This document shows, piece by piece, positions 1 to 35,685 of a stretch of DNA of 35,685 bases. The notes beneath the pieces are model-generated. The model did not search any database and was not told the DNA's origin. It worked only from the letters and a program-made list of their open reading frames with translations. The translations under genes were made by a program, and so were the position numbers. Location of the stretch: the NCBI GenBank assembly GCA_021413735.1, contig JAIOPV010000085.1, positions 1 to 35,685 of the forward strand. The letters are read 5' to 3'. This stretch comes from Planctomycetota bacterium (GTDB lineage Bacteria > Planctomycetota > Planctomycetia > Gemmatales > Gemmataceae). Positions within the stretch are counted from its first letter, which is position 1. Every line of letters starts with the position of its first letter.

Positions 1-2
1 AA

Positions 3-28
3 CGCTACGCCGCAATCGGCGAATACCA
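3..28. repeat. Half copy of a dispersed palindromic repeat
   Basis: The stretch CGCTACGCCGCAATCGGCG followed by AATACCA closely matches the right arm of the palindrome at 9352-9408, with one substitution in the central part. It lies at the window edge, so the other arm may simply be outside the window. The remaining bases up to the first gene at 114 show nothing else I can support. Confidence 0.55.
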
Positions 29-113
29 TATCCCGGATGAAATGAATTGTCGCCTCCGTCGTAATTCACGTTAGCAATGCTCGCGAACTGTCGGCTGCCG
101 TGGAGAACGCATC

Positions 114-1466
114 ATGCGACTCAGTCATCTCTCACCGAGCGGTGTGCGCCGATTGGTTGGATTCGGCTTTCTCGGAATCACCGTTGTCGCGGCGTACTGG
201 AGTTTCTTCACGGACGGGTTCCCGATCCTCTGGGGGCCGAGTGCCAGTGCGTCCGAGATCGCGGAAGGCCGCGAACTGTTCGAACACGAATGGACGCCGA
301 ACGATCCGCTCGCGCACGGTGACGGCCTCGGTCCGGTGTTCAACGCTCGGTCGTGTGCCGCGTGTCACTTCCAGGGCGGTCTCGGCGGCGGCGGAGCAAC
401 CGAACACAACGTGCTGAGTTACGAAATCCTGTCTCGCCTCGACGACCCCAGCACGCACGGGGTTGTCCACAACTTCAGCACCGATCCGCAGACGAAGGAA
501 ACGCTTGGCGGTCTCCGCCGACTTCATCCGATCATCAAAAGCCGCACGGTCGTCACCAACACGGGACAGTGCGCGATGTCCAAAACGATCCCCGACTTCG
601 ACCCGGTGCGAACCGAGACGATCCAGACAACCGCCCTGTTCGGGGTCGGCTGGATCGACCTGATTTCGGATCGCGCCATCCTCCGCCATGCTCGCAATCG
701 CGGCATTCGCCAGGCAGCGAGAGAAATGCAACTGGAGTTCGACGACGTTCCCGTCGGTCGCGTTCGGCACGTTCGTGGCGGGGTCGGGAAGTTCGGTTGG
801 AAGGCCCAGTTCGCGACGCTCTCCGAGTTTGTCGCTGCTGCCTGTGCGAACGAACTGGGCCTCGGAACGCCGACCGTCGCACAGGCGAAACCGCTGTCGA
901 TGCCGCAGCATTCGGCATCGGCCCCGGACCTCGACAGAAAGCAGTTCCGCTCGCTCGTAGCGTTCGTGAAGACGTTGCCGAAACCCGTGGAGGCCGAGGC
1001 CGATCAGGCAACGGCTCACGGCAAGAAGCTGTTCGCGACAACCGGGTGTGCTGTGTGCCATGTTCCAGACATGGGCGGCGTGAAGATCGTGTACAGCGAC
1101 TTCCTTCTCTACACCCTGGAAGATCCGCCGCCACCCGGCAGCAGCGGCGACAGATACGACTCGGAACCGCCGCCGGAACTGCTCCTTCCGACGCGGTCGG
1201 AGAATGAGCCGAAGCCTGCGGAGTGGAAGACGCCACCGCTGTGGGGCGTGGCTGATTCCGCACCGTATCTGCACGACGGGTCAGCCCCGACGTTGCACTC
1301 GGCAATCATGAAGCACCAAGGAGATGCGAAGACCGTGACGGAGAAGTTCAAGGCACTCTCGGCGAGCGATCAGGCAGCGTTGCTGAGTTTCCTGGGCACG
1401 CTGAAGGCTCCGCCCGAAGCGTCGCAACTGAGCAACCCGGCGGTCACGCGACTCGCGAGTCGGTAA
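114..1466 (+). CDS. Di-haem oxidoreductase, DUF1111 family
   Basis: A 450-residue membrane-anchored or exported c-type cytochrome. Residues 13-31 are a hydrophobic N-terminal segment. Two haem c attachment motifs are visible: CAACH at 81-85 and CAVCH at 312-316. Near residue 385 comes the phrase APYLHDGSAPTLHSAI, typical of MauG/di-haem peroxidase relatives. The order (N-terminal CxxCH, long middle part, C-terminal cytochrome-c-like part) matches the DUF1111 family, often annotated as thiol oxidoreductase or putative di-haem peroxidase. It probably acts on the periplasmic side in electron transfer; the substrate is unknown. The ATG start has GGAG about 8 bases upstream. The next gene begins about 140 bases downstream and has no evident link to it. 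Confidence 0.9.
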   Translation: MRLSHLSPSGVRRLVGFGFLGITVVAAYWSFFTDGFPILWGPSASASEIAEGRELFEHEWTPNDPLAHGDGLGPVFNARSCAACHFQGGLGGGGATEHNVLSYEILSRLDDPSTHGVVHNFSTDPQTKETLGGLRRLHPIIKSRTVVTNTGQCAMSKTIPDFDPVRTETIQTTALFGVGWIDLISDRAILRHARNRGIRQAAREMQLEFDDVPVGRVRHVRGGVGKFGWKAQFATLSEFVAAACANELGLGTPTVAQAKPLSMPQHSASAPDLDRKQFRSLVAFVKTLPKPVEAEADQATAHGKKLFATTGCAVCHVPDMGGVKIVYSDFLLYTLEDPPPPGSSGDRYDSEPPPELLLPTRSENEPKPAEWKTPPLWGVADSAPYLHDGSAPTLHSAIMKHQGDAKTVTEKFKALSASDQAALLSFLGTLKAPPEASQLSNPAVTRLASR

Positions 1467-1607
1467 CAGCGTTCTACTGGGGTTCGCCAAAACCAAAGCC
1501 ACCGGGAACTTTCCCCATCGCGCTCGCGTCTCAAAGTGCGATTGGTAAACATCTCAGCGGTTGGCGTTCATCAGGGAAACATCAATTCTCAAGGTGAAGG
1601 AGACATC

Positions 1608-1946
1608 ATGGATCTTCTGTGGCTGTTCCGGACGACCGGCCCAATCTTCGCAGCTCTCATACTGCTCACGGGATTGATCTCGCTCATTCTGTGTGTGCGT
1701 GCAACCATGCGGTCATCGAGCCCTCGCCGTCGGCGTATCGCCGCAATCGGTTCGAGCCTTCCCGTGCTGGTGGGAGTGGCAGCAATTCCCGTCGGCTTGA
1801 TCGTGTGTCTCGCAAACAACGTCGAGGTTCAATGGTGGGCGTTGGGTCGGGCGTTCCTCGCGGGTGTGGTGGTCGCCATCATTCCGTTGGTTTGGTCGCT
1901 GACGTTGCTGCGAAAGCAGCAAGTCGTGGCCAACGGCGGAACTTGA
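1608..1946 (+). CDS. Small integral membrane protein, unknown
   Basis: A 112-residue protein with three predicted membrane segments, roughly residues 8-29 (IFAALILLTGLISLILC), 42-67 (around LPVLVGVAAIPVGLIVCLA) and 78-100 (AFLAGVVVAIIPLVWSL). The ATG at 1608 is chosen over an upstream in-frame start at 1536 because GAAGGAGA lies just before it and the hydrophobic protein begins there. I do not recognise a family. It sits between two exported proteins on the same strand with independent-looking spacing, and nothing ties its role to them. Confidence 0.75.
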   Translation: MDLLWLFRTTGPIFAALILLTGLISLILCVRATMRSSSPRRRRIAAIGSSLPVLVGVAAIPVGLIVCLANNVEVQWWALGRAFLAGVVVAIIPLVWSLTLLRKQQVVANGGT

Positions 1947-2032
1947 CTCTTGCCGACTGATATCTGAACAGTTGCGGTTGCGACCCTCGGTGGCTACTTT
2001 GAGGACGTCATTTCGTCTTCAGGAGGCCACCG

Positions 2033-3679
2033 ATGAGAATGGGATTGTTTGCAGTTGCGGCGCTGCTAATCGCGCCGCTGAGTACATTCGCAGCCGATCC
2101 ACCGATCGTGTTCCAGACGCAGTCACCGGGCAAAATCCTCAGTGATGTGCGTTCCATCGCCAAGATGATCGCCGGCGAAAAGGCTGCCGGTGCGATCAAC
2201 GACGCGCTGAAAGAGAAACTCGGAGACAAGGGCTTCGATGGATTGGCCATCGACAAACCCATCCTCGGCTACGCGATTCTCGCTGGAAAACTCGAGGACA
2301 GCGTTCTCGTGATCGCCGTCCCGGTGACTGGCGAGAAAGAATTCCTCGCGTTGATCGAGCGTATCGGCGGCGAAAAGCCGAAAGCCGACGCAAACGGCCT
2401 CTACGAATTCCCCACGAAGGATGAGGGCGTCAAGGCTCTGATGCGATTCGATACGCAACACGCCTATATTGCCATCGGCAAAGATCCCACTTCCGCGCTC
2501 AATCCGAAAAATCTCGTCGCACCAACGAAGCTGTACGATCCTTCCGAGAAGGCGCTCGCTTCCGTGAAGGTGTACTTCGATCGTCTGCCGAAAGAAATCC
2601 GCGATCAACTCGGCGCGGGGCTGAAGGAACTCAAGACCAAACTCGACGAACTTCGCCTGCCGCCAGAGGCGAGCGAGTCGGCCCGCAAAGCAGTCGATGA
2701 ACTCATCAAGCTCGGGAGCCGCTACTCCGATATGTTGCAGGATGCGGAATCCGCCGGAGCCAGATTGATTCTCGACGCCAACACCGGCGAAGCGGCCGTG
2801 GAAGTCGGGCTGACCGGCAAACCCGGCTCGGCGTTGGCGAAAGTGATCGCGGAGCGCAAGCCAAGCACGAACAAGTTTGCGGGCTTGGTGACTCCGGATA
2901 CCGTCGTTGGCTTGAAACTCCAGCTTCCGCTGTTCGCGAAGGAAATTCAGAACGCCGCGGTGATCGGGTTGGAAGCCGGGCAGAAGCAACTCAACGAGAT
3001 GGCACCGCCCGCGTTCAAGGGACTGATCGACGAGACGTTCAAGGGACTCGTTCGCACCGTGAACGATGGCGAATTCGATGTCGCCTTGTCGCTTCGCGGC
3101 CCGGACAAGAACGGCTTGTACACCGTCGTCGGGGCGGTTGCGTTTGAAGATCCGTCGGGTGTCGAGAAAGAGTTGCGGGTTCTGTACAAGAATGAACTCG
3201 ATCCGAAGTTCAAGGCGTTCTTCAATCTGGATATCGCACAAGTCGGGAAGACGAACATTCACCAGGCCAAAATTGGCCCACTCCTCCCGCCAGAAATTCA
3301 AAAGGTGTTCGGCGACGAGGCATCGTTCACGTTCGCGTTCGCACCGAAGGGCATCTTCGTGGCGTTCGGCCCTGACGCGGTGAACGTCCTGAAAACCGCG
3401 CTCGAAGTGAAGAAGGCTCCCTCGCCGGCATTCGAGATCTCGCTCAATCCGAGCCGACTCGCGAAGTTGATCGCGGCGGCTGGCAAGGAAGTTCCCGCAG
3501 GCTTCGGCAGCCAGGACAAGTTGATTCCGGTTGTGGTGCTGACTCTCGATGGCGGCAAGGAACTGCGTCTGCGGCTCGGCACGAACCTGAAGTGGCTCGA
3601 AGGATTGGGGACGTCATTGCTCGACGCTGGGGTTGGTGGTGACGCGAAGCCGCCTGCCAGCGTGAAGGTCAAGGATTGA
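2033..3679 (+). CDS. Large secreted protein, unknown function
   Basis: A 548-residue protein with a clear signal peptide: MRM, a hydrophobic core (LFAVAALLIAPLSTFA) and a likely cleavage near residue 20-21 before ADPP. A perfect AGGAGG (2021-2026) sits seven bases before the ATG, which fixes the start. The mature protein is mixed alpha/beta in appearance with many Lys/Glu/Leu segments, for example a helical stretch near 185-225, and no Cys-based motif, catalytic motif or membrane anchor that I can identify. It resembles the large exported proteins of unknown function common in Planctomycetes. Transcription probably ends at or after the hairpin at 3701-3722. Confidence 0.85.
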   Translation: MRMGLFAVAALLIAPLSTFAADPPIVFQTQSPGKILSDVRSIAKMIAGEKAAGAINDALKEKLGDKGFDGLAIDKPILGYAILAGKLEDSVLVIAVPVTGEKEFLALIERIGGEKPKADANGLYEFPTKDEGVKALMRFDTQHAYIAIGKDPTSALNPKNLVAPTKLYDPSEKALASVKVYFDRLPKEIRDQLGAGLKELKTKLDELRLPPEASESARKAVDELIKLGSRYSDMLQDAESAGARLILDANTGEAAVEVGLTGKPGSALAKVIAERKPSTNKFAGLVTPDTVVGLKLQLPLFAKEIQNAAVIGLEAGQKQLNEMAPPAFKGLIDETFKGLVRTVNDGEFDVALSLRGPDKNGLYTVVGAVAFEDPSGVEKELRVLYKNELDPKFKAFFNLDIAQVGKTNIHQAKIGPLLPPEIQKVFGDEASFTFAFAPKGIFVAFGPDAVNVLKTALEVKKAPSPAFEISLNPSRLAKLIAAAGKEVPAGFGSQDKLIPVVVLTLDGGKELRLRLGTNLKWLEGLGTSLLDAGVGGDAKPPASVKVKD

Positions 3680-3700
3680 TGTGGAATGGTAGTTGGCGAG

Positions 3701-3722
3701 CCACGGGGTTTGATCCCCGTGG
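3701..3722. terminator. CCACGGGG hairpin, dispersed repeat and possible terminator
   Basis: CCACGGGG and CCCCGTGG pair perfectly around a six-base loop, 22 bases after the stop of the preceding gene. GCGAG in front of it, and the stem itself, recur twice at 30719-30783, so this is a member of a repeat family as well as a possible terminator. There is no long T run after it here (TCTTGTCT). Confidence 0.6.
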
Positions 3723-3797
3723 TCTTGTCTTCCCCTCAACCCATTTTGCTGAATGAGCGACCGGTTCCTCACTTTCAGCGGTCGCGGCTCTGGCTCG

Positions 3798-3806
3798 TGA
3801 TATACT
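3798..3806 (+). promoter_or_regulatory. Candidate extended -10 promoter for the DUF3467 gene
   Basis: TGATATACT fits an extended -10 element (TG, one base, TATACT). No good -35 hexamer is seen at the usual distance, which is acceptable for extended -10 promoters. A start near 3813 would give a leader of about 150 bases containing two hairpins. This is a motif match only. Confidence 0.4.
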
Positions 3807-3811
3807 GTCGT

Positions 3812-3881
3812 GATTGCTCTCCGCGTGAGGGCAATCTCGATAATCGAAGGATGCCACCCGGCAAGGCGTCGGAGCATCCTT
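3812..3881 (+). promoter_or_regulatory. Leader with two successive hairpins
   Basis: Two inverted repeats follow one another in the 5' leader of the DUF3467 gene. GATTGC (3812-3817) pairs with GCAATC (3831-3836), and AAGGATGC (3847-3854) pairs with GCATCCTT (3874-3881). The second could be a regulatory structure or a weak attenuator. I do not recognise a known riboswitch class. Confidence 0.4.
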
Positions 3882-3964
3882 CAGCAGTCCTGTCGAAGAC
3901 ACGGTCGGATTGACCCCGCCCGGTTTATTGTCTTCCGACACCATACCCCAACAGGAGCTTTCCG

Positions 3965-4300
3965 GTGTCTGACCAAGCCAATCCGCAAGCCCAGCAGGCC
4001 GCCCAGCAGATCCAGGTTCCGATCGACGCGACGGAAATGGAGAACGTCTACGCGAACTACTTCCGCGTGACGCCGACGCTGGACGAGGTTCTGCTCGATC
4101 TTGGGATGCACGCACAATTAATGGGCCCGACCGGTCCGGAGCCGGTTCATCTGTCGCACCGCCTCATCATGAATTTCGTGACGGCGAAGAAGCTGGCCGA
4201 AGTGCTGCGGTTGGTTGTGAGTCGCCACGAACAGGCGTTCGGCGTGGTCGAAGTCGACCCGAATCGCCGTCTGCGAACGAACCAACAGCGCCCGGCGTAG
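3965..4300 (+). CDS. DUF3467 family protein
   Basis: A 111-residue soluble protein. After a Gln/Ala-rich N-terminus (residues 1-20) it carries the DUF3467 signature: YANYFRV, then a segment ending in D-L-G-M, a short loop, and a C-terminal part with HRLIMNF followed by a helix KLAEVLRLVVSRHEQ. This family is small and widespread in bacteria and its function is not established. The GTG start at 3965 is supported by AGGAG at 3953-3957. It is preceded by a candidate extended -10 promoter and a leader with two hairpins, which suggests its own regulation. It appears monocistronic. Confidence 0.88.
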   Translation: MSDQANPQAQQAAQQIQVPIDATEMENVYANYFRVTPTLDEVLLDLGMHAQLMGPTGPEPVHLSHRLIMNFVTAKKLAEVLRLVVSRHEQAFGVVEVDPNRRLRTNQQRPA

Positions 4301-4435
4301 TCCGAGAGGCCTTGGGTCCTGACATGGCGTAAATGCTCACTCAGATGATCCTGGGTGAGCATGGCTATAACGCAATGTTCGCTCCCAACGTGGACGCATT
4401 CCAATTCCCTTCTGTCGTGAAGCGGGCTGATTTCG

Positions 4436-4921
4436 ATGCCTACTGTGAATCAGGCACTCCGACACATCTTTGCGGAGCATGGAGTTCCGTTGGTGGAAGA
4501 AGGTGAATGGCTAACCACCAATGGCGGTTACCCGGCTTGCTGTGGAACGGTGACGGATCCAATCGAAGGCAACTCGGGGTGCAGAGTCCGCCTCGACATC
4601 GAGTTGGCTCTCGACGAACACCAGACAATTGTTGAATCCTTCGGCGATGTCGGAGAAACGCCAGAAGAAGCTGTGCGAAATTCTCTTTTCAACTTCTGCC
4701 AAAGTTCATTGCATGTGGTGCTCAGTGATTGCTGGCAGGTACACGATGAGGAGCAGGTTCTCAGAGAAGTGTGGACGATCAATAATCGCTCCTGGCAAAT
4801 GACCATTGGGAACTTCATTCGAAAAGCTGAGCATGGTGCCGACATCCCCATCCCCAATGAGATTTTCACAACGATCGAGAAGGCAAATTGGAGTTGTTCT
4901 ACAGTTGCCGCCTTTTCCTGA
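4436..4921 (+). CDS. DUF6348-like protein, 3' end possibly frameshifted
   Basis: A 161-residue soluble protein. From memory it resembles DUF6348: an N-terminal HGVP segment followed by W, a beta-rich core with RLDIELAL, then VESFGDVG, an EEAVRNSLFNF helix and SLHVVLSD, and later W-Q-M-T-I-G-N. Function in that family is unknown. The reading frame ends abruptly at NWSCSTVAAFS. In the +2 frame the same DNA reads LELFYSCRLFLMMRP, which looks more like the end of such a protein, so a frameshift or internal deletion is possible. The ATG at 4436 lacks a strong ribosome binding site. There is no operon partner. The family call is tentative. Confidence 0.7.
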   Translation: MPTVNQALRHIFAEHGVPLVEEGEWLTTNGGYPACCGTVTDPIEGNSGCRVRLDIELALDEHQTIVESFGDVGETPEEAVRNSLFNFCQSSLHVVLSDCWQVHDEEQVLREVWTINNRSWQMTIGNFIRKAEHGADIPIPNEIFTTIEKANWSCSTVAAFS

Positions 4922-5099
4922 TGATGCGACCTCTTCCACGATCCTCAAAACGACGTGGCAAAGAGCGAAGACTTAATCAACCTGACTCGTAACGGATTTC
5001 CTCGTTCCAGGCTGCGAGAATCTTCTGCAACATCCGTCTTAGGTTCGCTCTTTCCTCGGACCCCCAAAACTGGCTACAATCATCTCACTACCGGCGACT

Positions 5100-5199
5100 C
5101 GACCTCCGCCACCTGTCCAGTTCCGCGTCCCGCTTGTTCGTTTGGCTTGTTCGTCTGTCTCCTGGCTGCCCACTCAACGGCAGCCCCCCGGTTAAGTAG
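5100..5199 (+). promoter_or_regulatory. C/T-rich leader upstream of rho
   Basis: The 100 bases before the rho coding region are rich in C and T and poor in A and in stable structure, except for a hairpin GGCTGCC (5164-5170) / GGCAGCC (5179-5185). A TACAAT (5075-5080) could be the -10 of the promoter. Long C-rich leaders on rho genes are known to allow Rho to terminate its own message in enterobacteria, so autogenous control is plausible here. That is inference. Confidence 0.35.
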
Positions 5200-6465
5200 A
5201 TGAGAAACCAGCAGGCCGCGTTCTCATCCAATGGGATTTCCTGCATGTCCGACCCGCGCACCACGGCGCAAGGGGTGCTCGAAATGCATCCCAAAGGTTA
5301 CGGGTTCCTCCGCAACCCTGCACGCCACTACGCCCCGACGCAGGCCGATGCCTATGTCTCCGGGCCACTCGTCGATCGTTTCCACCTCGCCGAGGGGTTG
5401 CACCTTTCCGGGCAACTCGAACCCCCACGAAGAGGAGCAACCGGTCCTCGGCTCGCCGGAATCGACCTGATCGAAGGGAAGGACGCGAAGTTGTACCGTC
5501 GCCGGCAATGGGACGAACTCACCGCCACCGATCCGACCAAATGGATCAAACTCGAAACCGGTCCCGAACCGCTGACGACCCGCGTAATGGATATGTTCAC
5601 GCCCATTGGTATGGGCCAACGCGGGTTGATCGTCGCGCCGCCTCGCACTGGTAAGACCGTTCTGCTTCAACAAATCGCACAAGCCGTCATCAAGAACCAC
5701 CCGGCGATGCACCTGATGGTTTTGCTCGTCGATGAACGGCCGGAAGAAGTCACCGACATTCGGCGAACGCTGCTCGGACCCCCAAAACCCGCGAGCGTTA
5801 CCCCTCCAACCGGCGTCGCTCCGGGCGAACCAGCCCCGCCGCCGGTGCCTGTGGTGCCAGCGGGCCCGCCCCCGTGCGAAGTGATCGCGTCGAGTTCCGA
5901 CCGCGACACCGCAAGCCACATTCGCCTCGCGGGGTTGGTGGTCGAACGTGCGAAACGCCTCACCGAGATGGGCCGCGATACATTCGTGTTGCTCGACAGC
6001 CTGACCCGCTTGGCCCGAGCGCACAACAAGACCGCCGGCAGCGGTCGAACAATGTCCGGCGGCGTGGACTCGAAGGCTCTGGAAGTGCCGAAGCGGTTGT
6101 TCGGCTCAGCTCGTGCGTTCGAGGAGGGCGGTTCGCTGACGATCCTCGGCACGGCGTTGATCGAGACCGGTAGCCGAATGGACGACGTGATTTTCCAGGA
6201 GTTCAAGGGCACGGGCAACATGGAGTTAGTGCTGAACCGGGCTTTGGCTGAACGTCGGATTTACCCGGCGATTGATCTGGGGGCGTCGGGCACGCGGAAA
6301 GAGGAACGCCTGTTGCCGCCGGAGATGTTGGAGCAGATCACGCTCGTTCGCCGCAGTCTGATGCAGATGAAGCCGGTCGAAGCGATGGAGGGAATGGTGA
6401 AGCAACTCGCCAAGACGAAGTCGAACGCCGAGTTCCTGATGACCGTGAGCAAGTTCGTGCGGTGA
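5200..6465 (+). CDS. rho: Transcription termination factor Rho
   Basis: A 421-residue hexameric RNA-dependent ATPase that terminates transcription. The cold-shock-like RNA-binding domain spans about residues 24-92 (GVLEMHPKGYGFLR, DAYVSG). The ATPase core follows: P-loop APPRTGKT 146-153, DERPEEVTD 178-186, LLDSLTRLARAHN 264-276, R-loop region GSGRTMSGGVD 280-290, GSLTILGTALI, FKGTGNMEL, and GTRKEE 364-369. The N-terminal helix bundle of E. coli Rho is shortened. Residues about 190-225 form an insertion with 15 prolines in 36 residues placed just before the Q-loop (CEVIASSSDRD). An in-frame ATG at 5245 (residue 16) is an equally good start, since the first 15 residues look unlike Rho. The gene stands alone and converges on the export gene. 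Confidence 0.96.
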   Translation: MRNQQAAFSSNGISCMSDPRTTAQGVLEMHPKGYGFLRNPARHYAPTQADAYVSGPLVDRFHLAEGLHLSGQLEPPRRGATGPRLAGIDLIEGKDAKLYRRRQWDELTATDPTKWIKLETGPEPLTTRVMDMFTPIGMGQRGLIVAPPRTGKTVLLQQIAQAVIKNHPAMHLMVLLVDERPEEVTDIRRTLLGPPKPASVTPPTGVAPGEPAPPPVPVVPAGPPPCEVIASSSDRDTASHIRLAGLVVERAKRLTEMGRDTFVLLDSLTRLARAHNKTAGSGRTMSGGVDSKALEVPKRLFGSARAFEEGGSLTILGTALIETGSRMDDVIFQEFKGTGNMELVLNRALAERRIYPAIDLGASGTRKEERLLPPEMLEQITLVRRSLMQMKPVEAMEGMVKQLAKTKSNAEFLMTVSKFVR

Positions 6466-6477
6466 ATTCGGAGCCAG

Positions 6478-6513
6478 TGTAGCGGTCGCCCCAGCGGGGC
6501 GACCGCCGCTACA
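6478..6513. terminator. Hairpin between convergent genes, CCCCAGCGGGG core
   Basis: TGTAGCGGTCGCCCC and its near-complement GGGGCGACCGCCGCTACA form a strong stem around AGC. It lies 12 bases past the rho stop and before the stop of the convergent export gene at 6529, so it can serve both. The CCCCAGCGGGG core is shared with the palindrome at 14853-14915. No T run follows. Confidence 0.6.
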
Positions 6514-6528
6514 CCCCATGTTCACACG

Positions 6529-7806
6529 TTACGGGTTGCTGCTCACGCCGGTCGAGTTGAACCGGTCGCCGGTCACGACACGCACCGTTGTTCCAAGACG
6601 GAACGTCTGCGTGAAGTAACGGGTCAGAGCCTCTCCAGGGCGTTCCTGCAAGACCACAGTATCGCCAGGCTGGATGATGATGTTCTCACGCAAATCGCGG
6701 AACGCCACGTTCAAGTCCACCCGAATTGGGATCTGTTGGCCGTTCGGCAGACGGCGAATGACCGTCACCAAACTCGGATTCGGGTTGCCCACGCCAACGT
6801 TCACGGAAGTCGCCGTGAACTGGTTCTGGTTGAATCCACCGTTGATGAGCGGTCCACGAACCGCTGCGATTGCCTCGATCACTCGAAGGTCGCGATCCCG
6901 TGGCACCGGGATGATTGACGCCGGAAGCAGACCCGCCGTGTAGAAGACTTCCGTATCGCGAGCCTCGATGTTCACGGTGTCGCCATCTTCGAGCGTGATG
7001 TCGGCTTCCGTGAACGTCAGAGGTTGATCCGGTCGCGCTCGCGTTGGCACACGCACAAACCCTTTCAGCGGATCGGCCGGGTCGTACTTCCCGCGTCGAA
7101 TCACGATTTCGTGCTTCGCATCGAACCCAGGCGGCCCACCGGTCTGCGTCAGAGCCTGGAGCAAGTCGTTCCGCCCCGGCTCCATGAGCAGGGAGTACGC
7201 CGCCCCCTTCCTGCCGCCGCCGAAAGAGACCGTCGAGGCGTAGTTGCCAGCGGAAACGAGCGGGGCGTTCCCATTGTCTTCACGAACAACCAACACCCGG
7301 TAACGCCGTGGTTGAAGCAGATCGACCAGCACACGTTCCTTGCCCTTCACGACTATCTGCTTCTTGTTTACCATCTGATCGACGATCAGGTTCCGTGCTT
7401 CGATCAAGGTTTTGCCCTTCACGTTGATCGGGTCGAGCAGCGGGAGCAAGATGGTTCCGTCGTCCTGCACCGGAACCGGAACGCCCTGCACGGCGGGCTT
7501 CAACGCGTTCGGATTCTGGGAGAATTGAATCGGAACCGGTTGGTTCTCCTTCGTCAGAATCTCGTCCGCCAAGACCCCGAGAACATCGCCCTTGTCGAGC
7601 TTGTAATCGCCCGGATCGTTGATTCGGAGCAGGTTCAGCGGAACATCCTTGAGTTCGGACTTCGGCTCGGCGAATACCTGATCCGGCAGCCGACGGACTG
7701 GGATGCCTTCGGAAACCGGGTTGGTGAAGGCGGCGCACCCCCCTGCTCCGCACGCGGCGAAGACGAGGGTGAGAACGCGGCTCAGCAAGGTTCTGATCAT
7801 GGTCAC
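6529..7806 (-). CDS. Polysaccharide export lipoprotein, Wza/SLBB type
   Basis: A 425-residue outer-membrane or periplasmic lipoprotein. The N-terminus has a signal ending in a lipobox AGGC at residues 21-24. The polysaccharide export domain begins near residue 62 (PGDYKLDKGDVLGV), followed by SLBB-like segments containing VSAGNYAST, FTEADITLEDGDTVNIEA and RENIIIQPGDTVVLQERP. Proteins of this type form the outer channel through which exopolysaccharide leaves. The start is GTG at 7806, overlapping the stop of the upstream gene as GTGA; the ATG at 7800 two codons later is an alternative. No co-polymerase, flippase or glycosyltransferase lies nearby, so the polymer it would export cannot be told. 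It forms a two-gene unit with the proline-rich lipoprotein. Confidence 0.9.
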   Translation of the reverse strand: MTMIRTLLSRVLTLVFAACGAGGCAAFTNPVSEGIPVRRLPDQVFAEPKSELKDVPLNLLRINDPGDYKLDKGDVLGVLADEILTKENQPVPIQFSQNPNALKPAVQGVPVPVQDDGTILLPLLDPINVKGKTLIEARNLIVDQMVNKKQIVVKGKERVLVDLLQPRRYRVLVVREDNGNAPLVSAGNYASTVSFGGGRKGAAYSLLMEPGRNDLLQALTQTGGPPGFDAKHEIVIRRGKYDPADPLKGFVRVPTRARPDQPLTFTEADITLEDGDTVNIEARDTEVFYTAGLLPASIIPVPRDRDLRVIEAIAAVRGPLINGGFNQNQFTATSVNVGVGNPNPSLVTVIRRLPNGQQIPIRVDLNVAFRDLRENIIIQPGDTVVLQERPGEALTRYFTQTFRLGTTVRVVTGDRFNSTGVSSNP

Positions 7807-8636
7807 TTCCCGGCGGCTTCAGGGTGGCTCGGAGGCACGACCGGCAGTTCCGTGTGATTCGGCGGAACAACGGGCAACTCATCCGTAATCGGTGGCGTCG
7901 GCACGTATTCCGGGAACTCCGGGACTTCCAATGGCGGAGCCGGCAACTTCACCACAGGAATCGGAAGCGACGGCGTTGCAACCGGCGTCGGAACACTCGA
8001 ACTCGCGACCGGTGTCGTTGCAGTTGGCGTCAGCGGCGCCGTGACCGCGGGTGTCGCGTTCGTTTGTGGCGTCGGTGGCGTCGGCACCGGCGACGGTGCT
8101 GGCGGTGGTGTCGGCGTCGGAAGCGGGATCGGCATTGCCGGTGTCGGAGCGGACAGCGTCCCAGCCGGTGGTTGAATCATGAACGCGGGCGGGTTCTTGT
8201 TCTCCATCGGCAACAGGACCGGAACGGTCAGGAACTGCCGTTTGCCCGTCGCGATGGCGATGTCCTGCCCGTACTTGAACCCGAGGAAGTAGTCCTTAAC
8301 CAAGCACTGCCCGTTCTCGGTGAAATACTTCTTGTGGCGTGTGTATTTCGGCGGCGGAACTGCTGGTATCGAACCGTTACCGCCACGGTCGAGGTAATCG
8401 ACGTAGCCATCCAGGAACCCGTCGCGGAACTCGGCAGTGAACGCCCGACGTGGATATTGCGTCCGAACTTCCCGCCACAACGAGCGTGCTTGGCTTCGCA
8501 GTTTGTGCTCGATGCCGACTTGATTGTGAACGACCGACGGCTCGTTCACGATTGTCTGGGAGGCGTATTTGACCACACTGCAGCCGAGAGCTGTTGGCGT
8601 GAGCGCTCCGGCGAGTGCAACCGTCTTCCATCGCAT
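7803..8636 (-). CDS. Proline-rich lipoprotein, unknown
   Basis: A 277-residue protein with a signal peptide MRWKTVALAGALTPTALGC ending in a lipobox (ALGC, Cys 19). Residues 20-140 form a compact part with many Tyr/Arg/Lys residues (FRDGFLDGYVDYLDRG, YFLGFKYGQDIAIATGKR). Residues from about 150 on are low complexity, nearly all Pro, Thr, Val and Ala, and end in a short duplicated phrase ELPVVPP. The start at 8636 has GGAGG nine bases upstream. Longer in-frame starts further up encode sequence without a signal peptide and were not used. The stop overlaps the start of the export lipoprotein as GTGA, so the two are probably co-translated, and the long Pro tail may span the cell envelope. Confidence 0.85.
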   Translation of the reverse strand: MRWKTVALAGALTPTALGCSVVKYASQTIVNEPSVVHNQVGIEHKLRSQARSLWREVRTQYPRRAFTAEFRDGFLDGYVDYLDRGGNGSIPAVPPPKYTRHKKYFTENGQCLVKDYFLGFKYGQDIAIATGKRQFLTVPVLLPMENKNPPAFMIQPPAGTLSAPTPAMPIPLPTPTPPPAPSPVPTPPTPQTNATPAVTAPLTPTATTPVASSSVPTPVATPSLPIPVVKLPAPPLEVPEFPEYVPTPPITDELPVVPPNHTELPVVPPSHPEAAGK

Positions 8637-8926
8637 TGCGTGGCACCTCCGGGTAGGCTCTCCCGAGGAATATCGGCAGATGCGACGGTCTAAATTGATA
8701 ATCCTGGGTGGTTTTGCCGGTTTTCCGGGTTCTGCTGTGCGCCGAGTGTGCAATGCTTGGTTCGATGGGAGTGATCGTTGCAGTTCGTCGGCCGGGAAGC
8801 CGGGTAAGACAGACGGATTCGTCAAATTGACTCGAAGACGGCTGATCTGCGGGACGATCACATTCCCAACATCTGAATCAGTGCAACCGGTTCAATCGGT
8901 TACCTCCCCACATCGGAGTCATTTTC

Positions 8927-9337
8927 ATGGCGAAGTCCGCGAAGAAACCAGTGGCCAAGAAGGCTGCTCCCGCTGCCAAGAAGGCCGCACCCGCCGCGAA
9001 GAAAGCTGCACCCAAGAAAGCAGCTGCGAAACCGGCAGCCAAGAAAGCTGCCCCGGCTGCAAAGAAAGCTGCCCCGAAAAAGGCTGCCGTTGGCGCGGCA
9101 AAGACCACGAAGAAGCCCGTTGCAGCGAAGAAGCCCGCGACCAAGCCAGCCGCGAAGAAGGCACCGGTGAAGAAAGCTCCCGCAGCGGCTCCAGCGCCTG
9201 TCGCCGCTCCGGCTCCGGCTCCGCTTCCAGAGGTCACCGCAGTTCTGGAAGCGCCGCCGGCACCGGCTCCAGTCGAAACACTACCGCCAATCGCCGAGCC
9301 TGCCGCAACTCCACCGGAAGCCCCTCCCGCGATGTGA
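8927..9337 (+). CDS. Histone H1-like Lys/Ala/Pro-rich protein
   Basis: A 136-residue protein with two halves. Residues 1-82 consist of KKAAP-type repeats (AKKAAPAAKKAAP), rich in Lys and Ala, like the tail of eukaryotic H1 and bacterial H1-like proteins (Hc1/Hc2, AlgP). Residues 83-136 are Ala/Pro-rich with several Glu and no Lys. The first half is expected to bind DNA without sequence specificity and to compact it; the second half has no known role. GGAG at 8915-8918 supports the ATG. The gene stands alone, with a palindrome just after its stop that can act as terminator. Confidence 0.85.
   Translation: MAKSAKKPVAKKAAPAAKKAAPAAKKAAPKKAAAKPAAKKAAPAAKKAAPKKAAVGAAKTTKKPVAAKKPATKPAAKKAPVKKAPAAAPAPVAAPAPAPLPEVTAVLEAPPAPAPVETLPPIAEPAATPPEAPPAM
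8942..9095 (+). repeat. Short tandem repeats inside the H1-like gene
   Basis: Units of about 21 bases encoding KKAAPAA recur in tandem with third-position differences, which points to older duplications retained by selection on the protein and not to recent slippage. Confidence 0.6.
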
Positions 9338-9351
9338 TAGTTCGAAAATCG

Positions 9352-9408
9352 TATTCGCCGCTTGCGGCGTAGCGCTCACATTGGGCGCTACGCCGCAAGC
9401 GGCAAATA
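9352..9408. repeat. Palindromic repeat, 24-base arms
   Basis: Two 24-base arms (9352-9375 and 9385-9408) are reverse complements except for one position, with a nine-base spacer. The element sits between the convergent H1-like and histidine kinase genes and can form a long hairpin that could end transcription from both sides. The right arm recurs at the left edge of the window, and a shorter core recurs near 23431. Confidence 0.8.
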
Positions 9409-9424
9409 CCACTTCTCGGTTCGA

Positions 9425-12013
9425 TCACTTCCCAGGCAGTTCAAGCCGGAAGCAAGCACCTGTCCCGCCGTCGGCTGGGCGATAACCAAGGCGAGCGCCG
9501 AGAACTTCGGCCCACGACTTCGCCAAGGCCAAGCCCAAACCCGCGCCGCCGGCCGTGCTCTCGGCAAGTTCCCCGCGTCGGAACGGCTTGAAGATCGTTC
9601 GCCGTTCGTTCGCCGGAACCCCCGGACCGCGATCCTCGACTTCGAGCATGATCGTCTTGCCCGGTCCAGGCTTTGCCCACAGCCAGATTCGCTTGTCGAC
9701 CGCGTCGCGAGCGTACTTCCGGGCGTTGTCGATCAGATTCCCCGCGATCTGCTGAATCATCGCCGAATCGGTCGTAACTTCGCACTCCGGCGACAACGTC
9801 GAGATTACCACGAGTTCTCTGTCCTCCTGAGCGAGCCGATCCGTCCACGTTTGGCGAAGTAGGTCGAGCAGTTCATTGACCTTCACCGGTTTGATATCGC
9901 CGTTCTTGCGCCGCTTCTCCAGTTTCGCAAAGTCCAGCACATTGTCGATCAGGCGGTGAAGGCGATCCGATTCCGTCGCGAGCGTGTTCAGATACTCCTG
10001 CCGCTTCGCCTCGTCCGTAATCATGCCGCTCACGAGCAGGTCGAGGTACAACCGCAGAGAAGTCAGCGGCGTGCGAAGTTCGTGTGTGACAGCCGACACG
10101 AACCGAATCCGACGCTCGGCGAGGTCAATCAGCGTCCACCCGCTGAAGCCGACGGCTCCGATGGCGATGATCGCGGCAACCCACGCCAGCACGAGACCGA
10201 TTCGCAGCGGCGTCCATCCCGCACGCGGCAGAACCGCATCGACCCCAGGCTCAAGCTGAACTGGCAGCGCAGTCATCGCGCGATCAGGGGAAACGCCTTC
10301 GGGGTCGCGGACCGCAACGAGCCGAGCGTCGGGGAACAGGTCACGCACTTCATCTTTCAGCTTGGCTTCGAGCTTCGGCCAGTCGATGACGATGCCCTGA
10401 TAAACCGTCTTGTTGTCCTGCGGGTTCCGGAATTCGAGCCGGGCGGCGCGAACGAGCATGAGCGTTTCGCCTCCATCCGGGCCGGTCACCCACTGCGGAC
10501 GCATCGAGCCAAGGTGAACGGCGTGCGGAGCCGGCGGCAGAACGGCAGGCACGGGCGGGCGTTCCTCACCGGCAATCCCAGGTGCGGGCGGCTTCACGCT
10601 CGCTTTGTTATCGGCTTCGGGGTTATCGGAAGGGGCACGACGGCTTGAGTCTCGCGACCGCAGCAACCAGCCGAACTGCGCGACCTCATCCTTCGCTCGG
10701 TCAACCGCTGATTCCCGGCGGTCTCGTTCCGCCAAGGCCGACTTCAACGCCTCGATGCCGAGAGCGCCAAACGCTTGAATCTCTTCCTCACGCTGTTTCT
10801 GAGCAGCGGCTTCCTTGGCTTCCTTGTCCTTGGCGATTCTTTCTTTGGCTGCATCCAGATTCAGTTTGCCGGGGTTCTTGTCGGGTGCGGTCACGCCGCC
10901 CACCGGGCTTGTTACGCCGGGACTCGCCGGCACGGGTGGCCCCACGGGAGCCAGCACAATCGGGGGAATCACGTCGTTTTTGCCGAGCGGACCCTGCTGA
11001 AACTTCTGCTCGTTGTTCAGCATCGAGTTCTGATAGTTGCCTTGTACCGAGTTTCGTGCCAGGGGACCGTCGTAGGCGTTCTTGGCCTCATCGAGCGCCT
11101 TCGAGAAAGACTCAGCTCGTTTGAGGTATTCGAGGACGCCCCGATCATTCTCCGCGCCTTTCTGACCCTGCACGCCTCTCATCGCCACGTTCGATTGACT
11201 CATTCCACCGCCGCGCTGCGACTTTGGCTGTTCGTACTTCTTCTGCTGCGGAAGGTCGTTGTCGCCTCGCTGTGAATTGGCAGCTTGTTGCTGTGGGTCG
11301 ATTGGCAATTGCTCTGCCTGACGCAGACACACCTCGAAACCCAGAACGCGGTATGAGTCCGTTTTTGGGTCTGGGATAATGTTCGAGATTGGATCGGAGG
11401 GCGGTGGTTTCAAGGTGGCGTCGGGCGGCTGCGAAACGTGACCCGGCATCGGGTTCGGCTCGGAGGTCATCAATTCCGGCAGCGAATCGGCGAAGGCGCG
11501 ATCGCGTGCCCCGAACAGCTCACACGTTGCCCGAACGGGGAACCGCGTCTTGAGGTCGGAAAGCGCGACTTCGCGGCTGCCCCCGAAGTTCGACAATCCG
11601 ACGTCGGCCCAGGCTTCTCGCACTCGCTCGCACTCGCCGCGATCGGTCGGAGCCTGGTTCGACGTCCAGCCTTTCGCCGGGTCGAGTTGGAAGTGGAGAC
11701 GCATCCAGTCGGGGAGTGTTGCGGCGAGAAGCGGAGTTGCGGCCGAGCCAGAAACGCCAACAGGATCAGCCGAATCATAGTGATAGAACGGTCGGCTATC
11801 CTCGACCCCGAGAGCGGGGAGCATTCGGCCGTCGAGTCGCCAGAGTGCAACGCGAAGATTGTTCCCGAGTTCGGCGCGAGCGGCGGCTTCTCGTTGAGCC
11901 TGCTCGACTTCCAGAGCGGCGTAGGTAACCCAACCCAGGCCAGCGAAGACCAGCCCCGCGACGAGGAAGAACACGCTCGGCCAGCCAACTCGTCCAAGCA
12001 AACGCCGATTCAT
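9425..12013 (-). CDS. Membrane sensor histidine kinase
   Basis: An 862-residue two-component sensor. Membrane segments lie at about 14-34 and 603-627 and bracket an unusually large sensor region of roughly 570 residues outside the cytoplasm. This contains Gln/Asn- and Pro-rich stretches and a charged helical segment near 400-470. The cytoplasmic part has the HisKA phosphoacceptor THELRTPLTS with His 644, then the ATP-binding domain with the N box (NLIDNARKYA), G1 box (DRGPGVP) and G2 box (GGAGLGLALAK near 819). All key residues are present. The ATG start is 21 bases after the stop of the response regulator gene, so the two form an operon. The signal is unknown. Confidence 0.93.
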   Translation of the reverse strand: MNRRLLGRVGWPSVFFLVAGLVFAGLGWVTYAALEVEQAQREAAARAELGNNLRVALWRLDGRMLPALGVEDSRPFYHYDSADPVGVSGSAATPLLAATLPDWMRLHFQLDPAKGWTSNQAPTDRGECERVREAWADVGLSNFGGSREVALSDLKTRFPVRATCELFGARDRAFADSLPELMTSEPNPMPGHVSQPPDATLKPPPSDPISNIIPDPKTDSYRVLGFEVCLRQAEQLPIDPQQQAANSQRGDNDLPQQKKYEQPKSQRGGGMSQSNVAMRGVQGQKGAENDRGVLEYLKRAESFSKALDEAKNAYDGPLARNSVQGNYQNSMLNNEQKFQQGPLGKNDVIPPIVLAPVGPPVPASPGVTSPVGGVTAPDKNPGKLNLDAAKERIAKDKEAKEAAAQKQREEEIQAFGALGIEALKSALAERDRRESAVDRAKDEVAQFGWLLRSRDSSRRAPSDNPEADNKASVKPPAPGIAGEERPPVPAVLPPAPHAVHLGSMRPQWVTGPDGGETLMLVRAARLEFRNPQDNKTVYQGIVIDWPKLEAKLKDEVRDLFPDARLVAVRDPEGVSPDRAMTALPVQLEPGVDAVLPRAGWTPLRIGLVLAWVAAIIAIGAVGFSGWTLIDLAERRIRFVSAVTHELRTPLTSLRLYLDLLVSGMITDEAKRQEYLNTLATESDRLHRLIDNVLDFAKLEKRRKNGDIKPVKVNELLDLLRQTWTDRLAQEDRELVVISTLSPECEVTTDSAMIQQIAGNLIDNARKYARDAVDKRIWLWAKPGPGKTIMLEVEDRGPGVPANERRTIFKPFRRGELAESTAGGAGLGLALAKSWAEVLGARLGYRPADGGTGACFRLELPGK

Positions 12014-12034
12014 GGTCTTCCCCTCATCAACAGA

Positions 12035-12754
12035 TCAAGCTTTGTTTGCTAGGGCAGGGCCGGCCATGTAGCCGTGTGCCCGAACCGTCACGATCGCCTC
12101 GGGTTGATCGTCGCCCCCGTCGGGGGTCTTCAGTTTCGCCCGCAGTCGGGCGACGTGCATATCCACAGCTCGCGTTTCGAGACCCGCGGTGCCGATTCCC
12201 CACACTCGGGAAAGCAACTCTTCACGGGACACAGCTCGTTCACGGTTCGACACAAGATATTTTAGCAGCGCCGCTTCCGTTTCGGACAAATCGGAGCGAC
12301 CGCCGTCGGGCCAACGAATCTCACGGCGATTCAAGTCGATCATTCCAGAACCGACGTTCACCAAACACACCTCGACAGTCGGCTTCATGGTGCGACGCAG
12401 AATTGCCTCAACTCGTGCGATCAGTTCCTTTGCCGAGAACGGTTTGACAACGTAATCGTCGGCGCCCATTTTCAGGCCGCGAACCCGGTCGTCCTCGCTG
12501 CCGCGTGCTGTGAGGAGAATCACAGGGCGGGTCGGGTTCGTGCGACGCAATTCCGAAAGCACTTCAAGCCCATCCCGTTTCGGCAACATGATATCCAGCA
12601 GAACGAGATCGACTCCGGCGGCGGCGGCTTCTCGCAGTCCCGCAGCTCCATCGGGAGCCTCGGTTACCTCGTAGCCGCTGAGCCGGAGAGCATCGGAAAC
12701 CCCTCGGCGAATGGCGGATTCGTCCTCAACCACCACGATACGTGCCTTCGGCAT
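12035..12754 (-). CDS. OmpR/PhoB-type response regulator
   Basis: A 239-residue DNA-binding response regulator. The receiver domain occupies about residues 4-117, with acidic residues Glu 10 and Asp 11, phosphoacceptor Asp 54 (LLDIMLP), Thr 82 and Lys 104 (VVKPF). A winged-helix domain follows at about 140-232, with LSETEAALLKYL, SREELLSRVWG and the recognition helix region AVDMHVARLRAKL. It is the first gene of an operon with the histidine kinase and is presumably phosphorylated by it. Its targets are not visible from the window. Confidence 0.95.
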   Translation of the reverse strand: MPKARIVVVEDESAIRRGVSDALRLSGYEVTEAPDGAAGLREAAAAGVDLVLLDIMLPKRDGLEVLSELRRTNPTRPVILLTARGSEDDRVRGLKMGADDYVVKPFSAKELIARVEAILRRTMKPTVEVCLVNVGSGMIDLNRREIRWPDGGRSDLSETEAALLKYLVSNRERAVSREELLSRVWGIGTAGLETRAVDMHVARLRAKLKTPDGGDDQPEAIVTVRAHGYMAGPALANKA

Positions 12755-12949
12755 GGTTCGACCCCAGGAGTGTTTGGGCGCTTGTGAACGGTCGTCAGAC
12801 GTCAGCGGAGAGACGAACGCGGCTGTGATCTACAACCGAGTTTTTGACGGCATCGAACGACCCGAACTGCGATTTTCGGGCCGTTACACACAAGACGTTA
12901 CACACCCCGATTTCGATTGCCGAATCACGGATTCTCATGAACAGAAGCC

Positions 12950-12970
12950 GGCAGCCCCACCGGGGCTGCC
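12950..12970. terminator. GC hairpin after the DUF4139 gene
   Basis: GGCAGCCCC (12950-12958) and GGGGCTGCC (12962-12970) form a perfect nine-pair stem with a three-base loop, 15 bases beyond the stop of the minus-strand DUF4139 gene. The flanking GCTAAAC matches the end of the large palindrome at 14853-14915, so it belongs to the same repeat family. Confidence 0.6.
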
Positions 12971-12985
12971 GCTAAACCGGAGACA

Positions 12986-14815
12986 TTACTTCGCCTGGAA
13001 CGAGCCGATGTTCACGTTCTTGTCGAGTTCCATCTTGAACTCGTAGTCGATTGTGAGCGCCTTCTCGCCGTTCTGCTTCGGGTCGACGTTCACGTCCCAA
13101 CGCAGCAGCCCCTTGGTCTTCTCGTCGCGAACATACAGCGGATCGCTGCTGAGTTCGGGCTTCGGATCCTTCAAGCTGATGGCGATGGTCATGGTCGCTT
13201 CCGCGTGCGGCATCCGGTCCCACACCTGCACCGGCACCGGCGTGCTCTTGTAGCTCGTGAGCAGGATTCGGTACTTGAAGTTGAGGACCTGGTTGCCGCC
13301 CTGCGTCGTTCGCGTGCGGTCCACGAGGATACGCGAAACCTGCAACTGCGGATCAACCCCGAACCCAACCGTGAACGGCTTGCCAACCGCCACAAGCGGA
13401 ATCTTCGCCGAGCCGACAAAGTCGCCGCCAAGGTACATCGTCGCTTCGCCCGGCAGCAGGACGACATCGCTGTTGTTCACCATGTCGGCGAGGCGGTAGA
13501 CGTTCGAGGTCAGCACCGGAACGGCCTTGTAGTAGAACTTCGGAGCGAAATCGAGCTTCGTGATCTCGACCACTTGCTCGTCGTTGCGGCTCGGGATGGT
13601 CAGCTTCGGCTTGAGAACGTAGGTCACGCTTGGGCCGTCGTTGCCGCCTGGAACGGGACGGTGATCGGCCTTGATGAACTCATCGCTGCTGACAAAGAGA
13701 TCGCTGAACTGTTCGAGGGCGGCCGCGTCGTTTTGCTGCTTGGCGGCTTCAAAAGCATTCTTCTGCGCGTAGTTCCCGGCTGCCTGCCCGCGAAGCGATT
13801 TCGATTCCTTTTCCAGAGCTTCCTGGAACGCACGCGGGTTTGGCATGTTCGGTCCGCCAGCCCCCGGAACCGGCGCCGGAGCGCGGAGATCGCCCGGACC
13901 AACCGCGACAGCACCGCCACCAGCAGTGACACCAACGGCCAGCGACTTCAGATCGGGTGGCGAAGCGTTTAGCAGTGGTTGTGCGGTCGAAAGCGTGATC
14001 TGTGCGTTCGTCCAGTCTTCACCAGTCTTCTGTTCGATGGCTGCCTGGTACTCGACGACAACGGGATCTTTCTCCTTGCCACCGGAGCGGAACTTGTACT
14101 GCGGACGCCACGCGGCACCGCTGACGAGGTAATTCAGCTTGATGGTGCCGCCGCCGGCCTTCTTATCCACGAGGATCACAGCGTCGCGTTCATTGCGAAC
14201 TACGCCGCCAGATGCCTCATCATGTTGCCGCTTCAGAAACGCGATCTGGCTCACGATTTCTTCGAGCTGTTGCTTGACGAGGAGTTGTTCCTTGCTGCGT
14301 TTCGTGCGGTCTTCCTGCACGAACTTCGCCAGCGCGATGATCTTTTCGGTGTCGAGCAGCCCCTTGTCGGTCAGGTGTTCGAGCGACTTGGAGGTGAAGC
14401 CTTCCATCTTGTCGAGGAGCTTGAGGTTCTCGCCGATGGTCTTGAGTTCAGCTTCGAGCGATTGTTGTTTAGTGACCTGTGTCTTGATTTGCACGTCGAG
14501 TTTGCGAACGGCTTCGCGGGTATCCTCGGCGATGGCTCGCGTGCGATACCGGACGCTCAGGACGCGAATGTTGTCGTTGCCTTCAGCGTAAAGCGAGGTT
14601 TGCATCGTGTATGGCGGCATCGGGGAGACGACCACTTCCGTGAGACCGGCGGCTTCAGGCGCAGTGACTTCGCGAGTGACGAGTGCGTTGGTCGAGTAGA
14701 CGGTGACGGCGGTGATTTTGCTGGCTGCGGGTTTTGTTGCGTCGGCCTTTTCGTCGGCGCGAACGGTGGAAGAGAGAAGCACAGCGAGCGTCAGTAGCGA
14801 GAGCCGGAAAAGCAT
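12986..14815 (-). CDS. Exported DUF4140/DUF4139 protein (mucoidy inhibitor A-like)
   Basis: A 609-residue exported protein with a signal peptide (MLFRLSLLTLAVLLSSTVRA). Residues about 34-135 match the N-terminal DUF4140 domain (ITAVTVYSTNALVTREV). A helical, probably coiled-coil part follows at about 100-200 (QVTKQQSLEAELKTIGENLK). The DUF4139 domain fills about 215-600, with LNYLVSGAAWRPQY, EDWTNAQITLSTAQP and WDRMPHAEATM. Family members are known from animals to bacteria and their function is unresolved. A low-complexity Ala/Gly/Pro/Gln linker near 300-360 interrupts the domain. It lies downstream of the von Willebrand A gene on the same strand, but a strong palindrome separates them. Confidence 0.9.
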   Translation of the reverse strand: MLFRLSLLTLAVLLSSTVRADEKADATKPAASKITAVTVYSTNALVTREVTAPEAAGLTEVVVSPMPPYTMQTSLYAEGNDNIRVLSVRYRTRAIAEDTREAVRKLDVQIKTQVTKQQSLEAELKTIGENLKLLDKMEGFTSKSLEHLTDKGLLDTEKIIALAKFVQEDRTKRSKEQLLVKQQLEEIVSQIAFLKRQHDEASGGVVRNERDAVILVDKKAGGGTIKLNYLVSGAAWRPQYKFRSGGKEKDPVVVEYQAAIEQKTGEDWTNAQITLSTAQPLLNASPPDLKSLAVGVTAGGGAVAVGPGDLRAPAPVPGAGGPNMPNPRAFQEALEKESKSLRGQAAGNYAQKNAFEAAKQQNDAAALEQFSDLFVSSDEFIKADHRPVPGGNDGPSVTYVLKPKLTIPSRNDEQVVEITKLDFAPKFYYKAVPVLTSNVYRLADMVNNSDVVLLPGEATMYLGGDFVGSAKIPLVAVGKPFTVGFGVDPQLQVSRILVDRTRTTQGGNQVLNFKYRILLTSYKSTPVPVQVWDRMPHAEATMTIAISLKDPKPELSSDPLYVRDEKTKGLLRWDVNVDPKQNGEKALTIDYEFKMELDKNVNIGSFQAK

Positions 14816-14852
14816 GGGAATCAGGGGGTTTGGATTGTGGATGGAGAGCTGG

Positions 14853-14915
14853 GTTTAGCAACAGCCCCAGCGGGGCTGCGTCTGAGGCGCAGCCCCGCTG
14901 GGGCTGTTGCTAAAC
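14853..14915. repeat. Perfect nested palindrome, 28-base arms
   Basis: Arms 14853-14880 and 14888-14915 are exact reverse complements around a seven-base spacer. Each arm also contains its own small palindrome (CAGCCCCAGCGGGGCTG), so cruciform or clover-like folds are possible. It lies between the stop of the von Willebrand A gene and the start of the DUF4139 gene, and could terminate the former. Confidence 0.85.
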
Positions 14916-14928
14916 ACGTCGTTATCGA

Positions 14929-16134
14929 TTACTTCTTTTCGCCAGGAACCTCGAAGCCCTTGGTCTTGGCCTGATCGCGGATCAGCCCCTTGACCGCTTC
15001 ATCGAGAGCCTTTTCGCCGTCGGTCTTCGGCTTCTTGGCGAGTTCTTCCTCGACTTTCTTCGCACGCTTGGCGGAGAGGTCGGTGATCTTCTTCTGCAGT
15101 TCGGCCCGTTCTTCGGCCTTCTTCTTCAGGTATTCGAGCCGTTCTTCGGGCTTGAGCTTCTTGAGGTCGTCGCAGAGGTCTTCTTCCTTGACCTTCTTGA
15201 GGTCGAAGTCCTTCTCCTTCATCTTGTCCACGAGATCCCATGTGCTGTTGCGATACAGGGCGCCTGCCTTCGACTCAGCGCGAGCGATCGCGGCGACCTG
15301 CGGAGCGCCAGCAACACCAGGAGCGGCCTTGGCGTTCTCATCCTGCTTGAGTTGGTTCGCGGCGCGATCCTTGCCATCCTTGCCGAAAGCGACGTAGGTC
15401 TTGTTGAGTTCTTCGCCGAGCTTGACGATCTGTTCATCGAATTCCGTCTTCACAACGACCTGCTGCACGGCCTTGTTCTGGTCGATGGTCATGTGCTTGC
15501 CGCCGCACTTCTCGGAGAACCCGGCCCAGCCAGCGATTTCGTCATCGCGGCCGTACTTGCAGTAAATCGTGTTGATGAGGATGTCGTTCTTCTTGGCGAG
15601 AGCCGCGACATCTGTGAGGGTCACTTGCTTGTCCTGATCGGCCGGTTCGTTGCCGCAGACGAAGACGAGCTTCATCGCGTTCTTCTCGGCGCTCCACTTT
15701 TGTTCTTCGATTGCAGCCTTGCTGACGCGAGCGACGTATTCGGTGCCGCCGCCGATCGTGAGCGAATTGAGGGCTTTGTAAACGTCGTCGAGATCGACGG
15801 TCAGATCCATGTCCTTGCGAACCCAGCCCTTGTCGGCGGGGTAGTTGCTGTGGCCGTAGCTGTACAAGCCGACCCGCAGGTTCGGGGTGGGTTTCAGCTT
15901 GGCGAGTTCGTTGACGATGTCCCAGAGGCGAATCTTGGCCGAGTCGATCAGCCCGTTCATGCTTCCGGAAACGTCGAGACAGATGACGAGGTCGATTGCG
16001 GGGCCTTCCGCGACGACCGGAGCCGCGACTGGCTTTTCGGCGGGCTTTTCCTGAGCCCACACGGGCGCGACGACCACCCCGGCAAGCAGGGCAACTGCGA
16101 CGGAATAGGCGAATTTACGGAGCAAGGCAGACAT
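14929..16134 (-). CDS. Exported von Willebrand factor A domain protein
   Basis: A 401-residue exported protein. The signal peptide covers residues 1-27 (core AYSVAVALLAGVVVAPVWA). A VWA domain begins near 46, with the metal-binding DxSxS motif at 54-58 (DVSGS), followed by GLYSYG and GGGTEYVARV. The C-terminal third (about 290-400) is highly charged Lys/Glu helix, likely coiled coil. VWA domains bind ligands through a metal ion, and planctomycetes have many exported ones. The start at 16134 is chosen because AGGAGG lies just upstream; the open frame runs on to 17379, but that part is antisense to another gene. The gene is divergent from the lipoprotein gene at 16453. Confidence 0.9.
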   Translation of the reverse strand: MSALLRKFAYSVAVALLAGVVVAPVWAQEKPAEKPVAAPVVAEGPAIDLVICLDVSGSMNGLIDSAKIRLWDIVNELAKLKPTPNLRVGLYSYGHSNYPADKGWVRKDMDLTVDLDDVYKALNSLTIGGGTEYVARVSKAAIEEQKWSAEKNAMKLVFVCGNEPADQDKQVTLTDVAALAKKNDILINTIYCKYGRDDEIAGWAGFSEKCGGKHMTIDQNKAVQQVVVKTEFDEQIVKLGEELNKTYVAFGKDGKDRAANQLKQDENAKAAPGVAGAPQVAAIARAESKAGALYRNSTWDLVDKMKEKDFDLKKVKEEDLCDDLKKLKPEERLEYLKKKAEERAELQKKITDLSAKRAKKVEEELAKKPKTDGEKALDEAVKGLIRDQAKTKGFEVPGEKK

Positions 16135-16247
16135 TTCGACACCCTCCTGAGGAAACGCGGGCAACGAGCGAGTGAGCCACACCCTTCCGACGCGATTGTA
16201 ACCACCACGGATTGTGCCTGCTGTAACTTCTTGGTAACGCTCCATTT

Positions 16248-16363
16248 GGTGTTTAGTGTTTGGTGTTTCGTGTTTAGTTGGGTTGTTGGTCATCGTGCAC
16301 GCCAACTGAAACGGTGAGCCGAGTCGCTCAACACAAAACACAAAACACGAAACACCAAACACA
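16248..16363. repeat. Inverted arrays of a 7-base repeat in a divergent intergenic region
   Basis: Four tandem copies of NGTGTTT (16248-16275) face four tandem copies of AAACACN (16336-16363) across about 60 bases. Twenty bases (16256-16275 and 16343-16362) are exactly complementary. The 318-base gap between the divergent genes at 16134 and 16453 holds this element and presumably both promoters, which I cannot place with confidence. Confidence 0.75.
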
Positions 16364-16452
16364 AACCACGTTCCGGTTTTGTTCAAAGTTCCGACTGTGC
16401 GGGTGCCGAAAACTGTTCTGACGTGATCGAACCGAAGGATCCGGGGGAACAC

Positions 16453-17646
16453 ATGAAGCGGACCGCTACCACATTGGCATTGTTGGCCGGTTTCGGCGGC
16501 GGCTGCGTCGCCCCCGGCGGCTCGGCCTCCAAAGAACCCACCGGTGGGTTCGGGACTGTGTCCAAACCTCAGGCCGTCAAGGGCTACCAAGGGCCAAACG
16601 GCGAACCCGTGACGGCTGTTCGGGGCGCGATGCCCGACACACCCGTTCAGCAAGCGGCCATGTTCCGGAAGTACACGCCGGGACCGCAACTTGATCCGAA
16701 CAGTCGAGCGCAGATTCCGGGTACCGTCAACACGGCGGCCTGGAATGCGGCTTCGGCGAATGGGGTTCGTCAGGTGAACTTCATGGCGGGTGCCGGCTGC
16801 GGTCCAGGCTGTGCTCCCGGTGGCGGATACGGTGGCCCTCCTCAGGGCGGCCCACCGAACGGCGTCTACCCGGTTCCCGGAATGGGACCGCCCGGAGCCG
16901 TTGCTGCGGTCGGCGCAATGGTCGGTCCTGGCGGACCCACCGGAGCAACCCCGAACGGTCGCGCTTCGGTCAAGTTCACCAGCCCAGCGGGCATGAAGGT
17001 GACCTGGCAGTTGCCGAACGGCGGCTTCAACGATGAAGCCACCGGGTTGACCACGCCAAAGGAATACAACTTCCTCCAGGGTCAGGTCTATCGCTTGCGG
17101 TTGACGCAGATTCTGCCGAACCACCCGGGCAAGGCGTTCTACCCAACGCTTGAAGTGTCGTCGGGCAACCCGAAGACGGTGTCGTTCCTCGCTCACGCGT
17201 GCGTGCCGATCACGTTCACGAACGACGACTTCGACCACGCCGTTTCCGGCAACCTTGTCGTGAAGGTGATCTATCTGCCGGATCGCGACAACCAGGATTT
17301 CCTGGCGCTCGGCGGTGGCCTCGAAGAAGTGAACTCGACGCGGCTTGAGCCGGGTGTTGATCCGGTTGCCGAAGCCCAACGCAAGGGTTCGGTTCTCGCG
17401 ATCATCCGGCTCGGTAACATCGATCTTGAGAATCGTGTGTCTCCGGTGATGACCGCTCCGCCGCCTGGTGGCCCGATCATGTTGGGACCGCCGACCGCAG
17501 GTGGTGGTGGCGAGATGGGTGCTTACCCGCCCGGTATGAGCAGCGTCGGCAACGCTCCGCTTCTGCCGCTGGCTCCGGGGAACGGCCCAGGCCCGCGACC
17601 ACTGCCACCTTCGGCCCCGCCGGCTCTGCTGCCGCCCGTGAAGTAA
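16453..17646 (+). CDS. Pro/Gly-rich lipoprotein, paralogue of next gene
   Basis: A 397-residue lipoprotein. The signal peptide ends in a lipobox GGGC (Cys 18). Residues about 110-165 are Gly/Pro/Cys-rich (GAGCGPGCAPGGG) and contain the phrase YPVPGMGPPGAVAA. A globular part at about 170-330 follows (VKFTSPAG, FLQGQVYRLRL, HAVSGNLVVKVIYLPD, GSVLAIIRLGN). The C-terminus is again Pro/Gly-rich. The next gene shares both the YPVPG phrase and the globular part, so the two arose by duplication. The ATG at 16453 follows GGGGGA and is preferred to the GTG at 16423. Function unknown; an outer envelope role is inferred from the lipobox. Confidence 0.85.
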   Translation: MKRTATTLALLAGFGGGCVAPGGSASKEPTGGFGTVSKPQAVKGYQGPNGEPVTAVRGAMPDTPVQQAAMFRKYTPGPQLDPNSRAQIPGTVNTAAWNAASANGVRQVNFMAGAGCGPGCAPGGGYGGPPQGGPPNGVYPVPGMGPPGAVAAVGAMVGPGGPTGATPNGRASVKFTSPAGMKVTWQLPNGGFNDEATGLTTPKEYNFLQGQVYRLRLTQILPNHPGKAFYPTLEVSSGNPKTVSFLAHACVPITFTNDDFDHAVSGNLVVKVIYLPDRDNQDFLALGGGLEEVNSTRLEPGVDPVAEAQRKGSVLAIIRLGNIDLENRVSPVMTAPPPGGPIMLGPPTAGGGGEMGAYPPGMSSVGNAPLLPLAPGNGPGPRPLPPSAPPALLPPVK

Positions 17647-17705
17647 TGCGACCCCTTGGCGAACGGGAACTCAACTCCCCCGCTCGCCAGGACGATGAAA
17701 TTTAC

Positions 17706-17735
17706 AAGCCCACGGATCACGCGGTCCGTGGGCTT
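17706..17735 (+). terminator. Hairpin between the tandem paralogues
   Basis: AAGCCCACGGA (17706-17716) and TCCGTGGGCTT (17725-17735) form a perfect 11-pair stem with an eight-base loop, 60 bases past the stop of the first gene. It ends in TTTGT, so it is a plausible intrinsic terminator, which would let the two paralogues be expressed separately. Confidence 0.6.
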
Positions 17736-17756
17736 TGTCACTAATCGGGGTTCACC

Positions 17757-19325
17757 ATGCACGTCGGAATCTTTCCCCTGATGGGGGCGTTGGCGATCGG
17801 CGGTCCGCCAGCTCCGCCCGCGACGCCGGGCATCACGCTGGTGAACGGAAGCAGCCCGACCGGAATCTATCCGGTGCCGGGACAGGGCCCGCCCGGTGCC
17901 GTCGCTGCGTTAGGCGCAATCGTGCCACGAATCGCGCCGACCCAGGCAGCGCCCGTCATTCCCGCACCGTTGGTCGCGGCCAAGTTCCTCGCCCCCAAGG
18001 GCGTTCGCGTCACCGCGTTCCCAGGGTCACCTTTGGGGCGCATGTTCGACGTGCCCACGGTACTCGGCCTGCGACCCGGCTTCGTCTATCGGTTCGCGTT
18101 GGGCAATCTTCCTGGTGAGCCAGGCAAGACTCTCTACCCCGAGGTCGAACTTCGCGGTGTCCTCGTCCCACGCCCTGGGATGAAGTACATGGACTACCCG
18201 ATTCCGCTGTTGTTCTCGCCAAGCGACATCGACCGGGCACTGTCGGGTAATCTCATCACAAAGGTGATCTACCTCGAAGATCCCGAGAAGGCGATTCCGG
18301 CGGAGGCTAGTGCCGACGCTCCAATCGAGATTCCCGAAGACACGGAAAAGCTCGCTCTGAAAGCGGCCTTCGACAACGGGCGGCTCATGGCGATCGTGCG
18401 AATCGGGAACCGCAAGCCGTCGCCGGAAGAACTCGCGATGACGGCTATCGACGGCACCATCCTGTTCCCAGGCGAGAAGTATCTCAAGGCTCCGATGCTG
18501 CCGCCGGTGTTCGCGTTCTGGAACGTCCCGTTCTTCGATCCGCTCCTCGGCCCACGCGGCCCGAAGGAAGAGTGCTTCGAGAACGGTGCCGACAAACAGG
18601 ACGCTCTCGGCATCGGAGCCGAAGGCCGACTCGGTGGCTTGAACCCAACCGATGTGGGTGTCGAGTACACGGTCAACGGCAAACGCAAGGTAACGACCTC
18701 ATGCGTGGCGTGCATCTGCTCACCGCGTTACATCATTCGCCGTGCGGAGCTAATCCCCACGGGGTATGAGGTGAAGCTCGGGCTTGCCGGCCATACCGGA
18801 GAGATGCGACCCGCCGGGTTCAACGATCGACTTTTGGCAATCACCAACATCGGTCGTGAAAAGACGAACGAGTTCATCGGTCGCGTTCGACCTTCGGCGT
18901 ATGTCGGTCAGATCGGCACGAGCATGTTCATTGGGATGAGCCGCCCGATCGCGATCGCACAGGTGTTCGGGGTTAAGGTCGAGGGAACTTACGTCGAACC
19001 AGAACAGCTAACGGCATACCCGACGCTGTGCCCGCTGACAGTGACCAAGGTGGTCGATCCTCCTGGCCCAAAGCAGCAGGGCGAGATTGTGACGGTCGTG
19101 ATTCGGTACGCGAACACGGGAACGAAGGCGGCGTCGGACATCGTGATTAGCGACAGTCTGAGCGGTCGGTTGGCGTACGTCCCGGGTTCGGCCCAGACGG
19201 ATCGCCCGTCGAACTTCTCGTCGTCGGAAAATGAAGTGGGTTCGTTGGTGTTGCGGTGGGAGTTGCCGGGCACGTTGCTGCCGGGTCAGGCCGGCACCAT
19301 CAAGTTCAAGGCGAAGATTCGCTGA
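17757..19325 (+). CDS. Exported paralogue with C-terminal DUF11 domain
   Basis: A 522-residue protein. It repeats the neighbour's YPVPGQGPPGAVAA phrase near residue 41 and its globular part at about 75-215 (KFLAPKGVRV, GFVYRFALGNLPGEPGKTLYPEVEL, ALSGNLITKVIYLED). The middle carries a Cys cluster C316-x2-C319-x-C321. Residues about 427-522 form a DUF11 domain (conserved repeat domain: RYANTGTKAASDIVISDSLSGRL in pattern), usual in surface or exported proteins. The N-terminus, MHVGIFPLMGALAIGG, is a poor signal peptide, so the true start or the export route is uncertain. Likely a surface component; its function is unknown. Confidence 0.85.
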   Translation: MHVGIFPLMGALAIGGPPAPPATPGITLVNGSSPTGIYPVPGQGPPGAVAALGAIVPRIAPTQAAPVIPAPLVAAKFLAPKGVRVTAFPGSPLGRMFDVPTVLGLRPGFVYRFALGNLPGEPGKTLYPEVELRGVLVPRPGMKYMDYPIPLLFSPSDIDRALSGNLITKVIYLEDPEKAIPAEASADAPIEIPEDTEKLALKAAFDNGRLMAIVRIGNRKPSPEELAMTAIDGTILFPGEKYLKAPMLPPVFAFWNVPFFDPLLGPRGPKEECFENGADKQDALGIGAEGRLGGLNPTDVGVEYTVNGKRKVTTSCVACICSPRYIIRRAELIPTGYEVKLGLAGHTGEMRPAGFNDRLLAITNIGREKTNEFIGRVRPSAYVGQIGTSMFIGMSRPIAIAQVFGVKVEGTYVEPEQLTAYPTLCPLTVTKVVDPPGPKQQGEIVTVVIRYANTGTKAASDIVISDSLSGRLAYVPGSAQTDRPSNFSSSENEVGSLVLRWELPGTLLPGQAGTIKFKAKIR

Positions 19326-19404
19326 GACGAATGGCGGTTTTCACAAGCCCGCAGCGTGTGCAAGGTTCTCCACACCTTGCTCACCCTGCGGGCTTGTTCG
19401 TCTC
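19324..19404 (+). terminator. Long bipartite hairpin after the DUF11 gene
   Basis: Three nested pairings are visible: GAGACGA with TCGTCTC at the outside, ACAAGCCCGCAG (19343-19354) with CTGCGGGCTTGT (19386-19397), and GCAAGGT with ACCTTGC inside. It starts at the stop codon of the DUF11 gene and lies just before the stop of the convergent minus-strand gene, so it probably ends transcription from both directions. Confidence 0.65.
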
Positions 19405-19414
19405 ATGTCGGGAA

Positions 19415-20353
19415 TCAGCTCTCTTTTTTGTCTTTGTGACTGTCGATTCGACGGGGCAACTCTGGCAGGTTGTTTTTCGGTTTCGCACGCGGTCCAGGCA
19501 GCACCGATGAGTTGTCGTGACTCGAACCCGGCTTAATCCGCGGTGTGGAATTCGCTCCAATCCACGATTCGCTCGGCAACACGGTTCCCGACGGCATCGC
19601 CTCCGCAATCGGCACAGAGTCGCTCCCGGACATAATTGACGAGGCGGCTTCGGCCATCGGCTCGGCCTGATGGAGCTTCACCTCATCGGATTTCGGGTCT
19701 TTGTCTTTGGCTGCGGTCGCGGTAGCTGGTTCGGGCATCGCAATCGCTTCTGCGATCACCACCCAGTGACCGGGGTCGATCTCCAGAACGACCTCGACAA
19801 GCGCCGGCACAACAGCCCGAACGCTGGAAAGCGATTCTTCCACTTCTTCGGTCGGCAACTCCCACGCCCACGCCAGCCACGCGCCGCCGTCGGCCGGACC
19901 GGGGAGATCCGGCGGATTGATGCCCTCGGCCGCATCCTGAACTTGTTTGGCTGCCCTCAAACGAAGCGCGTCGAGAGCCGGCACGACCTTGCGCCACCGC
20001 GGGTGAAGCACTTGCGCGACGAGCAGAGAGCCTGCGATTGCCTGGAGCCTCGCTCGGCGAGCGGTCCCGACATTGGCCTGAAGCTTCTCCAGAATTCGAG
20101 CTGCGGTAGATTCGAGTTCTTCGCGTGTCGTCCAGAGTGGCGGCGGATCACCGACGGCGGCAGCGGCCTCGGCAACGATCGAACCAATCGCTTCGGCCGC
20201 TTGCTGCGCGCGAAGTACGGCGGCGGCGATCACGTCGGGGTCTGCGGGGCGGGCGGCGGCGAGTGTCGCCACTTCCCGTTTCACACGAGCGAGTTGAGCA
20301 TCGAGCGCGGTGAGCCCTTGTTGGTAGGCTTGGTGAAACTTGTCTGGCGTCAT
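19415..20353 (-). CDS. Unknown protein, helical with low-complexity tail
   Basis: A 312-residue protein with no signal peptide or membrane segment. Residues 1-170 are Ala-rich and helical (LDAQLARVKREVATLAAARP), with a central WLAWAWELP and VLEIDPGHWVVIAEAIAMPEP. From about 210 the sequence is low complexity and contains two AEAM/AEAA phrases followed by PSGTVLPSESWIG. I do not recognise a family. The gene is on the same strand as the permease upstream but 122 bases away, so it may have its own promoter. Confidence 0.7.
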   Translation of the reverse strand: MTPDKFHQAYQQGLTALDAQLARVKREVATLAAARPADPDVIAAAVLRAQQAAEAIGSIVAEAAAAVGDPPPLWTTREELESTAARILEKLQANVGTARRARLQAIAGSLLVAQVLHPRWRKVVPALDALRLRAAKQVQDAAEGINPPDLPGPADGGAWLAWAWELPTEEVEESLSSVRAVVPALVEVVLEIDPGHWVVIAEAIAMPEPATATAAKDKDPKSDEVKLHQAEPMAEAASSIMSGSDSVPIAEAMPSGTVLPSESWIGANSTPRIKPGSSHDNSSVLPGPRAKPKNNLPELPRRIDSHKDKKES

Positions 20354-20475
20354 GGAATCCAGCGCAGGCTAAAGATAAAGTATCGCAACCATACATTCAC
20401 TCTATCGTGCGGCGGGTAGCGACGCGAGAGATTGAAAGCGATTCGCGATACGAAACCGATTTCCACACCGTAACT

Positions 20476-21369
20476 TCACACCACCGCCGGTTTACTTCGC
20501 CAGAGATTCCAGAGCAATCCACGAGCGCTGCCGAACAAAAGCGACACCACCACGAGCGTACTCGCGATGAGCACAATCGTCGGTCCGGTTGGCACGCCAG
20601 CCTTGTAGTGGTCGCCCAGATGGTGAGCCAGGAACGTGCCGCCCGCACCGGACACAGCACCAAAACCAGCCGCCAGCAACACCATGATCCCGAGTCGATC
20701 CGTCCATTGCCGGGCAGCTGCGGCCGGAGCTACGAGCAACGCCGTCATCAGCACAACTCCAACAGCCTTCAGCCCAATCACCACTGCCACCACAGTCATG
20801 GTCGTGAGGAGCAGATCGAGTCTGCGAACTGGTAACCCGATGCTTGCGGCGTAATCCGGGTCGAACGTCAGCAACTTCATTTCTTTCCAGGTCAGCGCGA
20901 GGACGAGCAGAACGACGGCGCCAAGGCCACCGATCACCCAGAGATCGGGCTCACGGAGGTTCGCGGCTTGCCCGAAGAGGTAGCGGTCGAGCGGGTTCGC
21001 ACTGGCACCCGGCACGGATTGAGCCTGCCTCATGAGAGCCAGACCAAGCCCGAAGAACACCGCGAGTGTGCCCCCGAGCGCAGCATCGACAGGAACACGC
21101 GACCGTCGGCCCACGACACCGACCATCACAAGCGCGACCCATCCGGCGACGGCTCCGCCGAGGACGAGCAACAACGGCGACCGTGCCCCGATCAGGAACG
21201 CGATGGCGACACCGGGCAACGCCGCGTGCGAAATGACATCGCCCTGAAGACTTTGTCGGCGGAGGAGTGCGAAGCACCCCACGACCCCGGCAGCAACGCC
21301 GAGCAACGCCGCCCCAGGCGCGACCGTCCGCAGCGCAGGAACATCGAACAGGGACAAGAATTCGCTCAC
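20476..21369 (-). CDS. ABC-3 family metal permease (Zn/Mn type)
   Basis: A 297-residue inner-membrane permease of zinc/manganese/iron ABC importers (ZnuB, MntB, TroC family). It has about eight hydrophobic segments and typical family phrases: LLRRQSLQGDVISHAALPGVAIAFL near residues 35-60, then DAALGGTLAVFFGLGLALM, LDRYLFG and, near 200, VGLKAVGVVLMTALLVAPAAAARQWTDRL. The GTG start overlaps the stop of the kinase-like gene as GTGA, so translation is probably coupled. No ATPase or substrate-binding protein gene lies nearby, so its partners must be encoded elsewhere if it transports metal. Metal specificity cannot be read from the sequence. Confidence 0.93.
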   Translation of the reverse strand: MSEFLSLFDVPALRTVAPGAALLGVAAGVVGCFALLRRQSLQGDVISHAALPGVAIAFLIGARSPLLLVLGGAVAGWVALVMVGVVGRRSRVPVDAALGGTLAVFFGLGLALMRQAQSVPGASANPLDRYLFGQAANLREPDLWVIGGLGAVVLLVLALTWKEMKLLTFDPDYAASIGLPVRRLDLLLTTMTVVAVVIGLKAVGVVLMTALLVAPAAAARQWTDRLGIMVLLAAGFGAVSGAGGTFLAHHLGDHYKAGVPTGPTIVLIASTLVVVSLLFGSARGLLWNLWRSKPAVV

Positions 21370-23348
21370 TTCTTGGCGGCCTCCGCGAGCAACTTCTTCA
21401 CTTCTGGATTGTCCTTGAACGGGCCGAAGTCAGCGTTGTCGATCAGGCTCGGTTTGGACACTTGGGCAGAGGGAAATCGCCAGCCGCCCTCCACGGCAGC
21501 ACGCAGCGTCTCGATCGCTTCCGTCAGGTATTCTTCCTTCTCCTTCGCCTCTTCCGCATTCGGCGGGTTCGGAACGGATGCGGCCAGCAACGCGAAGTCT
21601 CCCGCGATCAACCGAAGTTGATCGACACTCTGAACACGCCCCTTGGCGTCTTGAAGAGTTCGTTTGGCCTCCTGCCGTCGCCCCAAGGCACGATAAACAT
21701 CGGCTAGCGCTTCAAGGTGCAAGAACAGGTTTCCTCTCCAGAACGGCCTTTCTCCAGGCTCGGCAGCACTCATCCCCAACCGGTCAAGTTTCTCAGCTTC
21801 AAGCAGCAGCGGAAGTGCCTCGGTTGCCTTTCCGTGTCGGGTGAGCATCGCAGCACGATGCGCCAACGACGTGGTGAACTGAGCAGCGGCCTGAAGATCA
21901 TTGGGATTCTCAGTCACAGCCGGTCGGATCACTTCCACAGCCTCGCGATACAACTCGGTCGCTTCTGCGTGCAATCCCTGCTTCTCGAACCTGTTCCCCG
22001 TTGTCACGAACGCGGCCGACAGCCGAACTCGCATGGAGAATGTCGTCTGCGGAGACGCTGCCGCACGGCGGCACGCAGCGAGTGAATCGAGCATCACCTG
22101 GCGACTCGCGGCATCGGCGGGAAGTTGCGGATTCTGTGCGGACACCAGCGAGATCAGATCGGCAGCATGACCCGCGAGTTCCTGAAGCGTTTGGTCTGCC
22201 GTCCGGTGTCCTGTCGTCGCTTCGTCGGCGCGTTTTCTCTCCGTCATCTGGACTTGTTCGGCGCGAGCGCGAGCCATCTCAGCCTCGGCCGCACGATGCT
22301 GTTCCATCATCTCCGATTCTTTCGCAGCCGCAAAGTGCGTCTGGGCCTTCTGCCACATCAAGTAGAAACCAACCAGTCCCACGACTGTGAGCGTCAGCAT
22401 CCCCGCGAGAAATGTCGCCGCGACGTTGTGCCCGCGAACCCACTTCACGAACCGCTCGCCCAGACCAACGTCTCGGGCATTCACGGGTTCGCCCCCAAGA
22501 AACCGCGTCAGATCGTCGGCCAGTTCGGTCGCGGATGGATACCGTTCGGTCGGGCTCTTCTTGAGGCACTTCAGGCACACCGATTCGAGATCGCTCGGCA
22601 AATCAGGCACCAACTGCGTGGGCAACTCTGGGCTCGCGTTGCAAATCGCGTTCACGAGTTCGGTGACACTCTCAGCCGGAAACGGTCGGCGACCGGTGAT
22701 GCACTCATACAGAATGACGCCCATCGCCCACACATCGGCGGTCGGGCCGACGAACTTGGTTGTTCCGGTGATTAACTCGGGAGCGACATACGCGGGGTTT
22801 CCCACGGCGACAGCGGAACCAGTCCGTTGATAAGTGGAACCCAGATTCGCAACCTTCGGTTCTTCGGCTTGATCGAGAAGAATGTTTGCGGGTTTCAGAT
22901 CGCCATGCACGATTTGCTGAGCGTGCGCGGCTGCGATTCCACGAGCTACGCCAATCAGCAGCAGCGCGGCCGACTTGGCGGTCATGCGGCCGACATCCCG
23001 AAGGTGGTTGGCGAGCGTGCCGCCAGAGACGAATTCGAGGGTCAGGATCGACTTCCCCTCGTGTTCCGTGGCGTCGTAGATTTGCACCACATTCGGATGA
23101 CACACGCTGGAAACCGCGTCGGCTTGAGCCCGCAGTCGAAGCAACTCTCGCGGATTGCCGCTGCGAATGATCTTGATGGCAACGATGCGGTTCAGCCCGT
23201 CTTGTCGAGCTTCGTAGACAATGTTGTTTCCACCCCGACCGACCACGCGAAGAAGTTGGTAGCCTGGAATGGCTCCGAGCGGTTCGTCGGCCTGCGGTGT
23301 GGGTTCGACATCGGATTCGTCCGCGGCATCGGTGGCATCGATAGACAT
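21366..23348 (-). CDS. Membrane-anchored Ser/Thr kinase-like protein, degenerate active site
   Basis: A 660-residue protein. A PknB-type kinase domain spans about residues 30-285: Gly loop GRGGNNIVY 37-45, ATP Lys 59 (VAIKII), HGDLKPAN 148-155 with catalytic Asp 150 and Asn 155, GNPAYVAPE, and DVWAMGVILYE 205-215. Three signature residues differ: the alpha-C Glu is Gln 75, HRD is HGD, and DFG is NLG (Asn 168). A membrane segment lies at about 311-332. A long, mainly helical C-terminal region follows, with TPR-like pairs of helices (ATELYREAVEVI, EALADVYRALGRRQEAKRTL). The ATG at 23348 with GGAG upstream is preferred to an upstream extension. Its stop overlaps the permease start. It may be a weak kinase or a pseudokinase. 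Confidence 0.9.
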   Translation of the reverse strand: MSIDATDAADESDVEPTPQADEPLGAIPGYQLLRVVGRGGNNIVYEARQDGLNRIVAIKIIRSGNPRELLRLRAQADAVSSVCHPNVVQIYDATEHEGKSILTLEFVSGGTLANHLRDVGRMTAKSAALLLIGVARGIAAAHAQQIVHGDLKPANILLDQAEEPKVANLGSTYQRTGSAVAVGNPAYVAPELITGTTKFVGPTADVWAMGVILYECITGRRPFPAESVTELVNAICNASPELPTQLVPDLPSDLESVCLKCLKKSPTERYPSATELADDLTRFLGGEPVNARDVGLGERFVKWVRGHNVAATFLAGMLTLTVVGLVGFYLMWQKAQTHFAAAKESEMMEQHRAAEAEMARARAEQVQMTERKRADEATTGHRTADQTLQELAGHAADLISLVSAQNPQLPADAASRQVMLDSLAACRRAAASPQTTFSMRVRLSAAFVTTGNRFEKQGLHAEATELYREAVEVIRPAVTENPNDLQAAAQFTTSLAHRAAMLTRHGKATEALPLLLEAEKLDRLGMSAAEPGERPFWRGNLFLHLEALADVYRALGRRQEAKRTLQDAKGRVQSVDQLRLIAGDFALLAASVPNPPNAEEAKEKEEYLTEAIETLRAAVEGGWRFPSAQVSKPSLIDNADFGPFKDNPEVKKLLAEAAKK

Positions 23349-23919
23349 CAAGCGGCTCCGTGGTGCTACTGGTTCAGAGTATCCGCACAGGATGACAAAC
23401 GGAATGGGCACCAAGCGTGTTGTGACCGCAACGCCGCAAGCGGCGAAGTGGAACACTGGAAAAAGTTCATCCGACAGCAGGGATTGCTGCCAAAGCGAGC
23501 AGTTCGCAATTGCGGAAGGTTTCACGGGATCTTTAAACGGTGTGGGCAACCGACGGTAACTTCAGGAGTTGCGGCGATGGGCGTTGCAAAACTGAGAACT
23601 CGGCATCGTGGTTGCTTATTCCCGATTCAGAAGAACTCCCCGCCCCTTCCGTTTTGGGCAGTTGAGCGGTCTGGAAGACTCACAACTTGATCCTGAACGG
23701 TCTCTCCGATTGCGGCTCACGAGAGCCGCTTCGTCCGTGATGTGGTTTGGAGCGTGTCGTTGTGAAGCAAGGCGAACCGGGCGTAAATCCTGGATTCACT
23801 CACAAGCTTCATCCTCGGACAACGAATCCTTACCAGCAGCCAGATACGGTAAGCCTGCCGGATGTTGCCCGTGCGACATCCATCCTGCATCCGCATCGTC
23901 CCCAACCGGAGACGCCACC
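23349..23919. other. 571-base divergent intergenic region
   Basis: No convincing gene lies here. It holds a short copy of a dispersed repeat core (23431-23447). A possible 37-codon reading frame at 23577-23690 has AGGAG upstream but no recognisable features. It presumably contains the promoters of the kinase-like gene and the small exported-protein gene. The frame continuous with the latter runs back to 23608 but reads as non-protein-like sequence. Confidence 0.5.
23431..23447. repeat. Short copy of a palindromic repeat core
   Basis: ACGCCGCAAGCGGCGAA matches the centre of one arm of the palindrome at 9352-9408 and is itself partly self-complementary (CGCCGC/GCGGCG). It could be a remnant of that family, or chance in GC-rich DNA. 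Confidence 0.35.
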
Positions 23920-24393
23920 ATGATGACCTTCCGCACCGCTGCGATTTTCTTGATGATTCCCGTGGCCGCTTTTGCCGCCAACTCGGAGTGGGGAGCGTCG
24001 CTTGTCGTTGATATGTTCCACCCCCAGAGCGTGCGAGAGGAACTCAAAAACGAAGAGGAATTGAGTGAGAACCTCGAAGTCGTCAACCGAGAGATTCAAC
24101 GCCGAATCGCGATCAAGGAGGCGCTCGTCGCTGAATTGATTGCGGGCCGGACCACTCTCGCCGCCGTTTCCGACGAATTCCTCGCGCTCAATCGACCCCG
24201 ACAAGAGTACATGACGATCATCCGGGCGACTTACCCAGGGAACACCGACGAAGAGAAATCGGCCCACAATGTGATCGGCTACGTCACCGGGGAATTGGTT
24301 CGATACCCACAGGCCACGCGGGACGAAGTTCTTGCTCGCCTTCAGTCTGAGCTTCAAACTCTTCCTCGCACACAGAAGATCGCGACCCACTGA
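23920..24393 (+). CDS. Small exported protein, paralogue of next gene
   Basis: A 157-residue protein with a signal peptide (MMTFRTAAIFLMIPVAAFA, cleavage near 20). The mature part is helical and charged: EELSENLEVVNREIQRRIAIKEALVAELIAGRTTLAAVSDEF in pattern, then a Pro-containing turn and a second helix, RDEVLARLQSEL. The motif GR-x-TLA-x3-DE, and the ends IxxV...L...P..R..V.ARL..E, are shared with the next gene. I remember similar small proteins as multi-copy families in Gemmata-like genomes; function unknown. GGAG lies 8 bases before the ATG at 23920. Confidence 0.78.
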   Translation: MMTFRTAAIFLMIPVAAFAANSEWGASLVVDMFHPQSVREELKNEEELSENLEVVNREIQRRIAIKEALVAELIAGRTTLAAVSDEFLALNRPRQEYMTIIRATYPGNTDEEKSAHNVIGYVTGELVRYPQATRDEVLARLQSELQTLPRTQKIATH

Positions 24394-24581
24394 ATCTCAT
24401 TTCGCCCAGTTCACGGGATTGACCATCTATCGACAGAATAACTAATATACGATTCTTCGCATTGAACAAAACTGTTGAATCACTCGCGCTCACGGACAAA
24501 ATAATGTCCATATCAATTGTGCTGACGCTTGCTTTGCTTGAGTGAGTCGATTATGATTCGTCCTCATTGGTCAGGAGAGAC

Positions 24582-25118
24582 ATGATCCAAGTCAATCCCT
24601 TCGCCCACGGCAAACAACCGCCGTTGAACGGGGATGGCTCAGGAGGATTGCCCATGGCCGCCCAACGTGCAGGTACCGTTTCTGTTGCGACTTTGTCTGG
24701 GCTTGTGCTGACTCTCGTGGCGGCGGAGCTTCTCGCCCCTCGGTGGGTTCAGAGCCTGGGACTGGATGTCTGGAACTTCCACGCGCTGCGCGAGGAAGCT
24801 CGAATCACTCGTGAGCACTCTGTTGCGGTTGAGGCAGAGCGGGTTCGATTGAGGCGCGAGGTTGAGGCCTCGGGGCACACTGCCAACCGGCTCATTGATG
24901 GAAGAATTACCCTCGCCGACGCGATCGACGAACTGGAACCCATCCTTCAACACCGTGTCGGGTTTGAATGTGCGTGGCTGCAAGACCCACCACCAACCTT
25001 TCGGCACTCGGTGGCTCGCTACATCATCAACCGAGTGGAAGCGACGCTTGAGGCCAAGCCTGAGCAACGGACTGTGGTCTCCGCCAGACTCAAAGCCGAA
25101 TACGACGCGTTGAAGTGA
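24582..25118 (+). CDS. Membrane-anchored paralogue of the preceding gene
   Basis: A 178-residue protein. A cytoplasmic N-terminus of about 30 residues is followed by one hydrophobic segment (about 31-50, VATLSGLVLTLVAAELLA), then a charged helical part with GRITLADAIDELEPIL and a C-terminal VARYIINRVEATLEAKPEQRTVVSARL in pattern. The conserved positions are the same as in the exported neighbour, so the two are diverged paralogues with different targeting signals (cleaved signal versus anchor). AGGAG sits seven bases before the ATG. The 188 bases upstream are clearly more AT-rich than the surroundings and probably hold its promoter. Confidence 0.78.
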   Translation: MIQVNPFAHGKQPPLNGDGSGGLPMAAQRAGTVSVATLSGLVLTLVAAELLAPRWVQSLGLDVWNFHALREEARITREHSVAVEAERVRLRREVEASGHTANRLIDGRITLADAIDELEPILQHRVGFECAWLQDPPPTFRHSVARYIINRVEATLEAKPEQRTVVSARLKAEYDALK

Positions 25119-25232
25119 CACAACTCGCCGCAACACCGTCGTCCACGCGGCACCTTCGCGTAAGATGGGCGTGCCGGGCAACATCGCCGGTTCCCGACTG
25201 GTTCTCCCGTCGGGTCATCTTCCCGGAATCGT

Positions 25233-25907
25233 GTGGCTGACATGATCCTTTTCGGGCTTGAGCTGAACGGAAACGAAGTCGCGACCGACTACACCAAGCG
25301 TATCGTGACCACCATTCTGGTGGCCGCGACCACATCCCTTGCGACATTCCTTTTCACGTGGTGGTGGGCACGCCGTCGGGCACATCAACAGTGGGCCAGC
25401 AAAGAATTCCTCGACCGAATCATCGTCAGTCTGAACATCTTCACGGATGGTTACCTGAAGATCCGCACCGTGTTGGAACGGTCAATCGACGAAATCTTCC
25501 TGAACAAGATCGCCATTGAGAAGGTGTGGATCGCTGCCCGTGCGACAACTCTCGACAAGCCCGTGATGCCGATTGCACAAGAGGATCGTTGGTTCCTGTT
25601 GAACTTCGTGCTGAATGCGGTGGCGGAACATTTCGTCGCTGGCCACATACGCCAAGACGCGGGCCAGCCGGTAACCACCGTGAAATATGCCTTGTTCCTG
25701 ACGTGCGAACTGGTTGGCGAGGAGCGAATTCGGAAGGTCCGAGCGATGCTCATGCGGGCCGACTTGCTGAAGGACTTCCCGTACAAGGACACGATGCCGA
25801 ACCTGGAGAACCCCTGGCACTCGGACCGCATCGTGACGCTGCGACAGGCCGCGGAGTTGTATCAGAAAGAACCGGACAACTTCCTCGTACTGGAAGTGTG
25901 TGTGTGA
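25233..25907 (+). CDS. Membrane-anchored protein, unknown
   Basis: A 224-residue protein (221 if the ATG nine bases downstream is used). One membrane segment lies at about 21-46 (IVTTILVAATTSLATFLFTWWW), followed by basic residues WARRRAHQQW, so the rest is probably cytoplasmic. The soluble part (47-224) is helical, with conserved-looking stretches FLDRIIVSLNIFTDG, WFLLNFVLNAVAEHF and TVKYALFLTCELVGEERIRKVR. I cannot name a family with certainty, though it looks like a conserved single-domain protein. Neither start has a strong ribosome binding site. It converges on the zinc-ribbon gene. Confidence 0.78.
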   Translation: MADMILFGLELNGNEVATDYTKRIVTTILVAATTSLATFLFTWWWARRRAHQQWASKEFLDRIIVSLNIFTDGYLKIRTVLERSIDEIFLNKIAIEKVWIAARATTLDKPVMPIAQEDRWFLLNFVLNAVAEHFVAGHIRQDAGQPVTTVKYALFLTCELVGEERIRKVRAMLMRADLLKDFPYKDTMPNLENPWHSDRIVTLRQAAELYQKEPDNFLVLEVCV

Positions 25908-26015
25908 GTCAGAGCTGTCTGATCCACGGATTCCATCGAAACGAGACTGTCGCACGAGCGGAAGGGGTTCCTGTCGAAGTGCAGTATCCCTTCCGTCCGC
26001 CTGAGTGGTTCGAGT

Positions 26016-26540
26016 TCACACGCCACGAGGGAGAGGATCTTCCCCGGGGCGTTGCAGTTGTCCCGATCCGCCACGCACCGCGAAGACGAGCGTTGCCTCT
26101 GCTGCGGGGCCGCGTGTGGCGGGTGTTCGCACGGCAAACAGCGCCCGGAACAACTCCGCAAGCCCAGCGGTATCGAGCATCGCCTCCATCGGCTGCGTCA
26201 TCACGTCGAAGTTTGCTTTCCCGCCGGTGCCGAGAGTCACAAGCACAATCAGATCGATGCCCGGACCAGCGACCGGGAACAGATTCAAGCGATGCACTCC
26301 CGCACTGAGCGCAGCCAGGTAGTTGTTGAACTCCGGGCGAAGTTTGTCATCGATCTCGGAAAGCGGCGTTCGAGTCAGCGTTGCCCAACTTGCGACCGTG
26401 GGAACTTCTGGAGCATCCCCGCCAGCATCGGTAGCGACGGGAACAGGCGTGGCGCACTGCGGGCAGCGATCCTGCCGACCACGCATTTCGTCTTCGACGG
26501 CGAACCGCCAGGCGCACTTCGGACACTGAACGCGGATCAT
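26016..26540 (-). CDS. Zinc-ribbon protein
   Basis: A 174-residue protein. The N-terminus has a zinc ribbon with two CxxC knuckles: CPKC at 6-9 and CPQC at 26-29, in the context MIRVQCPKCAWRFAV, similar to the MJ0042-type zinc-finger common in planctomycete and proteobacterial proteins. Residues about 50-150 form a possible small alpha/beta domain (GVHRLNLFPVAGPGIDLIVLVTLG) of unknown fold. The C-terminus is short and Gly/Pro-rich. It is the last gene of a minus-strand run, 13 bases after the ankyrin gene, so co-transcription is likely. Confidence 0.8.
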   Translation of the reverse strand: MIRVQCPKCAWRFAVEDEMRGRQDRCPQCATPVPVATDAGGDAPEVPTVASWATLTRTPLSEIDDKLRPEFNNYLAALSAGVHRLNLFPVAGPGIDLIVLVTLGTGGKANFDVMTQPMEAMLDTAGLAELFRALFAVRTPATRGPAAEATLVFAVRGGSGQLQRPGEDPLPRGV

Positions 26541-26553
26541 GGTTGCCTCCGCG

Positions 26554-27195
26554 TCATTGTGGCTTCTTGGGCGGGTCGGTCTTGTCGGCGGGCTTCTTCA
26601 TGAACGGCAGCGGCTTCACCTCGATCTTCTTGACGGATTGCAGATAGTCGAGCGTCTTGCCGCCGTCGCGGGCCATTTGAGCGTGAACGTGCAGGTTGAA
26701 GAAACCGTGCGGCCCCTTGGCGTCGATGAGCTTCGGTTGCAGCGTGAGGAATGCACGCACCGCGTCGATTTGACCCATCATCGCGGCGCAGAAGATGTCG
26801 ATGCGTGCGCCGCGTTCCAGTAGAAACTCAACGATGTCGTGCCGCCCCATGTGCGACGCCCCGTTAAGGGCGCTTTCCACGTCACCGGCACCCCAGTCCA
26901 TCGCTGTGTTCAGCAATCCGGGCTCGCGGTCGAGGAGTTTCTTCACCATGTCGAAATCCATGTGCGCGAACACGACGAAGTCTTGCACGAGCAAGCGGTT
27001 GATCTGCGGATTCTTCCAGCTTGGGTTGAACCCCGGCGGCGGGTAGTCACGCGTGAACGGTGCTTCGGTCGCGACGCGAGGCAATGTGTGCGGCATCGGC
27101 GCGATTTCGGGCGTGTCGGCCGACAGCGCTTCGCTGCCAAGCACGACGCTTGCGGTGAACGCGGCGAACGTGCGGCGATCAATCGGGTCTGGCAT
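26554..27195 (-). CDS. Exported ankyrin-repeat protein
   Basis: A 213-residue protein. The N-terminus has a twin-arginine-like signal (DRRTFAAFTASVVLGSEALSA). Ankyrin-type repeats fill about 65-165: DMVKKLLDREPGLLNTAMDWGAGDVESALNGASHMGRHD in pattern, IVEFLLERGARIDIFCAAMMGQ, and AVRAFLTLQPKLIDAKGPHG. The C-terminus is Lys/Pro-rich. Ankyrin repeats bind proteins; the partner is unknown. It lies 56 bases after the LRR gene and 13 bases before the zinc-ribbon gene on the same strand. Confidence 0.85.
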   Translation of the reverse strand: MPDPIDRRTFAAFTASVVLGSEALSADTPEIAPMPHTLPRVATEAPFTRDYPPPGFNPSWKNPQINRLLVQDFVVFAHMDFDMVKKLLDREPGLLNTAMDWGAGDVESALNGASHMGRHDIVEFLLERGARIDIFCAAMMGQIDAVRAFLTLQPKLIDAKGPHGFFNLHVHAQMARDGGKTLDYLQSVKKIEVKPLPFMKKPADKTDPPKKPQ

Positions 27196-27251
27196 GGTGA
27201 ACTCCAGTCAGTGTGCGTCCCGTTCAGGATACCGCGCACGGTTGGAAGTAA

Positions 27252-28154
27252 TTAATCCAGTCTCACGCGGTCGCCGAATTTGTCGCGAAGTTGCTTCTTG
27301 CCGGCGTCCGTGATCCGCGAATTTTCTCGCATGACGAGACAACTGAGATTTGGGAATGCGTTCGACGCGGCGAGCGATTCCGCTCCCTTGTCGCCGATCT
27401 TATTGTCGCGAAGATCGAGGTATGTGAGGTTCTTCAGGTGCTTCGCTGCGGCAAGAGCAATAGCCGCTTTATCGACGAGCTTGTTGTGAAACAGGGTGAG
27501 TTTCCGCAACCGCGAAAGAGCCGGGTTCTTCGCCAGCGTCTCGACACCGGCCGCGCCCGGATCGACTCCGCGGAATGCAATGTGCCGGAGCCCGGTGAGG
27601 TTCGGCGACTCGAAGAACCGGATGGCGTAATGCGTTCCGAATGAATTGAAAGGGTCCAAGCTCACCGCAGGCATAAAGCGGAATTCCGGTTGCTTCGCCA
27701 ACATTTCCATTCGCGGGCCGCTGGCATCTGTAAGCCGCACGAACTGAACGAACGCGAACTCTTCCGAAGGGAGCAACCGCTGACAGTCGGGCTTGAGCAA
27801 GTCGGGGGCAGAGAACCAGGCCGTCGGTAGGCCGCGATGAAACCTGCCGGTAGTAAAATTCCCGATTGGGCCAAGCCAACGTTTGAACCGAACTTCCTCG
27901 GCGTTAAGGGCCTCACCCGTTGGCGGCAGCGATTGAAGGAAGCCGTGCTCGCGGTTGGCGGCGATATCCTTCCGAATGAACGCGGCACGCTCAGCGTCGA
28001 GCGGTTCGTCCTGCTCATCGAGCCAGTCGGCCAGCACCAACCGCGGCGTGTCGTCGTCCGGGTTGTCTTTCACCGCATCGAGCAGCGCGAGCAACTCGGG
28101 CCGCGGTGCGGGAAGTGGTTTGGGGGATACACGTGCCATCGCGGTTGATCTCAC
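27252..28154 (-). CDS. TIGR02996 repeat-companion protein with leucine-rich repeats
   Basis: A 300-residue protein. The TIGR02996 domain covers about 20-70 (LLDAVKDNPDDDTPRLVLADWLDEQ in pattern, followed by RAAFIRKDIA); this domain is nearly restricted to planctomycetes and a few relatives and accompanies repeats. Leucine-rich repeats follow at about 190-290 (LRKLTLFHNKLVDKAAIALA, LTYLDLRDNKIGDKGAESLA, LVMRENSRITDAGKKQL). No signal peptide, so it is probably cytoplasmic. The GTG start at 28154 overlaps the DUF1501 stop as GTGA; an ATG at 28139 is the alternative. Confidence 0.88.
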   Translation of the reverse strand: MRSTAMARVSPKPLPAPRPELLALLDAVKDNPDDDTPRLVLADWLDEQDEPLDAERAAFIRKDIAANREHGFLQSLPPTGEALNAEEVRFKRWLGPIGNFTTGRFHRGLPTAWFSAPDLLKPDCQRLLPSEEFAFVQFVRLTDASGPRMEMLAKQPEFRFMPAVSLDPFNSFGTHYAIRFFESPNLTGLRHIAFRGVDPGAAGVETLAKNPALSRLRKLTLFHNKLVDKAAIALAAAKHLKNLTYLDLRDNKIGDKGAESLAASNAFPNLSCLVMRENSRITDAGKKQLRDKFGDRVRLD

Positions 28155-29635
28155 GCCAGCACGTCACGCAGCACTTGGCCGCCGGGCACGATCGAAACCG
28201 GACGATTCGCACGATCCGTGATCGTCGATTCCAGGTCGTAGCCGAGAAGGTGGTACGCCGTCGCCAGCAAGTCCTTCGGCGACACCGGACGATCCGCGAC
28301 CGTGCCGCCGATGCTGTCCGTCTTGCCGATCACCTTGCCGCGAGCGATGCCGCCACCCGCCAGCATCACCGAATACGCCTGCGACCAGTGATCCCGACCA
28401 CCACCCTTCGCCGAGCTGATCTTCGGCGTGCGGCCGTGCTCGCTCAACACCATCACCAGCGTTTCGTCCAACATGCCACGCTGATCGAGATCCGAGATGA
28501 GCCCCGAGAAGCCACGGTCGAAGCCGGGCATCAGTTCGTTCCGCATTCGCGGGTAGTGTTCCCAGTGCGTGTCCCAACCCGAACCTGCCAGCCCGAACTC
28601 GTCCCAAAACACCGTCACGAACTTGCTGCCGGCCTCGACGAGCCGACGAGCCGCCAGGCAACTCTGACCGAACAGCATGTGGCCGTAGTTCTCACGCGAT
28701 TTCGCTGGCTCACGCCGCACGTCGAGTGCTTGTCGCACTTTCTCGGAGCCGATGATCGAGTACGCCAGTTCGCGGAACGGGTCTTCGGAGTCGGTTTTGT
28801 CACGCGATCGGCGTGCGTCCTCCATCTGGTCGAGCAGCGATTTGCGATGGTTCACGCGGTCGAGAGTGATGTCGGCAGCGCCTTCGCCACCGAGCGAGAA
28901 GTACGCATCCTGAGCGATGCCCGCATATGGTTCGTCGAATTCGATCGTGTTCGGGTTCAGCGTCTTGGTGATCTTCGCGGTTGCTTTGCCGTGGAAGTTC
29001 GTGAAGTGCGGACTGAACTGCCTTCCTAAGAACGCCGGGTATGGGCCGGCTCGCTGCACTTCGCCCGTGCGCTGACTGCTGAACGCCCACGGCAACGCGA
29101 TGTTGTCGGGGACTGGCTTGCGGGCCGTCGCGGGCTTGGCTCGCTGTTCGAGGTGCGATACCACCGACCCGATGAACGGCCAGTGTCGGGCGTCGTGCGG
29201 GCTGAGTTCCATTGCGACGTCGATGTTCTCGACCGACGTCGTGGCGTAGGCGACTCCGTGAATCGGGTGCTTGTGCGTCACCGAGCGAACGACCGTGACG
29301 TTGTGCATCACGCGGCTCGTGTGCGGCAGCAGTTCGCACACGTCGCAGCCTGGCAGTGTGGACTTGATTCCCTTGAGTTCGCCACGCACTTCGACGGGTG
29401 CGTCCGGCTTCATGTCCGCGAGTTCAAGCTGGCTCGGGGAACCGTACAGGAACAGGAGAATGCAGGATTTCGCCCGACCGAACGAGGCATCGTGCTTGGG
29501 TCGCTCGTTGGCTGTCGCGGCCTGTTGGCGCAAGAATGCTGGCAACGAAAGCCCCATCGCGGCTCCGGCGCTCAGCAGGTCGCGACGAGTCATGCCGTTG
29601 CAGAGCGTTTTGCGGTTACCCAGAACACGGAGCAT
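28151..29635 (-). CDS. DUF1501 protein, Tat-exported
   Basis: A 494-residue protein of the DUF1501 family, related to sulfatases and alkaline phosphatases in fold and very abundant in Planctomycetes. A twin-arginine signal is present (TRRDLLSAGAAMGLSLPAFL, about residues 16-35). Family phrases include SCILLFLYGSPSQLELADMKPDAP in pattern, then VRSVTHKHPIHG, LDQRGMLDETLVMVLSEHGRTPKIS, and GRDHW near the C-terminus with candidate metal-binding Asp/His residues. Usually such a gene is next to a DUF1549/DUF1553 cytochrome gene. Here one lies upstream at 30795-33011, separated by a sigma factor on the other strand. Its substrate is unknown. Confidence 0.93.
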   Translation of the reverse strand: MLRVLGNRKTLCNGMTRRDLLSAGAAMGLSLPAFLRQQAATANERPKHDASFGRAKSCILLFLYGSPSQLELADMKPDAPVEVRGELKGIKSTLPGCDVCELLPHTSRVMHNVTVVRSVTHKHPIHGVAYATTSVENIDVAMELSPHDARHWPFIGSVVSHLEQRAKPATARKPVPDNIALPWAFSSQRTGEVQRAGPYPAFLGRQFSPHFTNFHGKATAKITKTLNPNTIEFDEPYAGIAQDAYFSLGGEGAADITLDRVNHRKSLLDQMEDARRSRDKTDSEDPFRELAYSIIGSEKVRQALDVRREPAKSRENYGHMLFGQSCLAARRLVEAGSKFVTVFWDEFGLAGSGWDTHWEHYPRMRNELMPGFDRGFSGLISDLDQRGMLDETLVMVLSEHGRTPKISSAKGGGRDHWSQAYSVMLAGGGIARGKVIGKTDSIGGTVADRPVSPKDLLATAYHLLGYDLESTITDRANRPVSIVPGGQVLRDVLA

Positions 29636-29744
29636 TGGCGTGGGTTCCAGAATAATCGGGCGAATACCCGGGGTCGGTGAGATACGTAATCATCCTCGCC
29701 AACCATGCGATGTGCAAGGGAATTACAGCCGTCGAGAGGCGCGA

Positions 29745-29774
29745 TTGTGTCGGTCGCAAGGGGGCCAGTATAAT
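29745..29774 (+). promoter_or_regulatory. Candidate promoter for the sigma factor gene
   Basis: TTGTGT (29745-29750) and a consensus TATAAT (29769-29774) are separated by 18 bases, about 95 bases before the GTG start. This fits a housekeeping-sigma promoter. Confidence 0.45.
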
Positions 29775-29870
29775 AGAGCATGAAGAACTGGTGTTCCGAG
29801 CATTGAGCGAATCAAAGCCGCACGCTACACTCATCCTAACCACTTCGACCCACTCTCCTCCCCAGGGGCT

Positions 29871-30713
29871 GTGATCGTGGACCCGAATCCATTCACCGCG
29901 GTAGACCGCGACCTGTTGAAACGGTGCCTGAGCCGTTCACCCGGATCGTGGAACGACTTCGTCGATCGCTTCATCAGCCTCATCTACCACGTCATTGGCT
30001 ACACCGCCCACCTTCGCAGTACCCACATCGGGCCGGAAGACGTGGAAGATATCGCCGCCGAGGTTCTCCTCAAGATCGTGGGGCACGACTTCCGCGTGCT
30101 GCGAGAGTTTCGTGGTCAGTCGAGCCTCGCAACCTACCTGACAGTCGTTTCCCGCCGAATCTGTATCCAGGAATTGGCACGCCGACAGAAGTCTCGCAAT
30201 TCCAAGTTGGATCACGACCTCCCCGATGCCGCTCCTGCGGCGCTCAAGGGTATGGAGAGCTTGGATGAAGTCGAACAACTACTGAAGGCGCTTTCCGGGA
30301 AGGAACGCGAGATTGTTCGACTGTACTACCTGGAAGGCCGCACTTACGAAGAGATCAGCACCGAGACGGAAGTGCCTGTGAATACGATTGGTGCGGTGCT
30401 GACCCGTGCCCGCAAGAAGCTCCGCGAGTCGGCAGCGGCGATCGAAGCGGCGGCACCCAAACCCAAAGGTTTGCCGCGCTCGGGTCCGCTTCCCAAGAGT
30501 GGTGCCCTGCGAAAAGTGCCGGCACCGGCCGCGGATTCGGACGACATCGCGGATTCGGGACCGGGATCGAAGCCAGCGTTGCCGTCGATTGGGCCGCGTT
30601 CGGGTGCGGTGCGGAAGGCAGTTGCTCCACAGAATGCCGAAAACGCGGGCCCGTCAAAGCCCACAAAACCAGCAAAACCGGTCAAACCAGGCAAAGACGA
30701 CGACGAGGAATGA
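29871..30713 (+). CDS. ECF-like RNA polymerase sigma factor with long disordered tail
   Basis: A 280-residue sigma-70 family protein. Region 2 lies at about 20-95 (FVDRFISLIYHVIGY, EDVEDIAAEVLLKI, FRGQSSLATYLTVVSRRICIQEL). Region 4 lies at about 130-187 (LLKALSGKEREIVRLYYLEG, TYEEISTETEVPVNTIGAVLTRARKKL in pattern). There is no region 1 or 3, as in the ECF group. Residues about 190-280 are Pro/Lys/Ala/Ser-rich and end in an acidic DDDEE; tails like this occur in some ECF groups. No anti-sigma gene is adjacent. GTG start at 29871; a second GTG at 29877 is possible. The stop codon lies within a large palindrome. Confidence 0.93.
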   Translation: MIVDPNPFTAVDRDLLKRCLSRSPGSWNDFVDRFISLIYHVIGYTAHLRSTHIGPEDVEDIAAEVLLKIVGHDFRVLREFRGQSSLATYLTVVSRRICIQELARRQKSRNSKLDHDLPDAAPAALKGMESLDEVEQLLKALSGKEREIVRLYYLEGRTYEEISTETEVPVNTIGAVLTRARKKLRESAAAIEAAAPKPKGLPRSGPLPKSGALRKVPAPAADSDDIADSGPGSKPALPSIGPRSGAVRKAVAPQNAENAGPSKPTKPAKPVKPGKDDDEE

Positions 30714-30797
30714 TTTTGCGAGCCACGGGGTTTACCCCCGTGGTTTTTTGTTCACTTCAGCACCACGGGGCTAAACCCCGTGGCTCGCAAAAAATCA
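30712..30797. terminator. Nested palindrome and bidirectional terminator holding two stop codons
   Basis: The outer arms (about 30712-30734 and 30772-30797) are complementary over about 23 bases. Inside, two hairpins each pair CCACGGGG with CCCCGTGG (30723-30743 and 30763-30783). The first is followed by six T (30744-30749), a textbook intrinsic terminator for the sigma gene. The stop codons of the sigma gene (30711-30713) and of the convergent cytochrome gene (30795-30797) lie at or inside its two ends. Confidence 0.8.
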
Positions 30798-33011
30798 TCT
30801 TCTCAACAGGAATTCCTTGCTGTTCACCACAGCCCACAGCACATCTTCCCACACGGCACGTCGATTCTTCGCCGCAGCCAACAGCGCCAGCAGCTTCTTC
30901 GTCTCAATCTCCGTTGGCTTCCGACACAACGCCGCGAGGTAAATCTCGTCGAGCATTTCCGCGTCGGTCTTCCCCGCTGAGAGCATCTTCCCGACGCGGT
31001 TGTCCGTCGCGCGAATCATGTCGTTCATCAACTCGCCGGTGATGAGCTGGAACGCCTGCAACAAACCAGGATCGTCGTTACGTTCGCACTCGCACGTCAG
31101 CAGACGATCCGGCTTGCCGAACGTCTTCAGGAAGCGTTCGCCCATACCGTCGGAACCGCGACGTCCACTCTGTGGCGGGGCCGGCACCTGATTCGCCCGG
31201 ATGCCCAGCGGATAGCCCGAGAACGGCACGGGAAGATCCATGACCTGTGCGAGCGCGTCGAGCAGTTGTTCCGCTTCCAAGGGCATCACCGCGGCGTGCG
31301 AATGGTGGAGGTCGTCGCCCATCGTCGTGCGTTCGCGAACCGTCGATGCAAGCTGATACGTCCGGCTCATCATGATCTGCTTGACTGTCCGCTTGAGATG
31401 GAAGCCGCCAGCCGCGAAGTCTTTCGCGAGGTAATCGAGCAGTTCGGGATTGGTCGGCGGGTTCGTGGCACGGAAGTCGTCGTTCGGATCGACCAGCCCG
31501 CGGCCCATCAAGTGCAACCAGATTCGGTTGACCTGAGTGCGAGCGAAGAACGGATTTCCCGGCGACGCGATCCAATCCGCAATCGCCGAAAGTCGATCCG
31601 AGTCGGGGCCGAACTTCGGAGCCTTCGCGCCAAGGAAGACGGGTGTTGCCGGTTTCTTGGTGCGTGGGTGGATCATCTCCGCGTCGCGGTTCTGGAACAC
31701 GAACTGCTCGCCGACGAACTCGTGCTTGTCGAACTTGTCTTTCTTCACGTTGTCGCTGATGCGATAGTCGATGCGGGCGAACAGCGCCGAGAAGCCGTAA
31801 TACTCGTCGCTGGTCCAGCGGTCGAACGGGTGATTGTGACAGCGAGCACAGCCCATGCGGATGCCGAGGAACACCTGTGCGACTGCCTCGGCTCGCTGCG
31901 TGGGTTCGCGGATTGCACGCCAGAAGTTCGCGGGCGGATTCGCGTAAGTGCTGCCGCTCGCGGCGAGGATGTCTCGCGCGAATTCGTTCAACGGACGGTC
32001 TGCGGCGATCTGCGCCGCAATCCAGCGATAGAAGACCGCAACGCCTTTCTTGTCGAGCGACTTCTCTTCGTTTCGCAGCAAGTCCGACCACTTCTGCGCC
32101 CAGTATTCCGCGAACTCGGGACGCTTCAGAAGCGAGTCGATGAGCCGTTCGCGCTTCTTCGGATCGGCGTCTGCGAGGAACGCTCGCGTTTCATCCGGAG
32201 TGGGGAGAAGGCCCAAGGTATCGAGGAACGCTCGCCGCAAGAAGATGTGATCGGGTGCAACATCAGCGGGCTTCAATCGCAGTTCGCGGAGCTGTGCGAG
32301 CACGAGCCTGTCGATCTCGTTGTTGACCGGGATCGTACCCATCTCCGGAATTGGTCGGTCAGGCAGAAAGACGATCCGCACCGGAGCGAGCTGCGTCAGA
32401 TACCGCACGAGCAGCACCGTTTCACCGGTCGCTTCGCGGATCACTTCGCCCGCAGGTGTAATCTTCGCGATGCCGACCGCCGTGAACTCGAACGCCGCCA
32501 GATGCGTGACATCTCGTTTCGAGCCGTCCGAGAAATGAGCCATAACCGTGACGCTGAAACGGTCCGCTGGCTCGATGAGGATCTTCGCGGCTGGCGCCAC
32601 ATCGAGTCGCGAAAGCGTTGGGCCATCACCTTTGTCGGGACGGCAACCCGCAGCGATCCATGCATGAATTGCGGCATATTCGGTGCTTGTTGGCGAGAAG
32701 CGACTGCCTCCTTCGTGCGGAACGCGGCCCGTGCCTTTCAACAGCATCAAACTCTCTGCCGGGTGGAGCGGATCGGTTCGCCTGGCGAGCATTTCTCGCG
32801 TAAGTGCCGCGAGATCAGTCGCGGGGTCTTCGCCTTTGAGCGAGAGCTTGAACCCACCCTTCCCGTTCAGATTCCCGTGACATGCTCCCGAGTTGCAGCC
32901 CGCCCGCGACAGCACCGGCATCACGTCGCGCTCGAACGAAACTTCCGCAGCTTGGGCGAGCGGTTGCTGCAGGAACACGAACGCGAGCGGCACGAGAAAT
33001 CGGGCTATCAT
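30795..33011 (-). CDS. Planctomycete cytochrome, DUF1549/DUF1553
   Basis: A 738-residue exported protein. Signal peptide 1-21 (FLVPLAFVFLQQPLAQA). A haem-like site CNSGACH lies at 39-45 in the N-terminal planctomycete cytochrome part (spacing CX4CH, seen in this family). A Big_2-like beta domain at about 140-215 precedes DUF1549 (about 230-430), which carries a classical CARCH at 388-392 (GCARCHNHPFDRW). DUF1553 follows at about 480-720 (RTQVNRIWLHLMGRGLVDPNDDFRATNPPTNPELLD in pattern). AAGGAG precedes the ATG. It normally pairs with DUF1501; here a sigma gene intervenes. Role thought to be extracellular redox or polymer degradation; not established. Confidence 0.94.
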   Translation of the reverse strand: MIARFLVPLAFVFLQQPLAQAAEVSFERDVMPVLSRAGCNSGACHGNLNGKGGFKLSLKGEDPATDLAALTREMLARRTDPLHPAESLMLLKGTGRVPHEGGSRFSPTSTEYAAIHAWIAAGCRPDKGDGPTLSRLDVAPAAKILIEPADRFSVTVMAHFSDGSKRDVTHLAAFEFTAVGIAKITPAGEVIREATGETVLLVRYLTQLAPVRIVFLPDRPIPEMGTIPVNNEIDRLVLAQLRELRLKPADVAPDHIFLRRAFLDTLGLLPTPDETRAFLADADPKKRERLIDSLLKRPEFAEYWAQKWSDLLRNEEKSLDKKGVAVFYRWIAAQIAADRPLNEFARDILAASGSTYANPPANFWRAIREPTQRAEAVAQVFLGIRMGCARCHNHPFDRWTSDEYYGFSALFARIDYRISDNVKKDKFDKHEFVGEQFVFQNRDAEMIHPRTKKPATPVFLGAKAPKFGPDSDRLSAIADWIASPGNPFFARTQVNRIWLHLMGRGLVDPNDDFRATNPPTNPELLDYLAKDFAAGGFHLKRTVKQIMMSRTYQLASTVRERTTMGDDLHHSHAAVMPLEAEQLLDALAQVMDLPVPFSGYPLGIRANQVPAPPQSGRRGSDGMGERFLKTFGKPDRLLTCECERNDDPGLLQAFQLITGELMNDMIRATDNRVGKMLSAGKTDAEMLDEIYLAALCRKPTEIETKKLLALLAAAKNRRAVWEDVLWAVVNSKEFLLRR

Positions 33012-33150
33012 CGGCGCGTGCTCCTTGGGAGATTATGAAGAGTGTACCACGCTGTGTGCCGCGAGTGAACTGGCCTGCACGGTCAGAAATTCGCTATACC
33101 GGAATAATCCTGACTGGCACAGTTCGTTGCGGGTTGTAGAGGGCTGGTCC

Positions 33151-33930
33151 ATGGCGTCGGTTTCCGGTCGCCGAAAGTCGTTGTCGCCGCCGCGTCGCTT
33201 GATCTGCGACCTGCTGCGGGCATCGAGCAAAATTCCGATCATCACGTTCGAGAGGCGAATGGATTTGTCGCCGGTCGTGGCGGCACGCGCTTGTGTGAGC
33301 CGTGCGCCGTCGTGGGCGTTGTTGTTCGTGAAGGCGTTCGGGTTGGTTGCGGCTCGTCGTCAGGAGTTGCGTCGGGCGTACTTGCCGTTGCCCTGGCCAC
33401 ACTTGTGGGAAGCAGATGCGAGCAGCGCGTCGGTTGCCGTGGAACGGGAATATCAGGGCGAACCGTGCGTGTTTTTTGGGCTGGTAACTTCCCCCGAAAC
33501 GCGGCCTCTTTCGGAGTTGATGGAAAAGCTGGAAGACTGGAGGACTAAGCCGGTTCACGAGATATCCAACTTCCGGCGTTCGCTGCGGTATGCATCGTAT
33601 CCGCTGCTGGCACGTCGTTTCCTCTGGTGGTATGCGACGTCGTGGTTTGGCAAAGTGAAGGCTCGCAACTTCGGCACATTCGGTGTGAGTCTGACGGGTG
33701 CGTCTGGTGCGACCGCAACGAACCTGATCTGCCCGCTGACGACGAGCTTGAACTGTGGCGTGATTCAGCCGGATGGCACGGTCGATGTGCGATTGCATTT
33801 CGACCATCGCGTGATGGATGGAATGCCCGCAGCGCGTGCACTGGCGGAACTCGAAGAAGTGCTGCGAACCGAAATTGTGGCTGAAATGTTGAATGAAACT
33901 GTCACGAGGGCCGTTGAAGTTGGTGTTTGA
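33151..33930 (+). CDS. Stand-alone 2-oxoacid dehydrogenase acyltransferase (E2) domain protein
   Basis: A 259-residue protein resembling the catalytic domain of E2 acyltransferases (chloramphenicol-acetyltransferase fold). The catalytic HxxxDG motif is present at 219-224 (HRVMDG), preceded by VDVRLHFDHR, and followed by a helix AARALAELEEVL. Upstream parts also fit: KIPIITFERRMDLSPV, LLFVKAFGLVAARRQELRR, FGTFGVSLTG. There is no lipoyl domain and no E3-binding domain, and no E1 or E3 gene nearby, so it is not part of a normal dehydrogenase complex. The ATG at 33151 is preceded by GAGGG. It may use another acyl donor. Confidence 0.85.
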   Translation: MASVSGRRKSLSPPRRLICDLLRASSKIPIITFERRMDLSPVVAARACVSRAPSWALLFVKAFGLVAARRQELRRAYLPLPWPHLWEADASSASVAVEREYQGEPCVFFGLVTSPETRPLSELMEKLEDWRTKPVHEISNFRRSLRYASYPLLARRFLWWYATSWFGKVKARNFGTFGVSLTGASGATATNLICPLTTSLNCGVIQPDGTVDVRLHFDHRVMDGMPAARALAELEEVLRTEIVAEMLNETVTRAVEVGV

Positions 33931-33965
33931 TTCGCGGAAGCCATCATTTTCCATGAGGAAGTCAG

Positions 33966-34925
33966 ATGCGTCCTCTCCTCGGTGTGGTTCTGTTCTGCTC
34001 AATTCTTCCGGCGGCCCGAGGTGACGACGCAGAGGATGATGTTGTCAAACTCGTTGAGAAGCTTCGCGGCAGTGTGACGCGGGACGACAAACGACCCGGT
34101 AAGCCCGTCGTCGAAGTGTATCTGCGGGCTCGCGAGGGAACCGCCGCAGTGCTGAAGAACCTTGCCCAACTCAAGAACCTGACAAATCTTGACGTGTCCG
34201 AGACAGATGTGACGGATGGGGCGTTGAAAGACATCGCCCAACTTACGAAGCTCACTCACCTCACGTTGGATCACAGTCGGGTGACCGATGCGGGGTTGAA
34301 GGAACTTGCGTCGCTCACGAACCTCACAGAACTCAGTCTGCCGTGGACCGCTGTGACAGGCACGGGTTTGAAAGAACTTGCACCTCTCACAAAACTTACG
34401 CACCTCGATCTTCACTCCGCCAAACTGACCGACGAAGGGATGAAGAGACTCGTATCACTCAAAAGCCTCACCAATCTCAATTTGAGCGGCTCGCAGGTGA
34501 CAGACGAGGGGCTGAAAGAACTCGCAGCGCTCACAAAACTCACTCACTTGGAGTTGAACGGCACCCCTGTGAAAGACGCAGGTATGAAACATATCGCGTC
34601 ACTCAAAGCCCTCACCCACTTGGCTCTGAACGGCACAAAGGTGACCGACGCAGGATTGATGGAACTCACCGCACTCAAGAATCTGAACCATCTCGGCTTG
34701 AGCTTCACCCCGGTGACAGACGCCGGGCTAAAGGACATCGGCCGACTTGCAGCTCTCACGGAACTCTATTTGAATTTCAACCAAGTGACGGACGTGGGGT
34801 TGAAAGAACTCGCGGGGCTGAAAAATCTCACGACCCTCCAAATTGTCGGCACCAAGGTGACGGATGCGGGCATCCTGGAACTGCAAAAGGCACTTCCAAA
34901 ATGCAAGATAAGAACCACAAAGTAA
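33966..34925 (+). CDS. Secreted leucine-rich repeat protein
   Basis: A 319-residue exported protein. Signal peptide at 1-19 (MRPLLGVVLFCSILPAARG). From about residue 55 to the end there are about ten repeats of 24 residues with the pattern LxxLTxLxLxxTxVTDxGLKELA, of the cysteine-poor planctomycete LRR type. Such proteins form a curved binding surface. GAGGAAG sits shortly before the ATG, 35 bases after the acyltransferase stop, so the two may be co-transcribed. It converges with the O-acyltransferase gene with only 16 bases between the stops. Confidence 0.9.
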   Translation: MRPLLGVVLFCSILPAARGDDAEDDVVKLVEKLRGSVTRDDKRPGKPVVEVYLRAREGTAAVLKNLAQLKNLTNLDVSETDVTDGALKDIAQLTKLTHLTLDHSRVTDAGLKELASLTNLTELSLPWTAVTGTGLKELAPLTKLTHLDLHSAKLTDEGMKRLVSLKSLTNLNLSGSQVTDEGLKELAALTKLTHLELNGTPVKDAGMKHIASLKALTHLALNGTKVTDAGLMELTALKNLNHLGLSFTPVTDAGLKDIGRLAALTELYLNFNQVTDVGLKELAGLKNLTTLQIVGTKVTDAGILELQKALPKCKIRTTK

Positions 34926-34941
34926 AGCGTCGACCGGGCGT

Positions 34942-35685
34942 TCAAAACTGGAAGTAGATGAACGGCGGTTTCGTGCCGCTGGGGGCGATCAGCACCGCAA
35001 GCGTGATCGTCGCAAAGCGCACGCCCCATACTGCTCCCGTCGCGAACGCACCACGAAGTTCGCCCGGCCGTGATGCAAGGCGTTTGCCAGCGTCCGCCGC
35101 ACACATCAGCGAGACATATAGCCCCAACGCGAGCCACACAGCCGGGTCGCACCACGGTCCACCCCACATCTTCGACGGATCGCACTCCACCCACTTCCGC
35201 ACGCACGCCACGCTATCCGCGAACACTGTCAGCCTGAAGAAACACCACGCTAAGCACACGCAATGGAAGGTCAGCACGATGGCGATCCCGTGCCACAGCA
35301 ATCGCGCCCAACCGGTGCGTGCGTTCAGCCACTCGGCAGGTCGCGATCCGCTCCACTGTCGATGCAGAATTAGGAAACTGCCGTGCAGTCCGCCCCATAC
35401 CAGGAACGACCAGTTCGCACCGTGCCACAGGCCGCCGAGAAGCATCGTCAGCATCAGATTCAACTGCGTGCGGAAGCGGCCATGACGGTTGCCGCCGAGC
35501 GGAATGTAGACGTAATCCCGCAGGAACCGCGAGAGCGTCATGTGCCAGCGTCGCCAGAAATCGGTGACTGACGTGGCGAGATACGGGCTGTTGAAGTTCT
35601 CCGGCCAGCGATAGCCGAACAGCATCCCGAAACCGCGGGCCATGTCGGTGTAGGCCGAGAAATCGAAGTAGATTTGCAGCGCGTA
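34942..35685 (-). CDS. MBOAT O-acyltransferase (AlgI-like), 5' end outside window
   Basis: The C-terminal 247 residues of a membrane-bound O-acyltransferase; the frame is open to the window edge. It starts within YALQIYFDFSAYTDMARG, a conserved MBOAT/AlgI phrase, and continues with NFNSPYLATSVTDFWRRWHMTLS in pattern, FLRDYVYIPLGGNRHG, and LGGLWHGANWSFLVWGGLHG, which includes the conserved catalytic His (LWHGANW). Several membrane segments follow to the C-terminus. Relatives acetylate exported polysaccharides such as alginate. The partner SGNH/AlgJ-type protein, if any, is not in the window. Confidence 0.93.
   Translation of the reverse strand, partial: YALQIYFDFSAYTDMARGFGMLFGYRWPENFNSPYLATSVTDFWRRWHMTLSRFLRDYVYIPLGGNRHGRFRTQLNLMLTMLLGGLWHGANWSFLVWGGLHGSFLILHRQWSGSRPAEWLNARTGWARLLWHGIAIVLTFHCVCLAWCFFRLTVFADSVACVRKWVECDPSKMWGGPWCDPAVWLALGLYVSLMCAADAGKRLASRPGELRGAFATGAVWGVRFATITLAVLIAPSGTKPPFIYFQF

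Follow-up and report, generated by a model that had tools for sequence, protein, structure and literature searches.

A candidate membrane-anchored pseudokinase with differently degraded active sites in a small planctomycete clade

We analyzed a 35,685-nt stretch of a Gemmataceae contig (JAIOPV010000085.1; the whole stretch is called the window here) and found in it a gene for a kinase-like protein with a degenerate active site. Our leading interpretation, fairly probable in our judgment, is that the product is a pseudokinase with a single membrane pass, belonging to a small clade of Gemmataceae-like planctomycetes, in which the kinase fold serves as a binding or allosteric module. The fold and the ATP lysine are kept, the residues for efficient phosphotransfer would have been lost in stages, and the members probably act by docking to other proteins, not by phosphorylating them.

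The likely start of the gene (Table 1) is the ATG at 23348. An in-frame TTG lies upstream at 23549; the DNA just 5' of the ATG is conserved across species and carries an in-frame stop in one orthologue (G022, introduced below), which favors the ATG. The leader region yielded no sigma-70-like promoter. The protein matched the Pfam Pkinase model at 7.1e-46, and the three family members described here all passed the PF00069 cut-off of 31.7 bits (157.2, 155.5, and 78.4 bits). The AlphaFold model of the window kinase domain consists of blocks mostly at pLDDT 90–98, and its best structure matches were PknB and PknA (Z 34; 33% and 29% identity). The domain thus has the fold of PknB-type Ser/Thr kinases (PF00069), at about 33% domain identity to PknB, and departs from them in the active site: PknB has Glu, HRD, and DFG, whereas the window protein has Gln, HGD, and NLG.

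Table 1. Positions in the window of the pseudokinase gene, its parts, and the adjoining permease gene
Feature	Position	Strand	Remarks
Pseudokinase gene	21366..23348	minus	660 aa, ATG start
Kinase-fold domain, residues 29-286	22491..23264	minus	Pfam PF00069, AlphaFold, PknB/PknA structure match
Asn42 for third glycine of ATP loop	23223..23225	minus	Gly in G016, Ser in G022
Lys59, ATP lysine	23172..23174	minus	Present in 3/3 orthologues
Gln75 for alpha-C Glu	23124..23126	minus	G016 His, G022 Arg
HGD (148-150) for HRD	22899..22907	minus	G016 HGE, G022 FGS
NLG (168-170) for DFG	22839..22847	minus	G016 DFG, G022 NGA
Shortened activation segment, residues 168-191	22776..22847	minus	24 residues; paralogue median 30
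Single membrane helix, about residues 308-329	22362..22427	minus	Hydropathy
Long helix or coil after membrane helix, to residue 405	22134..22361	minus	AlphaFold helix 308-405
TPR-like helical tail, residues 390-660	21369..22181	minus	
ABC-3 metal-transporter permease	20476..21369	minus	GTG start, 4-base overlap with pseudokinase stop
Leader before ATG	23349..23409	minus	Conserved in G016, partly in G022

The initial annotation had assigned the three substitutions to Gln75 (for the alpha-C Glu), His148-Gly149-Asp150 (for HRD), and Asn168-Leu169-Gly170 (for DFG). Alignment to Mycobacterium tuberculosis PknB and a family alignment bore out all three, together with the reading frame, coordinates, and residue numbers, and the family alignment agreed that Lys59, Asp150, and Asn155 are intact. 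A fourth departure had been overlooked: in the GxGxxG loop, Asn42 takes the place of the third glycine. The first two loop glycines, the catalytic-loop Lys152, and the VAIK motif also remain. The HRD Arg is not catalytic, and its loss, real as it is, means little alone: seven of 129 paralogous domains in the same genome lack it, six of which keep the set of Lys, HRD Asp, and DFG Asp, so we rejected it as a stand-alone sign of inactivity.

These paralogues came from a survey of the genome that gave 151 distinct kinase domain hits, reduced to 129 complete domains after 22 incomplete ones were dropped. All six surveyed signature residues were present in 118 domains, with one missing in eight, two in two, and four in one. 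Position by position, the Lys was retained in 128, the alpha-C Glu in 124, the HRD Arg in 122, the HRD Asp in 129, the Asn in 128, and the DFG Asp in 127; the third loop glycine was Gly in 124 and Asn in none. Judged against this background, the residue losses of the window protein are more than chance. Functional planctomycete Ser/Thr kinases have been called by the joint presence of Lys, HRD Asp, and DFG Asp (PMC11032199, in the part of the article available), a set found in 127 of the 129 paralogues; the window protein falls outside it, with Asn168 for the Asp. The available part of another article (PMC12599244) defines a pseudokinase as lacking one or more of the beta-3 Lys, HRD Asp, and DFG Asp; the window protein lacks the last of these (Asn168), and both of its orthologues lack the HRD Asp.

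The two full-length orthologues were found among 94 other genomes of the family (G016 and G022), and both are degenerate, in different ways. The G016 protein has His for the alpha-C Glu and HGE for HRD, with DFG and the third loop glycine intact. In the G022 protein the Glu is replaced by Arg, HRD by FGS, and DFG by NGA, and the catalytic Asn and the catalytic-loop Lys are gone; only one loop glycine survives, with Ser at the third position. The HRD Asp is thus absent from both (Glu in G016, Ser in G022) and the DFG Asp from G022, and Lys59 is the sole one of the six surveyed signature residues present in all three members. Common to the three are the loss of the Glu, Gly for the HRD Arg, a short activation segment (24–25 residues vs. 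a paralogue median of 30), one membrane helix, and the TPR-like tail. Of the three positions whose conservation the initial annotation had proposed to check, Gly149 was invariant, position 75 was never Glu (Gln, His, or Arg), and position 168 was not conserved (Asn, Asp, or Gly). Neither orthologue combined the Glu with DFG, since G016, which has DFG, lacks both the Glu and the catalytic Asp. With both orthologues degenerate at overlapping positions, a sequencing slip is unlikely, and we rejected this reading along with that of a local oddity.

The family appears to be narrowly distributed. A search with the tail of 95 family genomes, including that of the window, gave four matches, one of them weak (3.3e-8, in G032); the kinase domain in the stretch around this weak match has all six residues intact. 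The same three members were recovered from 102 genomes of the order, and a tail profile run on 392 evenly drawn genomes of the phylum matched in the window's own genome only. A scan of named genomes produced 24 kinase relatives and not one full-length match. Orthologue searches scored a limited number of candidates per genome; strong tail matches were limited to the three-member clade among the genomes searched, and since the tail and full-length searches gave no further orthologues, the family rests on three sequences. The literature matches listed, among them a paper on a kinase-like domain in a selenoprotein, held no published report of it.

In a tree of 63 kinase domains, the three members formed one nested clade (support 100/99) on a long stem (0.53), and the rows nearest to it, L011 and L015, are both fully canonical. 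G016 and G022 were joined (100/90), with a long branch for G022 (1.1); the alternative pairing of the window protein with G016 was not rejected (p-AU 0.394). Loss of the alpha-C Glu and HRD Arg would have come first, probably in the common ancestor, and later losses would be specific to each member: the DFG Asp in the window protein, the catalytic Asp in G016, and nearly everything in G022.

The initial annotation had left the choice between a weak or metal-altered kinase and a pseudokinase, and the orthologues bear on both halves. Because both lack the catalytic Asp, the pseudokinase half is supported, and the metal-altered half is weakened for the family. An enzyme of the CASK type, slow in phosphotransfer and needing little or no Mg to bind ATP, is in our view an unlikely account. 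It draws on the residues that remain in the window protein (Lys59, Asp150, Lys152, Asn155, and the first two loop glycines), on a domain modeled in a normal kinase fold, and on the precedent of CASK, which phosphorylates without the DFG Asp (PMC2686265 and PMC4718504, in the parts available). The window protein itself may have residual or metal-independent activity through Lys59, Asp150, Lys152, and Asn155. However, it also lacks the alpha-C Glu and the third loop glycine (Asn42), its activation segment has lost a part, and the orthologues are without further catalytic residues, the catalytic Asp among them (Glu in G016, Ser in G022), so the family is unlikely to live by such activity.

A noncatalytic nucleotide switch of the HER3 or STRAD-alpha sort, in which ATP would reshape the domain and thereby alter its binding to partners, strikes us as quite unlikely. 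The presence of Lys59 as the only surveyed signature residue in all three members speaks for it, as do precedents given in the available parts of two articles (PMC2686265, PMC4718504): ATP binding is Mg-free in STRAD-alpha and tight in HER3, though key residues are absent from both, and in ILK glycine-loop Asn residues contact the phosphates. Nucleotide binding is doubtful in G022, however, because this member lacks the catalytic-loop Lys, the Asn, and all but one loop glycine.

We next consider the place of the gene in the genome. The permease start and the pseudokinase stop share 4 bases, an arrangement also present in G016, and it might be imagined that the pseudokinase regulates the metal ABC permease translated together with it. 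We regard this as highly improbable and operon function as only a weak rival, since the link is absent in G022, where the two genes lie on different contigs. The gene upstream is not constant either, being selB in G016 and a pterin-binding-like gene in G022, and the window has neither; in L077 the permease is preceded by a cation-efflux gene instead, as at several other permease loci judged by eye.

That the gene is a kinase decaying into a pseudogene with no remaining role, as motif loss (most advanced in G022) and the narrow distribution (three of 102 genomes of the order) might suggest, is scarcely credible in view of full-length open frames in all three members, dN/dS near 0.2 for the G016 pair, a strongly conserved tail, and a conserved leader. 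For the window protein and G016, the kinase domain gave a dN/dS of about 0.22 and the tail one of 0.18, rough figures because synonymous changes are near saturation, and both parts have thus been kept; to judge by these rates, the pseudokinase is under purifying selection. Among the parts compared, conservation was highest in residues 605–660 (79%, 70%, and 68%).

The pattern of conservation within the kinase domain also speaks for the pseudokinase reading. In a first control restricted to motif-intact paralogues, no pairs were as low in catalytic-segment conservation relative to the rest of the domain as the family pairs (0/50, 0/1283, and 0/917). Because choosing motif-intact paralogues favors this result, we repeated the control with the four motif columns omitted and paralogue pairs not selected on motifs. 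Compared with the remainder of the domain, the segment was less similar in the G022 pairs (−0.13 and −0.20; 0/1249 and 0/837 comparable paralogue pairs as low) and, more weakly than before, in the window protein–G016 pair (−0.04; 2/46 as low), against a mean of +0.11 to +0.13 for comparable paralogue pairs, which share sequences and are not independent. The usual extra conservation of the catalytic segment has thus been lost, clearly for the G022 pairs and mildly for the window protein and G016.

The window protein has the plan of TPR-tailed planctomycete receptor kinases (a kinase, one membrane helix, and TPR repeats). In this architecture generally, the kinase is predicted inside and the TPR part mostly in the periplasm (PMC11032199, in the part available). 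By eye, the flank of the membrane helix nearer the kinase is the more positively charged, and the TPR-like tail is probably periplasmic. TPR folds led the matches of the tail model to known structures (best Z 17.5), a result that indicates helical-repeat likeness in the model and shows no function. The TPR_14 model narrowly passed (23.8 vs. 23.5 bits), only when the window protein's tail was run by itself; no other TPR model, no full-length scan, and neither of the remaining tails reached the respective cut-off. Compared with the receptor kinases in the available part of PMC11032199, the window protein shares the kinase, the single membrane helix, and a TPR-like C-terminal part, but it lacks the full Lys/Asp/Asp set and its tail is divergent.

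A scaffold working through its membrane anchor and helical tail, as the initial annotation had suggested, is compatible with this anatomy of one membrane helix, a long coil, and a TPR-like tail. Under the pseudokinase reading, the kinase-fold domain would sit in the cytoplasm as a docking or allosteric partner, perhaps of a paralogue with the catalytic set (127 or more). The one-helix anchor and long coil, suited to dimerization, would link it to the tail, which would bind a protein or peptide.

Bacterial pseudokinase families in the available part of PMC12599244 (ActPs1–3, GLW, CP1, DYD, and DLHK) likewise have a degenerate fold, are often membrane-linked, and in some cases have a short activation loop; unlike them, the three members keep the beta-3 Lys. 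As these families are described there, the present one is not ActPs2 (beta-3 Lys to Arg, HRD Asp to Asn), as Lys59 is kept in all three and the HRD Asp is Asp, Glu, or Ser; nor ActPs3 (fully degraded motifs, activation-loop deletion), as Lys59 and Asp150 remain and only G022 comes near; nor GLW (GLW for HRD, Leu or Trp for the beta-3 Lys), given HGD and Lys59; nor DLHK (no membrane region, degraded ATP motif), given one membrane helix and an intact VAIK. DYD pseudokinases have Arg for the beta-3 Lys, unlike the window protein. A text search of the article's main text returned no mention of planctomycetes.

Each member also recalls a eukaryotic pseudokinase: G016 is like HER3 (His for Glu, catalytic Asp lost, DFG kept), the window protein like CASK (DFG Asp lost), and G022 like STRAD-alpha (nearly all lost), but G022 keeps the ATP Lys that STRAD-alpha lacks. 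These likenesses, in residues alone, would reflect convergence. A point against the pseudokinase reading is that HER3, with His for Glu and Asn for the catalytic Asp, trans-autophosphorylates in vitro (PMC4718504, in the part available). A bolder and rather doubtful extension is a bacterial counterpart of HER3, in which the dead receptor domain would pair with an active sibling kinase and activate it when the tail binds its ligand; if so, three species would preserve three forms of active-site loss in one receptor.

Bacterial pseudokinases are largely unexplored experimentally, according to the available part of PMC12599244. Here one orthologous set offers three routes of active-site loss on a constant receptor plan, and the same genome supplies at least 127 paralogues keeping Lys/Asp/Asp as controls. 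Domain swaps within this one family can therefore ask which noncatalytic property of a kinase fold selection keeps.

The protein under study, a single-pass membrane protein with a kinase fold and a TPR-like tail, carries a protein kinase domain at residues 30–276 (Pfam, E 7.1e-46). A phmmer alignment to M. tuberculosis PknB and a family alignment of 189 domains confirmed the positions that the initial annotation had given for its active-site residues: Lys59, Gln75 in the alpha-C Glu position, His148-Gly149-Asp150, Asn155, and Asn168-Leu169-Gly170. To the departures named there we add one that was overlooked, Asn42 in place of the third ATP-loop glycine. A leader kept between species supports a start at 23348, and in its alignment we noted by eye an in-frame stop shortly upstream of the pseudokinase ATG of one orthologue (G022).

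Features of the window and of related stretches
Feature	Location	Strand	Content
Kinase-fold protein gene	window 21366–23348	-	open frame, 660 residues
ABC-3 permease	window 20476–21369		
Small protein	window 23608–24393	+	no Pfam match
Small protein	window 24567–25118	+	no Pfam match
VWA-domain gene	window 14929–17379		
Skewed stretch	window 14001–16000		AT skew -0.26, strongest in window table
L091, kinase frame	G000:C63:57217–61349		
L169, kinase frame	G000:C27:39324–41551		domain at frame residues 98–382
selB, family-2 glycosyltransferase, pterin-binding-like gene	L064 3195–7431		
selB, family-2 glycosyltransferase, pterin-binding-like gene	L065 4492–8729		

Among 95 family genomes, its own included, full-length matches were found only in G016 (60%) and G022 (47%, over residues 16–660). 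Searching with the tail alone returned the same three genomes plus a weak match in a fourth (G032); the kinase domain on the stretch retrieved from G032 retains all six signature residues (beta-3 Lys, alpha-C Glu, HRD Arg, HRD Asp, catalytic-loop Asn, and DFG Asp). When a tail profile was run against 392 genomes from the phylum and 102 from the order, no further members emerged. A kinase relative in a named Gemmataceae genome stood at 42%.

The three orthologues have degenerated differently. Lys59 is present in all of them. Of the three residues whose conservation the initial annotation had proposed checking, only Gly149 is common to all (HGD in the window protein, HGE in G016, FGS in G022); the alpha-C site has Gln, His, and Arg, respectively, so that Glu occurs in none and Gln75 itself is not shared, and the DFG site reads NLG, DFG, and NGA, leaving Asn168 peculiar to the window protein. 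The KPxN motif is likewise KPAN, KPGN, and GTRD, and the third ATP-loop glycine is Asn, Gly, and Ser. In a tree of 63 domains, the three form a clade (support 100/99, stem 0.53), and the rows closest to it (L011 and L015) are fully canonical. Because the alpha-C Glu and the HRD Arg are missing from all three, their common ancestor had probably lost both already; further, different residues were probably lost afterwards in separate members.

We surveyed kinase domains elsewhere in the window's genome (G000; 9.8 Mb, 293 contigs, 95.74% complete), where 150 of 201 candidates were scored and at least 175 matches resulted. The listed places held 151 distinct domain hits excluding the window protein, of which 129 span all key columns; the survey was seeded with matches to the window protein, so very distant kinases are absent from it. 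All six signature residues are present in 118/129 paralogues (one is missing in eight, two in two, and four in one), and the window protein, with three missing, ranks second for losses. By the stricter Lys/Asp/Asp rule, which asks for the beta-3 Lys, HRD Asp, and DFG Asp, 127/129 pass. As a marker the HRD Arg is poor, since seven of the 129 lack it, and the third ATP-loop position is Gly in 124 and Asn in none. A second strongly degenerate domain, L169, has Arg at both the beta-3 Lys and alpha-C Glu sites, HGD, and Glu at the DFG Asp; a further domain of this genome, L091, has His at the catalytic-loop Asn and Gly at the DFG Asp, with the other four residues intact.

Paralogues resemble one another more closely in the catalytic loop and activation segment than over the remainder of the domain. 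With the four motif columns omitted and all 155 sufficiently long domains other than the query considered (134 in counted pairs), comparable paralogue pairs averaged a difference of +0.11 to +0.13. The difference was -0.04 for the window protein and G016 (2/46 comparable pairs as low), -0.13 for the window protein and G022 (0/1249), and -0.20 for G016 and G022 (0/837), counts that are not probabilities, since paralogue pairs share sequences. The activation segment is 24–25 residues long in the three versus a paralogue median of 30 (≤24 in 2/129), and the interval between Lys59 and position 75 measures 16–17 versus 20 (≤17 in 6/129). The protein is nevertheless retained by selection, judging from dN/dS between the window protein and G016 (∼0.22 for the kinase domain, 0.18 for the tail; NG86, with synonymous sites near saturation) and from strong identity over residues 605–660 (79%, 70%, and 68% among the three).

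AlphaFold modeled most blocks of the kinase domain at pLDDT 90–98, falling to 56 over residues 171–180 in the activation segment, and the domain model matched PknB and PknA structures at Z 34. Residues 308–405 are modeled as one helix that includes the membrane helix, followed by the helical tail; the relative placement of parts is unreliable, as the whole-model pTM is 0.51. Modeled alone from three sequences, the tail reached pTM 0.83 and was best matched by TPR structures (Z up to 17.5, 3.6 Å over 215 residues); in sequence, only one TPR model rose narrowly above its cut-off, and this only when the window protein's tail was scanned alone. Positive charge, read from the sequences, is greater on the N-terminal than on the C-terminal side of the membrane helix, and by the positive-inside rule the kinase domain would lie inside. 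The general sidedness predicted for planctomycete receptor kinases (PMC11032199) agrees.

The pseudokinase stop overlaps the GTG of the ABC-3 permease by four bases in G000 and G016, and in G022 the two genes are on different contigs. Common to only two of three, the permease link is not a stable clue to the pseudokinase's role. No ATPase or binding-protein gene was seen directly adjoining the permease among the window genes searched; another stretch (L077) has a cation-efflux gene followed by two successive ABC-3 permeases. By Pfam, the pseudokinase is preceded in G016 by selB, a glycosyltransferase gene, and a pterin-binding-like gene. Its immediate upstream neighbor in G022, again by Pfam, is the pterin-binding-like gene, with selB and glycosyltransferase frames, recognized by eye, farther out in opposite order, as if the block were inverted between the two genomes. 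The gene and the leader ahead of its ATG have stayed together, which suggests that the gene has its own transcription start; no sigma-70-like promoter was found in the leader region. Elsewhere in the window, two adjacent small proteins, alike by eye around GR-x-TLA, are perhaps a tandem pair, and the VWA-domain gene covers part of the skewed stretch.

Bacterial pseudokinases are a recognized kind with several reviewed families (PMC12599244), ActPs1, CP1, and DYD included; the features tested in the three orthologues fit none of the four families compared, ActPs2, ActPs3, GLW, and DLHK. The phylum is already known to have kinases that fail the Lys/Asp/Asp rule, since by that rule 525 of the 610 putative kinases of Ca. 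Uabimicrobium amorphum were counted as probably functional (PMC11032199). The three forms can be likened to known pseudokinases described in PMC4718504 and PMC2686265: G016 to HER3 (His replaces Glu and the catalytic Asp is missing, with DFG retained), the window protein to CASK (loss of the DFG Asp), and G022 to STRAD-alpha (nearly all residues lost, although G022 still has the ATP Lys). The occurrence of all three forms in one family argues that the function common to the orthologues needs no catalysis, although the window protein itself may have weak activity. Most likely, the protein would be a single-pass receptor that uses its kinase fold as a module for docking or allostery.
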